64,000 nt of DNA, taken from Roseicyclus marinus (GTDB taxonomy: Bacteria; Pseudomonadota; Alphaproteobacteria; Rhodobacterales; Rhodobacteraceae). The notes under the pieces were generated by a model. It searched no databases and was not told the origin of the DNA. It worked only from the letters and a program-made list of their open reading frames with translations. The DNA is taken from the NCBI RefSeq assembly GCF_036322625.1, contig NZ_AP027266.1, positions 1,615,001 to 1,679,000 on the forward strand, read 5' to 3'. Of this stretch, positions 1 to 64,000 are shown in pieces; position 1 is the stretch's first letter, and every line of letters starts with the position of its first letter. A program made the position numbers and the translations under genes.

Positions 1-92
1 TTCCTGCCGGGGCCGGGGAAGCCGGAACCGGGTCGCTTCGCAGTTAAGCCTGCGGATCGAAAAGGTCAATCTTTGCAGGGGAGAGGCTGCGC

Positions 93-554
93 ATGAAGCT
101 GAGCACCAAGGGGCGTTACGCCATGGTCGCGATGGCCGATCTTGCGCTGCAGAACGGCGACGGGCTGATGTCGCTTGCGGAATTGTCCAAGCGGCAGGAC
201 ATTTCGCTGCCCTATCTCGAGCAATTGTTCGTCAAGCTACGCCGGGCGGAACTGGTCGACTCGGTCCGGGGGCCGGGGGGCGGCTACCGGCTATCGCGGC
301 CCGCCTCCGAGATCCGGGTGGTCGATATCTTTGCCGCCGTGGACGAGACGGTGAGCGCCCTGCATACCGGGGCAGGCGCGACGGGGGGCGTATCGGGGAG
401 CCGGGCGCAATCGATGACCAACCGGCTCTGGGAGAGCCTGTCTGCGCATGTCTATGTCTTCTTGCACCAGACGCGGTTGTCGGACGTGGTGCAGAACGGG
501 CTGACGCCATGCCCGGCCGTGCCGACCTTGTTCGAGGTGGTCGACGAGGGCTGA
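93..554 (+). CDS. iscR: Rrf2-family regulator, IscR type
   Basis: This 153-residue winged-helix repressor is first in the Fe-S assembly operon and probably controls it by iron or Fe-S status. The N-terminal DNA-binding domain is intact (MKLSTKGRYA start, wing RGPGGGYRL at residues 59-67). The family's three-cysteine cluster loop is replaced by Gly/Ala/Ser around residues 91-108, and the only cysteine is Cys140 near the C terminus. Rhodobacter sphaeroides IscR is known to lack most canonical cysteine ligands yet still represses iron-sulfur genes, so this is probably the same variant. The start follows GGGGAGAGG. A nifS-like gene follows after about 70 bp, and the suf genes continue on the same strand. 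Confidence 0.93.
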   Translation: MKLSTKGRYAMVAMADLALQNGDGLMSLAELSKRQDISLPYLEQLFVKLRRAELVDSVRGPGGGYRLSRPASEIRVVDIFAAVDETVSALHTGAGATGGVSGSRAQSMTNRLWESLSAHVYVFLHQTRLSDVVQNGLTPCPAVPTLFEVVDEG

Positions 555-590
555 CCACGGGCGGCCGGATCGGGGATGCCCGTCGGGCCA

Positions 591-614
591 TGCATATTTT
601 TGGAAAGATGAAGC
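591..614 (+). repeat. Short dispersed intergenic motif, copy 1
   Basis: A 24-nt stretch reads TGCATATTT, two variable bases, then GGAAAGATGAAGC. It lies between iscR and the nifS-like gene, ending 9 nt before the latter's start. A second copy at 50932-50955 matches at 22 of 24 positions. Its function is unknown. Here it could also supply the nifS leader, and GGAAAG could act as part of a ribosome binding region. Confidence 0.55.
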
Positions 615-623
615 GGGGGCGGG

Positions 624-1667
624 ATGGCGCGGATCTATCTTGATCACAACGCGACGGCGCCGCTGAGGCGTGAGGCGCGGGCGGCGATGGTCGCGGCGAT
701 GGATGTGGTGGGCAATCCGTCGTCGGTCCATGCGGAGGGGCGGGCGGCCAAGGCGCTGATGGAGCGGGCGCGGGGGCAATTGGCCGAGGCGCTGGGGGCG
801 CAGGCGGCCGATATCGTCTTTGTCTCGGGGTCCACGGAAGCGGCGGCGCTGGCGCTGGCGGGGCGCGGGCTGCATGGAGCGGCGGTCGAGCATGATGCGG
901 TCAGGGCCTGGGTGGTCGAGGACCTGGCCGTGGATGGCGCGGGCCGGGTGCGGCTGGAGGATGCGCCCGCAAGCACGCTGCAATTGGCCAATTCCGAGAC
1001 GGGTATCGTGCAGGATCTGCCCGAGGGGCTGGCGGTGAGTGACTGGACGCAAGGGTTCGGAAAACTGCCCGTGGCCTTTGACTGGTCGGGAATCGATATG
1101 GTCTTTGTCTCGGCCCACAAGATCGGGGGGCCCAAGGGAATCGGGGCGCTGGTGCTGCGCCGGGGCCTAGATGTCGAGGCGCGCATCCGCGGCGGCGGTC
1201 AGGAGATGGGGCGCAGATCGGGCACCGAGAACCTGATCGGCATTGCCGGATTTGGCGCAGCGGCAGAGGCGGCGGCGCAAGATCTGGCCTCGGGCGTTTG
1301 GGATCGGGTGGACAAACTTAGAAATATTCTAGAAAAGACTCTGGAACCCCGCGCGAAAGGGACTATTTTTGTCGGGAAAGATCAGACCCGGCTGCCCAAC
1401 ACCAGCCTGATGGTCACGCCCGGATGGAAGGGCGAGACGCAGGTGATGCAGATGGACCTGGCAGGTTTCGCCGTTTCGGCGGGATCGGCCTGTTCCTCGG
1501 GCAAGGTGAAGGCCAGCGGCGTCTTGCGCGCCATGGGTCTGGACGAGGAGGCGGCGGCATCGGCGCTGCGCGTCTCGCTCGGGCCCGAGACGACGGAGGC
1601 GGAGGTGATGGCCTTTGCCGAAGCCTGGCTCGCGGCGCGGGACAGATGGGCGGCCAAGCGCCGCTGA
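624..1667 (+). CDS. Cysteine desulfurase, NifS/IscS class
   Basis: This PLP enzyme should take sulfur from cysteine as a persulfide for cluster assembly. The 347 residues show the class V aminotransferase start ([10 protein letters not shown]), the PLP lysine Lys166 in [10 protein letters not shown], the RSGTEN segment near 198-203, and the catalytic-loop Cys290 in [10 protein letters not shown]. The flexible loop and SACSSG pattern place it in group I, unlike the group II SufS at 7667. It is about 55 residues shorter than E. coli IscS. Its place between iscR and sufB is typical of Rhodobacterales suf operons. Which of the two desulfurases mainly feeds SufBCD cannot be told from sequence. Confidence 0.9.
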
Positions 1668-1729
1668 CGAACGGCCGGGACCCGGCCCCAGAGGATGACC
1701 CGGCCAAGGCCGGCAGAGGAGAGAGTGAC

Positions 1730-3265
1730 ATGGCAGCCCTCGATACCGACATGCAGGACACGCAGGTCAAGGATGGCGTCGACCGCGAAACGGTCGAAAC
1801 CGTCCAGGCGATGGGCGGCAAGTACAAATACGGCTGGGAAACCGAGATCGAGATGGACTACGCGCCCAAGGGCGTGAACGAGGACATCGTGCGCCTGATC
1901 TCGGACAAGAACGGCGAGCCGGAATGGATGACCGACTGGCGTCTGCAGGCGTTCAAGCGCTGGAAGCAGATGGACGAGCCGGAATGGGCGATGCTGAATT
2001 ACCCGCCCATCGCCTACCAGGACCAGTATTATTTCGCCCGGCCCAAGAGCATGGCCGAAAAGCCCAAGAGCCTGGACGAGGTCGACCCCAAGCTGTTGGC
2101 GACCTATGACAAGCTGGGCATCCCGCTGAAGGAACAGATGATCCTTGCCGGCGTCGAAGGGGCGGAGGATGCGCCGGCCGAAGGGCGCAAGGTGGCGGTC
2201 GATGCGGTCTTTGACAGCGTCAGCGTCGGCACGACCTTTCAGGCCGAGCTGAAGAAGGCGGGCGTGATCTTCTGCTCGATCTCGGAGGCGATCCGCGAGC
2301 ATCCCGAGCTGGTCAAGAAATACCTCGGCTCCGTCGTGCCGATCACCGACAATTTCTTTGCCACGCTGAATTCGGCGGTGTTTTCGGACGGCTCCTTTGT
2401 CTACATCCCGCCGGGCGTGCGCTGCCCGATGGAATTGTCGACCTATTTCCGCATCAATGCCGAGAATACGGGCCAGTTCGAGCGCACGCTGATCATCGCC
2501 GACAAGGGCAGCTATGTGAGCTACCTCGAAGGCTGCACCGCGCCCAAGCGCGACACCCATCAGCTGCATGCGGCGGTGGTGGAGCTGATCGCGCTCGAGG
2601 ATGCGGAGATCAAGTATTCCACCGTCCAGAACTGGTATCCGGGCGACGAGGAAGGCCGGGGCGGCATCTACAATTTCGTGACCAAGCGCGCCGATTGCCG
2701 GGGCGACCGGTCCAAGGTGATGTGGACGCAGGTCGAGACGGGATCGGCGATCACGTGGAAATACCCCTCCTGCATCCTGCGGGGCGATGACAGCCAGGGC
2801 GAGTTCTATTCCATCGCCATCGCCAACAATGCCCAGCAGGCCGATACCGGCACCAAGATGGTGCATCTGGGCAAGCGCACGAAGTCGCGCATCGTGTCCA
2901 AGGGGATCAGCGCGGGCCGCGCGCAGAACACCTATCGCGGTCTTGTGTCGATGCATCCCAAGGCCAAGGAAAGCCGCAACTACACGCAATGCGACAGCCT
3001 TTTGATCGGCGACAAATGCGGCGCGCATACTGTTCCCTATATCGAGGTCAAGAACAACTCGAGCCGGGTGGAGCACGAGGCGACCACGTCCAAGGTGGAT
3101 GACGAGCAGATGTTCTATTGCCGCCAGCGCGGGATCGGCGAGGAAGAGGCCGTCGCCCTGATCGTGAACGGCTTCGCGCGCGAGGTCTTGCAGGCCTTGC
3201 CGATGGAATTCGCCATGGAAGCGCAGCAGCTGGTGGCGATTTCGCTGGAGGGTAGCGTCGGCTGA
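1730..3265 (+). CDS. sufB: Fe-S scaffold subunit SufB
   Basis: This is the scaffold of the SufBC2D complex, on which new Fe-S clusters are built in the cytoplasm. The 511-residue protein carries the family's long beta-helix domain. It keeps the [19 protein letters not shown] segment with its conserved cysteine, and the C-terminal [20 protein letters not shown] region with the cysteine/glutamate pair implicated in sulfur transfer and cluster assembly. The frame is open upstream to 1424 within the nifS-like gene, but ATG 1730 follows a GGAGAG ribosome binding site and gives the usual N terminus, so the later start is preferred. A small membrane gene and a methyltransferase separate it from sufC. 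Confidence 0.96.
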
Positions 3266-3308
3266 TCGGGCCGGCGCGGCGAGACGGGTCTGGTATCGAG
3301 GTGGGTCG

Positions 3309-3503
3309 ATGAACATGAAATTCTGGCTGACGGCGGGCGAGCCGCGCCCGCGCTATGCGCTTCTGGTGGCGATCGGGGTCGTGATCATGATGAGCCTGAC
3401 CTATCCGATCTGGCAGCCCGGCGGGCCGGGCATGGCGGCCTTTGCGGCGGTGACGGCGACGATCATCAGCCATGTCTCGGCCAAGCTGATCATGCGGCGC
3501 TGA
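3309..3503 (+). CDS. Small hypothetical membrane protein in suf operon
   Basis: A 64-residue protein of unknown function. Two hydrophobic stretches are visible, about residues 18-34 and 41-56, with a charged start and a basic end (IMRR), so a small two-span inner-membrane protein is likely. GTCGATG and a modest purine-rich stretch precede the start. It lies 43 bp after sufB and 32 bp before the methyltransferase on the same strand, so it is probably co-transcribed with the suf genes. I do not recognise a family; its codon use looks like that of its neighbours. Confidence 0.7.
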   Translation: MNMKFWLTAGEPRPRYALLVAIGVVIMMSLTYPIWQPGGPGMAAFAAVTATIISHVSAKLIMRR

Positions 3504-3535
3504 CGGGTCCTATCGGCGCGCTTGAGGGGAAGGTC

Positions 3536-4450
3536 ATGTCGGCAGATTTCGACGCGAAACGTGTGGAGGCCCTGATCGGGATTCTTTCGCCTGCGCGCGT
3601 CACGCGGGTCGTCGATGTGGGGGCCAACCCGTTGGACGTGCCGCCCTATGCGGGGCTGCTGAAGATGGGCGGCTGCGAGGTCTGGGGTTTCGAGCCGCAG
3701 GAAGAGGCGCTGGCAAAGCTGCGTCGCGATGCGGGCAAGGGCGAGCATTACCTGCCGCATGTGGTGGGCGATGGATCGCGCGGAACGCTCAGGGTGTGCG
3801 CCGACAGCGGCTTTACCTCGCTACTGGAGCCGAGCGGGGCGACGATGGCGGCGCTGGGACAGTTCAAGGACCGCGCCAAGGTGGTGGAACGGCTGGAGGT
3901 CGAGACCATCCGGCTCGACGATATCGCGGAGCTGCCCGAATTCGATCTGTTGAAGATCGACGTGCAGGGCGGGGAATGCGCGGTGTTCGAGCATGGACAG
4001 GCGCGTCTGACAGGTGCTGTCACGGTGATTTCGGAGGTTTCGGCGCTGCCGATCTACGAGGATCAGCCGTTGTTGCCCGATCAGGCCGCTGTCTTGGGCA
4101 AGATGGGGTTCGGGCTGCACAAGTTCCTGTTCCTCAAGAGTTTCGGGTTCCGGTCGGGCTATTGCAATCGCCTGCGGCGCAAGCATTACCGCAGCCAATT
4201 GGGCGACGGGGACGCGGTTTTCGTGCGCCATCTCTTTGGGCTGGAGCGGCTGGAGGACGAGGCGCTCAAGCATCTCGCGATCCTCGCCGATGCGGTGTTC
4301 CTGAGCCAGGATCTGGGCGTCGCGGCGCTTGGCGTCTTGGCCGAGCGCGAGCGGATCAGGCCCGAACAGGTGCATGATTACATCGACCTTCTTCCCGAAA
4401 CGACACAACGCCCCGAGCGGGCAGGGCCGGACACGCTGGCCGCCGAATGA
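3536..4450 (+). CDS. FkbM-family SAM-dependent methyltransferase
   Basis: A 304-residue class I methyltransferase of the FkbM type, which usually methylates hydroxyls of sugars or small molecules; the substrate here is unknown. Visible are SAM motif I (VVDVGAN, residues 25-31), the acidic motif II (GFEPQ, 51-55) and the family block FDLLKIDVQGGE near residues 138-149. The start at 3536 follows GAGGGGAAGG. Its position between sufB and sufC is odd for an Fe-S operon. Either it is a passenger, or it modifies something tied to iron or sulfur metabolism; the sequence does not decide. The last 70 or so residues after the fold are poorly conserved helices. Confidence 0.83.
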   Translation: MSADFDAKRVEALIGILSPARVTRVVDVGANPLDVPPYAGLLKMGGCEVWGFEPQEEALAKLRRDAGKGEHYLPHVVGDGSRGTLRVCADSGFTSLLEPSGATMAALGQFKDRAKVVERLEVETIRLDDIAELPEFDLLKIDVQGGECAVFEHGQARLTGAVTVISEVSALPIYEDQPLLPDQAAVLGKMGFGLHKFLFLKSFGFRSGYCNRLRRKHYRSQLGDGDAVFVRHLFGLERLEDEALKHLAILADAVFLSQDLGVAALGVLAERERIRPEQVHDYIDLLPETTQRPERAGPDTLAAE

Positions 4451-4506
4451 CGAAACATGGCCCCGGCACGCGCCGAGGGCGTCAAGATTGCTGAGAGGAT
4501 ACGCCA

Positions 4507-5262
4507 ATGCTGACGATCAAGAACCTGCATGTGAAGCTTGAAGACGAGGACAAGCAGATCCTCAAGGGTGTCGACCTGACCGTCGAGGCGGGCAAGGTTC
4601 ACGCCATCATGGGGCCGAACGGATCGGGCAAGTCGACGCTGTCCTACGTGCTGTCGGGACGCGATGGCTACGAGGTGACGGAGGGCAGCGCGACGCTGGA
4701 AGGCGAAGACCTGCTGGAAATGGAACCCGAAGACCGCGCTGCGGCGGGTCTGTTCCTGGCGTTCCAGTATCCGGTCGAGATCCCCGGCGTGGGCAACATG
4801 ACCTTTCTGCGCACGGCGCTGAACGCGCAGCGCAAGGCACGCGGCGAGGACGAGATCAGCGCGGGCGATTTCCTGAAACTCGTGCGCGAAAAGGCCAAGA
4901 CGCTCAAGATCGACGCCGAGATGCTCAAGCGCCCCGTGAACGTGGGCTTTTCGGGCGGTGAGAAGAAGCGCAACGAAATCCTCCAGATGGCGATGCTGGA
5001 GCCCAAGATGTGCATCCTCGACGAGACGGACAGCGGGCTTGACGTGGATGCGATGAAGCTGGTGTCGGATGGCGTGAATGCGCTGCGCGATGCGGGGCGC
5101 GGGTTCCTCGTCATCACGCATTACCAGCGGCTTCTGGACCATATCAAACCCGATGTCGTCCATATCATGGCCGATGGCCGCATCGTGAAGACGGGCGGGC
5201 CGGAGCTGGCGCTCGAGGTGGAAAAGAACGGCTATGCCGATATCCTGAACGAGGTGGCGTGA
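4507..5262 (+). CDS. sufC: Fe-S assembly ATPase SufC
   Basis: This is the ABC-type ATPase of the SufBCD scaffold complex; ATP hydrolysis drives the SufB/SufD conformational change. It has 251 residues, the normal length. Walker A is GPNGSGKST (36-44), the family's atypical signature FSGGEKKR spans about 148-155, Walker B is MCILDE (168-173), and the switch histidine is His205 in LVITHYQR. The start follows GAGAGGATACGCC. The last base of its stop codon is the first base of the sufD start (TGATG), indicating translational coupling. Confidence 0.97.
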   Translation: MLTIKNLHVKLEDEDKQILKGVDLTVEAGKVHAIMGPNGSGKSTLSYVLSGRDGYEVTEGSATLEGEDLLEMEPEDRAAAGLFLAFQYPVEIPGVGNMTFLRTALNAQRKARGEDEISAGDFLKLVREKAKTLKIDAEMLKRPVNVGFSGGEKKRNEILQMAMLEPKMCILDETDSGLDVDAMKLVSDGVNALRDAGRGFLVITHYQRLLDHIKPDVVHIMADGRIVKTGGPELALEVEKNGYADILNEVA

Positions 5263-6563
5263 TGGCGGTTGCACAAGCCAAGCAGGATCTGACCGAGGCG
5301 CGCATCGCGGCGCTGGACCTGCCCAAAGGGGGCGCTTGGGCCAATGCGGCGCGGGCCGATGCGCTGGCGCGGCTGCGCGCCATGGGTCTTCCCAATCGGC
5401 GCGACGAATATTGGAAGTTCACCGATCCCAGCAGCCTCACGCAGGCGGCAGCGCCGCGCGCGGCCCTGTTCGAGGCGACGGATGAAGAGCCGATCTTTGC
5501 TGGGATCGACCGTCTGCGCATCGTCTTTGTCGATGGCGTCTTTGACGCCGCGCAATCCGACGATCTGAGCCTTGCCGGGGTGGAGATCGAGCGCCTGTCG
5601 GACGCAATGGCGCGCGACATCCATTGGGCGCGTGAGCATTACGGCAAGCTGGAAACCGCGGGCCAGACCCCGGTTCAGCGTCCGCTGGCGGCGTTGAACA
5701 CGGCCTTTGCACAAGATGGCGTGGTGATCCGGGCGACGGGAAAGGTCGCAAAGCCGATCAGCCTTGTCTACCTGCACCGCTCGGAAACCTCGGATGCGAT
5801 CCTGCACCATGTCGTGCGGGTCGAGGACGGGGCGGAGCTGACCATTCTGGAGAACGGTCCGGCCGCAGCCCGGTTCAACAAATGCATGGAGATCAGCGTG
5901 GCCGATCGCGGCACGTTCCACCATGTGCGCGCGCAAGGCCGCGACCATGAGCGCCGCGCGGCGACCCATATGTTCGCGCGGCTGGGCGAGGAAAGCGTCT
6001 ACAAATCCTTTACCCTGACCGTGAACGGCGTGCTGACGCGCAACGAGCACGTGATCGAGCTGACCGGTGACGATGCCGTGGCCCATGTCGCAGGCGCCGC
6101 GATGGGCGATGCGCGCAACGATGCGTTCCACCATGACGATACCGTGTTCATCACCCATGACGCCGAGCGCTGCGAAAGCCGCCAGGTGTTCAAGAAGGTG
6201 CTGAGAAACGGGGCCGAAGGCGTGTTCCAGGGCAAGATCCTCGTGAAACCCGGCGCGCAGAAAACGGATGGCTACCAGATCAGCCAATCGCTGCTTCTGG
6301 ACGAGGAAGCGTCGTTCCAGGCCAAGCCGGAGCTGGAAATCTACGCCGATGACGTGAAATGCTCGCACGGCTCCACCACCGGGGCGATCGACGAAACCGC
6401 GTTGTTCTATCTGCGTGCGCGCGGTGTGCCGAACGATACCGCCACGGACCTGCTGGTTCTGGCCTTCATCGACGAGGCCATCGGCGAGATCGAGGATGAG
6501 CGGCTGGCCGAGGATATCCGCGTCCGGTTGCAGATGTGGCTGGAGCGGCGCAGGCGGGGCTGA
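5262..6563 (+). CDS. sufD: Fe-S assembly protein SufD
   Basis: SufD is the SufB paralogue that completes the scaffold and helps with iron entry. This 433-residue protein has the shared beta-helix core and the conserved histidine-bearing KCSHGSTTGAIDETALFYL block near residues 366-385, whose histidine corresponds to the essential His360 of E. coli SufD. A GTG three bases upstream (5259) could also start translation, but ATG 5262 overlapping the sufC stop is the more natural choice. A small membrane protein gene follows after only 3 bp, so transcription surely continues. Confidence 0.95.
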   Translation: MAVAQAKQDLTEARIAALDLPKGGAWANAARADALARLRAMGLPNRRDEYWKFTDPSSLTQAAAPRAALFEATDEEPIFAGIDRLRIVFVDGVFDAAQSDDLSLAGVEIERLSDAMARDIHWAREHYGKLETAGQTPVQRPLAALNTAFAQDGVVIRATGKVAKPISLVYLHRSETSDAILHHVVRVEDGAELTILENGPAAARFNKCMEISVADRGTFHHVRAQGRDHERRAATHMFARLGEESVYKSFTLTVNGVLTRNEHVIELTGDDAVAHVAGAAMGDARNDAFHHDDTVFITHDAERCESRQVFKKVLRNGAEGVFQGKILVKPGAQKTDGYQISQSLLLDEEASFQAKPELEIYADDVKCSHGSTTGAIDETALFYLRARGVPNDTATDLLVLAFIDEAIGEIEDERLAEDIRVRLQMWLERRRRG

Positions 6564-6566
6564 TCC

Positions 6567-7070
6567 ATGGCGGTGACCACCGATATCGTGGCGACATGGC
6601 GCAGGCCCGGCGTGGTCATGCGGCGGCTCTTGTCCATGGGCCGCCGCGAGGATCGGGCGCTGGCGATGCTGATCGCGGCCTGTCTCGTGATCTTCGTCGC
6701 GCAATGGCCACGGTTGAGCCGGGAGGCGTTTCTTGCGTCAGAAGGTGGTCCGCCGCTGGAAGCCGTCATGGCGATCACCTTTTTCTCGATGCTGATGATC
6801 TGGCCCTTGATGGCCTATGCCCTGGCCGGCATCACGCATGTGGTTGCGCGGATGATCGGGGGGCGTGGGACGTGGTATTCGGCGCGGCTGGCGCTGTTCT
6901 GGTCCTTGCTTGCGACATCGCCTGCATGGCTCTTTCACGGGCTGGTGGCGGGCTTCATCGGGCCGGGGATCGAGCAGAGGATCGCCGGGGGGCTTTTGCT
7001 CATTGCCTTCCTCGCCATCTGGGGCCTTTGCTTGCGCGAGGCGGAACGCGAACCCGAGGCGGGGGCATGA
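6567..7070 (+). CDS. YIP1-like integral membrane protein
   Basis: A 167-residue multispan membrane protein of unknown function. Hydrophobic segments lie at about residues 32-48, 66-92, 108-128 and 140-158, with basic loops between. Overall it resembles the YIP1 domain family seen in alphaproteobacteria, a weak assignment based on hydropathy and on the similar gene that follows. It starts 3 bp after sufD, and its TGA overlaps the next ATG (ATGA at 7067-7070). Such paired membrane genes between sufD and sufS recur in Rhodobacterales by my recollection, but no role in Fe-S biogenesis is established. Confidence 0.75.
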   Translation: MAVTTDIVATWRRPGVVMRRLLSMGRREDRALAMLIAACLVIFVAQWPRLSREAFLASEGGPPLEAVMAITFFSMLMIWPLMAYALAGITHVVARMIGGRGTWYSARLALFWSLLATSPAWLFHGLVAGFIGPGIEQRIAGGLLLIAFLAIWGLCLREAEREPEAGA

Positions 7071-7666
7071 CCCATATCATTTCTCTGGGCCCCCTGTTGC
7101 GGATGGCGCGCGACACGGTGGCCAATCCCCGCGAAGGGGCCGAAACGGTTCTGGCGCTGGGGCTGCCGCGACAGGCGCTGTGGCTGGCATTCGCGCTGGT
7201 CATCGTCTTGTCGATGCTTCTGGGCGATATCCTCTATCTTCTGGCCGGATTGCCGCAAGGCGGGCCGCTGACCGGTCCTATGGGGGCGTCTCCGGTCGTG
7301 ATGGGGGCGCTTCAGGCCGGGTTCCTGTACCTGATGGCCCATGCGATCACGCATATCGGGCGGCTTTTCGGCGGCACGGGCCGCTTTGAGGAAGCGCTCG
7401 CGCTGATCATCTGGCTGCAATTCATCTTTCTCTGCGTGCAGGTGGTGCAGTTGATCGCGCTGGTGGCGCTTCCTCCGGTTGCAGGGCTGATCACGATCCT
7501 GGCCTTGGGTCTTTTCCTGTGGCTCTTGGTGAATTTCATCGCGGCACTGCACGGGTTCACGTCGCTTGGCATGGTGGCGGTGATGACGATCCTGTCGGCC
7601 TTTGCGCTTCTCTTTGCCCTCAGCCTTTTGCTGACGCTTCTGGGCATCACCTTCGGGACGGTCTGA
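7067..7666 (+). CDS. YIP1-family membrane protein
   Basis: A 199-residue protein with about five hydrophobic helices (around residues 35-60, 72-95, 112-135, 137-160, 168-195) and a short cytoplasmic-looking N terminus with an amphipathic stretch. It fits the YIP1 domain family better than its upstream partner. The two overlap by 4 nt, and sufS starts immediately after its stop (TGA 7664-7666, ATG 7667), so all three are coupled. Its function is unknown. Co-occurrence with suf suggests either a membrane anchor role or simple co-transcription. Confidence 0.78.
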   Translation: MTHIISLGPLLRMARDTVANPREGAETVLALGLPRQALWLAFALVIVLSMLLGDILYLLAGLPQGGPLTGPMGASPVVMGALQAGFLYLMAHAITHIGRLFGGTGRFEEALALIIWLQFIFLCVQVVQLIALVALPPVAGLITILALGLFLWLLVNFIAALHGFTSLGMVAVMTILSAFALLFALSLLLTLLGITFGTV

Positions 7667-8890
7667 ATGACATATGATATCGACAAGATCCGCGCGGAAT
7701 TCCCGATCCTGTCGCGGCAGGTGAACGGCAAGCCGTTGGTCTACCTCGACAACGGGGCGAGCGCGCAGAAGCCGCAGGTGGTGATCGACGCGGTGACGCA
7801 GGCCTATTCGATGGAATACGCCAACGTGCATCGCGGCCTGCATTACCTGTCGAACCTTGCGACCGAGAAATACGAGGGCGTGCGCGGCACCATCGCGCGC
7901 TTTCTTGGGGTGAAAAACGAGGACGAGATCGTCTTTACCTCGGGTGCGACGGAAGGGATCAACCTTGTCGCCTATGGCTGGGCGATGCCGCGGCTCGAGG
8001 CCGGGGACGAGATCGTTCTGACGATTGCGGAACATCACGCCAATATCGTGCCATGGCATTTCCTGCGCGAGCGGCAGGGCGTTGTGCTGAAATGGGTGGA
8101 GGTCGATGCCAAGGGCGATCTGGACCCGCAGGCGATGATCGAGGCTATGGGCCCAAAGACCAGGCTGGTCGCAATGTCCCATATGTCCAATGTCCTGGGC
8201 ACCGTTTTCGATGTGAAACCGGTGATCGAGGCAGCCCATGCGCACGGCATTCCGGTGCTGGTCGACGGGTCACAGGCGGCGGTGCACATGCCGCTCAACC
8301 TCGACGATCTGGGGGCGGATTTCTACGCGGTCACGGGCCACAAGCTTTATGGCCCCTCGGGGTCGGGCGCGATCCATATCAAGGCCGACAGGATGGCCGA
8401 GATGCGCCCTTTCATCGGGGGCGGCGACATGATCCGCGAGGTGCATCGCGACCGGGTGATCTACAACGACCCGCCGATGAAGTTCGAGGCGGGCACGCCC
8501 GGGATCGTACAGCAGATCGGATTGGGCGTGGCGCTCGACTACATGATGGGCGTGGGGATGGAGAATATCGCCGCTCACGAAAAACGGCTTTGCGATTACG
8601 CAAGGGCGCGGCTGGACGGGCTCAACTGGCTTAACGTGCAAGGCACGTCGGCGCGCAAGGGGGCGATCTTTTCCTTCACGCTCGAGGGGGCGGCCCATGC
8701 GCATGACATCTCGACCGTGCTCGACAAGAAGGGCGTGGCGGTCAGGGCAGGGCAGCATTGCACCGGTCCGTTGATGGCGCATCTGGGGCTGAACGCGACC
8801 TGCCGGGCGAGTTTCGGGATGTACAACACCGAAGCCGAGGTGGATGTGCTGATCGAGGCGTTGGAGCTGTGCCACGAGTTGTTCGCGTGA
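7667..8890 (+). CDS. sufS: Cysteine desulfurase SufS (group II)
   Basis: SufS mobilises sulfur from cysteine for the SufBCD scaffold, normally handing the persulfide to SufE or SufU. The 407-residue protein keeps the PLP lysine Lys226 (TGHKLYGPSG) and the persulfide cysteine Cys365 (RAGQHCTGPLM), essentially the E. coli positions. It has the short, rigid active-site loop of group II enzymes, in contrast to the group I enzyme at 624. No sufE, sufU, sufA or sufT follows: the operon ends here in a repeat and a convergent gene. An acceptor protein must be encoded elsewhere or be replaced. Confidence 0.96.
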   Translation: MTYDIDKIRAEFPILSRQVNGKPLVYLDNGASAQKPQVVIDAVTQAYSMEYANVHRGLHYLSNLATEKYEGVRGTIARFLGVKNEDEIVFTSGATEGINLVAYGWAMPRLEAGDEIVLTIAEHHANIVPWHFLRERQGVVLKWVEVDAKGDLDPQAMIEAMGPKTRLVAMSHMSNVLGTVFDVKPVIEAAHAHGIPVLVDGSQAAVHMPLNLDDLGADFYAVTGHKLYGPSGSGAIHIKADRMAEMRPFIGGGDMIREVHRDRVIYNDPPMKFEAGTPGIVQQIGLGVALDYMMGVGMENIAAHEKRLCDYARARLDGLNWLNVQGTSARKGAIFSFTLEGAAHAHDISTVLDKKGVAVRAGQHCTGPLMAHLGLNATCRASFGMYNTEAEVDVLIEALELCHELFA

Positions 8891-8899
8891 ATGCACGTA

Positions 8900-8964
8900 G
8901 GTGCGCCTGAAGGCGCACCCTACCCGGACCGTTGCGCATGGTAGGGTGTGCCTTCAGGCGCACC
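8900..8964. repeat. REP-like palindromic pair, arrangement A
   Basis: Two 24-nt units lie in inverted orientation, at 8900-8923 and 8941-8964, 17 nt apart. Each unit is a small hairpin (GGTGCGCC, 4-nt loop TGAA, GGCGCACC) followed by CTAC. The two arms match at 23 of 24 positions when one is reversed. Here the CTAC ends face each other. The pair lies between the convergent sufS and spermidine-synthase-like genes and could act as a transcription barrier or mRNA stabiliser. The same units recur at 41075-41131. Confidence 0.85.
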
Positions 8965-8974
8965 ATTCAAAAGC

Positions 8975-10474
8975 TCAGTCGGGCCGCCCCATCAACCGGT
9001 CGATGGGCGCGTAATCATCGGTCAGTATCATGCCCCTGTCGGCCGCGATCGCCCGGATGAACCGGTCATCAAGCGCGGCAAAGGCCATCAGATCGGGGGC
9101 AGGGGCGGTGAATTGGCTGATCGGGGTTTCGACCGATCCCGCCACCACCGCAAAGACCATCCGCGATCCGGGCGCGGGCTGGCCAGCCTGCGTCCAGACC
9201 TCGACCACCGGAAAGACCTCGCGCAGCGTCATGACGATGGACCCCAGCGAGCCCAGGCGATCCTCGTAATCGATCACGGTCATCAGGAAGGACCCGTCAC
9301 GCGTCATCCGTGCCGCGACCAGTTCGAAGAATTCCCGCGTCACGAGGTGAACGGGCACGACCACATCGGTGAAGGCATCGCCGATGATGATGTCGAATTG
9401 CCGCTCGGGCCGGATCAGGAGGGCGCGGCGCGCATCCTCGTGCCAGATCTCGGCGGCGGAGGCGTCGAACCAAAAGGCGTCTTCGGCAAGCTGCGTCACT
9501 TCTGGGTCGATCTCGGCCACGGTCATGGGGCCCGCCCCCTGCGCCATCAGGCTGCGCGGCACGGAAAAGGAGCCGCCGCCGATCACGTAGGTGCTGTAAT
9601 CTGCCCGGGGCGCGCGGAGCCGCGTCAGCGTGTCGAGCATCGCGCCATGGACGGTGAACTGGACCTGCGGCGCATCGCGGGCGCTGATCCCATGGGCGAG
9701 GTGGTCGATCACCATCAGATGCACGGGGCTGGACGGATCGGCCGACAGATCCTCGACCCGGAGGCAGAAATATTGCGTTTCCTGGTGGCATTGCTGGGGG
9801 GCGGCCAGCGCCAGCCCCGCCATGCCTGCTGCCGCCGCCCCGGCCAGCACCGCGATGGCAAAACCGCGCGAGCGCGCGAGCCAGAAGAACAACAGGCCCG
9901 AGGCGATGTAGACAACCGTCACCACGACGAGCGTCAGGGCAGAGCCAAGCCAGGCGATGAAGACGATGCCGGCCAGAAGAACGCCCGCGATGGCCCCGAC
10001 AGCCCCCGAGGCGAACATCGCGCCGAGCGCGGGGCCGGACCGGTCGGGGTTCGAGGTGATGGCGATCTGCGCCAGAACGGGCGCGGGCACACCGGCAAAG
10101 AAGGAGGGCAGGAAAAAGACCACCATGGTCAGCGCCGTAATGCCCCATACGGGGCTTGTGACAACGGCCAGCACCGGGCCCGCTACCATGGGCAGAATCA
10201 GGACCGCCGCCGCCGTGGTCAGCGCCGCCGCCAGCGTGGCACCCCCCGTCCAGGCCAGCGCCCGGTTGGTCGGCAGCGCGGCCAGGCGCCCGCCCCACCA
10301 ATGGCCTGCGGAAAAGCCCGCGAGAACCACGGCGATCACCGCCGTCCATGTATAGAGCGACATGCCCACATGCGGTGCGAGCATCCGGCCCGCCACGATC
10401 TCGACCACGAGCGAGGCGGCCGAAATGCCCCCTTGCAAGACCACGAGTAGCCAAAGCGGCGTCGGTCGCGTCAT
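8975..10474 (-). CDS. Membrane protein fused to spermidine synthase-like domain
   Basis: A 499-residue two-part protein. The N-terminal half (to about residue 215) is six to eight hydrophobic helices. The C-terminal half is a Rossmann fold of the spermidine/spermine synthase type, with a glycine-rich SAM-like loop (YVIGGGSFSVP) and an acidic strand end (AEIDPEV). The usual aminopropyltransferase Asp-Ser/Thr-Asp catalytic motif is not apparent (GDAFTDVVVP instead), so polyamine synthesis should not be assumed. Start ATG 10474 is chosen because the N terminus becomes hydrophobic there; the frame is open further upstream without coding character. It is transcribed divergently from the D-lactate dehydrogenase gene. 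Confidence 0.82.
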   Translation of the reverse strand: MTRPTPLWLLVVLQGGISAASLVVEIVAGRMLAPHVGMSLYTWTAVIAVVLAGFSAGHWWGGRLAALPTNRALAWTGGATLAAALTTAAAVLILPMVAGPVLAVVTSPVWGITALTMVVFFLPSFFAGVPAPVLAQIAITSNPDRSGPALGAMFASGAVGAIAGVLLAGIVFIAWLGSALTLVVVTVVYIASGLLFFWLARSRGFAIAVLAGAAAAGMAGLALAAPQQCHQETQYFCLRVEDLSADPSSPVHLMVIDHLAHGISARDAPQVQFTVHGAMLDTLTRLRAPRADYSTYVIGGGSFSVPRSLMAQGAGPMTVAEIDPEVTQLAEDAFWFDASAAEIWHEDARRALLIRPERQFDIIIGDAFTDVVVPVHLVTREFFELVAARMTRDGSFLMTVIDYEDRLGSLGSIVMTLREVFPVVEVWTQAGQPAPGSRMVFAVVAGSVETPISQFTAPAPDLMAFAALDDRFIRAIAADRGMILTDDYAPIDRLMGRPD

Positions 10475-10499
10475 GTGGATCCTCCCCAAAGTCCCGAGC

Positions 10500-10538
10500 T
10501 TGCACTTGAAACGACCCGGCGGGCGGAGGCAAGTGCAA
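10500..10538. promoter_or_regulatory. Inverted repeat in divergent promoter region
   Basis: A perfect 9-bp inverted repeat, TTGCACTTG at 10500-10508 and CAAGTGCAA at 10530-10538, has a 21-nt spacer. It lies between the divergent genes at 10474 and 10637. A partial third copy (CTTGCAC) is near 10568. It may be a regulator site, but no regulator gene is adjacent. Confidence 0.4.
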
Positions 10539-10636
10539 CCGTGACGCGGCGAATGTGACAGCGGGTGCGCTTGCACAGGCCCTCCGCTTGGGTCTAAGCG
10601 ATTGGCACGGCCAAGCAGAACCGGGGGGCGGACAAG

Positions 10637-12043
10637 ATGGCGGGCGTTCACGATCTGGCGCGCAACGAAACCGGCATCGCGACCGCGATCGAGGTGTTGC
10701 GGCAACGTTTCGGCGCAAGGCTTGAGACCGGTCAGGCCCTGCGCGAACAGCATGCGCATACCACCACGTGGCTGCGAAACCAGCCGCCCGATGCGGTGAT
10801 CTGCCCCACCTCGACCGAAGAGGTGCAGGCGATCCTGGGCATCTGCACAGAATACCGGGTTCCCGTGATCCCCTTTGGGGCGGGCAGTTCGCTGGAGGGG
10901 CACGTGAATGCGCCCGCAGGCGGCATTTCGCTCGATTTCAAGGAGATGAACGCCATTCTCGCGGTTCATGCCGAGGATATGGATTGCGTGATCCAGCCCG
11001 GTGTCACGCGCAAGGCGCTCAACACGCATCTGCGCGCTACGGGGCTTTTCTTTCCGGTCGATCCCGGTGCCGATGCGTCGCTCGGCGGGATGGCCGCGAC
11101 GGGGGCGTCCGGCACGAATGCGGTGCGCTATGGGACGATGAAGGACAATGTCCTGTCGCTCAAGGCGGTCCTGCCCTCGGGCGAGGTGGTCACGACCGCA
11201 CAGCGCGCGCGCAAGACCAGCGCGGGCTATGACCTGACGCGCCTGATGGTGGGCTCCGAAGGGACGCTGGGGGTGATCACGGAATTGACCCTGCGCCTGC
11301 AAGGCATACCCGAGGCCGTATCGGCCGCGACCTGTTCCTTTCCCGATGTGGGCGCGGCCTGCGCGGCCGTGATCGCGACGATCCAGTATGGCATTCCGGT
11401 CGCCCGGATCGAATTGCTGGATGCGTTGCAGGTGCGCGCGGTCAATGCCTATTCCAAGCTCACGCTTCCCGAGACGCCTCTGTTGCTTCTGGAATTCCAC
11501 GGGTCCGAGGCGGGCGTTGCCGAACAGGCGCGCGCCTTTGGCGAGATCGCGCAAGAGATGGGGGGCCATGGTTTCACCTTCACCACGCGGGAGGAGGACA
11601 GAAACCGCCTGTGGCAGGCGCGCCATGACGCCTATTGGGCCGGATTGCAGCTGCGCCCCGGCGCGCGGGGCCTGTCGACTGATGTTTGCGTACCGGTCAG
11701 CCGTCTGGCGGATTGCGTGAGCGCCGCACAGGACAGGCTTGCCGCGATGGGCATGCTTGCGCCCATCGTGGGCCATGTGGGCGACGGGAATTTCCATTGC
11801 CTGCTTCTGGTCGATACCGAGGATGCCGCCGAGGTGGCGCAGGCCGAGGAGTTCATCGGCTGGCTGAACGAGCTGGCGATTTCGATGGACGGGACCTGCA
11901 CCGGCGAACACGGGATCGGGCAGGGCAAGGCGGGATATCTGGAACGCGAACTGGGGCAGGGGGCGATGGGCATGATGCAGGCGATCAAACGCGCGGTCGA
12001 TCCGCTCAACATCCTGAACCCTGGCAAGATGGGGCTTGGCTGA
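10637..12043 (+). CDS. FAD-linked oxidase, D-lactate dehydrogenase (cytochrome) type
   Basis: This 468-residue flavoprotein probably oxidises a D-2-hydroxy acid, most likely D-lactate, and passes electrons to the respiratory chain. The FAD-binding domain spans roughly residues 35-215 (PFGAGSSLEG, then the GGMAATGASG and SEGTLGVITE blocks). The C-terminal FAD-oxidase domain follows, with GHVGDGNFH and the GEHGIG signature near the end. D-lactate dehydrogenase and glycolate oxidase GlcD share this fold; the lack of glcE/glcF neighbours favours the lactate enzyme. Its stop overlaps the next start (TGATG), coupling it to a VIT-family gene. Confidence 0.88.
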   Translation: MAGVHDLARNETGIATAIEVLRQRFGARLETGQALREQHAHTTTWLRNQPPDAVICPTSTEEVQAILGICTEYRVPVIPFGAGSSLEGHVNAPAGGISLDFKEMNAILAVHAEDMDCVIQPGVTRKALNTHLRATGLFFPVDPGADASLGGMAATGASGTNAVRYGTMKDNVLSLKAVLPSGEVVTTAQRARKTSAGYDLTRLMVGSEGTLGVITELTLRLQGIPEAVSAATCSFPDVGAACAAVIATIQYGIPVARIELLDALQVRAVNAYSKLTLPETPLLLLEFHGSEAGVAEQARAFGEIAQEMGGHGFTFTTREEDRNRLWQARHDAYWAGLQLRPGARGLSTDVCVPVSRLADCVSAAQDRLAAMGMLAPIVGHVGDGNFHCLLLVDTEDAAEVAQAEEFIGWLNELAISMDGTCTGEHGIGQGKAGYLERELGQGAMGMMQAIKRAVDPLNILNPGKMGLG

Positions 12044-12762
12044 TGGCGCGGCCCATTCATCACGGCATCCCTTCGGCCCATATCGAGCCGCATCTGTCGG
12101 GCCGCTCCGGCTGGCTGCGCGCGGCTGTCATGGGGGCGAACGACGGCATCCTGTCCACCGCCTCGCTGATCGTGGGGGTTGCGGCGGGGGCGGCCGATCA
12201 TGTCACCATCCTTCTGGCCGGCGTTGCGGGCATGACGGCAGGCGCGCTCAGCATGGCGGCGGGAGAATATGTCTCGGTCTCGAGCCAGGAGGATGTCGAA
12301 CAGGCCGATATCGCCAAGGAAAAGCGCGAGCTGAAGCAAAACCCCGAGGCGGAACTGGACGAGTTGACCGCGATCTACGAGACCCGTGGTCTGCCGCCGC
12401 CGTTGGCGCGCGAAGTGGCCGAACATCTGACCGAGGCCGATGCGCTTGGTGCCCATCTGCGCGACGAGATCGGTCTGACCGACCTGTCCCCGCCGCGTCC
12501 GCTGCAGGCGGCACTGGTCTCGGCCCTGACCTTTGCGGCAGGGGCTTCGGTGCCATTGGCCGTGGGGGCGGTTGCGCCGCTCGACGATCTGCAGCTTTGG
12601 GTGGGTGGCGCGACCCTGCTTGCGCTTGGGACGCTGGGCGCGCTTGGCGCGCAGGCGGGCGGCGCATCGCGCAGGCGGGGGGCGATCCGGGTGACGATCT
12701 GGGGTCTTGTGGCCATGGGCGTCACGAGTGCGATCGGGTCGATCGTCGGTGCCACACTTTAG
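12043..12762 (+). CDS. VIT-family (CCC1/VIT1-like) membrane protein
   Basis: A 239-residue protein of the VIT1/CCC1 family, whose known members move iron or manganese across membranes. The family pattern is clear: helix 1 with GANDGILSTASLIVGVAAG near residues 29-47, helix 2 with AGALSMAAGEYVSV near 66-79, a charged soluble segment at about 80-145 that holds the metal-binding acidic residues in relatives, then three C-terminal helices. It overlaps the upstream oxidase stop by one base. No functional link between the two is obvious, so substrate and direction of transport stay open. Confidence 0.88.
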   Translation: MARPIHHGIPSAHIEPHLSGRSGWLRAAVMGANDGILSTASLIVGVAAGAADHVTILLAGVAGMTAGALSMAAGEYVSVSSQEDVEQADIAKEKRELKQNPEAELDELTAIYETRGLPPPLAREVAEHLTEADALGAHLRDEIGLTDLSPPRPLQAALVSALTFAAGASVPLAVGAVAPLDDLQLWVGGATLLALGTLGALGAQAGGASRRRGAIRVTIWGLVAMGVTSAIGSIVGATL

Positions 12763-12833
12763 CATCTCTGCAAGGGTGGAGGCGGAATGTATCGCGCTTG
12801 CGTCCCTCCCGCTCGTCTTGGCATGATCGGCGC

Positions 12834-13205
12834 ATGACGGCCCGATCCGCCCCTGCCAGCCTGCGCATCCGTATCCTGTTCGGGGAAGACACGATGCTGG
12901 GTCCCGGAAAGGTGGACCTGTTGGAGCATATCGGCCGGACGGGCTCCATCGCCGCTGCAGGGCGGGCGATGAACATGAGCTACAAGCGCGCCTGGCTTTT
13001 GGTCGAGAATATGAACGCGGCCTTTCGTGAACCGCTCGTCGCGTCGGCACGCGGGGGCAAGGCCGGGGGCGGGGCGCATCTGACCGCCACGGGGCAGGCG
13101 GTGCTGGCCCTCTACCGCAACATGGAAACCACCGTGGCCAAGGCTGGCGCGCCGCAGGTGGCGGCCCTTGCGGCTCTGCTACGCGATATTCCCGACGGAA
13201 AATAA
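12834..13205 (+). CDS. ModE-like molybdate regulator, DNA-binding domain only
   Basis: This 123-residue winged-helix protein matches the N-terminal DNA-binding domain of ModE (FGEDTMLGPGKVDLLEHI, then GSIAAAGRAMNMSYKRAW), the repressor of molybdate uptake. It ends after the HTH and dimerisation helix. The C-terminal molbindin (Mop/TOBE) domains that bind molybdate in E. coli ModE are missing, so how it senses molybdenum is unclear. ATG 12834 gives the family N terminus; the frame extends upstream but reads through the VIT gene. It lies 67 bp before modA, with a palindrome between them that is the likely operator. Confidence 0.87.
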   Translation: MTARSAPASLRIRILFGEDTMLGPGKVDLLEHIGRTGSIAAAGRAMNMSYKRAWLLVENMNAAFREPLVASARGGKAGGGAHLTATGQAVLALYRNMETTVAKAGAPQVAALAALLRDIPDGK

Positions 13206-13231
13206 CGCTTGCCTCGGGGCCGGTGGCTTAC

Positions 13232-13253
13232 GATATGTTTCATGAAACATATC
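13232..13253. promoter_or_regulatory. Perfect 22-bp palindrome, candidate Mo-box
   Basis: The half site GATATGTTTCA is followed directly by its exact reverse complement, centred in the short gap between the ModE-like gene and modA. ModE operators are AT-rich inverted repeats with TATAT/ATATA-type half sites, so this AT-rich island in GC-rich DNA is a good operator candidate. It sits 20 nt before the modA start, where bound protein would block transcription or translation initiation. Confidence 0.65.
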
Positions 13254-13272
13254 AGTGTCGGAAAGACTGATC

Positions 13273-14043
13273 ATGCGCCTGTCCACCTTTGCCCGACCCG
13301 CGCTTGCCTTTGCGCTCGCCCTTGGATTTGCGGTCCCGGCCCGGGCAGAGGGCGTGATGCTCTTTGCCGCCGCATCCCTGCGGACGGCACTTGACGCGGT
13401 CGCGGCGGATTGGATGGCGGAGACGGGCCACCAGGTTACCATTTCCTACGCCGGATCGAACCAATTGGCCCAGCAGATCCTCGCGGGCGCGCCTGCCGAT
13501 ATCTTCATCTCGGCCGCGGTGACCTGGATGGATGCAGTCGAGGCGGAGGGGCTGGTTGTGGAAGGCACGCGGACCGATCTTTTGGGCAATGCGCTGGTTC
13601 TGGTCGCGCATGATCGGGGTGCAACACAGGTCGACATCGGCCCGGAGCTCGACCTGGCGAGCATGCTGGGGGAGGAACGTTTGGCCATGGCGCTGGTCGA
13701 GGCGGTGCCCGCCGGTCAATATGGCAAGGCGGCCTTGGAACATCTTGGACTTTGGGGATTGGTCGAGGGGTCGGTTGCGCAAGCCGACAATGTGCGCGCC
13801 GCGCTGGCGCTTGTCTCGACGGGAGAGGCCCCATACGGCATCGTCTACGCGACCGATGCAGCCGCGGATGACACCGTGACGATCCTTGGCACCTTTCCCG
13901 CCGACAGCCATCCGTCGATCCGCTATCCCGCCGCCCTTCTGATCGAGGCGGCGGATGCGGCAGACCGCGCCTTTTTCGACGCGCTGAGATCGGAGGCCGC
14001 GCGGACCCGGTTCGAGGCCCAGGGGTTCAGGGTGCTAGATTGA
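13273..14043 (+). CDS. modA: Molybdate-binding periplasmic protein ModA
   Basis: The substrate-binding protein of a high-affinity molybdate ABC transporter, acting in the periplasm. It has 256 residues: a signal peptide (MRLSTFARPALAFALALGFA, cleavage after ARA near residue 25), then the mature start with the family's FAAASLRTALD loop, which contributes oxyanion-binding serines, and a second ligand region AGSNQLAQQI. An in-frame GTG at 13255 is possible, but it lies right against the palindrome and would put extra residues before the signal peptide. modB begins 7 bp downstream. Confidence 0.95.
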   Translation: MRLSTFARPALAFALALGFAVPARAEGVMLFAAASLRTALDAVAADWMAETGHQVTISYAGSNQLAQQILAGAPADIFISAAVTWMDAVEAEGLVVEGTRTDLLGNALVLVAHDRGATQVDIGPELDLASMLGEERLAMALVEAVPAGQYGKAALEHLGLWGLVEGSVAQADNVRAALALVSTGEAPYGIVYATDAAADDTVTILGTFPADSHPSIRYPAALLIEAADAADRAFFDALRSEAARTRFEAQGFRVLD

Positions 14044-14050
14044 CGCCGTG

Positions 14051-14746
14051 ATGGATTGGCTTTCCCCCAGCGAATGGCAGGCGGTTTTCCTGTCGCTCCG
14101 CGTCTCCTTCTGGGCGACGGTGGTGAGCCTGCCGTTCGGGATATTCACCGCCTATGCGCTTGCGCGCTGGCGCTTTCCGGGCAAGCAGATTTTGAACGGT
14201 TTGGTGCATCTGCCATTGATCCTGCCACCCGTGGTCACGGGTTACCTGTTGCTTATGACCTTCGGGCGGCGGGGGCCAGTGGGCGAATTCCTCGAAAGCT
14301 GGTTCGGGATCGTCTTTGCCTTTCGCTGGACGGGGGCGGCGCTGGCGGCGGGGATCATGGCCTTTCCCCTGATGGTGCGCGCGATCCGGCTGGCGATCGA
14401 GGCGGTGGACCCCAAGCTCGAACAGGCGGCGGGCACGCTGGGCGCAACGCGGTCTTGGGTCTTTCTGACCGTCACCTTGCCCCTGATCCTGCCCGGCATC
14501 ATCGCGGGCGCGATCCTGGCCTTTGCCAAGGCGATGGGGGAATTCGGGGCGACGATCACCTTTGTCTCGAACATCCCGGGGCAAACGCAAACGCTGCCCT
14601 CGGCCATCTACACCTTCTTGCAGGTGCCGGGCGGGGAGGATGACGCGGCGCGACTGGTCATCGTGGCCATCGTCATCGCCATGGCGGCGCTGCTCCTGTC
14701 GGAATGGATCAGCCGGGCGGTCGCACGCCGGATCGGGGGCACGTGA
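14051..14746 (+). CDS. modB: Molybdate ABC transporter permease ModB
   Basis: The inner-membrane channel subunit for molybdate uptake. It has 231 residues with five hydrophobic spans and the cytoplasmic EAA-type coupling loop (EQAAGTLGATRSWVFLTVTLP, about residues 123-143) that docks on ModC. The late conserved segment AMGEFGATITFVSNIPG is typical of ModB. An in-frame GTG lies just upstream at 14048; ATG 14051 is preferred. Its TGA overlaps the modC ATG (TGATG), so subunit synthesis is coupled. Confidence 0.95.
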   Translation: MDWLSPSEWQAVFLSLRVSFWATVVSLPFGIFTAYALARWRFPGKQILNGLVHLPLILPPVVTGYLLLMTFGRRGPVGEFLESWFGIVFAFRWTGAALAAGIMAFPLMVRAIRLAIEAVDPKLEQAAGTLGATRSWVFLTVTLPLILPGIIAGAILAFAKAMGEFGATITFVSNIPGQTQTLPSAIYTFLQVPGGEDDAARLVIVAIVIAMAALLLSEWISRAVARRIGGT

Positions 14747-15840
14747 TGCTGGAGGTGCGGCTGAAACACCGCTTTGGCGGCTTCACGCTCGATGCGGAAT
14801 TTGCCGCACCACAGGGGATCACGGTCCTGTTCGGGCGCTCGGGGTCCGGCAAGACCAGTATCGTCAACGCGGTCGCCGGATTGCTCAGGCCCGAAGCGGG
14901 GCGGATCGCCATGGGCGACACGATCCTGACCGATACGGCTGCGCGCCAGTGGCTGCCCCCGCACAAACGCCGCATCGGCTATATCTTTCAGGAAGGGCGA
15001 CTGTTTCCGCATCTGAGCGTGCGGCAGAACCTGCGTTATGGCGCGTGGTTCGCGCCCAAAGGCGCCCCGCGCGAGGATATGGGGCGCGTGGTCGAGATGC
15101 TGGGGATCGGTCCCTTGCTCGACCGGCGGCCCGGCGCGCTGTCGGGGGGCGAAAAACAACGCGTGGCCATCGGGCGCGCGCTGCTCTCCGCGCCGCGCCT
15201 GATCCTTGCCGATGAACCGCTGGCCGCGCTGGACGAGGCGCGCAAGGCCGAGATCCTGCCCTATTTCGAGCGGCTGCGCGACGAGGTGGCGATCCCGATC
15301 CTCTATGTCAGCCATGCCGCATCCGAGGTGGCGCGGCTGGCCACGACGATCGTCGCGCTGGAGGCTGGACGGGTGATCGCGGCGGGACCCGCGGCGGAGG
15401 TGCTGGGCGACCCGACCGTCCTGCCCACCGGCGCGCGCGAGGCAGGGGCGGTTCTGATGGCGCGTGTGGTCCGCCATCACGCGGACGGCTTGACCGAGAT
15501 CGAGGCGGGCGGGATTGCGCTGTTCCTGCCACGGTTGCGGCGCGAGGCGGGCGTGAACCTGCGGGTGCGGATCGCGGCGCATGACGTGATCCTGTCGCGC
15601 GCGGCGCCGGATGGTTTGTCCGCGCTCAACATCCTACCCGGTGTCGTGGCCGAAATCCGGGCCGGTGAGGGTCCGGGGGCGCTGGTGGCCCTCGACACGC
15701 CTGCGGGGCGTGTGCTGGCGCGGATCACGCGCCGGTCGGTCGCGGCCCTGGCGCTGGAACCGGGCGTATCGGTGCATGCGGTTCTGAAATCGGTTGCCGT
15801 CGCGCCGGCCGATGTCGGCGCGGCGCATGGTGCGACCTGA
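14746..15840 (+). CDS. modC: Molybdate ABC transporter ATPase ModC
   Basis: The ATP-hydrolysing subunit driving molybdate import. In 364 residues it shows Walker A GRSGSGKTS (30-38), a Q-loop (YIFQEGRLFPHLSV), the LSGGEKQR signature, Walker B LILADEP and the switch histidine in ILYVSHAA. A C-terminal Mop/TOBE domain follows from about residue 285 (SALNILPGVVAEI onward), which in ModC binds oxyanion and can give feedback inhibition. Since the neighbouring ModE-like protein lacks such a domain, this is the only molbindin-type fold encoded in the locus. Confidence 0.95.
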   Translation: MLEVRLKHRFGGFTLDAEFAAPQGITVLFGRSGSGKTSIVNAVAGLLRPEAGRIAMGDTILTDTAARQWLPPHKRRIGYIFQEGRLFPHLSVRQNLRYGAWFAPKGAPREDMGRVVEMLGIGPLLDRRPGALSGGEKQRVAIGRALLSAPRLILADEPLAALDEARKAEILPYFERLRDEVAIPILYVSHAASEVARLATTIVALEAGRVIAAGPAAEVLGDPTVLPTGAREAGAVLMARVVRHHADGLTEIEAGGIALFLPRLRREAGVNLRVRIAAHDVILSRAAPDGLSALNILPGVVAEIRAGEGPGALVALDTPAGRVLARITRRSVAALALEPGVSVHAVLKSVAVAPADVGAAHGAT

Positions 15841-15979
15841 CGGCGCGGCAAAGGTTTTCTGCCCGATCATGCTTCATTTTTTGCGCCGGGCGTCGTTCAT
15901 GGGGCTGGCAGGCTCTTTTCCATCGGCTTGCAACCGCTTATCCAAGACGGAACGCCGCGTGCACGGCAGGGACGCATAA

Positions 15980-18874
15980 ATGAACGACCAGGGCCATTTC
16001 CTGTTCCTGATATCCTTGTTGCCCTTTCTGGGCGCAGTGATTCCGGGGATCATGATTCGTGCAGGACGCAACGCCTGCGCAAGTTTCACCGCCGTGCCGA
16101 CCGTGCTGGCCTTGATCCTGTTGCTGATCCTCGCGCCGGACGTGTTGCGCGGAGAGGTGATCACGGCCGAGGTGATGTGGCTGCCGCAGCTGGGGCTGTC
16201 GGTGTCCTTCTTCCTCGACGGGCTGGGGCTGATGTTTGCCGCGATGATCCTCGGCGTGGGCCTGCTCATCACGCTTTATGCGCGGTTCTACCTGTCGGGC
16301 GACGATCCGATGGGCCAGTTCTACACCTATCTGCTGATGTTCCAGGGCGCGATGCTGGGCATCGTGATTTCCGACAACATCCTGCTTTTGCTGATCTTCT
16401 GGGAGCTGACCTCGCTCTCGTCCTTCCTGCTCATCGGGTATTGGAAACGTCTGCCCGAGGGGCGGCAGGGCGCGCGGATGGCGCTGGCCGTGACCGGGGC
16501 AGGGGGTCTTGCGATGATCGGGGGCATGCTGATCCTCGGCCATGTCGCGGGAAGCTACAAGCTGACCGATATCCTGCAGGCGGGTGAGGCGATCCGGGCC
16601 TCCGAATGGTATCTGCCCGCGCTGATCCTGATCCTTTTGGGGGCCTTCACCAAATCGGCGCAGTTCCCGTTCCATTTCTGGTTGCCGCACGCGATGGCGG
16701 CCCCGACGCCCGTGTCGGCCTATCTGCATTCGGCGACCATGGTGAAGGCGGGCGTTTTCCTGATGGCGCGGATGTGGCCGGTTCTGGCGGGGACGGATGC
16801 GTGGTTCTACATCGTGGCGACCACGGGTCTGGTCACGATGGTGCTGGGCGCGCTGATTGCGCTTTTCAAGGATGACCTGAAGGCGCTTTTGGCCTTTTCG
16901 ACGGTCAGCCACCTGGGTCTTTTGACCATGCTTCTGGGCTTCGGGACGGAGGCTGCGGCGGTGGCGGCGGTGTTTCACATCCTGAACCACCTGACGTTCA
17001 AGGCGGCACTCTTCATGACGGTGGGGATCGTCGATCACGAGACCCATACCCGCGACATCAGCCGGTTGGGCGGTTTGCGCCACCTGATGCCGATCACATT
17101 CGCCATCGGCACGATCGCGGCCCTGTCCATGGCGGGCATACCGCTTTTGAACGGGTTCCTGTCCAAGGAGATGATGCTGGAGGAGGCATCGCACACCTAT
17201 TGGGCGGGCAGCACGTGGGCCGTGCCGGTTCTGGCGACCTTGGGCGCGCTCTTGTCGGTGGCCTATTCCTTCCGCTTCATCGGCCATGTCTTTCTGGGGC
17301 CGGTGCGCGATGATTATCCGCACAAACCACATGATCCGCCCGCAGGGCTTTGGGCAGCACCCGCATTCCTGACCGTTCTGGTGGTCGTGATCGGGATCGC
17401 GCCTTTCTTGGCCGAGGGGGTCGTGACGGCGGCCGCCAATGCCGTCACCGGGGCAGATCTGCACCCGCATCTGAAGATCTGGCATGGCGTGACGCCCGCG
17501 CTCTGGATGTCGGTCATCGCGGTTCTGGGGGGTGGTGCGCTGCTTGGCCTGCACAAGCCGCTTCTGGCGGCATGGGAGGGGGCGCCGCGCCCCGAGGCCA
17601 AGGTGATCTTTGACCGTCTGGTGGCCGCCATCGTCGCCCTGTCGCGCCAAATCACCGAGATCGCGCACAACGGGGCGATCAGCCGGTATCTGGCGGTTTT
17701 CGTCGTCACCTCGGTCGCGCTTGGGTGGATCGCCTATACCGGCAGCGGCCTGTCCGCGCCGACGCGCGACCTGTTGCCGGTGCCTGCGGTGGTGGGGATC
17801 GGCTGGCTCATGCTGATCGTGGCGAGTGTCGCCGTGGTCCTGTTGCACCGGGACCGCTTCACATCGCTTGTGTTGATCGGGATCATCGGTCTGACGATCT
17901 CGGCGGGATTTGCCTATCTGTCGGCCCCCGATCTGGCGCTGACGCAGATCTCGGTCGAGACGGTCACGATCATGCTGCTGCTTCTGGCGCTGCATTTCCT
18001 GCCCAAGACAACGCCCATCGAAAGCAGCGCCTTGCGCCGCCTGCGTGACGGGGTGATCGCCGTGGTGGCGGGTCTGGGCGTCGGGGGATTGGCCTATGCC
18101 TTCTTGTTGCGCGACATCTCGACCATTTCGCAGTTCCACCTCGACAACAGCTACGAGGGCGGCGGCGGCACCAATGTGGTCAACGTGATCCTCGTCGATT
18201 TCCGGGGTTATGACACCTATGGCGAGATCATCGTCCTGGGGATCGCGGGCATGGTGATCTATGCGCTTGTCCAGACGCTTCTGGCCGGTCCCGTGGCGCG
18301 CAAGCTGCGCGGGGGGGGTGCCATGTCGGCTGTGCTGCGCGAAGGGCTGGCCGTGACCCATCTGTCGCGCGACCGCCATCCGCTGATGATGGTCGTGGTC
18401 ACCCGCGTCCTGATGCCCATCGCCATCGTGGTCGGGGCCTATATCTTCTTGCGCGGGCACAACCAGCCGGGCGGGGGGTTCGTCGCGGGTCTGGTCGTCG
18501 CCATCGCGCTTTTGATGCAATACATGGCTTCGGGCTTTGCCTGGACGCAGGCGCGCAAGCGGATCGAATACCACACGCTGATCGGCTTTGGCGTGATCAT
18601 CGCGGGCCTGACCGGGGTCGGGGCATGGCTTTCGGGCACGCCCTTCCTGACCTCGGCCTATACCTATGTGCATCTTCCGCCGATCGAGGAATTCGAACTG
18701 GCCACGGCCATGCTGTTCGACCTGGGCGTGTTCCTGACCGTTCTGGGGGCTGTGATGCTGATGCTCTACAGCCTGTCGCGGATCGCGCGTCATGCCGGCG
18801 AGACCGTGAACACCGAAGCGATGGACTTCGACCCCGGGATGGACAGGGTCACGGCGCGCGGGGGAGACAGCTGA
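15980..18874 (+). CDS. mrpA: Mrp Na+/H+ antiporter subunit A fused to B
   Basis: The largest subunit of the multi-protein Mrp (Mnh/Pha) cation/proton antiporter. At 964 residues it is the fused A-B form usual in alphaproteobacteria. The first two thirds is the NADH-quinone-oxidoreductase-like proton channel, with the key block KSAQFPFHFWLPHAMAAPTP near residues 225-245 and the conserved lysine/histidine in the following helices. The MnhB-like domain starts near residue 790 (DRHPLMMVVVTRVLMPI, then GHNQPGGGFVAG). It opens a six-gene operon; mrpC begins 2 bp after it. Likely roles are sodium extrusion and pH homeostasis, suited to a marine or saline habitat. Confidence 0.95.
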   Translation: MNDQGHFLFLISLLPFLGAVIPGIMIRAGRNACASFTAVPTVLALILLLILAPDVLRGEVITAEVMWLPQLGLSVSFFLDGLGLMFAAMILGVGLLITLYARFYLSGDDPMGQFYTYLLMFQGAMLGIVISDNILLLLIFWELTSLSSFLLIGYWKRLPEGRQGARMALAVTGAGGLAMIGGMLILGHVAGSYKLTDILQAGEAIRASEWYLPALILILLGAFTKSAQFPFHFWLPHAMAAPTPVSAYLHSATMVKAGVFLMARMWPVLAGTDAWFYIVATTGLVTMVLGALIALFKDDLKALLAFSTVSHLGLLTMLLGFGTEAAAVAAVFHILNHLTFKAALFMTVGIVDHETHTRDISRLGGLRHLMPITFAIGTIAALSMAGIPLLNGFLSKEMMLEEASHTYWAGSTWAVPVLATLGALLSVAYSFRFIGHVFLGPVRDDYPHKPHDPPAGLWAAPAFLTVLVVVIGIAPFLAEGVVTAAANAVTGADLHPHLKIWHGVTPALWMSVIAVLGGGALLGLHKPLLAAWEGAPRPEAKVIFDRLVAAIVALSRQITEIAHNGAISRYLAVFVVTSVALGWIAYTGSGLSAPTRDLLPVPAVVGIGWLMLIVASVAVVLLHRDRFTSLVLIGIIGLTISAGFAYLSAPDLALTQISVETVTIMLLLLALHFLPKTTPIESSALRRLRDGVIAVVAGLGVGGLAYAFLLRDISTISQFHLDNSYEGGGGTNVVNVILVDFRGYDTYGEIIVLGIAGMVIYALVQTLLAGPVARKLRGGGAMSAVLREGLAVTHLSRDRHPLMMVVVTRVLMPIAIVVGAYIFLRGHNQPGGGFVAGLVVAIALLMQYMASGFAWTQARKRIEYHTLIGFGVIIAGLTGVGAWLSGTPFLTSAYTYVHLPPIEEFELATAMLFDLGVFLTVLGAVMLMLYSLSRIARHAGETVNTEAMDFDPGMDRVTARGGDS

Positions 18875-18875
18875 C

Positions 18876-19229
18876 ATGGAAATGATCCTCGCAAGCGCCA
18901 TCGGCGTTCTGACGGCTGCGGGTGTCTATCTGCTCCTGCGCCTGCGCACGTTTCCCGTGATCCTTGGGCTGGCCTTCCTGTCCTATGCGGTCAACGTCTT
19001 CATCTTTGCCAGCGGGCGTCTGGCTATCGACCAGTCGCCCATCCTGTCGCGTTATGGCGAGGCGAGCTATACCGACCCGCTGCCGCAGGCCCTGGTTCTG
19101 ACCGCGATCGTGATCTCCTTCGGGATGACCGCCGTTCTGGTGATGATCGGGCTGGCCGCCTATTTCGAGGCCGAAAGCGATAGGGTCGACATCGACCAAA
19201 ATGATGACCGCGCCGAGGGGGGCAAGTGA
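18876..19229 (+). CDS. mrpC: Mrp antiporter subunit C
   Basis: A 117-residue NuoK-like subunit with three transmembrane helices (about residues 4-20, 26-46, 72-96), needed for assembly and activity of the Mrp complex. The helix-1/2 region GVYLLLRLRTFPVILGLAFL and the SYAVNVFIF segment fit MnhC/PhaC. It is packed between mrpA and mrpD, and its stop overlaps the mrpD start (TGATG). The acidic, polar C terminus beyond residue 105 is probably cytoplasmic. Confidence 0.93.
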   Translation: MEMILASAIGVLTAAGVYLLLRLRTFPVILGLAFLSYAVNVFIFASGRLAIDQSPILSRYGEASYTDPLPQALVLTAIVISFGMTAVLVMIGLAAYFEAESDRVDIDQNDDRAEGGK

Positions 19230-20749
19230 TGCATTGGATCATCCTTCCCGTCGTGATGCCCGCGCTCTTTGCGCCCATCATCGGCTTTGTCATGCGCCAC
19301 GATATCGGGCTGGCGCGCATCGCGTCGGTCACGGGCACCGTTCTGTTGCTGGCTGTCGCCCTGTTCAATGCCGGAATGGCGGCTACGGGCGAAACCTTTG
19401 TCTACCGGCTGGGGGATTGGCCCGCGCCCTTTGGCATCGTGCTGGTGCTCGACCGGCTGTCGGCGCTGATGGTGCTTTTGACGGCCGTGCTGGCTGTGAT
19501 CGTGCTGATCCATGCCATCGCCACCGGCTGGGACGCGCGCGGAAAGCATTTCCACACGCTGTTCCAGTTCCAGTTGATGGGCATCTGCGGGGCTTTCCTG
19601 ACCGGGGATATCTTCAACCTGTTCGTTTTCTTCGAGGTGCTGCTGATCGCCTCCTACGGGTTGATGATCCATGCGGGCGGCCGCGACAGGGTGCGCGCGG
19701 GCCTGCAATACGTGGTCATGAACCTTGCGGGATCGACGCTGTTCCTGTTCGCGCTAGGCACGCTGTACGCCTCGACCGGGACGCTCAACATCGCCGACAT
19801 GGCGCGCGTGATCGCCACGATCCCGGCGGAGGAGGCGGCGCTGGTGCGGGTGGCGGCGATCCTTTTGATGATCGTCTTCGCGGTGAAGGCTGCGCTTTTC
19901 CCGGTGCAGTTCTGGCTGCCTGCAACCTATGCCAATGCCTCCGCCCCGGTGGCGGCGCTTTTTGCCATCATGACCAAGGTGGGGGCCTATGCGATCTTGC
20001 GGGTCCATACGATCTCCTTTGGTCCGGGCATCACGCCGACCGAGGATCTGGCGGCGACATGGCTCTTCCCGGCGGCCATCCTGACCATCGCCGTGGGCGC
20101 TTTCGGCGTTTTGGGCGCGCGACGGCTGATGCCGCTCATCGCCTTTTCGGTGTTGGGGTCGATGGGCACGCTGATGGCGGCGGTTTCGGCCTTTTCGCCC
20201 GAGGCAACCACTGCGGCGCTTTATTACCTGGTGCATTCGACCTTTGCCGCCGCCTGCCTGTTCCTTGTCGCGGATCTCGTCGTCGCACGACGCAACAACG
20301 ACGCGCTGCGACCGGTCCCGGCAACGGCACAGAACGGCCTGTTCGCGGCGCTGTTTTTCGGGGCGGCCATCGGCATGGCGGGCATGCCGCCGCTCAGCGG
20401 ATTTCTGGGCAAGCTCCTGATCCTCGATGCGCTGCGCGAGCCGGGTCTGATGGGCTGGGCCTGGGCCGCGATCCTGGGTGGATCGCTTCTGACCATCGTG
20501 GGCTTTGCACGGGCAGGCAGCGTGCTGTTCTGGTCCTCGACCGCGCTAGAAGCGCCGCTTGCCGCCTCCCCCGAAACGCGCAAGGCGGGGGCATGGGAAC
20601 TGGCCCCTGCGATGATCTCCATCGGGATGCTGGCGCTGCTTGCGATCCTTGCCCTGCCGGTTTCGGGCTATCTTGAGGATACGGCGCTGCAGATCTTTGA
20701 TCGGGCCGGATACATGACGGCGGTGCTTGGCACCGGAACGGAGGGTTGA
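19229..20749 (+). CDS. mrpD: Mrp antiporter subunit D
   Basis: The second large proton-channel-like subunit, homologous to NuoM/NuoN, with 506 residues and about 14 helices. The diagnostic block is VKAALFPVQFWLPATYANA (about residues 219-237) followed by APVAALFAIMTKVGAYA, with the conserved lysines of the proton path. TGDIFNLFVFFEVLLIASYG near residues 125-145 carries the conserved glutamate. ATG 19229 overlaps the mrpC stop; an in-frame GTG one codon upstream is less likely. Confidence 0.95.
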   Translation: MHWIILPVVMPALFAPIIGFVMRHDIGLARIASVTGTVLLLAVALFNAGMAATGETFVYRLGDWPAPFGIVLVLDRLSALMVLLTAVLAVIVLIHAIATGWDARGKHFHTLFQFQLMGICGAFLTGDIFNLFVFFEVLLIASYGLMIHAGGRDRVRAGLQYVVMNLAGSTLFLFALGTLYASTGTLNIADMARVIATIPAEEAALVRVAAILLMIVFAVKAALFPVQFWLPATYANASAPVAALFAIMTKVGAYAILRVHTISFGPGITPTEDLAATWLFPAAILTIAVGAFGVLGARRLMPLIAFSVLGSMGTLMAAVSAFSPEATTAALYYLVHSTFAAACLFLVADLVVARRNNDALRPVPATAQNGLFAALFFGAAIGMAGMPPLSGFLGKLLILDALREPGLMGWAWAAILGGSLLTIVGFARAGSVLFWSSTALEAPLAASPETRKAGAWELAPAMISIGMLALLAILALPVSGYLEDTALQIFDRAGYMTAVLGTGTEG

Positions 20750-20753
20750 GGAC

Positions 20754-21245
20754 ATGCTGGCACGTCTCGTTCCCCATCCGCTTCTGACCCTGTCGCTGGT
20801 CGTGGTTTGGCTGGCGCTCGTCAACAAGGTCACCCTTGGCAACGTGATCCTTGGCGCGGGTTTCGGCCTTGTCATTCCGATGCTGACGCGGGCCTATTGG
20901 CCGGATCGGCCACGGGTGCGAAACCCGCGCATGATCATCGAATACACGCTGATCGTGCTATGGGACATCGTCGTCGCCAATGTTCAGGTCGCGATGATCC
21001 TTCTGTTCCGGCCCGAGGCGCGGATCAACTCGGTCTGGATCACGGTGCCGGTCGAACTGACCTCGGCCGAAGCGATCACCGTCCTTGCCGGCACGATCAC
21101 CATGACGCCCGGCACCGTATCAGCGACACTGTCCGCCGACAGCGCGGCCATCCTTGTCCACACGCTCGATACCGATGATCCGGACGGGGTGCGGGACCAG
21201 ATCAAGACGCGCTACGAACGCCGCCTCAAGGAGATTTTCGAATGA
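20754..21245 (+). CDS. mrpE: Mrp antiporter subunit E
   Basis: A 163-residue MnhE-family subunit. Two or three hydrophobic spans near the N terminus (residues 8-45, 60-85) are followed by a cytoplasmic domain holding the family's TSAEAITVLAGTITMTPGTV block near residues 104-123. It begins 4 bp after mrpD and overlaps mrpF by 4 nt (ATGA). MnhE proteins are needed for full complex formation, but their mechanistic role is less clear than that of A and D. Confidence 0.93.
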   Translation: MLARLVPHPLLTLSLVVVWLALVNKVTLGNVILGAGFGLVIPMLTRAYWPDRPRVRNPRMIIEYTLIVLWDIVVANVQVAMILLFRPEARINSVWITVPVELTSAEAITVLAGTITMTPGTVSATLSADSAAILVHTLDTDDPDGVRDQIKTRYERRLKEIFE

Positions 21246-21511
21246 TCGAGATGGCGCTTTTCTTCGCGGCCAGTTGTTACGGGCTCGCCCTGATCCTCGA
21301 TCTGTGGCGGATCGCGCAGGGGCCGACCGCTGCCGACCGTATCCTTGCGCTCGACACGATGGTCATCAACGTGATCGCGCTGTTGGTGCTGTATGGCATC
21401 TGGCGCGGGACGGCGATCTATTTCGAGGCCGCGATGCTGATCGCCATGGTCGGTTTCGTGTCCACCGTCGCCTATTGCCGCTACCTGCTGCGCGGCAACA
21501 TCATCGAATAA
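21242..21511 (+). CDS. mrpF: Mrp antiporter subunit F
   Basis: An 89-residue, three-helix MnhF subunit (helices about residues 3-20, 36-54, 58-76). The family segment RIAQGPTAADRILALDTM is at residues 22-39. Translation starts inside the mrpE stop (ATGA overlap), which points to coupling. Twelve base pairs separate it from mrpG. Confidence 0.93.
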   Translation: MIEMALFFAASCYGLALILDLWRIAQGPTAADRILALDTMVINVIALLVLYGIWRGTAIYFEAAMLIAMVGFVSTVAYCRYLLRGNIIE

Positions 21512-21523
21512 GGGGGGCAGGCC

Positions 21524-21898
21524 ATGGACATCATCGGTGAGATCCTGATTTCCGCCGCGCTGATCGTCAGCGGGATCTTCGGGTTTGTCGGCTCTTTCGG
21601 GCTGGTTCGGCTGCGCAACACCTTGCAACGCCTGCATGCCCCGACCAAGGCCACCACGCTGGGCGTGGGGGGAATGCTGGTTGCCTCGATGATCTGGTTC
21701 TACGTCGAAAAGGGCCAGTTCTCGTTCCACGAGCTTCTGATCACCATGTTCCTGTTTCTGACCGCCCCGATCACCGCGCATTTCATCGCCAAGGTGTATA
21801 TGGTCCAGCACCTGCGCGGCGACGACCTGCCGCCCAGCGGAACAGGTGAGGGCTGGTCCCCCTATGACGACGCCCCCGAGGATCGTCGCACCCCCTGA
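21524..21898 (+). CDS. mrpG: Mrp antiporter subunit G
   Basis: A 124-residue MnhG/PhaG subunit with three hydrophobic helices (about 7-30, 40-62, 65-88) and the conserved GLVRLRNTLQRLHAPTKATT segment near residues 25-44. The final 25 or so residues are acidic and polar and probably cytoplasmic. This closes the complete A(B)CDEFG set; no extra antiporter or regulator gene is in the operon. The next gene starts 38 bp downstream and may still be on the transcript. Confidence 0.93.
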   Translation: MDIIGEILISAALIVSGIFGFVGSFGLVRLRNTLQRLHAPTKATTLGVGGMLVASMIWFYVEKGQFSFHELLITMFLFLTAPITAHFIAKVYMVQHLRGDDLPPSGTGEGWSPYDDAPEDRRTP

Positions 21899-21936
21899 CA
21901 GGCAGCCACGAAGAGCCAAGCTCAAAGGGGGGAAGC

Positions 21937-23481
21937 ATGGCTGAAACCATCACGGCGACACAGGCCAATACAAGGCTGCTCGGGGCAGGGGAGATCGCGC
22001 TGATCGACCTGCGAGAACCCGGACCCTTTTCCGAAGGGCATCCACTTTTTGCCGTGCCCTGTCCCTTCAGCCTGTTGGAAACGTCGATCGGCGCGCTGGT
22101 GCCGCGCCTGTCCTGCCCGGTCTTTCTGCTCGATGCGGGCGACGGGATCGCGGTCGAGGCTGCAAGTATTCTTGCCGGAATGGGCTACACGGATGTGGCG
22201 GTGATCGCAGCCGGTGCGCCCGGTTGGGCGGCGGCGGGGCTGACGCTCTACAAGGGGGTGCATGTTCCCTCCAAGACGCTCGGGGAACTGGCGGAACTCG
22301 CCCTTCACCCGCGCCCGCTGCCAGCCGAGCGATTGGCGCAGTGGCGCGACGAGGGGCGCAGGTTCCTGTTCTTTGACACGCGACCGGCGAGCGAACACGC
22401 CGAGATGACCGTGCCGGGCGCTGTCTGTCTTCCCAATGGCGAACTGGTGCACCGGATCGACAGCCTGCCCGCAGGGGCACCCATCGTTCTGACCTGCGCG
22501 GGCCGGACGCGGGGGATTGTGGGCGCAGCAAGCCTGTCGCTGTTCGATCCCAATCGCGAGGTCTGGTGGCTGGAGGACGGAACGCAGGGCTGGTGTCTTG
22601 CGGGACGGGATCTGGTCCGGGACAATGCCGTGGCCCCGCTGCCCGGCGTGGATGCCGAGATGACACGCAACCGCGCAGAGGCCTTCATGGCGGAACACGC
22701 CCTCGCCCTGATTACGGCCAAGGCGCTTTCGGCAGAACTTGGCGATCCTGGCCGCACCACTTTCGTCTTCGACGTGCGCGATAGCGCCGAGGCGAGGGCG
22801 GATCGCATCCCCTGCGCGACGGGCGCGCCGCTCGTCACGCTCGTTCAGGCCACCGACCGCTACATCGGCCCCCGGCGCGCGCGGGTCGTGCTTGTCGATG
22901 ACTTGGGGGTGCGGGGGGCGCTTGGGGCTTTCTGGCTGCGCGCCCTTGGTCATGACGTGGCCGTATGCCGGATCGACGCGGCGTTGCGCAGCCTGCCGAG
23001 CCGGGAGTTTCCAGAACCAAAGCGACACTCGGTCTCGCGCATTGCCGCAGGGACAGCGCTTCAAACCGTGGCCGAAGGCAAGGCCATGCTGCTTGATCTG
23101 CGGGGATCAAGCGATCACATGGCGGGCACTGTGGCAGGGGCGGTCTGGTGCCATCGCGCGGCGTTGCAGGTTCCACCGCCGGGTATTGCGCCCCTTCTGA
23201 TCGGCGATAGGACCGCGCGTGCCGAGCTTGCGGCGGCGACCCTGATCGCGCGCGGGCGGACCGATGTGCAGATCGTCGAGGGCGGATTGCCCGCCTTGCG
23301 CACCGCCGGTGCGCAGATCGTACCGGGGCAAGAGCTGGACCTGGACGAAGCCGTCGACATCATAAGCTTTGCCCATGGCCGCCACTCGGGCAATGCAGAC
23401 GCGTCCCGGCTCTATCTCGCCTGGGAAAAGGGGCTGGTCGCGCAATTGAGCGCGGCGGAACGGGCGCAGTTTCTCATGTGA
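21937..23481 (+). CDS. Four-domain rhodanese-like protein, one active cysteine
   Basis: A 514-residue cytosolic protein built from four rhodanese-like modules (about 5-110, 120-235, 255-360, 375-485). Each shows the short LIDLRE/FFDTRP/VFDVRD/LLDLRG strand that opens the fold. Only module 2 keeps a cysteine in the active loop (TCAGRTRG, Cys187); the equivalent loops are LDAGDG, VDDLGVRG and IGDRTAR in modules 1, 3 and 4. Rhodaneses carry persulfide sulfur, so a single catalytic module with three structural or binding modules is likely. The substrate is unknown. It lies between the Mrp operon and a PfkB kinase on the same strand, with no clear partner. Confidence 0.83.
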   Translation: MAETITATQANTRLLGAGEIALIDLREPGPFSEGHPLFAVPCPFSLLETSIGALVPRLSCPVFLLDAGDGIAVEAASILAGMGYTDVAVIAAGAPGWAAAGLTLYKGVHVPSKTLGELAELALHPRPLPAERLAQWRDEGRRFLFFDTRPASEHAEMTVPGAVCLPNGELVHRIDSLPAGAPIVLTCAGRTRGIVGAASLSLFDPNREVWWLEDGTQGWCLAGRDLVRDNAVAPLPGVDAEMTRNRAEAFMAEHALALITAKALSAELGDPGRTTFVFDVRDSAEARADRIPCATGAPLVTLVQATDRYIGPRRARVVLVDDLGVRGALGAFWLRALGHDVAVCRIDAALRSLPSREFPEPKRHSVSRIAAGTALQTVAEGKAMLLDLRGSSDHMAGTVAGAVWCHRAALQVPPPGIAPLLIGDRTARAELAAATLIARGRTDVQIVEGGLPALRTAGAQIVPGQELDLDEAVDIISFAHGRHSGNADASRLYLAWEKGLVAQLSAAERAQFLM

Positions 23482-23525
23482 TTGTCCGCTTGAGCGGCAC
23501 GGCCATAGCAGGCTAGCACAAGATC

Positions 23526-24467
23526 ATGGCCATCCTGACCGTAACGCTCAACCCGGCGATCGATCTAGAAACCACGACGCCGGAGCTTTTGCCGGGCGAA
23601 AAGCTGCGATGTCGCGAACCGCTGCGCGATCCCGGCGGTGGCGGCATCAACGTCGCGCGGGCGATCATCCAGCTGGGCGGCGCGGCAACAGCGCTTGTCG
23701 CCGCAAGCGGTGCAGAAGCCACGGCCCTCGTCGAGATGCTGGCAGGCTGCGGCGTATCCGTGGAATGCCTGCCTGCGCCCGGCGCGGTGCGGCAGAACCT
23801 GTCTGTCATCGAAGAACGGACAGGCCACCAGTTCCGCTTTATCTTTCCCGGCCCGGCATGGAACTCCGGCGATCAGGTGACCGTGTCGCAGGCGATCACG
23901 AACCGGGCAGGGCCCGGGGATTGGCTCGTTCTGTCCGGCTCCTTGCCCCCCGGCTTTTCAGCCGATGCGCTGGCGGCTCTTGTACGGCGGTTGTCGGGGC
24001 AGGGGGTGGAGGTCATGGCCGACACATCGGGCGCGGCCCTCAAAGCCTTGGCTGAGGGCAAGACGGGATTGGCCGTGTTGCGGATGGATGCGGCCGAAGC
24101 CGAAGCGCTTGCAGGGCGCGCCTTGCCGATGGCTGCGGACAGCGCGGCCCTTGCGACGGCTTTGGTGGCACAAGGGGCGGCAAGGGTCGTGATCATCGCC
24201 CGAAGGGCCGAAGGCTCGGTTCTTGCCAGTGCCGAGGGGCGTTGGTTTGCTCCGGCAGCGGATGTGGAGGTCGTGTCGCGCACCGGCGCAGGGGACAGTT
24301 TCGTCGCCGGTGCAGTGCTGGCGCTGGCGCGCGGATTGCCCTTGCCAGAGGTCCTGTCCCATGGGTGCGCCGCAGCCAGTGCAGCTGTCACCACCCCGGC
24401 AACCCGCCTCTGCGAGGCCGCGACGATGCAGGCTTTGCTGCCGTCAAGCGCGGCCCGCGCGATCTGA
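23526..24467 (+). CDS. PfkB-family sugar kinase, 1-phosphofructokinase/PfkB-like
   Basis: This 313-residue carbohydrate kinase belongs to the ribokinase/PfkB superfamily, most like 1-phosphofructokinase or 6-phosphofructokinase II (the TLNPAID start is typical of that branch). Visible are the sugar-binding PGGGGINVAR (residues 36-45), the LSGSLPPG block near 136-143 and the catalytic GAGDS (254-258) with base Asp257. With no fructose PTS or aldolase alongside, the hexose phosphate substrate cannot be named. It is the last gene before the light-harvesting operon; a 257-bp regulatory gap follows. Confidence 0.86.
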   Translation: MAILTVTLNPAIDLETTTPELLPGEKLRCREPLRDPGGGGINVARAIIQLGGAATALVAASGAEATALVEMLAGCGVSVECLPAPGAVRQNLSVIEERTGHQFRFIFPGPAWNSGDQVTVSQAITNRAGPGDWLVLSGSLPPGFSADALAALVRRLSGQGVEVMADTSGAALKALAEGKTGLAVLRMDAAEAEALAGRALPMAADSAALATALVAQGAARVVIIARRAEGSVLASAEGRWFAPAADVEVVSRTGAGDSFVAGAVLALARGLPLPEVLSHGCAAASAAVTTPATRLCEAATMQALLPSSAARAI

Positions 24468-24580
24468 AAAACTGCGAATCGTGCCTGTTCGGGGGGCCAT
24501 GGCGGCCTGTTCCGCTCCGGATTCCGGGCTCCGGGCAGCGCCTAAACCGCTTTGAGCGGCCCGGCGCACAGGAAAAGAAC

Positions 24581-24598
24581 TGTCTTGTCAGATTTACA
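24581..24598. promoter_or_regulatory. PpsR/CrtJ-type box 1 upstream of pucB
   Basis: TGT at 24581-24583 and ACA at 24596-24598 are separated by exactly 12 nt, matching TGT-N12-ACA, the known operator of the redox- and light-controlled repressor PpsR/CrtJ. It lies 127 bp before the pucB start, in an AT-richer stretch. Confidence 0.75.
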
Positions 24599-24614
24599 GT
24601 TGAAGTGTTCAAAC

Positions 24615-24632
24615 TGTCATGTCAACTTTACA
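24615..24632. promoter_or_regulatory. PpsR/CrtJ-type box 2 upstream of pucB
   Basis: A second TGT-N12-ACA, with TGT at 24615-24617 and ACA at 24630-24632. It starts 34 bp (about three helical turns) after box 1 and nearly repeats its sequence (ACTGTC, then TTTACAGTT in both). Paired PpsR sites on the same helix face are known to support cooperative repression of puc and bch promoters. Confidence 0.75.
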
Positions 24633-24643
24633 GTTATGGCTTT

Positions 24644-24660
24644 GGGAGGCGCCGCCTCCC
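24644..24660 (+). other. Short GC-rich hairpin in puc leader
   Basis: GGGAGGC, loop GCC, GCCTCCC forms a 7-bp stem between the PpsR boxes and pucB. It lacks a T-run, so it is unlikely to terminate on its own. If transcribed, it would sit in the pucB 5' leader, where it could affect stability. Its role is inferred only. Confidence 0.4.
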
Positions 24661-24724
24661 TCCGCCGTTGAGCGGCGCGGCATTGTGCCCGCCGATTGTA
24701 GTCGCAAGAAAGGAGGGGCGGCAT

Positions 24725-24880
24725 ATGGCCGACGATCCCGATAAGGTCTGGCCGACCGGTCTGACCCTGAAAGAAGCAGAAGAGGTGCATAGCTACCTCA
24801 TCGATGGCACCCGCGTCTTCGGCGCGATCGCGCTGCTCGCGCATGTGCTTGTGGCCGTGTCCACACCGTGGCTCGGCTGA
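24725..24880 (+). CDS. pucB: Light-harvesting 2 beta subunit
   Basis: The 51-residue beta polypeptide of the peripheral LH2 antenna in the photosynthetic membrane. Length and sequence match Rhodobacter PucB closely (DKVWPTGLTLKEAEEVH, then a TPWLG end). His40 in LLAHVLV is the axial ligand of the longer-wavelength bacteriochlorophyll, and His22 lies at the B800 side. A strong ribosome binding site (AGGAGGGG at 24711-24718) precedes ATG 24725. pucA follows after 12 bp, so the subunits are made together. Expression should be controlled through the two upstream PpsR boxes. Confidence 0.96.
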   Translation: MADDPDKVWPTGLTLKEAEEVHSYLIDGTRVFGAIALLAHVLVAVSTPWLG

Positions 24881-24892
24881 GGAGGGCACAGC

Positions 24893-25231
24893 ATGAACAA
24901 CGCAAAGATGTGGCTTGTGGTCAAACCGACCGTGGGTGTGCCGCTGTTCCTCGGCGCCGTGGCCGTGGGCTCTTTTGCCGTCCATGTGGCGGTTCTGAGC
25001 AACACGACCTGGGTTGCCGATTTCCTCTCCGGCAGCTCGGCCGGTGGTGAAACCGCAGCACTTTCGACCGAACGTGGCGTTCTGCCCGCTTCGGCCGGGG
25101 CTACCGCGAACCTGCCGATGTATATCGACGCGAATGCGGATGGCACCCAATCGATGCGCGTGATCCTGCCCGATGGCCGGACCGCCACGCTGGTGGTTGA
25201 CGATCTGACCCAGGCCGCGCTGCGGCAATAG
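24893..25231 (+). CDS. pucA: Light-harvesting 2 alpha subunit with long C-terminal tail
   Basis: The alpha polypeptide of LH2. Residues 1-45 align without gaps to known LH2 alpha chains: [15 protein letters not shown], the ligand His31, and TTW at 38-40. Positions 44 and 45 are Phe-Leu instead of the Tyr-Trp or Tyr-Tyr of B850 proteins; in the B800-820 complex of Rhodopseudomonas acidophila the same Phe-Leu pair causes the blue shift. The protein continues to 112 residues, about twice the usual 54. The tail, after a Ser/Gly/Ala-rich linker (46-75), looks like a small beta-rich periplasmic domain ([20 protein letters not shown]). The start follows GGAGGGCAC. The exact absorption maximum cannot be read from sequence. 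Confidence 0.93.
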
Positions 25232-25263
25232 GGGCTGATCCGATGCCGAACGACCGTGACAAC

Positions 25264-25302
25264 CGGGTCGGAGGCCGCGGCTGATCCCGCACCCCCGACC
25301 CG
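25264..25302 (+). other. Intercistronic hairpin between pucA and pucC
   Basis: CGGGTCGG (25264-25271) pairs with CCGACCCG (25295-25302), an 8-bp GC-rich stem 33 nt after the pucA stop with no T-run. In puc operons a stem-loop after pucBA is known to protect the abundant pucBA message and reduce read-through to pucC; this is the likely role here. Confidence 0.55.
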
Positions 25303-25359
25303 ATTCCGGCACGCCCCCGGACAGATGGTGATGATGGGCGGAATGGACGATTTTCCATC

Positions 25360-26871
25360 ATGACCAGCCTTCGCGACACCGCGCTTCGGAAGATCCAGGG
25401 CATCGCGCCCCGGTTTCTTCCCTTTGCCGATGTGGCGACCGAAAGCGTGCCCCTGTCCCGTCTTCTGCGGCTGTCGCTGTTCCAGGTGACCGTGGGTATG
25501 GCGCTTGTTCTGCTGGTCGGCACGCTGAACCGCGTGATGATCGTCGAACTGGCGGTGCCCGCCTCGCTCGTGGCGCTGATGATCGCCTTGCCGCTGGTCT
25601 TTGCGCCCTTCCGCGCGCTTATCGGCTACAAATCCGACACCCACAGATCCGCCTTGGGCTGGCGCCGCGTTCCCTACATCTGGAAGGGGACTATGCTGCA
25701 ATTCGGCGGCTTCGCGATCATGCCTTTCGCGCTTCTCGTGCTGTCGGGCTACCAGGACGCGGCCGAAGCCGCACCCTGGATCGGCCAATCGGCGGCAGCG
25801 CTGGCCTTTCTCCTCGTGGGTGCGGGGGTTCACACGGTTCAGACCGTGGGCCTGGCGCTGGCCACGGACCTTGTCGAGATCGAGGACCAGCCCAAGGTCG
25901 TGGGCCTGATGTATGTCATGCTGCTCTTGGGCATGATCGGTTCGGCCCTCGTCTTTGGATGGCTCTTGCAGGATTACACGCCCGGTCGGCTGATCCGGGT
26001 GGTTCAGGGGGCTGCCGTGATCACCATCGCGCTCAACCTTCTGGCGCTTTGGAAACAGGAGCCGCGCGACAGGGCGCGTGCCAACCGGGTCGAAACGCAT
26101 CCTGAATTCCGCGATGCCTGGCGGCTTTTCGTTACGGGGCGGACGGCTGTCGGCCTCTTGATCGTCATCGCACTGGGCACCATGGGCTTTGGCATGGCCG
26201 ATGTTCTGCTCGAACCCTATGGCGGGCAGGTCCTGGACCTGTCGGTCGCGGCCACCACGCGCCTGACCGCCGTTCTGGCCGCAGGCGGGCTGGTGGGCTT
26301 TGCCATCGCCTCGCGCGTGCTCATGAAGGGGCATGATCCACTGGACGTGGCCTGGTGGGGGGCCTTGATCGGCTTGCCGGCCTTTGGCCTCATCATCGCG
26401 GCAGGTCCCATGGGCGCGGCGTGGATGTTCGTTGCGGGCACGGCTGCCGCAGGACTTGGTGCGGGGCTTTTCGGACATGGCACCCTGACCGCGACGATGC
26501 GCAGTGCGCCGCGCGCGCAGGTCGGACTGGCCCTTGGGGCCTGGGGTGCCGTTCAGGCGACGGCGGCGGGTCTTGCCGTGGCGCTGGGTGGCCTTCTGCG
26601 CGATCTCGTCCTCGGGCTGCCGGGGGCAGAAAGTTTTCGCGCCGAGGCGGCCTATACGCCGGTCTTTACCCTCGAATTCGCACTGCTGCTGATGGCTGCG
26701 GTTGCGATCATCCTCGTGCGCCGAAAACAGGCGCGACTTTCCCAGACCGTGAGCTATGTTCGCAGCCAGGATCGACCGGGTCCGAAAGCTGTATCCAGTG
26801 ACACCACGCCGCCCGACCGGCGGCCGACAGGAGGAGAGCCACATGACCACCGTCGTCTCACGGCTTTATGA
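25360..26871 (+). CDS. pucC: PucC-type LH assembly protein, MFS superfamily
   Basis: A 503-residue, 12-helix integral membrane protein of the BCH/PucC subgroup of the major facilitator superfamily, required for LH2 accumulation and probably involved in delivering or organising bacteriochlorophyll. Subgroup features are the GTLNRVMIVELAVP segment near residues 54-67, ALIGYKSDTHRSALGWRRVP near 86-105, and YIWKGTMLQFGG just after. The last 40 or so residues are polar and overlap the next gene's start by 29 nt. ATG 25360 lies 128 bp after pucA, behind the hairpin at 25264. Confidence 0.93.
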   Translation: MTSLRDTALRKIQGIAPRFLPFADVATESVPLSRLLRLSLFQVTVGMALVLLVGTLNRVMIVELAVPASLVALMIALPLVFAPFRALIGYKSDTHRSALGWRRVPYIWKGTMLQFGGFAIMPFALLVLSGYQDAAEAAPWIGQSAAALAFLLVGAGVHTVQTVGLALATDLVEIEDQPKVVGLMYVMLLLGMIGSALVFGWLLQDYTPGRLIRVVQGAAVITIALNLLALWKQEPRDRARANRVETHPEFRDAWRLFVTGRTAVGLLIVIALGTMGFGMADVLLEPYGGQVLDLSVAATTRLTAVLAAGGLVGFAIASRVLMKGHDPLDVAWWGALIGLPAFGLIIAAGPMGAAWMFVAGTAAAGLGAGLFGHGTLTATMRSAPRAQVGLALGAWGAVQATAAGLAVALGGLLRDLVLGLPGAESFRAEAAYTPVFTLEFALLLMAAVAIILVRRKQARLSQTVSYVRSQDRPGPKAVSSDTTPPDRRPTGGEPHDHRRLTAL

Positions 26872-27523
26872 CAAGGTCGAAACCGCAAACCGGGTTGCGG
26901 ACAAATTGCGCGCTCAGGGCTTTCCCGAGAGCACGCTCAGCATCATCACGAGTGCCGATGGCGCGGCCATCGCGGCTGCCCGCGTCGGTGAGGCGGCAGC
27001 CGCCGCCTATATGCGGGCAATGACGGGCGGTCAGGCGCTGTTCGTCTGCCGCGCACCCGTCACCCCGTTCGGGGCCGCGCGGGTTGCCATGGCCGCCGCC
27101 GACAGCGAAGCCTGGATCGATACGGGCCGGGGCGCCTGCAACGAATACATCCGCGAAGTCGCCAATCTCGAGAACCACACGCCCAGCATCCTGCCCAGCC
27201 ATCCCTTGATGATGACGCGCGATGATTACGTAGGCTCGGGTTGGGCGCAGTGGAGCTTTTCGGGCATCTTCATGTGGCCCACCGTATCGCGGCGGCGCGA
27301 TTACAAACCGTCAGTGATGCAAGGCACCCGCTACATGTCGCGCGGGTTCTGGCCGCGTCCGCTGCTCAGCAACAAGCCGCGCCGCGTGACCGCGATGCGC
27401 GGCGGGCGGCTGATGCTGAGCTCCGCGCGCTCGGTCTCGTCCCCGACGAAATCCTCGGTCCTGTCCGGCCATCCGCGCATTTTCGAGAAATTCGGCTTCC
27501 GCAGCCTGTCGGCCCATCGCTGA
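26843..27523 (+). CDS. Hypothetical protein, last gene of puc operon
   Basis: A 226-residue soluble protein I cannot assign with confidence. Residues 1-75 (VVSRLYDKVETANRVADKLR, then GFPESTLSIIT) look like the alpha/beta domain of YflT-type stress proteins. The remainder is basic, rich in Trp, Ser and Arg, without helical membrane spans. The start has a strong ribosome binding site (GGAGGAGAG) inside the 3' end of pucC. A terminator closes the operon just after it. Some puc operons, such as pucBACDE of Rhodovulum sulfidophilum, carry extra genes that stabilise LH2, so an accessory antenna role is plausible but inferred. Confidence 0.72.
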   Translation: MTTVVSRLYDKVETANRVADKLRAQGFPESTLSIITSADGAAIAAARVGEAAAAAYMRAMTGGQALFVCRAPVTPFGAARVAMAAADSEAWIDTGRGACNEYIREVANLENHTPSILPSHPLMMTRDDYVGSGWAQWSFSGIFMWPTVSRRRDYKPSVMQGTRYMSRGFWPRPLLSNKPRRVTAMRGGRLMLSSARSVSSPTKSSVLSGHPRIFEKFGFRSLSAHR

Positions 27524-27545
27524 CGACGCGGCACGATCCCAAAAC

Positions 27546-27577
27546 AAAAAGGCCGAGCGCTTTGCCCGGCCTTTTTT
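27546..27577. terminator. Bidirectional rho-independent terminator
   Basis: AAAAAGGCCG pairs with CGGCCTTTTT across an 11-nt loop. The T-run on the right ends the puc operon; the A-run on the left does the same for the leftward msrB-msrA transcript, whose stop codon touches it. It is the clearest terminator in the window. Confidence 0.9.
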
Positions 27578-28092
27578 CATTCCGCCGCCGCGCGCTTGGG
27601 CAAGACCCAGTTGGGGCGGGGAAAGTGGCAGGTATAGCCATGCGGGATACGCTGCAGGTAATCCTGATGCTCGGGCTCCGCCTCCCAGAAGGGGCCGACG
27701 GGTTCCACCTCCGTCACGACCTTGCCTGGCCAAAGCCCCGATGCCTCCACATCCGCGATCGTGTCGAGCGCGCATTGCCGCTGCCCGTCGTCCACGAAAT
27801 AGATGGCGGACCGGTAGGACATGCCGCGATCATTGCCCTGACGGTTGGGCGTGGTCGGGTCATGGATCTGGAAGAAGAATTCGAGGATCTCGCGGTAACT
27901 GATCACCGCAGGATCAAAGATGATCTCGATCCCCTCGGCATGGGTGCCGTGATTGCGATAGGTGGCATTGGGGACATCGCCGCCGGTATAGCCCACCCGC
28001 GTCGCCAGAACGCCCGGTTTGTGCCGGATCAATTCCTGCATGCCCCAAAAACACCCGCCCGCCAGAACGGCGCGTTCGCGTTGGTCGCTCAT
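27577..28092 (-). CDS. msrA: Peptide methionine sulfoxide reductase A
   Basis: Reduces the S-epimer of methionine sulfoxide in oxidised proteins. The 171-residue protein has the catalytic GGCFWG at residues 12-17 (Cys14) and the substrate-pocket blocks VGYTGG and GHTEGIEI-like (here [12 protein letters not shown]). An extra cysteine in PHGYTCHFP near the end could recycle the active site. It has no signal peptide, so it acts in the cytoplasm. It overlaps msrB by 4 nt on the same strand, making a two-gene repair operon that covers both sulfoxide epimers. Confidence 0.95.
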
Positions 28093-28538
28093 GCCACATC
28101 CTCCACCTGGTCCAGATAATCGCCGTAGCCTTCGGCCACCATGTCATCGCGGTGCACGAAACGCAGCGACGCGGAATTGATGCAATAGCGCAGCCCCCCA
28201 CGATCCCGCGGCCCATCGGGAAAGACATGACCCAGATGGCTGTCCCCATGGGTCGAACGCACCTCGGTCCGGATCATGCCATGGGTCAGATCCCGCAGCT
28301 CCGTGATATGGGCAGGCTCGATCGGCTTCGTGAAGCTGGGCCAGCCACAGCCGCTTTCGTATTTGTCCGACGATGCGAAAAGTGGTTCGCCCGAGACGAT
28401 GTCGACGTAAATGCCAGGCTCCTTGTTGTAGAGGTATTCCCCAGTGCCGGGCCGTTCGGTGCCCGAGGCCTGCGTGACGCGATATTGCTCGGGCGTCAGA
28501 CGGGCGATGGCATCCGGGTCCTTGGTATAGCGGGTCAT
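28089..28538 (-). CDS. msrB: Peptide methionine sulfoxide reductase B
   Basis: Reduces the R-epimer of methionine sulfoxide. In 149 residues it has the catalytic cysteine Cys119 in [11 protein letters not shown] and a resolving cysteine Cys64 in SGCGWPSF, the layout of zinc-free MsrB domains; the two CxxC zinc motifs of many MsrB proteins are absent. ATG 28538 is chosen over the longer open frame because the [20 protein letters not shown] start matches the family. Its stop overlaps the msrA start (ATGA), so it is the first gene of the pair. Confidence 0.94.
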
Positions 28539-28671
28539 GCGCGCTCCTGATCGGATTGGTCTGGGCGATATATGGGGTCTGCAAGGCAGGCTGTCCAACC
28601 TCCCGAGCAAACGAAAACCCCGCAAGCGGTGTTGCGGGGCTTCAGGAAGGGCAGGGACGCGGTTTGGCGGT

Positions 28672-29232
28672 TCAGCCGCCCCAGCTGCGGACCGGGCCGC
28701 AATCCATGTGGACGAAGTTCGATCGCGAATATCGTCCGACCCCGCCCGCATTGCAGGCGCGCGCCGCGTTGAAGATCTGGTTCACGGAACGGGAATTGAC
28801 CCGCAGATCGGCCGCTTCGCCCTGCATGTGCAGCGAATTGCGCGCCACCCCGGAAGACCGGCTGCGCAACATGGCATTGGTTTCGGGGCTGCGATAGCCC
28901 GACAAAAGCATGTAGGGTTCCGAGGTTTCCAACAGACGATGCGCCGCCGTCATGATGTCGATGGTGCGCGGATCGATGGTGTGGACCTGGTTGTTGCGCC
29001 AGTCGCGCATGAAAAAGCTGATCTCTTCAAGCGCGGGGGCAATGTAGTCACCCTCGATCCAGTAGATCATGTCGATGCTTTCGCCAGCGCGGCCATTGTA
29101 CATCGTGATACGGCGAACATCACCGGCCCCGCGCAGGAAACCCGTCGCATTGGCCATCATCGGTGCCGCAGTCACGGCAGTCGCAGCAAACGCACGCAAA
29201 AGCGCGCGGCGCGAAAACGTCGTCGTCGTCAT
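28672..29232 (-). CDS. Tat-exported YcbK/DUF882-like peptidase
   Basis: A 186-residue periplasmic protein with a twin-arginine signal ([15 protein letters not shown]) and a hydrophobic run ending near ANA. The mature part matches the DUF882/YcbK branch of M15-type D-Ala-D-Ala peptidases. Zinc ligand candidates lie in [10 protein letters not shown] with the downstream His-x-x-Gly-x-Ala-x-Asp pattern ([10 protein letters not shown]) and the terminal NFVHMDCGP. It probably trims or binds peptidoglycan. It is divergent from an L,D-transpeptidase gene, the same pairing seen for ycbK and ycbB in E. coli. Confidence 0.88.
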
Positions 29233-29592
29233 TGGTCAGGTTGCCCCATGTCTTGCCCGTCCGTGATGCGTCGACCCCTTGTTCCGGAGCCTTCAAGACG
29301 CGTGCCATCCCCAGGCGCTGTGAGATTCATGACACAACTGAAACTTTCGTGAAAGTGCTAGTTGCGCTTCGATTCGAGCAAGCCCCGGATTTCGGCAAAT
29401 TTTCGCCGGTCTTCGAATCGGACCGGGTGAAACTCCGCGCAACCGGGCACGCACCCGAAAGTGGGGACATCCACTGTTGCGGCCCGAGACCTATAGAAAA
29501 AAACTTTCGGCAATGTGAATGGACATGCTGGCTATCGCCTGTTTTCTTGTGTGCATAGCCGCAAACCAAAAGTTTCAAAGGCAGTCAAAGCC
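29233..29592. promoter_or_regulatory. Divergent promoter region, no gene seen
   Basis: A 360-bp gap between the leftward YcbK-like gene and the rightward L,D-transpeptidase gene, less GC-rich than its surroundings. A small palindrome (ACTTTC, GT, GAAAGT) is at 29344-29357, and the motif recurs as CCGAAAGT at 29455-29462 and ACTTTCGG at 29503-29510, so one regulator could bind several sites. I see no convincing -35/-10 pair and no open frame with coding character. Confidence 0.5.
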
Positions 29593-31191
29593 ATGACGTT
29601 CAGTATCGCCCGCTCCGCGCTGCTTGCCGCCGCACTTGTGGCGGCACCGATTGCGACCCTTTCGCTCGCCCCGACCCCCGTCGAGGCACAGGCGTTTTCG
29701 GCCCTGCGTCAAGCCATCGCCGAGGCGGCCGCCCAGGACGAGGCGCTGGTCGCCTTCTATCGCGACCGCGATTTCCAGCCGGTCTGGACCGTGACCGAAG
29801 CCGCTGACAGGCGCGCGGCGCTCATGCGGGCGCTGGAACAGGCGCATGTCCACGGACTCCCGATCGACCGGTACGACACCGAAGGTCTGCGGGCGGCATT
29901 TCACGCCGCGACGAACCCCTACCTGCGCGGGCAGGCGGACGTGATGGCCAGTCGCATCTTCCTGCAATACGCGCAGGATGTGCATGGCGGCTTCATCGAC
30001 CCCTCCACGATCATTCCCGACATCTTTCAGGATCTGCCGCATCGTGACCCCTATGGGCTGATGTCGGAATTCCTCGACAGCGATCCGCATCGGTTCATGG
30101 CGTCCCTGCCGCCGCAAAGCCCCGCCTATACGCGGCTGTTGCGCACCAAGCTGGAGCTCGAGGCGCTGGCCGCCGATGGCGGCTACGGTCCGACGGTGCA
30201 GGCGGGCAGCCTGCGTCCCGGCGATACGGGGCAGGCGGTCGTGCAGCTGCGCAACCGGCTGATGCGGATGGGCTATCTCGACCGCTCGGCCACCGCTGAA
30301 TACGACAGCGCCCTTCAGGCGGCCGTGGTGAATTTCCAGGCCAACAACGGCATGACGGCTGATGGCATCGCCGATGCTGACACGATCCGCGCCGTGAACC
30401 GTTCGGTCGAAGACCATTGGAACGAGATCGTCCTGTCGATGGAGCGTCACCGCTGGCTCAATGACGGACAGGTCCATGACCGGCTGATCTTCGTCAACCT
30501 GACTGACTTCCACACCCGCGTCATCGACAACGGGGAGGTCAGCTTCATCACCCGCTCCGTCATCGGGGCCCGCGACCGCCAGACGCCCGAATTCTCCGAC
30601 GAGATGGAGCATATGGTGATCAACCCCAGCTGGTATGTGCCGCGCTCCATCGCGATGCGCAGCTACATTCCCAACATTCTGGCGGGCGGCAGCACCTACA
30701 TGCAGCTTTTGGCGGGCGGTCGGCAGGTGAACCCGGCCAGCATCGACATGAGCCAGTACACCGTGTCGAATTTCCCCTTCGACCTGCGCCAGCCTCCGGG
30801 GCCGCGCAACGCGCTTGGCACGGTCAAGTTCATGTTCCCCAACCGGCATGCGATCTACCTGCATGACAGCCCCGATCAATACCTGATGGAGCATGAGGTG
30901 CGGGCCTATTCCTCGGGCTGTATCCGGCTCGATGACCCGCATGAATTTGCCTATCACCTGCTCGCGCGGCAGACCGACGATCCGGTGGGCCTGTTCCAGG
31001 GCATTCTTGCCACGGGCGAGGAAACCTATCTCGATCTCGACGTGCATATTCCCGTGCACCTGACCTATCTGACGGCCTGGGTGGAATCCGATGGGCACAT
31101 CCAGTTCCGCAACGATATCTACGGACGGAACGCACGGCTGTCGGCGGCCATCCAGTCGCTTGGGGTGGTCATGCCCGATCCGGCCAGCTAA
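29593..31191 (+). CDS. L,D-transpeptidase, YcbB/LdtD-like
   Basis: A periplasmic enzyme that forms 3-3 peptidoglycan cross-links. The 532 residues contain a signal peptide (to about residue 34, VEAQA), a peptidoglycan-binding domain (about 210-285, GDTGQAVVQLRNRLMRMGYL), and a YkuD catalytic domain with Cys443 in the SSGCIRLDDP signature preceded by the conserved IYLHDSP histidine. The size and order of domains match YcbB rather than the small YkuD proteins. ATG 29593 puts the signal peptide at the N terminus. LpxD is encoded 37 bp downstream, so peptidoglycan and lipid A functions may be co-expressed. Confidence 0.92.
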   Translation: MTFSIARSALLAAALVAAPIATLSLAPTPVEAQAFSALRQAIAEAAAQDEALVAFYRDRDFQPVWTVTEAADRRAALMRALEQAHVHGLPIDRYDTEGLRAAFHAATNPYLRGQADVMASRIFLQYAQDVHGGFIDPSTIIPDIFQDLPHRDPYGLMSEFLDSDPHRFMASLPPQSPAYTRLLRTKLELEALAADGGYGPTVQAGSLRPGDTGQAVVQLRNRLMRMGYLDRSATAEYDSALQAAVVNFQANNGMTADGIADADTIRAVNRSVEDHWNEIVLSMERHRWLNDGQVHDRLIFVNLTDFHTRVIDNGEVSFITRSVIGARDRQTPEFSDEMEHMVINPSWYVPRSIAMRSYIPNILAGGSTYMQLLAGGRQVNPASIDMSQYTVSNFPFDLRQPPGPRNALGTVKFMFPNRHAIYLHDSPDQYLMEHEVRAYSSGCIRLDDPHEFAYHLLARQTDDPVGLFQGILATGEETYLDLDVHIPVHLTYLTAWVESDGHIQFRNDIYGRNARLSAAIQSLGVVMPDPAS

Positions 31192-31228
31192 AGCCTGATC
31201 CCGCGACATCAGGCGACGCGGGGTCGGC

Positions 31229-32326
31229 ATGACGGGGTACAGCATTCAGCAGATCGCAACGGCGCTCGGGACCGAGGTTCTTGGCGACGGCACGATCATC
31301 GTCACCGGCGTGGCCGAGCCGGGGCAGGCGGGTCCCGATGACCTTGCCATGGCCATGAGCGCGAAATACGCCGCCGGCCTGGCCCAAGGCTCCGCGCGCG
31401 CCGCCGTGATCGGTGCGGGCATGGATTGGCGGGCCCTGGGCCTGCAAGCGGCCATCGTCGCGCCGCGCCCCCGGATCGCCATGGCCCATGTCACGTGCGC
31501 CCTCGATCCAGGCCCCGTCATCGCTGCAGGCATTCACCCGTCCAGCGTGATCGATCCGACCGCACGGATCGGGGCGGGGGCCGCCATCGGACCCTTCGTC
31601 GTGATCGGCCCCGATGTGCAGATCGGCGCGCGCGCGCGCATCGCAAGCCATGTCTCCATCGCCGAAGGGGCCCGGATAGGCGATGACGCCCTAATCTTGC
31701 AGGGCGCGCGGGTGGGCGCACGCGTGATCATCGGGGACCGCGTCATCCTGCAACCCGGCTGTGTGATCGGCGGCGACGGGTTCAGCTTCGTCACCCCCGA
31801 AACCAGCCAGGTCGAAACCACCCGCGCCACCCTTGGCAAGGCTGACGGGGCCGTGACGCCGCAAGGCTGGACGCGCATCCACTCGCTCGGCTCGGTCCGG
31901 ATCGGCGATGATGTCGAGATCGGGGCCAATGCCACCATCGACCGGGGCACGGTCGCCGATACGACCATCGGGAATGGGACCAAGCTCGACAACATGGTCC
32001 ATGTCGGCCACAATTGCCGCATTGGGCAGGATTGCCTGCTCTGCGGGCAGGTCGGCATCGCGGGATCGGTCACCATCGGCGACCGCGTCGTGCTGGGCGG
32101 CCAGACCGGTGTCGCCGACAATCTGGAAATCGGATCGGACGTGGTGACGGGGGCCTCCACCATCATCCTGTCCACCGTGCCCCCCGGCCGGGCGCTTCTG
32201 GGCTATCCGGCGGTGCGCATGGAAACGCAGGTCGAGATGTACAAGGCACTGCGCCGCCTGCCACGCCTGGCCCAGACCGTCGCAGCCTTGCAGAAAGCCG
32301 TTTTCAAGACGGACAAGACATCTTAA
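31229..32326 (+). CDS. LpxD-like UDP-acylglucosamine N-acyltransferase
   Basis: This 365-residue left-handed beta-helix acyltransferase most resembles LpxD, which puts a hydroxyacyl chain from ACP onto UDP-3-O-acylglucosamine in lipid A synthesis. The N-terminal uridine-binding domain (1-100), many hexapeptide turns ([20 protein letters not shown] onward) and the catalytic-histidine block NMVHVGHN (His258, His261) are present. The usual lpxD neighbours (bamA, fabZ, lpxA) are absent; instead an acyl carrier protein and a ketoacyl synthase follow. It could be the housekeeping LpxD relocated, or a second enzyme for an unusual acyl chain. Confidence 0.85.
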
Positions 32327-32358
32327 GTGACGCGCAAGCCGGGCAAGAGGGTTTGGGC

Positions 32359-32628
32359 ATGTCTGACGCTATCCGTGACAAGGTGATCGCGATCATCGCC
32401 GAACAGGCGGTTCTGGAACCCGGAGACGTGACGCCCGAGGCGACATTGGCCGATCTTGGCATCGACAGCCTTGGACTGGTCGAGTCGATCTTCGCGATCG
32501 AGGAAGCCTTCGACATCCAGGTGCCGTTCAACGCAAACGAACCCGACCAGAGCGATTTCGACATCTCCTCGGTCGCGGCCATCATCGCCGCCGTCGAGGC
32601 GCTCGTCGCCGACCAAAAGGGCGGCTGA
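32359..32628 (+). CDS. Dedicated acyl carrier protein
   Basis: An 89-residue acyl carrier protein with the phosphopantetheine serine Ser37 in LGIDSLGLVE. It differs from housekeeping AcpP: after the helix IFAIEEAFDIQVP there is a polar insertion rich in Asp/Asn, and no fabG or fabF of the core cluster is adjacent. The helix pattern resembles specialised carriers such as AcpXL of rhizobia, which load long acyl chains onto lipid A. It lies 32 bp after the lpxD-like gene and 7 bp before the ketoacyl synthase. Confidence 0.9.
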   Translation: MSDAIRDKVIAIIAEQAVLEPGDVTPEATLADLGIDSLGLVESIFAIEEAFDIQVPFNANEPDQSDFDISSVAAIIAAVEALVADQKGG

Positions 32629-32635
32629 GCAGATC

Positions 32636-33847
32636 ATGCGCCGCGTCGTCATCACCGGGCAGGGCACGATCAACGCGCTCGGGCATGACGTGCCCACGAC
32701 GCTCGAAGCCATGCGCGAGGGACGCTGCGGGATCGCGGAACTGGAATTGCGCGACCTCGACCGCCTGAGCGTGCGGATCGGCGGGCAGGTCAAGGGCTAT
32801 GACCCAGAGGCGCTGTTCAACCGCCAGCAGATCGCGCTTTATGATCGTTTCACCCAATTCACCCTGATCGCCGCCCATCAGGCGCTGGACGGATCGGGCC
32901 TGACCTTCGCGGGCGAACTTGCCACACGGTCCGGTGTTGTGCTGGGCACGGCGGGTGGCGGCGTGAACACCTGGGACGAGAATTACCGCACCGTCTACGA
33001 AGAGGGAAAGAACCGCGTCCATCCCTTCGTCGTGCCGAAGCTGATGAACAATGCTGCGGCCTCGCATGTGTCGATGGAATGGAACCTCAAGGGTCCGTCC
33101 TTTTCGGTGGCGACCGCCTGCGCTTCCTCGAACCACGCGATGGGGCTGGCCTTTCAGCTCATCCGGGGTGGGCTGACGGATGTGATGGTCACCGGCGGCT
33201 CGGAGGCGATGCTGTCCTTTGGCGGCGTCAAGGCCTGGGAAGGTTTGCGCGTCATGTCCAAGGACGCCTGCCGCCCCTTCAGCGCCAACCGCAACGGGAT
33301 GGTGCAGGGCGAGGGGGCCGCCGTGTTCGTTTTCGAGGAATACGAACATGCCAAGCGGCGCGGGGCCGATATCCTGGCCGAGGTGGTGGGCTTCGCCATG
33401 ACGTCGGACGCCGCCGATATCGTGATGCCCTCGAAACAGGGGGCCGCGCGCACCATCGCCGGCGCACTCAAGGATGCGCGGCTGAACCCGTCCGATGTGT
33501 GCTACATCAACGCCCATGGCACCGGCACCGCCGCCAATGACAAGGTCGAATGCGCCGCCGTGGCCGATGCCTTTGGTCACCATGCCGATGACCTGATGAT
33601 CTCCTCGACCAAGTCCATGCACGGCCACCTGATCGGCGGCACTGGCGCGGTCGAGCTTCTGGCCTGCATCATGGCGCTGAAGGACGGGATCATCGCGCCC
33701 ACCATCGGCTACGAGGAAGCCGACCCGGAATGCGCGCTCGATGTCGTGCCCAATGTCGCCCGCGAAGCCAAGGTCGAAGCCTGCCTGTCCAACGCTTTCG
33801 CCTTTGGCGGATTCAACGCCGTCCTCGCGCTGCGCCGCGCGCCCTGA
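32636..33847 (+). CDS. Beta-ketoacyl-ACP synthase, FabF-like
   Basis: A 403-residue condensing enzyme that extends an acyl chain on ACP. The catalytic triad is complete: Cys162 in TACASSNHAMG, His294 in NAHGTGTAAND and His331 in SMHGHLIGGTGAVE. ATG 32636 lies 7 bp after the ACP stop and gives the standard MRRVVITGQG start. The final GGFNAVLALRR is typical of FabF. Position after a dedicated ACP and an LpxD-like gene suggests that it builds or elongates an acyl chain for the outer membrane rather than serving bulk fatty acid synthesis. Confidence 0.93.
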   Translation: MRRVVITGQGTINALGHDVPTTLEAMREGRCGIAELELRDLDRLSVRIGGQVKGYDPEALFNRQQIALYDRFTQFTLIAAHQALDGSGLTFAGELATRSGVVLGTAGGGVNTWDENYRTVYEEGKNRVHPFVVPKLMNNAAASHVSMEWNLKGPSFSVATACASSNHAMGLAFQLIRGGLTDVMVTGGSEAMLSFGGVKAWEGLRVMSKDACRPFSANRNGMVQGEGAAVFVFEEYEHAKRRGADILAEVVGFAMTSDAADIVMPSKQGAARTIAGALKDARLNPSDVCYINAHGTGTAANDKVECAAVADAFGHHADDLMISSTKSMHGHLIGGTGAVELLACIMALKDGIIAPTIGYEEADPECALDVVPNVAREAKVEACLSNAFAFGGFNAVLALRRAP

Positions 33848-33870
33848 TCGGGCGGCCTCCACCCTGAACG

Positions 33871-33900
33871 AAAAACGCCCGCCCCAAGCGGGACGGGCGC
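33871..33900 (-). terminator. Terminator for the leftward IalB-like gene
   Basis: CGCCCG pairs with CGGGCG around an imperfect inner stem. On the minus strand it is followed by five Ts, directly after the stop of the gene at 33923. The rightward ketoacyl synthase gene ends 23 bp away and has no T-run on its side. Confidence 0.75.
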
Positions 33901-33922
33901 GACAGATTGCGTCGGGGGCGCA

Positions 33923-34570
33923 TCAATCGGCGGGGGCTGCTTCACCCTGCGCCGCACGCAGCTGTTCGAACAAGGCCATGGCGACGCTGTTGCGCGCCTC
34001 CAGCGCCTCGAAACCGGCGGTGAACCCGCTCAAGGACGCTTCCAGTTGCACCACCTGATCGGGGGCGGGCAGGGGAACCAGTGCCACGAAGGCTTCGCCG
34101 CCTGCGCGGAATGCATCGAGGTTTGCTTCCGTCAGGCCCAGCCGCGCGAAACAGCCGATCGGCTGGCAAAAGGCAAAGGGAAATTCGGACCAGTTGCCGT
34201 CATCCACCCGCAACCGCAGGCCCGGCGTCAACAGCGTGTCGAGCGGGGTCACGATCGTGGCACCTGCCACGACCTGTCCTTCATCGGGCAGATCGAAAAT
34301 GTTGAACTCCGCCACCGCGCCGCCATTGTTGTCCAAGAGCAGCTGGTACATCTGGCAAGGCTCGGGTTGGCCTTCCTCTGCGCGGATGCAGCGGACTTCC
34401 CAATCGCCATGGGTTTCGGCCACATAGGTCTGTCCGATCTCGACCACCTCCTGACCGACGGGCAAGCCATCCTCCACCGCGGGTTCGGTGGTCTGCGCCA
34501 GTCCGGCCACCGGCAGCACGGCCACGAGGGCTGCCATCATGATCGTGTTGGAACGTCTCTGAATTGACAT
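33923..34570 (-). CDS. Invasion-associated locus B (IalB) family protein
   Basis: A 215-residue exported protein with a signal peptide ([16 protein letters not shown]). The mature part fits the IalB family: [11 protein letters not shown] near the start, a CQMYQLL cysteine segment and [15 protein letters not shown], giving four cysteines for likely disulfides, then an amphipathic C-terminal helix. In Bartonella, IalB aids red-cell entry, but free-living alphaproteobacteria carry many homologues of unknown envelope function. It converges with the ketoacyl synthase gene and has its own terminator. An upstream 428-bp gap holds its promoter. Confidence 0.87.
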
Positions 34571-34998
34571 GCGACTTCGTCCTTTCGCCTCGTCAAGGGT
34601 CTGGTGCTGTCGCTACCATGCCCGCGCCGAAGTGTCAGGGGCAATTTCCCGCGATGACCCGTCAATCGGCGATCATGGGCCACAGATCGGCGCCCGCGCG
34701 CCACTGCGTCCGACAGCCGCCCAAAAAGCGAAAGGGCCCGAAAAACCGGACCCTTTGCAGTTTTTTTTTCTCTCCCTGTCGGACTGGCCGACTTTCTGAG
34801 GCGGACGCTATGACAGACGGTCGCATCCGTCAACAGGGCAATCGGACCGGGCCGGACCTTTTTTCGCCATTACTTGTCCGACGCGTCATTGCCCGATGCC
34901 TGGGCCATGCAAAGGCACGTCTTGGCTCTGGCGCGGCGGGGGCAAGACTGTATTCTCGGCACCGCGCAGGCAGTAACGAGGACACGGGGGAACGCGGC
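34571..34998. other. Long intergenic region with orphan hairpin
   Basis: This 428-bp gap separates the leftward IalB-like gene from the rightward HerA-like ATPase gene and must hold both promoters. Its middle has a terminator-like hairpin and a long T-run (listed separately), which no known gene explains. An open frame crosses it in phase with the ATPase, but its composition and low-complexity translation argue against coding. A TTGACA at 34564-34569 has no matching -10 element. Confidence 0.5.
34731..34769 (+). terminator. Orphan terminator-like hairpin with nine Ts
   Basis: AAAGGG at 34731-34736 pairs with CCCTTT at 34751-34756; three more pairs lie inside around an A-rich loop. Four bases later a run of nine Ts begins (34761-34769). 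No gene runs rightward into it, so it may end a small RNA made from the IalB-side promoter region, or act as an attenuator ahead of the ATPase gene. Confidence 0.5.
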
Positions 34999-36567
34999 AT
35001 GGACGAGAGCATCTTCATCGGTGGCGGTGGCGAAGGCTACGGCACATCCCAACATCTGCTCCTCAAATACGCCAATCGCCACGGGCTCATCGCGGGTGCG
35101 ACGGGGACCGGCAAGACGGTCACGCTCCAGATCCTTGCCGAAGGATTTTCGGCCATGGGCGTGCCGGTCTTCCTGTCGGATGTGAAGGGCGACCTGGCCG
35201 GGCTCGCGCAGGCGGGCAGTGCTGCGGGCAAGCTGCACGAGGCCTTCCTGGCGCGCGCCCAGACCATCGGCTTCACCGATTTCGCCTATGGCGCCTGTCC
35301 CGTCACCTTCTGGGATCTTTACGGGCAAAAGGGGCATCCGGTGCGCACCACCGTGACCGAGATGGGGCCGCTCCTGCTCTCGCGTCTCCTCGAACTGACC
35401 GAGGCTCAGGAGGGCGTGCTCAACATCGCCTTCCGCGTGGCCGACGAAGAGGGCATGGCGCTACTGGATCTCAAGGATCTTCAGGCGCTTCTGACCTTCG
35501 TGGGCGAGGCGCGGGCGGATCTGGGCCTGCGCTATGGCAATATCGCGCCGGCCTCCATCGGCGCGATCCAACGGCGGCTTCTGGTGCTCGAGGGGCAGGG
35601 GGGCGACAGGCTCTTCGGGGAACCGGCCCTCGATCTGTCCGACCTGTTTTTGACCGACGAAACCGGCGCGGGACGGATCAACATCCTTGCCGCCGACAAG
35701 CTGATGGCCTCCCCCCGGCTTTACGCGACCTTCCTGCTCTGGCTCTTGTCGGAGCTGTTCGAGGAACTTCCCGAGGTGGGCGATCCCGACAAGCCCAAGC
35801 TCGTCTTCTTCTTCGACGAGGCGCATCTGTTGTTCGACGATGCGCCCAAGGCGCTGGTCGACAAGGTCGAACAGGTCGCGCGGCTGATCCGGTCCAAGGG
35901 TGTGGGCGTCTATTTCGTGACCCAGAATCCTGCGGACGTGCCCGAGGACATTCTCGGCCAGCTTGGCAACCGTGTGCAGCATGCGCTGCGCGCCTATACC
36001 GCCAAGGACCGGCAAGATCTCAAGCAAGCCGCCCAGAACTACCGCGACAATCCCCGCTTCGACATCGAGGATGCGATCCGCGAGGTCGGCACGGGCGAGG
36101 CCGTGACCTCCCTGCTTGAACGCAAGGGGGTTCCCGGTGTGGCCGAACGCACCCTGATCCGTCCGCCATCCTCCCATCTCGGGCCGATACCGGATGCCAC
36201 CCGCGCGGCGCTGATCGGCATGTCCCCCCTAGCGGGCAAGTATGACACGGCCATCGACCGCGAAAGCGCCTTTGAGATCCTGCAAGCGCGTGCTGCCAAG
36301 GCGGCCGAGGAAGCCGCAGCATCAGCCGAACCAGATACCGCGCCCGCCGCCGACACCCCCCGCGAATTCAATGCCGCCCGACGTTACAGCGGCAGCCGCG
36401 TGGGCAGCGCCCCGTCGACGAAACCCGCAGGCCGCAGCCGATCCTCCTCCTCGCGGTCCGACAGCGTGGGAGAGGCTTTCGCCAAAAGCTTCGCCCGCCA
36501 GCTCGGCACCCAATCAGGACGTGCGCTTGTCCGGGGCGTACTCGGCGGCTTGTTCCGCAGCCGCTGA
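34999..36567 (+). CDS. HerA-like P-loop ATPase, DUF853/YjgR family
   Basis: A 522-residue ATPase of the HerA/FtsK superfamily, DUF853 branch (E. coli YjgR). Walker A is GATGTGKT (33-40) and Walker B ends in Asp273-Glu274 ([15 protein letters not shown]). An arginine-finger-like region follows, and the sensor-type block [20 protein letters not shown] is strongly family-like. The last 100 residues are low complexity (Ala/Glu, then Ser/Arg), probably disordered. The cellular role of the family is not known; relatives in the superfamily pump or unwind DNA. It has no nuclease such as NurA alongside. ATG 34999 matches the family N terminus. Confidence 0.9.
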
Positions 36568-36571
36568 CCCA

Positions 36572-36618
36572 TTCTCTGTTTTACAAATATCCTGGGGGTT
36601 TGGGGGCAAAGCCCCCAA
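36572..36618. repeat. Dispersed intergenic element plus hairpin, copy 1
   Basis: The stretch TTCTCTGTTTTACAAATATC followed by CTGGGGG (36572-36598) precedes a hairpin TTGGGGGC-AAA-GCCCCCAA (36600-36618). It sits between the convergent ATPase and TetR genes. A second copy at 55231-55297 matches the 27-nt part at 24 positions and also has a GGGGGC-AGA-GCCCCC hairpin. It may be a terminator-like dispersed element. Confidence 0.6.
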
Positions 36619-36632
36619 GCTTGCCCTACGGA

Positions 36633-37250
36633 TCAGGTGTCGGGCCGGATCAGGCCCAGACCGCGCAGGTAGATGCCGATCCCGGCCTCAAGAAGATCCT
36701 CGGGCGAAAAGGGCGATTGCGCGCCGGGACGCCCGCGCGCGAACAATTCCACCACCCCGTGGCTCATCGCCCAGATATGGGCGGAAAACATCGCAGGCGG
36801 CGGGCGCTTTTCGGGCGGGATATGTTCGGACAAGGCTTCGGCGGCGCGTTCCAGAACCGCCCGTGACCGTCCTGCCGCCGCCGCCAGTTCCGGCGTCGCA
36901 TTCACCGCCGTCCCGCTTTCGAACATCGCCATGTAATGGCCGGGATACTTGCGCGCAAAGGCAAGGTAGGCCCGCCCCGTCGCCTCGAACGCCGCCAGGG
37001 CCGATGGCTGCCCCCCTGCATAGGCATGATCCATCAGATCGGCAAAGATCTCGTGCCCCTGCCGCGCGCATTCCGCGATCAGCTGGTCCCGCCCTTCGAA
37101 ATGGCGGTAAACGGCGGCAGGCGTCACGCCGGCGGTCTTTGCGGCCTCGGACAGGGTAAAGCCTGTGGGCCCCATATCCTCGATCAGCTGCAAGGCGGCA
37201 TCGACCAAGGCCTGCTTGAGATTGCCGTGATGATAGCCGCGTTTGACCAT
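36633..37250 (-). CDS. TetR-family transcriptional regulator
   Basis: A 205-residue regulator with the TetR HTH at about residues 10-55 (GFTLSEAAKTAGVTPAAVYRHF is the recognition region, given here as residues 30-51) and a larger helical ligand domain. The C-terminal part resembles the WHG-type domain of several alphaproteobacterial TetR proteins (AFARKYPGHYMAMFESG). The inducer is unknown. It lies 4 bp after the PPK2 gene on the same strand, so polyphosphate kinase and regulator are made together, an unusual pairing. Confidence 0.9.
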   Translation of the reverse strand: MVKRGYHHGNLKQALVDAALQLIEDMGPTGFTLSEAAKTAGVTPAAVYRHFEGRDQLIAECARQGHEIFADLMDHAYAGGQPSALAAFEATGRAYLAFARKYPGHYMAMFESGTAVNATPELAAAAGRSRAVLERAAEALSEHIPPEKRPPPAMFSAHIWAMSHGVVELFARGRPGAQSPFSPEDLLEAGIGIYLRGLGLIRPDT

Positions 37251-37254
37251 GCGC

Positions 37255-38145
37255 TCAGGCCGCCCCGATGGGCGTGTGATCGGTCCAGATCTCAGGCCCG
37301 CCGCAGATCAAGGGGTCCGCTGCGCCCACAACGCCCTCATCCTTGCCGGGATACTCCATCCCCTGAAGGATGGTCCGGATCACGGCCAGCCGCGCACGGC
37401 GCTTGTCATCGGACCGGATCACCGTCCAGGGCGCATGGGCAGCATGGCTGCGCTCCAGCGTGTCGCGGATGGCGGTGGAATAGGCCTCCCACTTTCCCAG
37501 GCCCTGCACGTCGATCCAGCTCAGCTTCCATTGCTTCAGCGGATCGCCTTCGCGGTCGAGAAACCGGCGCAGCTGTTCGGCGCGGCCCACGTTGAGCCAG
37601 ATCTTGATCAAGCGGATACCGTCGCCGACCATCATGCGTTCAAAGTCCGGCAATTGCTGGAAAAACGTCTCGCGCTGCTCGGGCGTGCAAAAGCCGAAGA
37701 CATGCTCCACGACACCGCGATTGTACCATGACCGGTCAAAGAGCCGGATCTCGCCCCCCGCAGGCAGATGGGCGATGTAGCGCTGGAAATACCATTGCGC
37801 GGCCTCGCGCTCGGTGGGTTTGGACAGGGCCACGATGCCCGCCACCCTTGGGTTGAGGTTGGCTGCGACCTGCGAAATGCATCCCCCCTTTCCCGCCGCA
37901 TCTCGCCCTTCGAACACGACGGCCACGCGCTGGCCCGTGTCGCGCACCCAGGCGTGCCATTTCACCAGTTCGATCTGCAACGCCACCAGGGCATCCTCGT
38001 AGTCGTCCTTGTCCATGCGCGTGCGGTAGGGAAAGGACGGGCTCAGCACGCTGTCCTTCTTGGCGGTTCGGATGGCGTGGCGCACATCCTCGGGGGCCTC
38101 GTTCTCGAAATACGCGGTTATGTCGCCGACAAAGGGAACGCTCAT
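37255..38145 (-). CDS. ppk2: Polyphosphate kinase 2 (PPK2)
   Basis: A 296-residue PPK2-family enzyme that transfers phosphate between polyphosphate and nucleotides, usually making GTP or ATP from the diphosphate. Walker-type loop [10 protein letters not shown] is at residues 79-88, and the lid and Walker B region shows [10 protein letters not shown] and the trailing VEHVFGF. Single-domain length and these motifs fit class I. A final extension of about 30 residues follows the core. The gene lies between a hydrolase and a TetR gene, all leftward; the gap to the hydrolase is 57 bp. Confidence 0.93.
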
Positions 38146-38202
38146 GCACGACCTGCCTTTACCCGAAATGTTATGGTCTTTGACATTAGGGGCTTGGCCG
38201 GT

Positions 38203-39150
38203 TCAATTCAATCCGGCACGCCGGGTCGCGCGGTCGATGGCGTCCACCACGGTTTGCGGCTCCGCGTGATGCGGGGAATGTCCGACCCCCTCCATCACTA
38301 CGAGGTTTGACCCTGCGATCTGACGCGACAAAGGTTCGGAATGGATGGTGAGCCATACGGTCGTATCAGCATCCCCGTGCAGGATTTCCACGGGCAGGGT
38401 GAGTGCGGCGTAATCGGGAACCATGGCGGTGATTTCCTCCAGCACGCTTGCCCGCTGCAACGCATTCTCGCGCAGGGCGCGGCGTTGCAGGGTCAGGCCA
38501 GCCCCGATGTAATCGGCATATCCCTCCGGCGTGGGTTGGGGCGCAAAGATCTGGGCGATCGTATCGGTCACGACCCGGTCTGGCACCCATGCGGTCAGGA
38601 TCGGCACGGCGAAGATCTGCCCCAGCGGATGCGACAGAACCCGGTAATAGGTCGACAGCGGCGTATCCCAGGGGTTGGAGGCCGCAGCCAGCAAGATCAG
38701 CCCCGCCGCCCGGTCCGGATGGCGCGTGGCCCATGCCAGCGCGACAGCACCCCCATAGGAATGGCCCAGAACCAGCGGGCGCTCCACCCCAAGCGCACCC
38801 ACTGCCCGCACCAGGATATCGGCCTGCTCGAAAATCGTGGCCCCGTCACGGTCCAGCCGATCCGAATGGCCCAATCCGGGCCGGTCCACGACCGTGACCC
38901 GGTAGCGGTCCGACAGACGCACGACCAGATCCATGGTGAAATCGCGCATGTTGCCGCTTGCACCATGGATCAGGACGATGTCGGGCCCTTGCCCCACCTG
39001 CAACAGGTGCAGCCGCACACCGTCTATGGTCACGAATTGACCAAGGGGCGGGTGGCTTTCGAGCGCCCGGGCCTCGTGGCGGGCCGCCTTCCACAGGGTC
39101 ACGCCCCAGAAGATCAGGACGATCCCGGCAAGGATCAGGGCGAGCTTCAT
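38203..39150 (-). CDS. Alpha/beta hydrolase with N-terminal membrane anchor
   Basis: A 315-residue alpha/beta-fold hydrolase of unknown substrate. A single N-terminal hydrophobic helix ([18 protein letters not shown]) should anchor it in the inner membrane. Then come the oxyanion-loop HGASGN, the nucleophile elbow LGHSYGG, an acid in HGDADTTV and the final histidine in [11 protein letters not shown] 39150 overlaps the metA stop (ATGA), so the two are coupled; a longer open frame upstream lies inside metA. No esterase or haloalkane class is evident. Confidence 0.88.
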
Positions 39151-40091
39151 GTCCGCCAATCGGTGACGCGCTGCCCGATCTCGGCCATGTCGAAGGGGGT
39201 GGTCTGATACACTTCGGACACCCAATTGCCGTAGAGCAGATGGGCATGGCTGCGCCACCGGTTGAGCGGCGCGCGCGTCGGATCGTTTTCGGGATAGTAA
39301 TTGACCGGCACGTTGATCGCGGTGCCTGCAGCGACATCGCGGTCATATTCCTGTTTCAGCGTGTCGCTGTCATATTCGAAATGGTTGAAGATATAGAGCG
39401 CGCGATGCGCCCGATCCTCGACCAGGCAGGGGCCCACCTCGTCCGAGGCCAGAAGCGTCACAAGCCCCGGCACAGCGTCGATCTCGGGCTGTTTCATCTC
39501 GGTCCAGCGGCTGACGGGGATGATGAAATCATCCGAAAACCCCCGCAGATAGGGCGATGCCGGCTCGCGCACCTTGTGGCGGAAACAGCCAAAGGCCTTG
39601 GCAGGCAGCATGTGTTTTTCGACGCCGTGGAAATGGTTGATCATCGCCATCCCACCCCAGCAGACGCCGAAGGTGGAATGGACATGGCTTTGGGTCCAGT
39701 CGAACACCTGTTTGAGCTCGTCCCAATAGGTCACCGCCTCGAAAGGCAGATGTTCGATCGGCGCGCCGGTGATGATCAGCCCATCGAATTTCTCGCCCGT
39801 TGCCGCGACCTCGGCAAAGGGGCGATAGAATTCCTCCATATGCTCGGCGGCGGTGTTGCGCGTTTCGTGATCCGTCATGCGGATCAGCGACAATTCCACC
39901 TGCAGGGGCGAGGCGCCGATCAGTCGCGCGAACTGGGTCTCGGTCTGGATCTTTTTCGGCATCAGGTTCAAGAGCCCGATCCGAAGCGGGCGGATATCCT
40001 GACGGTCGGCCGCCTGTTGCCCCATGACCTGAACCCCCTCGCGGCGGAGGATGGAAAAGGCGGGGAGCGTGGAGGGCAGCTTGATCGGCAT
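39147..40091 (-). CDS. metAA: Homoserine O-acetyltransferase, MetA family
   Basis: This enzyme commits homoserine to methionine synthesis by O-acylation. The 314-residue MetA-type protein has the catalytic Cys144 ([10 protein letters not shown]) with His237 and Glu239 (FNHFEY). In this family the residue equivalent to position 111 sets the acyl donor: Glu selects acetyl-CoA and Gly selects succinyl-CoA. Here the segment reads [12 protein letters not shown] with Glu at that place (Glu113 in this numbering), so acetyl-CoA is predicted. ATG 40091 gives the canonical [11 protein letters not shown] start. The next gene overlaps it by 4 nt. Confidence 0.93.
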
Positions 40092-40126
40092 CGGTCCGGA
40101 CTTTGTCCTTTGCGGGAAGGACAGAC

Positions 40127-41005
40127 TTAGGCGGGCTGGGCACGCCTGCCAAGGGCTGCGGCGACCATGGCGGTGGCGTCTTGGGCATCGCGCACGGCCT
40201 CCACCTCGGCGGCGGTCACGGTGATGCCCCAGTTCCGCGCCATCGCGGCATAAAGCGGCGCGCGATGCGCCATGGCCCGGCGATAGGCAAACCGGATGAA
40301 GGCGTTGGGATCGGCCGTTTCTGCCGTCACACCCTGTTCGTCCAGCCATCCCTGCCAGAGCGGCAGCAGGAATTCCGGCTTGTAATACATGGGCTTGGGA
40401 TCACGCTCGAAGCGGCGGATCAATTCCTCGGTATGGCTTTCGGGACCCTCGATCCAGACCATCAGGCAATGGGCCTGCAACGTGCGCAGCACCTCGTCAT
40501 TGGGGTCTTCGGGATCGACCACCTCGCAGATCGAGCCGCCGGTATCGGCCACGAAATGCGGATAGCCATAGAGATCGCGGGCCCGATGGATGAAATTCGG
40601 CGTGTCGAGAAGCGCGTTGATCTCGGCCCGCCGATGCAGCGCCTGCCGCCGCATGTATTCGTCAAAGGGCAAGCCGCCCTTGGCCGCATCGCCCGGCTTG
40701 CCCAGGTAGGTCGAGAGAGGCGCAAGATTGCCGAAACTGATGTTGGAGGCGATGTAGATCGAATCCGATTTCAACAGCTCGGCCAAGAGCGGCACCTGCA
40801 TCGCCTCGCGCTTGAGGTTGTCGTTGATGTGCTCGCCCATATAGGCCGTGCCGATACGGTAATCGATCGAGTAATGGTACCAGCCGCCCGCGGACCTGAG
40901 CAGGCTTGCGAGCCGCGTCTTGCCAAGCCCCGACATGCCGAAAACGGCAAGGCTCTTGTCCGGGGCATCGGTCCAGGCGGCGGGGCTGTCGTAGAGAAGC
41001 GGCAT
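40127..41005 (-). CDS. P-loop ATPase of unknown function
   Basis: A 292-residue protein with a clear Walker A ([15 protein letters not shown], about residues 22-36) and a kinase-like core, but no family I can name. It has Tyr-rich and His-rich stretches ([15 protein letters not shown]), an [15 protein letters not shown] strand that could carry substrate contacts, and an acidic [11 protein letters not shown] loop. It looks like a small-molecule or nucleotide kinase fold rather than AAA+. It is upstream of metA (35 bp) on the same strand. Start ATG 41005 fits the [12 protein letters not shown] terminus. A REP-like pair lies just before it. Confidence 0.75.
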
Positions 41006-41074
41006 GGGAAATGTCCGGGCGTTGAGGGCTGCGTTTGCGTGATAGCGCAGCAGGCGGGTGTGTGAAAGGGCAGG

Positions 41075-41131
41075 GTAGGGTGCGCCTTCAGGCGCACCTT
41101 TGCCCATGGTGCGCCTTGAGGCGCACCCTAC
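41075..41131. repeat. REP-like palindromic pair, arrangement B
   Basis: Two units of the same family as at 8900, at 41075-41098 and 41108-41131, are 9 nt apart. Here the GTAG/CTAC ends point outward, the reverse of the first locus. The arms match at 22 of 24 positions; the second unit's loop is TTGA. The right-hand unit overlaps the 3' end of the penicillin acylase gene and provides its stop codon. Confidence 0.85.
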
Positions 41132-43596
41132 GGGATAAGCCGCGTGATCCCGATATTGCCCGCCCGCGCAAGCTCGGGGTCCAGCGACATGGGGATATAT
41201 TCCCCCCGCCGCCACAATTCGCCCAGATCGTCGTAATGGCGTGACAGCGGATTGCCCGACTGCCCGGTGGCGATGACAAAGACCGAGCTGTCGGGATCGG
41301 CGAAGTCATAGACGCCCCGGTATCCCGCCGAATGGGTGTTGAGGAACGGATCGGGCATCGTGCCCGGTGTCGCCGCCCGGTTCAGCGTGAAATCCCCGCC
41401 ACTCGTGGATTGCCGGATGTTCACGATCCACGAAAACAGGCGCGTATTGCCCAGAACCGGGTGATCGTGGCGCGCTTCATGCGCCGTGCCCCAGCGCCAA
41501 CTCTCGATATCCGACCCGTAGCGGTCTTCCAGCCATTGCAGCGCGTCATCCAGCGCCAGCCGCGCGATATCGGTGCAGGTTTCCACCGCCGTTGACGGCA
41601 CCACGTCGCACCACCGGCTCGCGCCCCCGATGTCGCGAAAGACCCGCTCGATGAAGATCGGCTCGAAGGACAGGAATTCCTCGGCCAGGGGGCCGATATC
41701 GTCACGGATCAGGCGTTGCTGCAACTCGCGCATCCACGCGGCATAGATCAGCGGCTCGGGCAGATGTTCGTTCATCTCCCCGTTCCAATCCGCCAAGAGC
41801 GACAAGGCCCGTTGGCGGCGTCTTTCCGGGGTGCCGGGGGGCGCGGTTTCATCGACGAACCACAGGTCACGCGCCACAAGCGGCAAGATGTTGCGCGCCG
41901 CAGCCGACACGGTGTCGAGCTGGGCCTCGATGAAACTGTCGCGCGTATGGACCTCGCGCGCCTCCATCAGGCGGGTCAGCCGCGTGATGCGCTGCGTGTC
42001 GCCCCAGTGAAACGACACATGCAGCGGGAAATCGCGGTCGACCATCTTGTTGTTGGTATTGCCCAGGATGCCGCTTTCGGGATCGACGAAACGGGGATTG
42101 GCGAAATACTGGGTCACGCCCTGCCAGCGGTTGTCCTCGATCCAGCCGGGGCTGGGCATGCGCGCCTGTGTCTGGTGGGCGGTCATGCGCCAGGGCATGT
42201 GGCCGATCACCTGCATCGCGATCCGCCCGTCGGCGCTGGCCAGCATCAGGTTCTGGGCGGGTGCGACGAAATCCTCGCCCGCCTCCAGACCTTCCTCGAT
42301 CGTGCCGGCCCGCATCAGCCGCATCCCCGTCTGGATCGAGGTGTTTTCCTCGGTCAGGGCGGTCCAGGCCATGCTCATCACGTGGCCGGGCGGCGTGACG
42401 GTGGCGAAATCGTAATGCGAGCCGGGGATGACCGGTCCGTTCTCGGTCCAACGGCGGGTTATGGTGACGGGCGTTCCATCGGCGACCTCGATCACCCGGC
42501 GATCGGTCCGGAACGCGGCCCATCCGTCGGGCGTGCGATATTGCTCGGTATTCGCCGGGTTCACTTCTTCGATGTAGAGATCGATATCATCGAGATAGGC
42601 CGAGGTGATGCCCCAGGCCAGACGGTCGTTGCGCCCTGCCAGAACCACGGGCATGCCCGGGATCGTGGCCCCGATGACGCCCCCCGTCTCAAGCTCCAGC
42701 CGCGCAAGATACCAGATCGTCGGCGCGCTCAACCCCAGATGCGGATCATTGGCCAAAAGCGCCCCGGATGCGGCCGCGCGTTCCGGCGTCGCGGCCCAGA
42801 CGTTGGAGGCACCCGCCCGCCCGCGTCCCAGCACATGGGGGTGCAGCGGATGGCGCGGGCCGGTCTGACCTTGGGCAAAGCGGGGCAGGGTCGCATCGAA
42901 CAGGTCGCGGTATGCCGCCAGCTCCGCGGTGCCTTCGCCCGGCGCATCCGGCATCAGGTCGCGCAGGCCGCCCGGGTCCTCCAAGGCGAGCGACAGGCGC
43001 GCGCGCAACACCTCTTCCTCGTGATGACCGGCCAGTTGCAGGGCCATCATGAAACTGACCGCGACGCTGTCGGCGGGACGCCAGGGTGCGATTTCAGGCG
43101 TGAACAAGAACAATTCCGGCGCGCCCCGCCCCAGCGCCTCGGACCCGATGAGGCGCAACCAGGCATTCACACCATCCGAATAGGCCTGAAGCTCGGCCAC
43201 GATATCGGGATCGAGCGCATCGACAGAGGCCGTCGCCAAGGCATAGACATCAAGCCTGCGCAGCAGATCGTCGATCTGCAACGTGGCACTGCCGAACAGC
43301 TCCGACAAACGCCCCTGCGCCGTCCGCCTGAGCATGAGCATCTGCCACAACCGGTCCTGGGCATGGGCAAAGCCAAGCCCGTAGAACAAATCGGCATCCG
43401 TCTCCCCGAAGATATGGGGCACGGCCGCCGTATCGCGCACGATTTCGACCGGACGGGTGATCCCGTCGACCGGCCATTCCGCGTCGTAATCGGGAATGGA
43501 CCGCGACCCGATCCACCATGCCGACAAGACGACAGCCACCGTCAACGCGATGGCGGCTGTCACCAGTCGGACAAGCCAGCGAAGGACAAGACCCAT
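41128..43596 (-). CDS. Penicillin acylase family Ntn hydrolase
   Basis: An 822-residue precursor of the penicillin/acyl-homoserine-lactone acylase family, exported and cut into alpha and beta chains. A hydrophobic N-terminal segment (VRLVTAAIALTVAVVLSAWW) serves as signal or anchor. The autocatalytic nucleophile is Ser264 after a short spacer (GRAGASNVWAATPER), and the family's NDPHLGLSAPTIWY follows in the beta chain. Substrates in the family include penicillins and acyl-homoserine lactones; nothing here decides. The stop codon lies inside a REP-like unit, which may have reset the original C terminus. Confidence 0.9.
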   Translation of the reverse strand: MGLVLRWLVRLVTAAIALTVAVVLSAWWIGSRSIPDYDAEWPVDGITRPVEIVRDTAAVPHIFGETDADLFYGLGFAHAQDRLWQMLMLRRTAQGRLSELFGSATLQIDDLLRRLDVYALATASVDALDPDIVAELQAYSDGVNAWLRLIGSEALGRGAPELFLFTPEIAPWRPADSVAVSFMMALQLAGHHEEEVLRARLSLALEDPGGLRDLMPDAPGEGTAELAAYRDLFDATLPRFAQGQTGPRHPLHPHVLGRGRAGASNVWAATPERAAASGALLANDPHLGLSAPTIWYLARLELETGGVIGATIPGMPVVLAGRNDRLAWGITSAYLDDIDLYIEEVNPANTEQYRTPDGWAAFRTDRRVIEVADGTPVTITRRWTENGPVIPGSHYDFATVTPPGHVMSMAWTALTEENTSIQTGMRLMRAGTIEEGLEAGEDFVAPAQNLMLASADGRIAMQVIGHMPWRMTAHQTQARMPSPGWIEDNRWQGVTQYFANPRFVDPESGILGNTNNKMVDRDFPLHVSFHWGDTQRITRLTRLMEAREVHTRDSFIEAQLDTVSAAARNILPLVARDLWFVDETAPPGTPERRRQRALSLLADWNGEMNEHLPEPLIYAAWMRELQQRLIRDDIGPLAEEFLSFEPIFIERVFRDIGGASRWCDVVPSTAVETCTDIARLALDDALQWLEDRYGSDIESWRWGTAHEARHDHPVLGNTRLFSWIVNIRQSTSGGDFTLNRAATPGTMPDPFLNTHSAGYRGVYDFADPDSSVFVIATGQSGNPLSRHYDDLGELWRRGEYIPMSLDPELARAGNIGITRLIP

Positions 43597-43677
43597 GAAA
43601 CCTCTGACGCGGATGGCACGTTGACGTGGCGCGTAGCTATCCCATGGCTTGGGAAATGCAAGCCGAGGCTTGCGCCC

Positions 43678-44235
43678 TCAGGGGATGATGCGGGTATAGC
43701 GCGTCCCGTCCAGCGTCGCCCCGATGATCAGCCCCGCCTGGCCATAGATCACCGCGATGACCGGATCGGCGAGCGTCGTGGTATCGACCCCGAGACTGCT
43801 GCCCTGGTCGATCGCGGCATAACGCATGTCGGCCCCCACGGCCCAACCGGGCGATGTGCGGAATTCCTGCAGCGCCTCATCCGTCATGAAGAAAAGGGTA
43901 TGGGCGTATTGCTGCGCCCCGATCTGCAGACCGAAGGTGCCCGAGATCGCGGAATAGTAATCGACCGTCACCCCGTTGATGCGCAAGGCGCCGCGCCCGT
44001 AGGACCCGCCGAAACCAAAGCCCGCCTCGGTGATCAGGGGCATGATCAGCATGCCGCGCGCATTCTGCGCCAGCTCGCTTGTTCCGGGCACTTCGCGGAA
44101 CATGAATTCCTGCGCCGCATTGGCGCGGGCATCGATGCGCTGCGCACCATCCGAATTGATGCCGTTGCCGCAGGCCGCCAGCAGCGGCAGCGATGCGCCG
44201 GTGATCACGAAATGACGACGGGTCAGATTGCTCAT
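43678..44235 (-). CDS. Ysc84/SYLF-domain lipoprotein
   Basis: A 185-residue exported protein. The N terminus combines a TRRHF twin-arginine-like motif with a lipobox (LLAACGNG, Cys22), so lipid attachment after export is likely. The rest is the Ysc84 actin-binding/SYLF fold, here a lipid-binding domain (GMLIMPLITEAGFGFGGSYG, then SGTFGLQIGAQQYAHTL). The bacterial function is unknown. It stands 81 bp upstream of the penicillin acylase gene and 136 bp after hemB on the same strand. Confidence 0.87.
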   Translation of the reverse strand: MSNLTRRHFVITGASLPLLAACGNGINSDGAQRIDARANAAQEFMFREVPGTSELAQNARGMLIMPLITEAGFGFGGSYGRGALRINGVTVDYYSAISGTFGLQIGAQQYAHTLFFMTDEALQEFRTSPGWAVGADMRYAAIDQGSSLGVDTTTLADPVIAVIYGQAGLIIGATLDGTRYTRIIP

Positions 44236-44371
44236 GGGGTTTGCCTCTTGCCGTTTGCCTCTGGACAGCGGGTCGTTGTGATGCCCGCGACGTTTCCCGA
44301 AGGATACGCCGCACGGGCCTGTCTGTCACTTGCAAAACCACAAGCCATGGCGGCAAACCGCCGATAACCCC

Positions 44372-45364
44372 CTATCCGTTGAGGATGCGCGCCACACGCG
44401 GCGCGAAATAGGTCAGCACCCCGTCGCAGCCCGCGCGGCGGAAGGACATCAGGCTTTCGAGCATCACCTTGTCACCCGCGATCCAGCCATTGGTCGCCGC
44501 CGCCTCGATCATCGCGTATTCGCCGCTCACCTGATAGGCAAAGGTCGGCGCGCCGAAACGGTCCTTAACCTCGCGCACCATGTCGAGATAGGGCAGGCCG
44601 GGCTTGACCATGACCATATCCGCGCCCTCGTTCAGGTCGCGTTCCACGCAGGCCAGCGCCGCCAGCCGGTTGGCCGGATCGATCTGATAGGTGAACTTGT
44701 CGCCCTTGAGCGCGCCCGACGCGCCCACCGCATCGCGGAACGGACCGTAAAAGGCGCTGGCGAATTTCGCGGCATAGGACATGATCGTGACGTTCTGGTG
44801 CCCCTCGGCCTCCAGCGCCTTTCGGATCGCGCCGATCCGTCCGTCCATCATGTCCGACGGTCCAAGGATATCGGCGCCTGCCTCCGCCTGCGCCAGCGCC
44901 ATCTTGACCAAGGCCTCGACGGTTTCGTCATTCACGATCACACCGTCGCGCACGATCCCGTCATGGCCGTTGATGTTGTAGGGGTCGAGCGCGATATCGG
45001 TCATGATCGCGATCTCGATGCCCGCGTCCCGGATCGCGCGGATCGCGCGGTTGGACAGGTTGTCGGGGTTCCATGCCTCCTCGCAGCGCTCCGTCTTGAG
45101 GCTGGCATCGGTATAGGGAAACAGGCAGATCGCCGGAATGCCGAGCGAGGCCGCCTCGCGCGCGGCTTCCACGATCTTGTCGACCGAACGCCGCACGACG
45201 CCCGGCATGGAGTGAATGGGTTCCTCGATCCCGTCGCCGTCGCGCACGAAAACCGGCCAGATCAGATCGTTCACGCTCAACTCGTTCTCACGCACCAGGT
45301 TGCGCAGCTGCAGGCTGGCGCGAAGACGGCGATGGCGCGTGACGGGGAAGGGGGCCTGGGGCAT
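44372..45364 (-). CDS. hemB: Porphobilinogen synthase (delta-aminolevulinate dehydratase)
   Basis: Joins two aminolevulinate molecules into porphobilinogen for heme, bacteriochlorophyll and cobalamin. The 330-residue protein has both Schiff-base lysines (Lys200 in MSYAAKFASAFYGPF, Lys254 in MVMVKPGLPYL). The metal loop reads DIALDPYNINGHDG, lacking the three zinc-binding cysteines of the E. coli and human enzymes; Rhodobacter capsulatus HemB likewise works without zinc. ATG 45364 gives the typical start. It diverges from the gene at 45530 across 165 bp. Supply for the puc-encoded antenna pigments passes through this enzyme. Confidence 0.96.
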   Translation of the reverse strand: MPQAPFPVTRHRRLRASLQLRNLVRENELSVNDLIWPVFVRDGDGIEEPIHSMPGVVRRSVDKIVEAAREAASLGIPAICLFPYTDASLKTERCEEAWNPDNLSNRAIRAIRDAGIEIAIMTDIALDPYNINGHDGIVRDGVIVNDETVEALVKMALAQAEAGADILGPSDMMDGRIGAIRKALEAEGHQNVTIMSYAAKFASAFYGPFRDAVGASGALKGDKFTYQIDPANRLAALACVERDLNEGADMVMVKPGLPYLDMVREVKDRFGAPTFAYQVSGEYAMIEAAATNGWIAGDKVMLESLMSFRRAGCDGVLTYFAPRVARILNG

Positions 45365-45529
45365 CGACGGGACCTTTCTTGATCGGCTGTTCCAAATCGG
45401 TGACATGCCCCCCGCCCGAGGGCAAGGGCGCAGGATGTCCTCCCATCGCGTCTTTCGGCAGGGCTGGCATCCGTCAAGGCCTGTGCATATGGTGCCGCTC
45501 GCAATCGCAATGCAGGATCGGCAGGCGCA

Positions 45530-46048
45530 GTGGATTTCCTCGACCTTGTCACTCAGGTCATCGACCTCAGGTCGTTCTCCAACCTGTGGTACTGGATGGT
45601 GCTGGCCATCTTGTGGTCGACCCTGTCGCATTGGGTGCTCGGCATTCCCCATGACATGATCCAACGGGCGCGGCGCGGCGATGAGGAAAGCCTGCATGAC
45701 CTGCGCATCCTTGCCGAGATCCACAGCCGTCGCGTCCGGAAACTGGCCGATCTCTCGGGGGTTCTCATGGTCGCGGCCTCTGCCTTCGTTCTCAGCGCAC
45801 TGGCGGTTCTGGGCTGGGTCTACGGGATCGAGTTCTGCCAGGCGATCTTGCTGTTGATCCTGCCGCTCCTGCTTGTCACCGCCTTGTCGATCCATACCGC
45901 CCACAGCCTGATCGAAACTGGCTTCGAGAACCTGCCCAACCGCCTGCGACAGCACCGGCTGATGGTGCAGGGCATGGGGGTGATCTTCATCTTCCTCACC
46001 GCGTTCTGGGGCATGTACGTCAACCTGTCGGTCAGCCGCCTGTATTGA
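45530..46048 (+). CDS. Hypothetical four-span membrane protein
   Basis: A 172-residue protein of unknown function with hydrophobic spans at about residues 18-37, 73-96, 102-122 and 148-167. A charged loop (MIQRARRGDEESLHDLR) lies between the first two. It uses a GTG start; no in-frame ATG lies nearby upstream, and the ribosome binding site is weak. It could share control with hemB, which diverges from it, and it precedes mfd by 64 bp on the same strand. The protein looks real from its codon use and clean helices, but I cannot name a family. Confidence 0.72.
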   Translation: MDFLDLVTQVIDLRSFSNLWYWMVLAILWSTLSHWVLGIPHDMIQRARRGDEESLHDLRILAEIHSRRVRKLADLSGVLMVAASAFVLSALAVLGWVYGIEFCQAILLLILPLLLVTALSIHTAHSLIETGFENLPNRLRQHRLMVQGMGVIFIFLTAFWGMYVNLSVSRLY

Positions 46049-46112
46049 CCGCGTCGCATCGCGGTCGAGACACGGCTTGACACCGTCCCCCGGCGGCGTA
46101 GGTCACGCGGCC

Positions 46113-49100
46113 ATGACCCAAGCGCCCAGCCACATCCTCGCCTCCGGCACGCCCGAAGGGTTCGACGCCACCATGGTCTTGCGCGAACTGGCGCAGGGCG
46201 GCGGCGCGCCCGTGCTGCATATCGCCCGCGATGACAAGCGCATGGCGGCCATGGCGCGCGCTTTGGCCTTTTTCGATCCGACCGTCCCGGTCCTGATGTT
46301 TCCGGGCTGGGATTGCCTGCCCTATGACCGCGTATCCCCCAACCCCGAGATATCGGCCGCGCGGATGGCGACGCTTGCCGCCCTTGCCGGCGGGTTGTCG
46401 GGGGCCTTTGTCGTCCTGACCACGCTCAATGCCGCAACCCAATACCTGCCCCCGCGCGATCTTTTGCGCGCCTCGGCCTTCGTGGCGACGGTCGGTGGCC
46501 GCATCGATGAGGGCGCGCTCAAGGATTTCCTTGTGCGCATGGGCTTTTCGCAGACGCCGACCGTCACCGAACCGGGCGATTACGCGGTGCGCGGCGGCAT
46601 CATCGATGTCTGGCCGCCGGGCGAAAGCGGCCCTGTGCGGCTTGATCTGTTCGGTGATGTCCTCGACGGCGCGCGGCGGTTCGACCCGGCCACGCAACGC
46701 ACCACCGAAAAGCTGGAACGGGTGGAGCTTGCGCCCGTGTCCGAGGTCGTTCTGGACGAGGCCGCGATCACGCGGTTCCGGCAGAATTACCGCATCGAAT
46801 TCGGCGCGGCGGGCACCGACGATCCGCTCTACGAAGCCGTCAGCGCAGGGCGCAAGCATCAGGGCGTCGAACATTGGCTGCCCTTCTTTCACGAAAGGCT
46901 CGAGACGCTCTTCGACTACCTTCCAAAGGCGCGGATCACGCTTGACGACCAGACTACGCCGCAACGGCTGGCGCGCTGGGAAACCATTTCCGATCAATAT
47001 GATACGCGCAAGACTGCCCTGACCCAGAAGGGGCGTCTGGATACGGTCTACAAACCGGTTCCACCGGGTCTTCTGTATCTCGACGATGCGGCATGGACCA
47101 AGGCGGTGGCGGGCCATCGCGTCGTGCAATTCGCGCCGATCCCGGCCGCACCGGGCCCCGGCATCATCGATGCGGGCGGGCGTGTGGGGCGCAATTTCGC
47201 GCCCGAGCGTCAAAATGAATCCTTGAGCCTTTTCGGGGCTTTGGCGGATCATGTTCAAGCTTTGCGCAAAGACAGCGCCGTCATCATCGCCTCCTGGTCC
47301 GAAGGGGCGCGGGAACGCCTGCACGGGCTTTTGCAAGATCAGGGTTTGAGCGATGCGAAACTTGTCGCCGATGCCCGCGCACTTGGCCCGAAAGGCAGCC
47401 TGAACCTTGTCGTCTGGCCGCTGGAGGAAGGGTTCACCGGCGCGGGCCTTGCCGTCATCTCGGAACAGGATGTTCTGGGCGACCGGCTTATCCGCCCGAA
47501 AAGAAAGACGAAACGGGCCGAAAACTACCTGACCGAGGCGCAATCTCTGAGCCCCGGCGATCTGGTCGTGCATGTCGATCACGGGGTCGGGCGCTACAAG
47601 GGGCTCGAGACCGTCACGGCCATGGGCGCGCCCCATGAATGCCTGCTCTTGGAATATGCGGGCGGGGATCGCCTGTATCTTCCTGTTGAAAACATTGAAC
47701 TTCTCAGCCGCTATGGCCATGACGAAGGGCTTTTGGACAAGCTCGGCGGCGGCGCGTGGCAGGCCAAGAAGGCGCGGCTCAAGGAACGGATCCGGCAGAT
47801 CGCGGACAAGCTGATCCGCATTGCCGCCGAACGCCTGCTGCGCAAAGCCCCCATCCTCGAGCCGCCCGGCGACATGTGGGAGGCGTTCTGCGCGCGCTTC
47901 CCCTACGAGGAAACCGACGACCAGCTGGCGGCGATTTCCGATGTATTGGAAGACCTTGAGGCCGGTCGCCCGATGGATCGGCTTGTCGTGGGCGATGTCG
48001 GTTTCGGCAAGACCGAAGTGGCGATGCGCGCGGCATTTGTCGCGGCGGCCCAAGGCCTGCAGGTGGCGGTGATCGCGCCCACGACGCTTCTGGCGCGCCA
48101 GCATGCCAAGACTTTTGCCGATAGATTCCGGGGGTTTCCGGTCAATGTCCGGCAGTTGAGCCGCTTTGTCAGCCAGAAAGAGGCGAGCGAGACCAAGAAG
48201 GGCATGGCGGATGGCACGGTCGATATCGTGATCGGCACCCATGCGCTGCTCGCCAAGGGGATCAGGTTCCAGAACCTTGGGTTGATGATCGTCGACGAAG
48301 AACAAAGGTTCGGCGTCAACCACAAGGAAAGATTGAAGGAAATGCGCTCGGACGTGCATGTCCTGACGCTGTCGGCCACGCCCATTCCGCGCACGCTGCA
48401 AATGTCGCTTTCGGGTGTGCGCGACCTGTCGATGATCGGCACGCCGCCTGTCGACCGGCTTGCGATCCGGACCTATGTCAGCGAATTCGACGCTGTCACC
48501 ATCCGCGAGGCGCTGCTGCGAGAGCATTACCGGGGCGGCCAAAGCTTCTACGTCGTGCCCCGGATCGAGGATCTGCCTGAAATCGAAGCATTTTTGCGCG
48601 ATCAGGTGCCCGAGGTCAGCTTTGTCGTGGCGCATGGCCAGATGGCGGCGGGCGAGCTGGATGACCGGATGGTGGCCTTTTACGACGGGAAATACGACGT
48701 GCTGCTGGCCACGACCATCGTGGAAAGCGGCATCGACATTCCGACCGCCAATACCATGGTCATCCACCGCGCGGACATGTTCGGGCTGGCGCAGCTCTAC
48801 CAGATCCGGGGGCGCGTGGGCCGTGCAAAAACAAGGGCTTACGCCTATCTGACGACCAAGCCGCGGCAGAAACTGACGCCTGCGGCGGAAAAGCGACTGC
48901 GGGTTCTGGGAAGTCTCGACTCGCTTGGGGCGGGGTTCACCATCGCGTCCCAGGACCTCGATATCCGCGGCGCGGGCAATATCGTGGGCGAGGAGCAATC
49001 GGGGCATGTGAAGGAGGTGGGGTTCGAGCTCTACCAATCCATGCTGGAGGAGGCGATCACGCGCATCCGGTCGGGCGAGGACGAGGGGTTGCCGGGGGAT

Positions 49101-49565
49101 GGCGGGCAATGGTCGCCGCAGATCAACCTGGGCGTTCCTGTCTTGATTCCAGAGACTTACGTGCCGGACCTCGATGTGCGGCTGGGGCTTTACCGGCGTT
49201 TGTCGCAGCTGGAGACCAAGGTGGATCTCGAAGGCTTCGCCGCCGAACTGATCGACCGGTTCGGGACTTTGCCCAAGGAAGTCAACACCTTGCTGCTCGT
49301 TGTTCGCATCAAGGCGATGTGCAAGCGCGCCCATATCGCGCGGCTGGATGCGGGACCGAAGGGTGCCACCGTCCAGTTCCACATGGATAAATTCCCCAAT
49401 CCCAAGGGCTTGGTGGACTTTGTTCAAGCGGAAAAGGGCGAGGCCAAGGTCAAGGACAACAAGATCGTGGTGCGCCGCGACTGGTCGAGCGAGGCCGAGA
49501 AGATCAAGGGCGCCTTTGCCATCGCGCGCGATCTGGCGGTGCATGCGGCGGGCAAGGCGGCCTGA
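46113..49565 (+). CDS. mfd: Transcription-repair coupling factor Mfd
   Basis: Mfd removes RNA polymerase stalled at DNA damage and recruits UvrA. The 1150-residue protein has the family order: UvrB-like N-terminal domain, RNA polymerase interaction domain near residues 480-560 (GDLVVHVDHGVGRYKGLET), helicase motifs from about 600 (VVGDVGFGKTEVAMRAA; DEEQRFGV; LSATPIPRTL; VESGIDIPTANTM), and a C-terminal regulatory domain. ATG 46113 matches the expected N terminus; upstream codons in frame lie across the previous stop region. It converges with the MFS gene at 49688 over 122 bp. Confidence 0.97.
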   Translation: MTQAPSHILASGTPEGFDATMVLRELAQGGGAPVLHIARDDKRMAAMARALAFFDPTVPVLMFPGWDCLPYDRVSPNPEISAARMATLAALAGGLSGAFVVLTTLNAATQYLPPRDLLRASAFVATVGGRIDEGALKDFLVRMGFSQTPTVTEPGDYAVRGGIIDVWPPGESGPVRLDLFGDVLDGARRFDPATQRTTEKLERVELAPVSEVVLDEAAITRFRQNYRIEFGAAGTDDPLYEAVSAGRKHQGVEHWLPFFHERLETLFDYLPKARITLDDQTTPQRLARWETISDQYDTRKTALTQKGRLDTVYKPVPPGLLYLDDAAWTKAVAGHRVVQFAPIPAAPGPGIIDAGGRVGRNFAPERQNESLSLFGALADHVQALRKDSAVIIASWSEGARERLHGLLQDQGLSDAKLVADARALGPKGSLNLVVWPLEEGFTGAGLAVISEQDVLGDRLIRPKRKTKRAENYLTEAQSLSPGDLVVHVDHGVGRYKGLETVTAMGAPHECLLLEYAGGDRLYLPVENIELLSRYGHDEGLLDKLGGGAWQAKKARLKERIRQIADKLIRIAAERLLRKAPILEPPGDMWEAFCARFPYEETDDQLAAISDVLEDLEAGRPMDRLVVGDVGFGKTEVAMRAAFVAAAQGLQVAVIAPTTLLARQHAKTFADRFRGFPVNVRQLSRFVSQKEASETKKGMADGTVDIVIGTHALLAKGIRFQNLGLMIVDEEQRFGVNHKERLKEMRSDVHVLTLSATPIPRTLQMSLSGVRDLSMIGTPPVDRLAIRTYVSEFDAVTIREALLREHYRGGQSFYVVPRIEDLPEIEAFLRDQVPEVSFVVAHGQMAAGELDDRMVAFYDGKYDVLLATTIVESGIDIPTANTMVIHRADMFGLAQLYQIRGRVGRAKTRAYAYLTTKPRQKLTPAAEKRLRVLGSLDSLGAGFTIASQDLDIRGAGNIVGEEQSGHVKEVGFELYQSMLEEAITRIRSGEDEGLPGDGGQWSPQINLGVPVLIPETYVPDLDVRLGLYRRLSQLETKVDLEGFAAELIDRFGTLPKEVNTLLLVVRIKAMCKRAHIARLDAGPKGATVQFHMDKFPNPKGLVDFVQAEKGEAKVKDNKIVVRRDWSSEAEKIKGAFAIARDLAVHAAGKAA

Positions 49566-49687
49566 TCGGGGCTTTGGAACCTGGTTAACGGATCTTTGGA
49601 CATCTTGCCGAAAGGTTGAGATTTCGGGCCGGATGTGACCGAAAGCTTACCGGCGGGCTTGCCCGTCAATCCTTTGGCAAGACAGAC

Positions 49688-50902
49688 CTATCCCCGGTCG
49701 CGCGGCATCCAGATCATGACCAGCGCGCCGAGCCCCGAGAGGAGCGCCGCCGCAAGGATCAGGGGCAGGGGCGTGCCGTCGAAAAACTGCCCGATGATCG
49801 CGCCGAGGATCGCCCCGCCGACGGTCGCGAGCGCCCCCATGACCGAGGCCGCCATCCCCGCGACATGGCCCAAGGGTTCGAGCGCCAGCGCGTTCAGATT
49901 GCCGATGGTGAAGCCCGCCAGCGCAAAGACGCTGCATGACCATGCGAAAAAGACCCAGAAGGCCGCCTGATCCGACAGCGCGACGGCGAGCATTGCCGCG
50001 ACGGCGCCCGAGGCGAGCATCTGGAGGAAGAGCGCGCGGCGCACGAGGGGGCGCATCCCGAGGCGGACCACAAGCATGCCGTTGACGGGGGCGGCAGGGG
50101 CCGCGACGGCGGCGATGAGCGCGAACCAATAGGGAAAGCTGCCCGCGCGGTCGAAGACGGTTTCGAAAATCGGCTGGATCGAAGAGATCGTGCCGAAAAG
50201 CGTGCCGAAAACGAGGGTTTGGACCAGGATCGAGAGCTGCATCTGGCGCAAGCCAAGCGTCTCGCGCAGAGCGGCCAGAAGGGGGGCTGCCTGAAAGGGA
50301 CGGCGTGCGGGGCGCGGCAGGGTTTCGGCCTGCCGGATCAGGAGCCAGCCGACCGACAGGGCGGAAAAGACGAGAAAGGCCAAAAAGATCGCGCGCCAGC
50401 CGAAGCCCCAGATGATCGCCGCCCCGATCATGGGGGCGACGGCGGGAAAGATGGTGAAGATCAGCATGGCGAAGCTGACGATCTGGGCCATCTGGCGACC
50501 GGAATAGAGGTCGCGGATGATGGCGGTGGCCACCACGCGCGGACCGGCGGCCCCAAGGCCCTGGAGGAGGCGGGCGGCCAGCAGAAGTTCGAGCGAGGGC
50601 GCGACATAGGCGAGGATCGCGCCCAGCACGTAAAGCGCCGCCCCCGCAAGGATCACGGGCTTGCGACCGAAACTGTCCGAAAGCGGCCCGGTGAAGAGCG
50701 TGCCGATGCCGAGGCCCAGAACGAAGCTGGTGAGCACCAGTTGCGCGAGATTGGGGTCATGGGGCGCAAGCGTGCCCGCGATGTCGGGGAGCGCGGGCAG
50801 CATCGCGTCGATGGAGAAGGCGACGGTGGCAAAGATCATCCCCATCAGCGCGATGAATTCGCCACGCGCAAGCCGCGGGATCGGGGCGCTCGCCTCTGTC
50901 AT
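49688..50902 (-). CDS. MFS multidrug exporter, Bcr/CflA type
   Basis: A 404-residue, 12-helix major facilitator transporter. The motif-A loop between helices 2 and 3 is GPLSDSFGRKPVIL, the helix-1 start carries the acidic DAMLPALP of the Bcr/CflA drug-efflux subfamily, and the helix-4 arginine lies in AARLLQGLGAAGPRVVA. Bcr relatives export bicyclomycin, sulfonamides or cysteine, so the substrate stays open. A dispersed motif copy lies 30-53 bp upstream of its start, followed by the FrnE-like gene on the same strand. Confidence 0.9.
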   Translation of the reverse strand: MTEASAPIPRLARGEFIALMGMIFATVAFSIDAMLPALPDIAGTLAPHDPNLAQLVLTSFVLGLGIGTLFTGPLSDSFGRKPVILAGAALYVLGAILAYVAPSLELLLAARLLQGLGAAGPRVVATAIIRDLYSGRQMAQIVSFAMLIFTIFPAVAPMIGAAIIWGFGWRAIFLAFLVFSALSVGWLLIRQAETLPRPARRPFQAAPLLAALRETLGLRQMQLSILVQTLVFGTLFGTISSIQPIFETVFDRAGSFPYWFALIAAVAAPAAPVNGMLVVRLGMRPLVRRALFLQMLASGAVAAMLAVALSDQAAFWVFFAWSCSVFALAGFTIGNLNALALEPLGHVAGMAASVMGALATVGGAILGAIIGQFFDGTPLPLILAAALLSGLGALVMIWMPRDRG

Positions 50903-50931
50903 GCGCTGCGTCTGTGGCCGCTGCGGGGCCG

Positions 50932-50955
50932 TGCATATTTGGGGAAAGATGAAGC
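50932..50955. repeat. Short dispersed intergenic motif, copy 2
   Basis: TGCATATTT, two variable bases (GG here), then GGAAAGATGAAGC: the same 24-nt motif as at 591-614, with two differences. It sits between two leftward genes, upstream of the MFS exporter and 6 nt downstream of the FrnE-like stop. Confidence 0.55.
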
Positions 50956-50960
50956 CATGG

Positions 50961-51608
50961 TCACGGGGTCTGATCCGAGAGCTGGGCCGTGATCTCGTCG
51001 ATGACGGAGAGCCAGGTTTCGGTCGGTTGCGCGCCGGTCAGCACATGCTGGCTGTCGATGACGAAGGTGGGCACGCCGGTGACGCCGCGCGAGCGGGCAT
51101 GGGCGTCGCGGGCGGCGATATCGGCGGCATCGGCATCGCCTGCGAGCAGCGTTGCGACCATGGCGCGGTCCATGCCCGCGTCCCGAGCGATATCGGCCAG
51201 CGTCTCGGGGTCGCCGATGTCGCGGCCATCGGTGAAATTGGCGCGGAAGAGCGCCAGGACCACGGGGGTTTGCCGCCCCTCGATCCCCGCCCAATGGATC
51301 AGGCGGTGGGCGTCAAGCGTGTTGGGGGTGCGGGCGATGGCATCGAGATTGAGGGTGAGGCCCGCGCCTTCGGCATGCTGGAGGACGGGGAGATAGGCCT
51401 GAACCGCCCGATCCTTGCCGCCGAATTTCGCCTCGAGATAGGCGCGGCGGTCCATGCCGCCCGGCGGCATGTCGGGGTTGAGCTGGAACGGGTGCCATTC
51501 GATGGCGAAAGGGTGGTCCGGCCGCGCCTCGAGCGCGCGGGCGAGGTTCGTCCAGCCGATGTAGCACCAGGGGCAGATCGGGTCGGAGAGAATGTCGAGT
51601 TTGATCAT
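50961..51608 (-). CDS. DsbA-family FrnE-like oxidoreductase
   Basis: A 215-residue cytosolic thioredoxin-fold protein of the FrnE branch of the DsbA family. It has the CPWC active site at residues 12-15 (DPICPWCYIGW), the helical insertion typical of FrnE, and the cis-proline loop GVTGVPTFVID near residue 175. Family members act in oxidative stress or thiol exchange; hydroxychromene carboxylate isomerases share the fold but usually lack the CPWC pair. Its start overlaps the stop of the upstream acyl-CoA ligase (ATGA). Confidence 0.89.
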   Translation of the reverse strand: MIKLDILSDPICPWCYIGWTNLARALEARPDHPFAIEWHPFQLNPDMPPGGMDRRAYLEAKFGGKDRAVQAYLPVLQHAEGAGLTLNLDAIARTPNTLDAHRLIHWAGIEGRQTPVVLALFRANFTDGRDIGDPETLADIARDAGMDRAMVATLLAGDADAADIAARDAHARSRGVTGVPTFVIDSQHVLTGAQPTETWLSVIDEITAQLSDQTP

Positions 51609-53086
51609 GTCCAGTCCTTCAGAAGCTGGCGCAGCGCGCGGCGGTCGAGCTTGCCATTGGGCGAGCGGGGCAGGGCGGGGAGCGCGATATAGAGGCGGGG
51701 TTGCTTGTAGGGGGCGAGGCGGGCCTGTGCCAGCGCGCGCAAGGCATCCTCGGTCGCGGTGCCGCTATGGGCGAGCGCGATGATCTCGGTCTCGGCCTTG
51801 ATCGTGACGGGGCTGGCGGCGCAATCGGTCAGACCCGGCGCGCCCTGAAAGGCGGCTTCGACCTCGAGCGGCGAGATGCGAAAGCCGCCGGTGGTCATCA
51901 GGTCGTCGCGTCGCCCGTGGTAGCGGAGCGCGCCACAGGGATCTTGCGACACGAGATCGCCGGTGAGAAACCAGTCGCCCGTGAGCGGCAGGTCGGTGCC
52001 GGAGGGGCCGATATAGCCCAGCATCAGGCCCGGATCGTCCCGGTGGATGGCGAGGATGCCGGTTTCGCCCGTGGGGACCATCGCCCCCTCGGGCGTCAGG
52101 ATCGCGATGCGGCGGCCCGGCTGGGCATAGCCCAGCGTGTCGGCAGGCGCGGGGCGGGCGGGGCTGCCCGAGATGAAGGTGGAGCATTCGGACATGCCGA
52201 GCGCCTCATGGATCGGGGTGCCGGTGGCCGATTGCCAGCGGGCGCGCAGGGTTTCGGGCAGCTTCTCGCCCGCTGCGAGCGCATGGCGCAGCTTGGGGAG
52301 CGATAGGGGCGCATCGGCGGCCAGGAGCTTGCGGAAGATGCCGGGCACAGAAGCGAAAATCGTCGCGTCATGGCGTTTGAGCAGGAGCGGCAGGGTTTCG
52401 GGCGAGGTTCCCGGCGCGGGGATGAGGGCGGTCGCGCCGATGGACCAGGGATCGAGCAGGCCCGTGCCGAGCGTGAAGGTCCAGTTGAAGGCCCCGGCAT
52501 GGAGCACCCGGTCGGATGGCGTCAGCCCATACCAGCCGTCCCACATCATGCGGCGGGCATGGAGCGCGCGATGGGCATGGGCGACGGGTTTGGGGCTGCC
52601 CGAGGAACCGGAGGTGAAGACGACATAGGCGAGCCTGTCGGGATCGCCCATGGCGTAAGGGGCAGGCGTCTGATCCATGAGCGCCGAAAGCCCCGTCAGG
52701 ACGGGGCAGGGCGGCGCTTCGGGCAGGGTGATCCCCGGCGCGGCAAGGATTGCGCGCGGCGCGATGAGGGGCATCAGCCGGTCGAGTTCGGGCGGGGTCA
52801 GGCCCTCGGCCGTGGGGATGGGCACGAGGCCTGCGGCGATGGCGCCCAGAAAGGCCACGGGGAATTCGGGCGTGTTGCCGAGCCGCAGGAGCATGCGGTC
52901 ACCCGGTGCGAAGCCCTCGGCCAGAAGCGCGCCGGCCAGGCCCAGAACGGCGCGTTCGAGGCGCGCAAAGCTCCAGCGGTCGGCGCGGGCGGGGCCAAGC
53001 ACGGCCAGCGCGATCTTGTCGGGCGTGGCGCGGCCTGCGGCCAGCACGTCTTGGGCCAGGTTGTAGGGGCTGGGGCAGGATTGCAT
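51605..53086 (-). CDS. Acyl-CoA synthetase (AMP-forming), ANL superfamily
   Basis: A 493-residue adenylate-forming enzyme that activates a carboxylic acid with ATP and CoA. The phosphate loop is VFTSGSSGSPKPVAH (about residues 157-171), the adenine motif shows GMSECSTF, and the hinge and catalytic lysine lie in YHGRRDDLMTTGG and PRSPNGKLDRR. The compact size and GYIGPSG/GALRYHGR blocks look most like benzoate-CoA ligase or medium-chain ligases. Start ATG 53086 gives a typical MQSCPSPYNLAQDVL N terminus. It diverges from an XRE-cupin regulator gene 68 bp away, a layout suggesting control by that regulator. Confidence 0.88.
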   Translation of the reverse strand: MQSCPSPYNLAQDVLAAGRATPDKIALAVLGPARADRWSFARLERAVLGLAGALLAEGFAPGDRMLLRLGNTPEFPVAFLGAIAAGLVPIPTAEGLTPPELDRLMPLIAPRAILAAPGITLPEAPPCPVLTGLSALMDQTPAPYAMGDPDRLAYVVFTSGSSGSPKPVAHAHRALHARRMMWDGWYGLTPSDRVLHAGAFNWTFTLGTGLLDPWSIGATALIPAPGTSPETLPLLLKRHDATIFASVPGIFRKLLAADAPLSLPKLRHALAAGEKLPETLRARWQSATGTPIHEALGMSECSTFISGSPARPAPADTLGYAQPGRRIAILTPEGAMVPTGETGILAIHRDDPGLMLGYIGPSGTDLPLTGDWFLTGDLVSQDPCGALRYHGRRDDLMTTGGFRISPLEVEAAFQGAPGLTDCAASPVTIKAETEIIALAHSGTATEDALRALAQARLAPYKQPRLYIALPALPRSPNGKLDRRALRQLLKDWT

Positions 53087-53153
53087 GGCAAGGGGATTAC
53101 GCCCGGCACGGAGCCGTTGCAAGGCGCGCGGGGCGGGGCTAGAGCATCGGACC

Positions 53154-53768
53154 ATGAAGGATGAACCGAGCCTGATCCGTCTTGCCCGTGAAAGCGGGGA
53201 GGACAGCCCGCCGCAACCCGTCGACCTTGGCCAGCGGGTGCGCGACCTGCGCCGTGCGCGCGACTGGACGCTGGAACAGGCGGCAAGCCAGGCTGGGCTG
53301 GCGCGATCGACGCTGTCCAAGATCGAGAACGGGCAGATGTCGCCCACCTACGAGGCGCTCAAGAAACTGGCGCAGGGCCTGGGGATCACGGTGCCGCAGC
53401 TTTTCACGCCGCCCACCGATCCGAAGGTGAACGGGCGCATGGCCGTGACGCGGCAGGGCGAGGGGCAGGCCCATGCGACCGCGACCTATGAACACGAGCT
53501 TTTGGCCGGCAGCCTGACGCGCAAGGCGATGCTGCCCTATCGCGCGCGCATCAGGGCGCGCAGTTTCGAGGAATTCGACGGCTGGGTGCGCCATGACGGC
53601 GAGGAATTTCTCTATGTGCTGACCGGGGTCGTGCGGCTGATGACCGAGTTTTACGCGCCCGTGGACCTCAAGCGGGGCGAGAGCGCCTATTACGACGCCT
53701 CGATGGGGCATAACGTGATCTCGCTTTCGGAAGATGATGCGGTGATCTTGTGGGTGACATCGCTGTGA
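53154..53768 (+). CDS. XRE-family regulator with cupin sensor domain
   Basis: A 204-residue regulator of the XRE-cupin class. The HTH (VRDLRRARDWTLEQAASQAG, residues 28-47, then STLSKIENGQMSPTYEAL) is followed by a double-stranded beta-helix cupin domain at about 115-200 (DGWVRHDGEEFLYVLTGVV, then YYDASMGHNV). Such proteins often control metabolic genes by binding a small ligand. It is divergent from the acyl-CoA ligase operon and probably controls it. ATG 53154 follows an AT-poor leader; the frame is open upstream into the other gene's 5' end. Confidence 0.9.
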   Translation: MKDEPSLIRLARESGEDSPPQPVDLGQRVRDLRRARDWTLEQAASQAGLARSTLSKIENGQMSPTYEALKKLAQGLGITVPQLFTPPTDPKVNGRMAVTRQGEGQAHATATYEHELLAGSLTRKAMLPYRARIRARSFEEFDGWVRHDGEEFLYVLTGVVRLMTEFYAPVDLKRGESAYYDASMGHNVISLSEDDAVILWVTSL

Positions 53769-53851
53769 TGGGGTGACACGCTAACGGTTGTGTCTTTCGT
53801 CGAAGCTGCTACTATGGTCTGCAGAAAACCAACAAACAGACGAGCAGTGTC

Positions 53852-54172
53852 GTGAAACATATTCTTGCCGCAACCTGTGTTGCGTTTTGTGCCGCATCGC
53901 CCGCGCTGGCGGACGGGACCTTCATGCTCGGGGGCACCCTGACCTTCGGAGCGAACCAGCAGCCCAATTTCGGCGTCTCGGCCCGGTTCCTGGAAAACAA
54001 CCAGGTCGATGAAAGCACGCTGGGCGCAGGTGTCACCTATTATGTCGCCACGCAGGAAATCGGGGTCGATGTCTTTGCGGGCTATATTTTCGACAGCATG
54101 GTCTTTGGCCTTGGCTATGACCTCGTGCAGAGCTCGCCTGTCATGAGCCTCGGGATCGCCGATACCGACTGA
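53852..54172 (+). CDS. Small secreted protein, beta-rich
   Basis: A 106-residue exported protein of unknown function with a signal peptide (MKHILAATCVAFCAASPALA, likely cut after ALA). The mature part has alternating Gly/aromatic residues (LTFGANQQPNF, VTYYVATQEIGVDVFAGYIF), as in small outer-membrane beta proteins, but is short for a complete barrel. GTG 53852 is the only plausible start, preceded by GACGAGCAG. It converges with the patatin gene 12 bp later. Confidence 0.7.
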   Translation: MKHILAATCVAFCAASPALADGTFMLGGTLTFGANQQPNFGVSARFLENNQVDESTLGAGVTYYVATQEIGVDVFAGYIFDSMVFGLGYDLVQSSPVMSLGIADTD

Positions 54173-54184
54173 GGTCGGGGCGCG

Positions 54185-55216
54185 TCAGCCAAACATCCGG
54201 GCCAGATCGACGCTGCCGGTTTTGCCGATGGCGTCGACATGGTCGCGCAAAAAGCCGTCGGCGGCGGCGCGACCGGCCTCATGGAGCTGGTGCAGGACGG
54301 CGGGCACCGGCACGATCTTGGTTGCGACCGACAATTGCCGCATCAGCGCATCGTCCGAGACCATGTGGACGCGCACCCGTTTCATCCGACCCTCTTCCAT
54401 CCGGCCCTCCTCGATCAGGCGCTGCACGAAGGCGATGGCGCGCAAGTCGCGCAGGAGCGAGGCGTTGAAACTGATCTCGTTGATCCGGTTCTGGATCGCG
54501 CGGGCGCTGGTCGGGATCTCGTCGCGCCAGAGCGGGTTGATGTTCACCACCACGATATCGTCGGGCAGATCGGGCGCGAAGAGTGGGAACAGCGCCGGGT
54601 TGCCGGTATAGCCGCCGTCCCAATAGGCCTCGGTCCGGCCGGTGGCGGGATCCTCGATCTCGACGGCGCGAAAGAGCGTGGGCAGGCAGGCCGAGGCCAT
54701 GAGCGAGAGCGGCGTGATCTCGGCCCCTTGAAAGACGCGGATCTTGCCGCTGCGGACATTGGTGGCGCAGATGGCAAGCACGGGGCCGCTGCCTGCGCAG
54801 ACCTTGTCATAGTGAAAGCGCGTGACGATCCGTTCGAGCGGGTTGGTGTAGAACGGGCCCGTGGCATAGGGGCTGATCATGCGCCCGATGCTGTCGGCGA
54901 TGGCGAAGGGAAGCGAGGCCTCGATCGCGGCGCTGATCGCATCGGGGGCGGCGGCGGCCAGCCAGGGCGCGAGGGCCGGATCGGTGATCGCGCCCACCTG
55001 TTCCCAGAGCCAGTGCAAATTGTCTTGTGCCGCCGCCCGGCTTCCCTGCACGAGGCCCGCCTTGACCGCCGACCCGTTCAGCGCGCCGGCCGATGTGCCC
55101 GACATGCCCGCGATCTCGATCCCCGGCTCGTCCAGCAGGCGGTCCAGCGCCCCCCAGGTAAAGGCCCCATGCGCGCCGCCGCCTTGCAGGGCCAGGTTGA
55201 TCCGCTTCGTCGCCAT
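54185..55216 (-). CDS. Patatin-like phospholipase
   Basis: A 343-residue patatin-family lipid acyl hydrolase. Its oxyanion loop is GGGAHG (residues 12-17), the nucleophile is Ser42 in GTSAG and the acid is Asp200 in DGGYTGNP, giving the family's Ser-Asp dyad. No signal peptide is present, so it is cytosolic unless exported by a secretion system. The size matches the small RssA-type patatins of alphaproteobacteria. In many relatives it lies next to a 3-hydroxybutyrate dehydrogenase gene, as here, hinting at a link to polyhydroxybutyrate granules. Confidence 0.92.
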   Translation of the reverse strand: MATKRINLALQGGGAHGAFTWGALDRLLDEPGIEIAGMSGTSAGALNGSAVKAGLVQGSRAAAQDNLHWLWEQVGAITDPALAPWLAAAAPDAISAAIEASLPFAIADSIGRMISPYATGPFYTNPLERIVTRFHYDKVCAGSGPVLAICATNVRSGKIRVFQGAEITPLSLMASACLPTLFRAVEIEDPATGRTEAYWDGGYTGNPALFPLFAPDLPDDIVVVNINPLWRDEIPTSARAIQNRINEISFNASLLRDLRAIAFVQRLIEEGRMEEGRMKRVRVHMVSDDALMRQLSVATKIVPVPAVLHQLHEAGRAAADGFLRDHVDAIGKTGSVDLARMFG

Positions 55217-55230
55217 CGCCCGCCCTCAGC

Positions 55231-55297
55231 TTCTCTGTTTCAAAAATATCCCGGGGGAGGCGCGGCCCCTTGGGGCCGTGCCGGGGGCAGAGCCCCC
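55231..55297. repeat. Dispersed intergenic element plus hairpins, copy 2
   Basis: TTCTCTGTTTCAAAAATATC followed by CCGGGGG (55231-55257) is the same element as at 36572. It is followed by CGGCCCC-TT-GGGGCCG (55263-55278) and GGGGGC-AGA-GCCCCC (55283-55297). It lies between the leftward hydroxybutyrate dehydrogenase and patatin genes and could slow or end transcription between them. Confidence 0.6.
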
Positions 55298-55312
55298 TCT
55301 ATCGAACCTCGA

Positions 55313-56098
55313 TCACAGCGCGGTCCAACCGCCGTCGACGCTGATCGTCGTGCCGGTGATCTGGGCGGCGGCATCAGAGCACAGGAACACGGCGGTGCCG
55401 CCCAATTGCTCGACCGTGGCGAAATCCTTGGACGGCTGGCGGGCCAGCATGACCTCGCGGACCACGGTGTCGCGGTCCATGTTGTGGGTTTTCATCTGGT
55501 CGGGGATCTGCGCCTCGACCAGCGGGGTCAGGACATAGCCGGGGCAGATCGCATTGGCGGTGATCGATTGGCCCGCGCATTCGAGCGCCGTCACCTTGGT
55601 CAGGCCGACGATGCCATGCTTGGCGGCGACATAGGCGGATTTGTAGGGGCTCGCCGTAAGCCCATGGGCGGAGGCGATGTTGATCACGCGGCCCCAGCCC
55701 GCATCCCGCATCAGGGGCAGGGCGGCTGCCGTGGTGTGGAAGGCGGAGGACAGGTTGATCGCGATGATCGCATCCCATTTCTCGACCGGGAAGGTATCGA
55801 TGCCCGCCACATGCTGGATGCCCGCATTGTTCACGAGGATGTCGCAGGCGCCCGCCTGTTCGATCAGGGCGCGGCAGTCGGCACCCTTGGACATGTCGGC
55901 CTTGATGTAGCGCGCGGTGACGCCGCAGGTGCTGGCGATTTCGGCGGCCAGCGCGTGATCGTCCTTGGTGTCGGTGAAGGAATTCAGGACAATATCGGCC
56001 CCCGCCTTGGCCAGTTCGCGCGCGATGCCGAGCCCGATGCCGGAATTGGACCCGGTGATGATGGCGGTCTTGCCGGAGAGATCGGTGGTGATGGCCAT
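55313..56098 (-). CDS. bdhA: 3-Hydroxybutyrate dehydrogenase, SDR family
   Basis: Oxidises 3-hydroxybutyrate to acetoacetate with NAD during polyhydroxybutyrate use. The 261-residue short-chain dehydrogenase has the nucleotide loop TGSNSGIGLG (residues 15-24), the NNAG motif (90-93) and the triad Ser143, Tyr156, Lys160 (SPYKSAYVAAKHG). The family-specific HGLTASPYKSAYVAAKHG context and the CPGYVLTPLVE block support 3-hydroxybutyrate rather than general SDR activity. ATG 56098 yields the standard start. A hairpin-rich region lies upstream. Confidence 0.92.
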   Translation of the reverse strand: MAITTDLSGKTAIITGSNSGIGLGIARELAKAGADIVLNSFTDTKDDHALAAEIASTCGVTARYIKADMSKGADCRALIEQAGACDILVNNAGIQHVAGIDTFPVEKWDAIIAINLSSAFHTTAAALPLMRDAGWGRVINIASAHGLTASPYKSAYVAAKHGIVGLTKVTALECAGQSITANAICPGYVLTPLVEAQIPDQMKTHNMDRDTVVREVMLARQPSKDFATVEQLGGTAVFLCSDAAAQITGTTISVDGGWTAL

Positions 56099-56189
56099 GG
56101 TGCTCTTCCCTGATTGCGTCTCGGGCCGCAGCCTATTGCTGCAACTGCGAGATGAACAGGGGCGGGGGTGCTGGAGCGCCCAAGAAAAA

Positions 56190-56249
56190 AACGCCGGCAC
56201 GAGGCCGGCGTTAAGTTATTGAGGCAGGTTTCATACAGGCAAGAAACCT
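56190..56249 (-). ncRNA. Candidate leftward small RNA 3' end with terminator
   Basis: AACGCCGGC (56190-56198) and GCCGGCGTT (56204-56212) form a 9-bp stem, followed on the minus strand by a T-run from 56190 down to about 56185. No leftward gene ends here: bdhA starts further left and the next gene runs rightward from 56385. Just upstream on the minus strand AGGTTTC and GAAACCT (56226-56249) form another hairpin. Together they look like the 3' end of a structured small RNA whose 5' end would lie near 56370. A read-through leader of bdhA is the alternative. Confidence 0.45.
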
Positions 56250-56384
56250 ATCGAGCAGTGATCTCTGTATAAGCAATGGCTTGGCCCTTGTCCAACCGAA
56301 AATCCGCGCGAAGGGTTTGTAATGGTCAGGCCGCAGGGCTAGCCTTGGACCAGTTTCGCTTGATCGGACGAGGATTGTTTGCAG

Positions 56385-58199
56385 ATGCACAGGAATTGTT
56401 TCCCGCGCGCCCAGGCCGCGGTGGTGGCTTTTGGGCTGGCCGTGGCGCTGGCCGGGGCAGGTATCGCGCAGCCGACGCATGGGATCGCAATGTATGGGGA
56501 GCCGGCGCTCGGTCCCGATTTCACGCATCTGCCCTATGCCAATCCCGATGCACCCACGGGCGGGCGCGTGGTGACGGGCGAGGTGGGCAGTTTCGACAGC
56601 CTCAATCCGCATATCCGGGCGGGGTCGGTGCCGTGGCAATTGCGGCTTCTGGCCTACGAATCGCTGCTGGGCCGGTCCTGGGACGAGCCCTTCACGCTCT
56701 ACGGGCTGCTCGCCGAATCGGTGGAGGTGGCCCCCGACCATTCCTGGGTCGAATTTACCCTGCGCCCGGAGGCGCGGTTTTCCGATGGCAGCCCCGTCAC
56801 GGTCGCCGATGTGATCTGGTCGATGGAGACGCTGGGCACCGTGGGCCATCCCCGTTACCTTGGCACATGGAGCCGGGTGTCGGGGATCGAGGCCACGGGC
56901 GAGCGTTCGGTCCGCATCAGTTTCGCCGAACCCGACCGGGAGTTGGCGATGATCATGGGCCTGCGCCCGATCCTGCAGGCCGCGCAATGGGAGGGGCGGG
57001 ATTTCACGCAATCGGGGCTTGATGTCATCCCCATCGCTTCTGCGCCCTATGTCGTGTCCGATTTCGAGGCGGGCCGGTTCGTGACGCTGACGCGCAACCC
57101 CGATTACTGGGGGGCCGATCTGCCGTTCCGGCGGGGCACCAACGTGATCGACGAGGTGCGGATGGAGTTTTTCGCCGACGGCACCGCGATGACGGAGGCC
57201 TTTACCGCGGGGCTGTTGTCGATGATGCGCGAAACCTCGGCGCAGGCCTGGGCCAATAATTACGATTTCCCGCGCGTGCAGTCGGGCGAGGTGGTTCTGT
57301 CGGAGGTGCCGCATCAGCGGCCATCGGGGATGACGGGGTTCGTGATGAACACGCGGCAGGCGGCTTTTGCCGATTGGCGGGTGCGCGAGGCGATGATCCG
57401 GGCCTTTCCGGCGGAATTCATCAACCAGACGCTGAACGGGGGCGTCGATCCGCGCATCACCTCCTATTTCGCCAATTCGGTGCTGGCGATGGAGGCGGGG
57501 CCTGCGGCGGGGCGGGTGGCAGACTTCCTGGAACCCTTTGCGGGGGATTTGCTGCCCGGCGCGCTGGAGGGCTACGAGATGCCCGTGTCCGACGGGACAG
57601 AACGCAACCGCGCGGGGATCGCTGCGGCCATCGAGCTGTTGGAACAGGCGGGCTACAGGGTCGAGAACGGGGTGATGACGACGCCCGAGGGCGCGCCCTT
57701 TACCTTCGACATCCTGTTGCAGACCGGATCGGCCGAGAACGAGGCCATCGTGAACATCTACACCGAGGCGCTGGCGCGGCTGGGCATCGCGGTGGAGGTG
57801 TCGCGGGTCGATGCGGCGCAATTCCGGGAGCGTCGGGACAATTTCGATTTCGACATGATCTACGAGCGCTACGGCCTGTCGCTGTCGCCCGGCAACGAGC
57901 AATACAGCTATTGGGGCTGCGAGATGGTCGAAGTGACGGGATCGCGCAACCTGATGGGGGCGTGTCATCCGGCCATCGAGGCGATGATCGGGCGGATGCT
58001 GAATTCCGAAAGCCAGGAGGATTACGTGGCCGCCGTGCGGGCGCTGGACCGGGTTCTGACCTCGCAGCGCTATGTCGTGCCCTTCTGGCACAACCCGGTC
58101 AGCCGGATCGCGCATGATGCGCGGCTGCGGTTCCCCGAGACGATCCCGATCTATGGCGATTGGATCGGCTGGTCGCCCGATGTCTGGTGGGTGGAATAG
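56385..58199 (+). CDS. Extracellular solute-binding protein, YejA/oligopeptide type
   Basis: A 604-residue periplasmic binding protein of family 5 (peptide/nickel class), closest to YejA. The signal peptide covers about the first 30 residues (AAVVAFGLAVALAGAGIAQP). The mature part opens with HGIAMYGEPALGPDFTHLPY and contains the SFDSLNPHI and SDGSPVTVADVIWSMETL blocks typical of YejA proteins. TTG two codons earlier is possible, but ATG 56385 is preferred. No permease or ATPase genes follow, so its transporter partners must be encoded elsewhere. Confidence 0.9.
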   Translation: MHRNCFPRAQAAVVAFGLAVALAGAGIAQPTHGIAMYGEPALGPDFTHLPYANPDAPTGGRVVTGEVGSFDSLNPHIRAGSVPWQLRLLAYESLLGRSWDEPFTLYGLLAESVEVAPDHSWVEFTLRPEARFSDGSPVTVADVIWSMETLGTVGHPRYLGTWSRVSGIEATGERSVRISFAEPDRELAMIMGLRPILQAAQWEGRDFTQSGLDVIPIASAPYVVSDFEAGRFVTLTRNPDYWGADLPFRRGTNVIDEVRMEFFADGTAMTEAFTAGLLSMMRETSAQAWANNYDFPRVQSGEVVLSEVPHQRPSGMTGFVMNTRQAAFADWRVREAMIRAFPAEFINQTLNGGVDPRITSYFANSVLAMEAGPAAGRVADFLEPFAGDLLPGALEGYEMPVSDGTERNRAGIAAAIELLEQAGYRVENGVMTTPEGAPFTFDILLQTGSAENEAIVNIYTEALARLGIAVEVSRVDAAQFRERRDNFDFDMIYERYGLSLSPGNEQYSYWGCEMVEVTGSRNLMGACHPAIEAMIGRMLNSESQEDYVAAVRALDRVLTSQRYVVPFWHNPVSRIAHDARLRFPETIPIYGDWIGWSPDVWWVE

Positions 58200-58311
58200 G
58201 ACCGCCTGTCCTGCGCTGAAAACGGCATGAAGGCGCGTCGGTTCCGGGCGGGACAGGCGCGCGCGCGCGGTTGACAAGACATCCGTCGGACAAGGCGGAT
58301 GAGGCGGCGCG

Positions 58312-59178
58312 ATGGAATACAGGACCGGCGTGGGGCTGGCGGTCGCGGCGACGATGCTTTGGTCCTGCCAGGGGCTGATCTTTCGCCAGATCGCGGTGGC
58401 CGATCCTTGGGCGATCTTGTTCTGGCGCTCGGCGGGCATGGTGCCGGTGGTTGCGGCTTTCGTTATCTGGACGGGCGGGGCAAGACGGCTGCATGCCATT
58501 GGGGCCGCAGGGGTCGTGGGGGCGCTGGGTCTGATCCTGGCCTTTGGCGGCGCGGTCTATGCGATCCAGTCGACGAGCATCGCCAATGCGGTGTTCCTGT
58601 TCTCGGCCTCCCCTTTCATCACGGCGCTGTTGGGCTGGGCCGTGCTGGGGGAACGGGTGCGGGGGCGGACCTGGGCCTCCATCGGGGTGGCGGCAGTGGG
58701 GATCGCGGTGATGGTGCAAGGCGGGCTCGACCGGGGGGCGCTGGCGGGCAACCTGGCGGCGCTGATCTCGGCCAGTGGATTTGCTGTCTTTACCGTCACG
58801 CTGCGGCGGGCGGGATTGGCCGATCCGATGCCCATCGTGCTGTTGGGGGGTATCTTCAGCCTGATCGCGGGCGCGGTGATGGCGGGGGCGGCGGGCGCTT
58901 CGTTGATCGTGCCGGTGGCTGATCTTGGCTGGTCGCTGTTCATGGGGGCCGTGACGCTGGCGGGGGGCATGGTGCTTTACACGCTGGGCAGCCGCGTGGT
59001 GCCGGCGGCGGAATTGACGCTCATCTCGCTTCTGGAGGTGATGCTCGCGCCGCTTCTGGTCTGGCTGGTGATGGGCGAGGGGGCGAGCCGGGCCACGATG
59101 ATCGGGGGTGTTTTCGTGCTGGCCGCCGTGCTGATGAACGCGACCGGACGGAGCCGCGCGGCACCGATACCCGCCTGA
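58312..59178 (+). CDS. DMT-family (EamA) transporter
   Basis: A 288-residue, ten-helix drug/metabolite transporter with two EamA repeats (about 5-135 and 145-285). Helix edges show the family's LWSCQGLIFRQIA start and the ALLGWAVLGERVRGRTW and APLLVWLVMGEGASRATM loops at the ends of the repeats. Family members export amino acids or other metabolites; the substrate is unknown. The gap of 112 bp from the solute-binding protein gene contains a TTGACA at 58271 without a good -10 partner. Confidence 0.88.
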   Translation: MEYRTGVGLAVAATMLWSCQGLIFRQIAVADPWAILFWRSAGMVPVVAAFVIWTGGARRLHAIGAAGVVGALGLILAFGGAVYAIQSTSIANAVFLFSASPFITALLGWAVLGERVRGRTWASIGVAAVGIAVMVQGGLDRGALAGNLAALISASGFAVFTVTLRRAGLADPMPIVLLGGIFSLIAGAVMAGAAGASLIVPVADLGWSLFMGAVTLAGGMVLYTLGSRVVPAAELTLISLLEVMLAPLLVWLVMGEGASRATMIGGVFVLAAVLMNATGRSRAAPIPA

Positions 59179-59247
59179 GCCGGATCGGGGATACGCATCC
59201 GGGCGGCCCCGAGGAGCCGCCCGGCACTCGTTACTGCCCCTATAACG

Positions 59248-60768
59248 TCAGAAGAAGCCGAGCTTGTTAGGGTTGTAACTTACGAGCATGTTTTTTGTCT
59301 GTTGGTAGTGGTCGAGCATCATCTTGTGGGTCTCGCGGCCGATGCCCGATTGCTTGTAGCCGCCGAAGGCCGCATGGGCGGGATAGGCGTGGTAGTTGTT
59401 GACCCAGACGCGGCCCGCCTCGATGTTGCGGCCGAAGCGGTAGGCGCGGGTCCCGTCGCGGGTCCAGACACCGGCACCAAGGCCATACATCGTGTCATTG
59501 GCGATCTGGAGCGCCTCTTCCTCGTCCTTGAAGGTCGTGACGGAGACGACGGGGCCAAAGATTTCTTCCTGGAAGACGCGCATCTTGTTGTGGCCTTTCA
59601 GGATGGTGGGCTGGATGTAGAAGCCCCCCGAGAGGTCATCGTTGAAGCGTGCCGCATCGCCGCCGACCAGAACCTCGGCCCCTTCTTCGACGCCGATGGT
59701 GAAGTAGGACATGATCTTGTCGAATTGCTGCTGGCTGGCCTGTGCGCCGACCATGGTGGCCATGTCGCGGGGATCGCCCTGCTGGATGGCTTTCACCCGC
59801 GCGATGCAGCGCGAGATGAATTCCTCGTAGATGTCTTCCTGGATCAGCGCGCGGGAGGGGCAGGTGCAGACCTCGCCCTGGTTGAAGGCGAAGAGGACGA
59901 AACCTTCGACCGCCTTGTCGAGGAAGGCGTCATCCTGGGCCATCACGTCGGAGAAGAAGATGTTGGGCGATTTGCCACCCAGTTCCAGCGTGACGGGGAT
60001 GAGGTTGACGGTCGCGGCCTCCATGATCTTGCGGCCCGTGGCGGTGGAGCCGGTGAAGGCGATCTTGGCGATCCGGGTGGAGCGGGCCAGAGCGTCGCCC
60101 GCCTCGGCCCCGGTGCCGTTGACGATGTTGAGGACACCGGCGGGCAGAAGATCGGCGACAAGCTCGGCCAGAACCATGATCGCGGCGGGCGTCTGTTCGG
60201 CGGGTTTCATCACGATGCAATTGCCGGCCGCCAGCGCGGGCGCGAGTTTCCAGGCCGCCATCAGGATCGAGAAGTTCCACGGGATGATCTGGCCCACGAC
60301 ACCCAGAGGTTCGTGGAAATGATAGGCGACGGTGTCATGGTCGATCTCGGACATCGTGCCTTCCTGGCTGCGCAGGACGCCCGCGAAATAGCGGAAATGG
60401 TCGACCGAGAGCGGGATATCGGCATGGGTGGTTTCGCGGATCGGCTTGCCGTTGTCCCAGGTTTCGGCCCGGGCGAGCAGGTCGAGGTTCGCCTCGAGCC
60501 GGTCGGCGATCTTGAGCAGGATGTTGGAGCGTTCGGCGGCGCTGGTCTTGCCCCAGGCGTCTTTCGCGGCATGGGCGGCGTCGAGGGCCAGTTCCACATC
60601 GGCCTTGTCGGAGCGGGCGACCTGACACACGACCTCACCGGTGATGGGGGTGATGTTGTCCATGTAGCGCCCGTTCACCGGGGCGACGAAGCGGCCACCA
60701 ATGAAATTGTCATAGCGGGTCTTGAAGGGCGACACTTGCGTGCTCGCGATCTGGGTCATCTCGTTCAT
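59248..60768 (-). CDS. NAD-dependent aldehyde dehydrogenase, acetaldehyde type
   Basis: A 506-residue aldehyde dehydrogenase like AldB/ExaC, converting acetaldehyde or related aldehydes to acids. The catalytic cysteine is Cys301 in [12 protein letters not shown], with [11 protein letters not shown] at about 263-273 supplying the general-base Glu. The end, ENIEAGRV-like then [20 protein letters not shown], is typical of this subfamily. The start is preceded by TCAGGAGGAGAAG. A palindrome and an AcoR-like regulator gene lie upstream on the same strand, so induction by its aldehyde or alcohol substrate is likely. Confidence 0.93.
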
Positions 60769-60875
60769 TGGGTCTTCTCCTCCTGAAGCGGCGGTGCCCT
60801 CCGCACCGCGCTGGAGAGGGCATGACGGAGGCTTTCGGGCCTGTCAGGAGGGGGGAAGCGGGGGAGGGGGCGCGC

Positions 60876-60895
60876 CTGTCTCAGCTTTGAGACAG
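60876..60895. promoter_or_regulatory. Palindromic operator candidate before the dehydrogenase
   Basis: CTGTCTCA, loop GCTT, TGAGACAG is a perfect 8-bp inverted repeat 108 bp upstream of the aldehyde dehydrogenase start and just after the regulator's stop. Its symmetry and position fit an upstream activator site for the Fis-type HTH protein encoded next to it. A weak role as a terminator for the regulator gene is the alternative, but no T-run follows. Confidence 0.6.
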
Positions 60896-60897
60896 GT

Positions 60898-61839
60898 TCA
60901 GCGGCTTTCGTCGAGGCCGAGGCGTTTCATCCGCCGATAGAGCGTGGCGCGGCCCACGCCAAGGGCGCGGGCGGCCTCCGACACATTGCCATCGGCACGG
61001 GCGAGCGCGCGCATCACGGCGGCGCGTTCGGCCTTTTCAAAGCCAGAGGGGCCATCGTCGCGCCCCAGAAGATCGACCGTGGGGACGGGTGCGATGGGGC
61101 CGGTGGAGGCGAGCCCAAAGGCGCGGCGCGCGCCACGGGTGGCCCCCACGACGATATCGTCGCCATTGACGGCCAGAAGGGTCGCGGCCTCCGTCTCGGG
61201 CGCCTCAGCGACAAGGATGCGGGCCTTGGGGAAGCTTGCGCGGAAGGTGTCGGTTTCGATCTGGCGCGCGGTCTGGGCGACCATGGCGGCGATCAGGCGG
61301 TTGAAGCCCTCGGTCTGGTCGGCGCGGGCCGACGAGACATCGAGGGCGGCCACCACCTCCCCCTCGGGGCCGTAGATGGGGGCATCCATGCAGCTCATCG
61401 CCGTGTTGCGGGCATGGAAATGCTCGTCGCGGTGGATGATGACGCGGCGGTTTTCGGCCAGGCAGGTGCCGATGCCGTTCGTCCCCTCCGACGCCTCGGA
61501 CCAATCGGCCCCGGCGCTGAGGCCCCAGGCCTCGAACACGTGGCGGTCGCCGTCCGACACGCGCAGGTCGAGCACCACGCCCTCCGCATCGGTCAGAAGC
61601 ACACCGCAGCCCGAACTGCCGACAAGCTGGTAGAGCGCATCGAGTCGGGGGGCGGCCACCCGCAGCATCGCCTGCGCCCGGTCGCGGCGTTCGGACAGGG
61701 CTGTCGCATCGACACGGGCCACGCCGTCGCGGCTGGCCGGGTCGAGCCCGTGATGGTCGAGCGAGCGCCGCCAGGAGGCCGCAAGCCGCGAGAGCGCCGC
61801 GGCCTTGGCATCGGTCACGGTTTGCAGGACCCGTTCCAC
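60898..61839 (-). CDS. AcoR-like regulator lacking the AAA+ domain
   Basis: A 313-residue regulator with a GAF sensor domain (about 65-200, with GVLLTDAEGVVLDLRV and GIGTCLAENR) and a C-terminal Fis-type HTH (about 268-308, DGNVSEAARALGVGRATLYRRMKRLGL). In AcoR and similar activators a sigma-54-interacting AAA+ domain lies between these; here the link at 210-260 is short and has no Walker A. It therefore probably works as a direct, sigma-54-independent regulator. The gene precedes the aldehyde dehydrogenase with a palindrome between. Confidence 0.88.
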   Translation of the reverse strand: MERVLQTVTDAKAAALSRLAASWRRSLDHHGLDPASRDGVARVDATALSERRDRAQAMLRVAAPRLDALYQLVGSSGCGVLLTDAEGVVLDLRVSDGDRHVFEAWGLSAGADWSEASEGTNGIGTCLAENRRVIIHRDEHFHARNTAMSCMDAPIYGPEGEVVAALDVSSARADQTEGFNRLIAAMVAQTARQIETDTFRASFPKARILVAEAPETEAATLLAVNGDDIVVGATRGARRAFGLASTGPIAPVPTVDLLGRDDGPSGFEKAERAAVMRALARADGNVSEAARALGVGRATLYRRMKRLGLDESR

Positions 61840-61956
61840 ATGGTGGGTTGGATGGGTGATGATCCGGCTCCTCCTGATAGGGAGGATACGCGCGTGGGTT
61901 GCATCCGCCTAGCCCGTTTCGCGTCGGTGCGGCATCGGGGCAGGGCGACTGCGCGC

Positions 61957-62664
61957 TTACTCTGCGGCGTCGGGCAGGGCCTTGGGCGGTTTGGTGGGAT
62001 CCTCGGCATTGGGATAGACGAGACCTGCCGAGATGATCAGCTTGGCCGCATCCTCCACCGGCATGTTGAGGACCATCACGTCCTTTTGCGGCACGAAGAG
62101 CAGGAAGCCCGAGGTCGGATTGGGCGTCGTGGGCATGAAGACGGCCACCACGTCATCGGCGGTTTTCGCCTGAACCTCGCCCCGCGCCTTGGTCGAGATG
62201 AAGGCGATGGCCCAGATCCCCTTGCGCGGATATTCGATCAGGCAGGCCTTGTCGAAATTCTGCTGGCCCTGTTGCAGGACGGTTTCGGCGATCTGCTTGA
62301 GGCCCGAATAGAGCGAGCGGATGACCGGGATGGACAGGACCAGGCTTTCCGCCCAGCGGATGAGCGAGCGCCCGATCAGCCCCTTGGCAAGCCAGCCCAC
62401 GACCACGGTGAAGATGAGGAAGGTCACCACGCCGATGCCGCGGATATCGACCTCGAACCCGGTGTATAGATTGATCAGATGGGCGGGATTGTAGCGCGTG
62501 GGGATGAGCGGCAGGACCCAGCCGTCGATCCAGCCCGCCAGCGTCCACAAGAGCCAGATCGTGATGCCGATGGGGGCGATCACGATCAACCCGGTCAGGA
62601 AATTCGACCGGAAAGAGGAGAAAAATCCGCGACGCGGGGGCGGGGGTGTTTCGGGCAGTTTCAT
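61957..62664 (-). CDS. DUF502 family membrane protein
   Basis: A 235-residue DUF502 protein. Two transmembrane helices are visible at about residues 22-42 (LTGLIVIAPIGITIWLLWTL) and 75-100; they are followed by a conserved soluble part with SLVLSIPVIRSLYSGLKQI and the domain's VFMPTTPNPTSGFLLFV block near 178-194. The family has no assigned function, though plant members take part in membrane organisation. The final stretch is proline- and acid-rich. It is unlinked to its neighbours by spacing. Confidence 0.9.
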   Translation of the reverse strand: MKLPETPPPPRRGFFSSFRSNFLTGLIVIAPIGITIWLLWTLAGWIDGWVLPLIPTRYNPAHLINLYTGFEVDIRGIGVVTFLIFTVVVGWLAKGLIGRSLIRWAESLVLSIPVIRSLYSGLKQIAETVLQQGQQNFDKACLIEYPRKGIWAIAFISTKARGEVQAKTADDVVAVFMPTTPNPTSGFLLFVPQKDVMVLNMPVEDAAKLIISAGLVYPNAEDPTKPPKALPDAAE

Positions 62665-62769
62665 CGCGGGATCCGGTCGGGGCCTGGGCGTCGGCTGCGC
62701 CCTTTGGCCTTTATCTAAGCGCGCGGTCCCGGGCGCACAAGCAATCTATGCGGCCGATCCCTGCGGCGC

Positions 62770-63690
62770 TTACGCCGCCAGGGCCGTGGCGATGCGCGCG
62801 GCAAGGCGGGCATTGTTCAGCACCAGCGCGATGTTGGAGGCAAGCGTGCGCCCCTCGGTCAGCTCGAAGAGCCGCTGGAGGAGGAAGGGGGTCACGGATT
62901 TGCCCGCGATGCCCTGTGCCTCGGCCTCGGCCTGGGTTTGCGCGATCAGGGGGGCGAGGGCCCCGCTTGCGATTTCATCGGCGGCGGGGATGGGATTGGC
63001 CACCAATTGCCCGCCGGGCAGGCCAAGGGCCGCGCGCATCTTGTGGGCCCGCGCAATGGCGGCAGGATCATCCATGCGCAAGGGCGCGGGCAGGCCGCTG
63101 TCCCGGCTCCAGAAGGCGGGAAAGGCATTCTGCCCCACGGCGATCACGGGCACGCCGAGCGTTTCCAGGACCTCGAGCGTCTTGGGCAGGTCGAGGATGG
63201 CCTTGGCCCCGGCGGCGACCACCGTCACGGGCGTCTGGGCCAGTTCCTGCAGATCGGCGGAGATGTCGAAGCTCTCCTCCGCGCCCTTGTGAACGCCGCC
63301 GATGCCGCCCGTGGCGAAAACGGCGATGCCCGCGCGGGCGGCACAGATCATGGTGGCGGCGACCGTCGTGGCCCCGGTGCCGCCCGTGGCGATGCAGGCG
63401 GCGAGATCTGCACGGCTGAGCTTGGCCACGCCCTGGGCCTCTGCCAAAGTTTCGAGCGCGGCAGGTTCCAGTCCCACATGGATGGTCCCGCCCAGGACCG
63501 CGATCGTGGCGGGCACGGCGCCCGCGCGGCGCACCTCGTCCTCGACCGCACGGGCGGTCGCGAGGTTCTGGGGAAAGGGCATGCCATGGGTGATGATGGT
63601 CGATTCCAGCGCCACGACGGGCGCGCCGCGCGCCATGGCCTCGGCGATTTCGGTGGAGAGAACAAGGGGCAGGGGGGGCAGGGCGCTCAT
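62770..63690 (-). CDS. psuG: Pseudouridine-5'-phosphate glycosidase
   Basis: Splits pseudouridine 5'-phosphate into uracil and ribose 5-phosphate in RNA breakdown. The 306-residue protein carries the N-terminal ALESTIITHGMPFPQN block with the conserved Glu, the GTGATTVAATMICA and FATGGIGGVHKG glycine loops, and the catalytic lysine region VVAAGAKAILDLPKTLE. Its start overlaps the stop of the upstream kinase gene by 4 nt, so kinase and glycosidase are coupled, matching the known psuK-psuG order. Confidence 0.94.
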   Translation of the reverse strand: MSALPPLPLVLSTEIAEAMARGAPVVALESTIITHGMPFPQNLATARAVEDEVRRAGAVPATIAVLGGTIHVGLEPAALETLAEAQGVAKLSRADLAACIATGGTGATTVAATMICAARAGIAVFATGGIGGVHKGAEESFDISADLQELAQTPVTVVAAGAKAILDLPKTLEVLETLGVPVIAVGQNAFPAFWSRDSGLPAPLRMDDPAAIARAHKMRAALGLPGGQLVANPIPAADEIASGALAPLIAQTQAEAEAQGIAGKSVTPFLLQRLFELTEGRTLASNIALVLNNARLAARIATALAA

Positions 63691-64000
63691 GGGTCTTCTC
63701 CCGAGACATAGGTGGCGGCGGCCCGGACGGCGCGGGCAAGGGCGGCCTCGCGGCTCAGCCCCGATTGTTCGGCCGCGACATGGGCCGCCATGAAGGTGTC
63801 GCCCGCCCCGGTGATGCGATGCGCCTCGACCGGTGGAGGAACCGCGCTGATCGTGCCGGTCGCATCGGCATCGACCGCCATCTCGGCCCCGGCGGTCACC
63901 AGCACCCGCCGCGCGCCATGGGCCAGAAGGGCGGCAGCGGCGGCGGCGGCATTGGCGGGCCGCGTGCCGGTCAGAAGCCCCGCTTCCTCGCGGTTCACGT
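63687..64000 (-). CDS. psuK: Pseudouridine kinase, PfkB family (5' end outside window)
   Basis: The last 100 or so residues of a PfkB-family kinase; the N-terminal part lies beyond the right edge. The catalytic GAGDTF loop is present (RITGAGDTFMAAH), with an upstream NREEA segment typical of the nucleoside-kinase branch. Adjacency and 4-nt overlap with psuG make pseudouridine kinase, which makes pseudouridine 5'-phosphate, the best call. The sugar-binding half cannot be checked here. Confidence 0.82.
   Translation of the reverse strand, partial: VNREEAGLLTGTRPANAAAAAAALLAHGARRVLVTAGAEMAVDADATGTISAVPPPVEAHRITGAGDTFMAAHVAAEQSGLSREAALARAVRAAATYVSGEDP

Follow-up and report, generated by a model that had tools for sequence, protein, structure and literature searches.

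A sole LH2 alpha chain with Val41, Phe44 and Leu45 in a Roseicyclus genome predicts a single-band antenna near 800-806 nm

The pucA gene described here lies in a window of 64,000 nucleotides (the whole stretch of DNA analysed) and very probably specifies the alpha chain of the one LH2 in the cell, an antenna that, to judge from the sequence, would be of the single-band roseobacter type and would absorb at about 800-806 nm through the loss of hydrogen bonds. Having Phe44 and Leu45 together with Val41, the chain is predicted to leave the C3-acetyl groups of the ring bacteriochlorophylls without a hydrogen-bond donor, and ring pigments without such bonds would absorb near 800-806 nm, merged with B800, rather than near 850 nm. 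The rule that ties bonds to colour, as well as the values of 806 and 803 nm on which this estimate leans, is carried over from the literature by analogy; the strain is expected both to make the complex and to show it absorbing at 800-806 nm. The initial annotation of this DNA had proposed a band shifted toward 800-830 nm: the blue shift itself is supported by the 806 nm listed for Roseicyclus mahoneyensis, whereas for the position of the band 800-806 nm fits better than a range reaching up to 830 nm.

The gene, its colour residues and its tail are located as follows.

pucA, 24893-25231, + strand: LH2 alpha chain, 112 aa including a C-terminal tail
Ser27 codon, 24971-24973, + strand: invariant in 67 aligned sequences
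His31 codon, 24983-24985, + strand: bacteriochlorophyll ligand by homology, invariant in 67 aligned sequences
Trp40 codon, 25010-25012, + strand
Val41 codon, 25013-25015, + strand: stands where the 820-nm complex has its bonding Tyr41 (role of Tyr41, PMC9618040)
Phe44 codon (ttc), 25022-25024, + strand
Leu45 codon (ctc), 25025-25027, + strand
Phe44-Leu45 pair, 25022-25027, + strand: without the two C3-acetyl hydrogen-bond donors (roles, PMC8775250)
PucA tail, residues 49-112, 25037-25228, + strand: conserved PDG motif; hairpin predicted at low confidence

Codons 1-46 of pucA occupy 24893-25030, and the ORF ends at 25231. Residues 3-41 match Pfam LHC (49.2 bits; cut-off 23), and the ligand His and downstream Trp stand in LH2 register, as in LH2 alpha chains. 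The alignments shown to solved LH2 alpha chains, three in number, are all gap-free, and together with the Pfam match they bear out the earlier placement of His31 and Trp40; the Phe-Leu pair claimed for positions 44-45 is likewise read directly from its codons. V41, D43, F44 and L45 are conserved in at least 90% of 67 aligned sequences (the window counted), a set gathered with the whole PucA and so biased toward tailed forms. Against five Phe-Leu congeners, the pN/pS of the pucA core is 0.027-0.059.

Among solved chains, the best match of the window PucA is Rps. palustris PucD-LH2 (7ZE3, E 5e-16), followed by Rba. sphaeroides (7pbw). In Rba. sphaeroides LH2, Tyr44 and Tyr45 bond the C3-acetyl groups of ring pigments, the Ser27 position bonds the C13-1 keto group of a ring pigment, and the Tyr44Phe/Tyr45Leu exchange yields B800-826 (PMC8775250). 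The shift to ~826 nm had thus been given correctly, as had the presence of Phe and Leu at 44-45 in the B800-820 LH2 of Rps. acidophila (PMC8775250). Across solved complexes, bands are named at 846-858 nm where both C3 groups are bonded, at 820-824 nm with one bond only, from alpha-Tyr41 (Rps. acidophila 7050), and as a single peak at 803 nm with zero bonds to ring pigments (PucD-LH2), while Marichromatium, with different bonding, lies at ~830 nm (PMC9618040). The window PucA has the Phe-Leu pair of the B800-820 LH3 but carries Val41 where, in that complex, Tyr41 forms a bond with the alpha-bound ring pigment. With Val41 this bond is lost, which makes 800-806 nm more probable than 826 nm; and because Phe-Leu gives 826 nm in Rba. 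sphaeroides, the band would not be fixed by Phe-Leu alone, other features contributing.

The closest named relative, among the best 80 of 206 matches, is R. mahoneyensis DSM 16097, with PucA 89% identical to that of the window and one PucA match in its genome. Its alpha residues 1-48 are identical at 47/48 positions (sole change S36T) and its beta chain at 50/51 (sole change A2S). The table of a 2025 review lists the R. mahoneyensis antenna at 806 nm, along with D. shibae (804 nm), R. litoralis (806 nm) and Hoeflea (805 nm), and the review describes F44L45, the motif of the window PucA, as common to the single-band "LH4" antennas of aerobic phototrophs, including Roseobacter denitrificans and R. 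litoralis with one band (PMC12654162). The likeness to aerobic phototrophic roseobacters suggested earlier is upheld by the review, and the near-identical R. mahoneyensis at 806 nm, the no-bond 7ZE3 and the shared F44L45 together lead us to expect 800-806 nm. The window motif and tail also occur at Roseobacter-named loci (L048, L049, L051, and L066). For R. elongatum, the review tabulates a peripheral antenna at 802 nm with a shoulder at 850 nm (PMC12654162), and the Roseicyclus elongatum genome paper regards the reaction centre as the source of the 800-nm membrane peak (PMC4149021); given these two published attributions, an LH2 share of the peak may have been overlooked.

A search of the genome (one contig, 3,552,491 bases) with PF00556 returned 4 matches, i.e., pucB and pucA of the window plus a second pair at 3.425 Mb, ~1.8 Mb off, which we take, judging on its residues, to be of LH1 type (PufB/PufA). 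Because this second pair is LH1-type, the window pucBA is the only LH2 found in the genome, a single pair as befits the sole peripheral antenna of an LH4/B806 cell, and the pucBAC operon is separate from the puf genes, as in LH2. What had been noted as the only puc operon in the window is accordingly the sole pucBA found in 3.55 Mb, and the search for further pucA copies proposed in the initial annotation yielded none but the LH1-type pair. On the + strand, pucB, pucA and pucC are followed by a 226-aa ORF; besides pucA, the features of the operon and its upstream region are as follows.

First TGT-N12-ACA box, 24581-24598, + strand: motif match upstream of pucB
Second TGT-N12-ACA box, 24615-24632, + strand: motif match upstream of pucB
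pucB, 24725-24880, + strand: LH2 beta chain, 51 aa (Pfam LHC, 39.4 bits; cut-off 23)
pucC, 25360-26871, + strand: LH2 assembly protein, 503 aa (Pfam PUCC, 496.9 bits; cut-off 21)
226-aa ORF, 26843-27523, + strand: conserved neighbour, overlapping the pucC end

Relatives of the 226-aa ORF lie 3' of pucC on the same strand at 65/80 loci, and upstream on the opposite strand in 3. No Pfam or NCBIfam family matched this ORF above cut-off, and a weak YflT-domain match fell below it. The pucB product exceeds the cut-off of the NCBIfam LH1 beta equivalog pufB_517_ASD (64.5 vs 61 bits), so automatic annotation may label this LH2 beta chain as LH1. The two boxes before pucB presumably form a PpsR/CrtJ-type operator. 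At least one such box lies within 250 bp before pucB at 90 of 97 loci, against 4.6 expected from shuffles, and at least two at 78 of 97, counts that retain near-duplicates; in the whole window the motif occurs 9 times against 5.9 expected and is not clearly enriched. Positions 21937-24467, 5' of the operon, encode a multi-rhodanese protein of 514 aa together with a sugar kinase of the PfkB family.

To place the Phe-Leu pair among relatives, as had also been proposed, PucA residues 1-52 were searched against 394 genomes drawn from the window's family at close to one for each genus. Matches were found in 55 genomes at 60 loci, 59 of them readable (L143 in G296, a gene split between two frames, was excluded). 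Positions 44-45 read Phe-Leu in 41 of the 59 (window included), Tyr-Tyr in 8, Tyr-His in 4, Tyr-Leu in 3, and Phe-Tyr and Tyr-Val in 1 each; L144 reads Tyr-Trp by alignment and Pro-Ile by the Trp rule. Phe-Leu is the commonest LH2 alpha state in this family sample, and the window is no exception; with its conservation in at least 90% of the 67 sequences, this frequency indicates that the pair is not there by chance. The 41 Phe-Leu chains come from genomes with a single match each (drafts may miss copies), two matches being found in 5 genomes of other types. A class-wide sample gave matches in 12/385 genomes (14 places), where, besides the window, L189 alone has Trp-Val-x-Asp-Phe-Leu with a tail, and L197 and L199 have Phe-Leu but Leu or Phe at 41. 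Two further searches of relatives matched 8/61 genomes each, all already in the family survey set, and tblastn against plasmid records gave no match.

After codon 48, PucA continues into a tail of ~64 residues that is conserved and not repetitive, a feature on which the initial annotation was silent. In the family survey, the tail accompanies 40 of the 41 Phe-Leu proteins (exception, L126) vs 4 of 18 others, as scored by a sequence pattern wide enough to include L094. Asp94-Gly95 is invariant in the 67 sequences, whose recruitment by whole-protein search favours tailed forms. In seven comparisons, the pN/pS of the tail is 0.17-0.43, a constraint weaker than that of the core, at which the tail looks translated and constrained. 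No Pfam or NCBIfam family matched the tail above cut-off. AlphaFold2 gave a mean pLDDT of 64.3 with a low-confidence hairpin (87-91/97-101), and Foldseek found zero matches of this model in the PDB at E <= 0.001, so we claim no fold. A limited literature search, from which we claim no absence from print, found no role assigned to the conserved tail; assembly or ring packing would be our guess.

For Roseobacter denitrificans, the band is reportedly put down to a serine together with the surroundings of the C13-1 keto group. Along such lines, the ~806 nm could arise mainly from the C13-1 keto environment, the serine or the tail, with Phe44-Leu45 as a passenger, and the invariance of Ser27, the near-constant company of the tail and the 826 nm reached by Phe-Leu alone elsewhere (PMC8775250) speak for it; yet the Rba. 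sphaeroides B850 LH2 also has Ser27 (PMC8775250), and PucD-LH2 reaches 803 nm with a 59-residue, tail-less alpha chain and no ring-pigment bonds (PMC9618040), and we consider this account unlikely. We regard as still more improbable an antenna of the B800-826 type, in which, despite the loss of the same bonds, a second band is held at 820-830 nm by coupling and by the remainder of the pocket. It is what the Rba. sphaeroides Tyr44Phe/Tyr45Leu complex displays (PMC8775250), and the Rba. sphaeroides alpha chain is the second-best solved match; the best, however, is the 803-nm complex, nearly the same core belongs to the 806-nm antenna of R. mahoneyensis, and D. shibae, R. litoralis and Hoeflea fall at 804-806 nm, going by listed values and not by pucA comparison (PMC12654162). 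That pucA is silent and the antenna not made deserves hardly any credence, given an intact operon, strong codon-level constraint and two conserved upstream boxes. Loss of the C3-acetyl bonds with a band at 800-806 nm is thus the reading we prefer. Facts that count against it are the retention in the window of Ser27, a third donor, the ~830-nm band of Marichromatium under other bonding, and the 850-nm shoulder of R. elongatum.

Within the window's genus, PucA matches were found in 12/13 genomes, of which 9 read Trp-Val-Ala-Asp-Phe-Leu and 3 read Trp-Tyr-x-Pro-Tyr-Val, i.e., with Tyr at Trp+1 and Trp+4. The Tyr-type congeners (R. marinus, L017/L172; Roseibacterium persicicum, L016; and L014) carry two extra residues before the Trp, an insertion by which the register may change. 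Genomes of this genus were assigned to R. mahoneyensis, R. persicicum and R. marinus through their contig coordinates. We mapped position 44 onto a PucC tree (midpoint-rooted; 92 taxa, 83 of them tailed) built without L160 and L174 (short), L017 and L036 (duplicates), and L163, L165, L166, L168, and L170 (no PucC match). Position 44 changes at least 6 times among the 83 tailed taxa, but branch support is low in places (0.14, 0.43, 0.58) and the tree does not cleanly separate tailed from tailless types, so that the number and direction of these changes are approximate. Tyr occupies position 44 at 7 tips, and at 6 of them Tyr also directly follows the Trp. The tailed PucA of L125, L128 and L130, from three separate genera, combine Tyr41, Tyr44 and Leu45, possibly a natural regain of hydrogen bonds.

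The R. marinus congener has a PucB identical to that of the window and a PucC that is 89% identical and groups with it (support 0.94). Along pucBA, DNA identity between the two, scanned in 90-column steps, is 0.83-0.97 across pucB and the pucA start and 0.83-0.94 across the later tail, but 0.38-0.62 in steps starting from 24925 to 25042, where R. marinus and R. persicicum are 0.70-0.86 identical; at the last such step, where the linker varies, the window and R. mahoneyensis also drop to 0.70-0.75. Sites joining R. marinus and R. persicicum, against those joining R. marinus and the window, number 37:2 in the segment and 14:32 in the pucBA flanks (P 3.5e-10), and with L014 in place of R. persicicum 31:5 and 20:15 (P 0.009), P values that are post hoc because the segment bounds were picked after seeing the identity scan. 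The pucC sites are mixed (116:147 and 114:167). In one comparison, the low mid-pucA identity thus weakly suggests exchange of a segment; the 20:15 flanks, where the window has no advantage over L014, count against it. A tentative reading, toward which we are somewhat more doubtful than inclined, is that pucA codons ~21-50, with the ligand and positions 41-45, may serve in the genus as a colour cassette exchangeable between species. Its forms would be the blue V41-F44-L45 and the one with Tyr at Trp+1/Trp+4, for which regained hydrogen bonds and a red shift are predicted; the remaining parts of pucA, like the adjoining genes, would keep another ancestry, and blue antennas more broadly would have repeatedly regained paired tyrosines, all of this sharing the same doubt. 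Alternatively, the R. marinus mosaic may stem from an old allele inherited by common descent, combined with other exchanges, or from convergence. No donor of the Tyr-type segment was seen among the matches in 12/398 phylum-wide genomes (best, 66% identical), and searches for sister species of the three Tyr-type genomes gave, in each genus, only that genome.

The link between motif and colour is already in print (PMC12654162), and the antenna type has been described in close relatives; our analysis adds a sharper wavelength estimate and natural variants in the same genus. The window pucA is one well-supported case more of hydrogen-bond residues set against antenna colour. With R. marinus the window forms a natural pair, alike in PucB and close in PucC but different in the colour residues, and through such pairs the spectra of congeners could test the bond rule without engineering.

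Set beside known systems, the 803-nm no-bond complex 7ZE3 shares Trp40-Val41 and Phe44 with the window but reads Trp-Val-Ala-Lys-Phe-Met instead of Trp-Val-Ala-Asp-Phe-Leu, with Met45 by chain sequence (its paper gives the order both ways) in place of Leu45; its alpha chain is tail-less at 59 residues, and it is one among several LH2 of Rps. palustris. The B800-820 LH3 of Rps. acidophila 7050 (1IJD, E 1.4e-12) resembles the window at 44-45 but has the Tyr41 bond and a 53-residue chain without a tail, whereas the window has Val41 and a tail. Extended alpha chains are also known from Rubrivivax gelatinosus, where the extension is linked to LH2 assembly (as cited in PMC5069747), from Rps. palustris PucAb/c and from L135, L137, and L139; the window tail is non-repetitive with a PDG motif, unlike the Pro/Ala-rich extension of Rps. 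palustris (PMC5069747) and the Ala/Pro/Glu-rich ones of L135, L137, and L139. Roseobacter denitrificans and R. litoralis are likened to the window by the description in the review and not by their own genes. The R. mahoneyensis "LH4" has the same W-V-A-D-F-L motif and a tail, differing from the window by tail substitutions, and its 806 nm is the value of an orthologue, the window strain being known from its genes.
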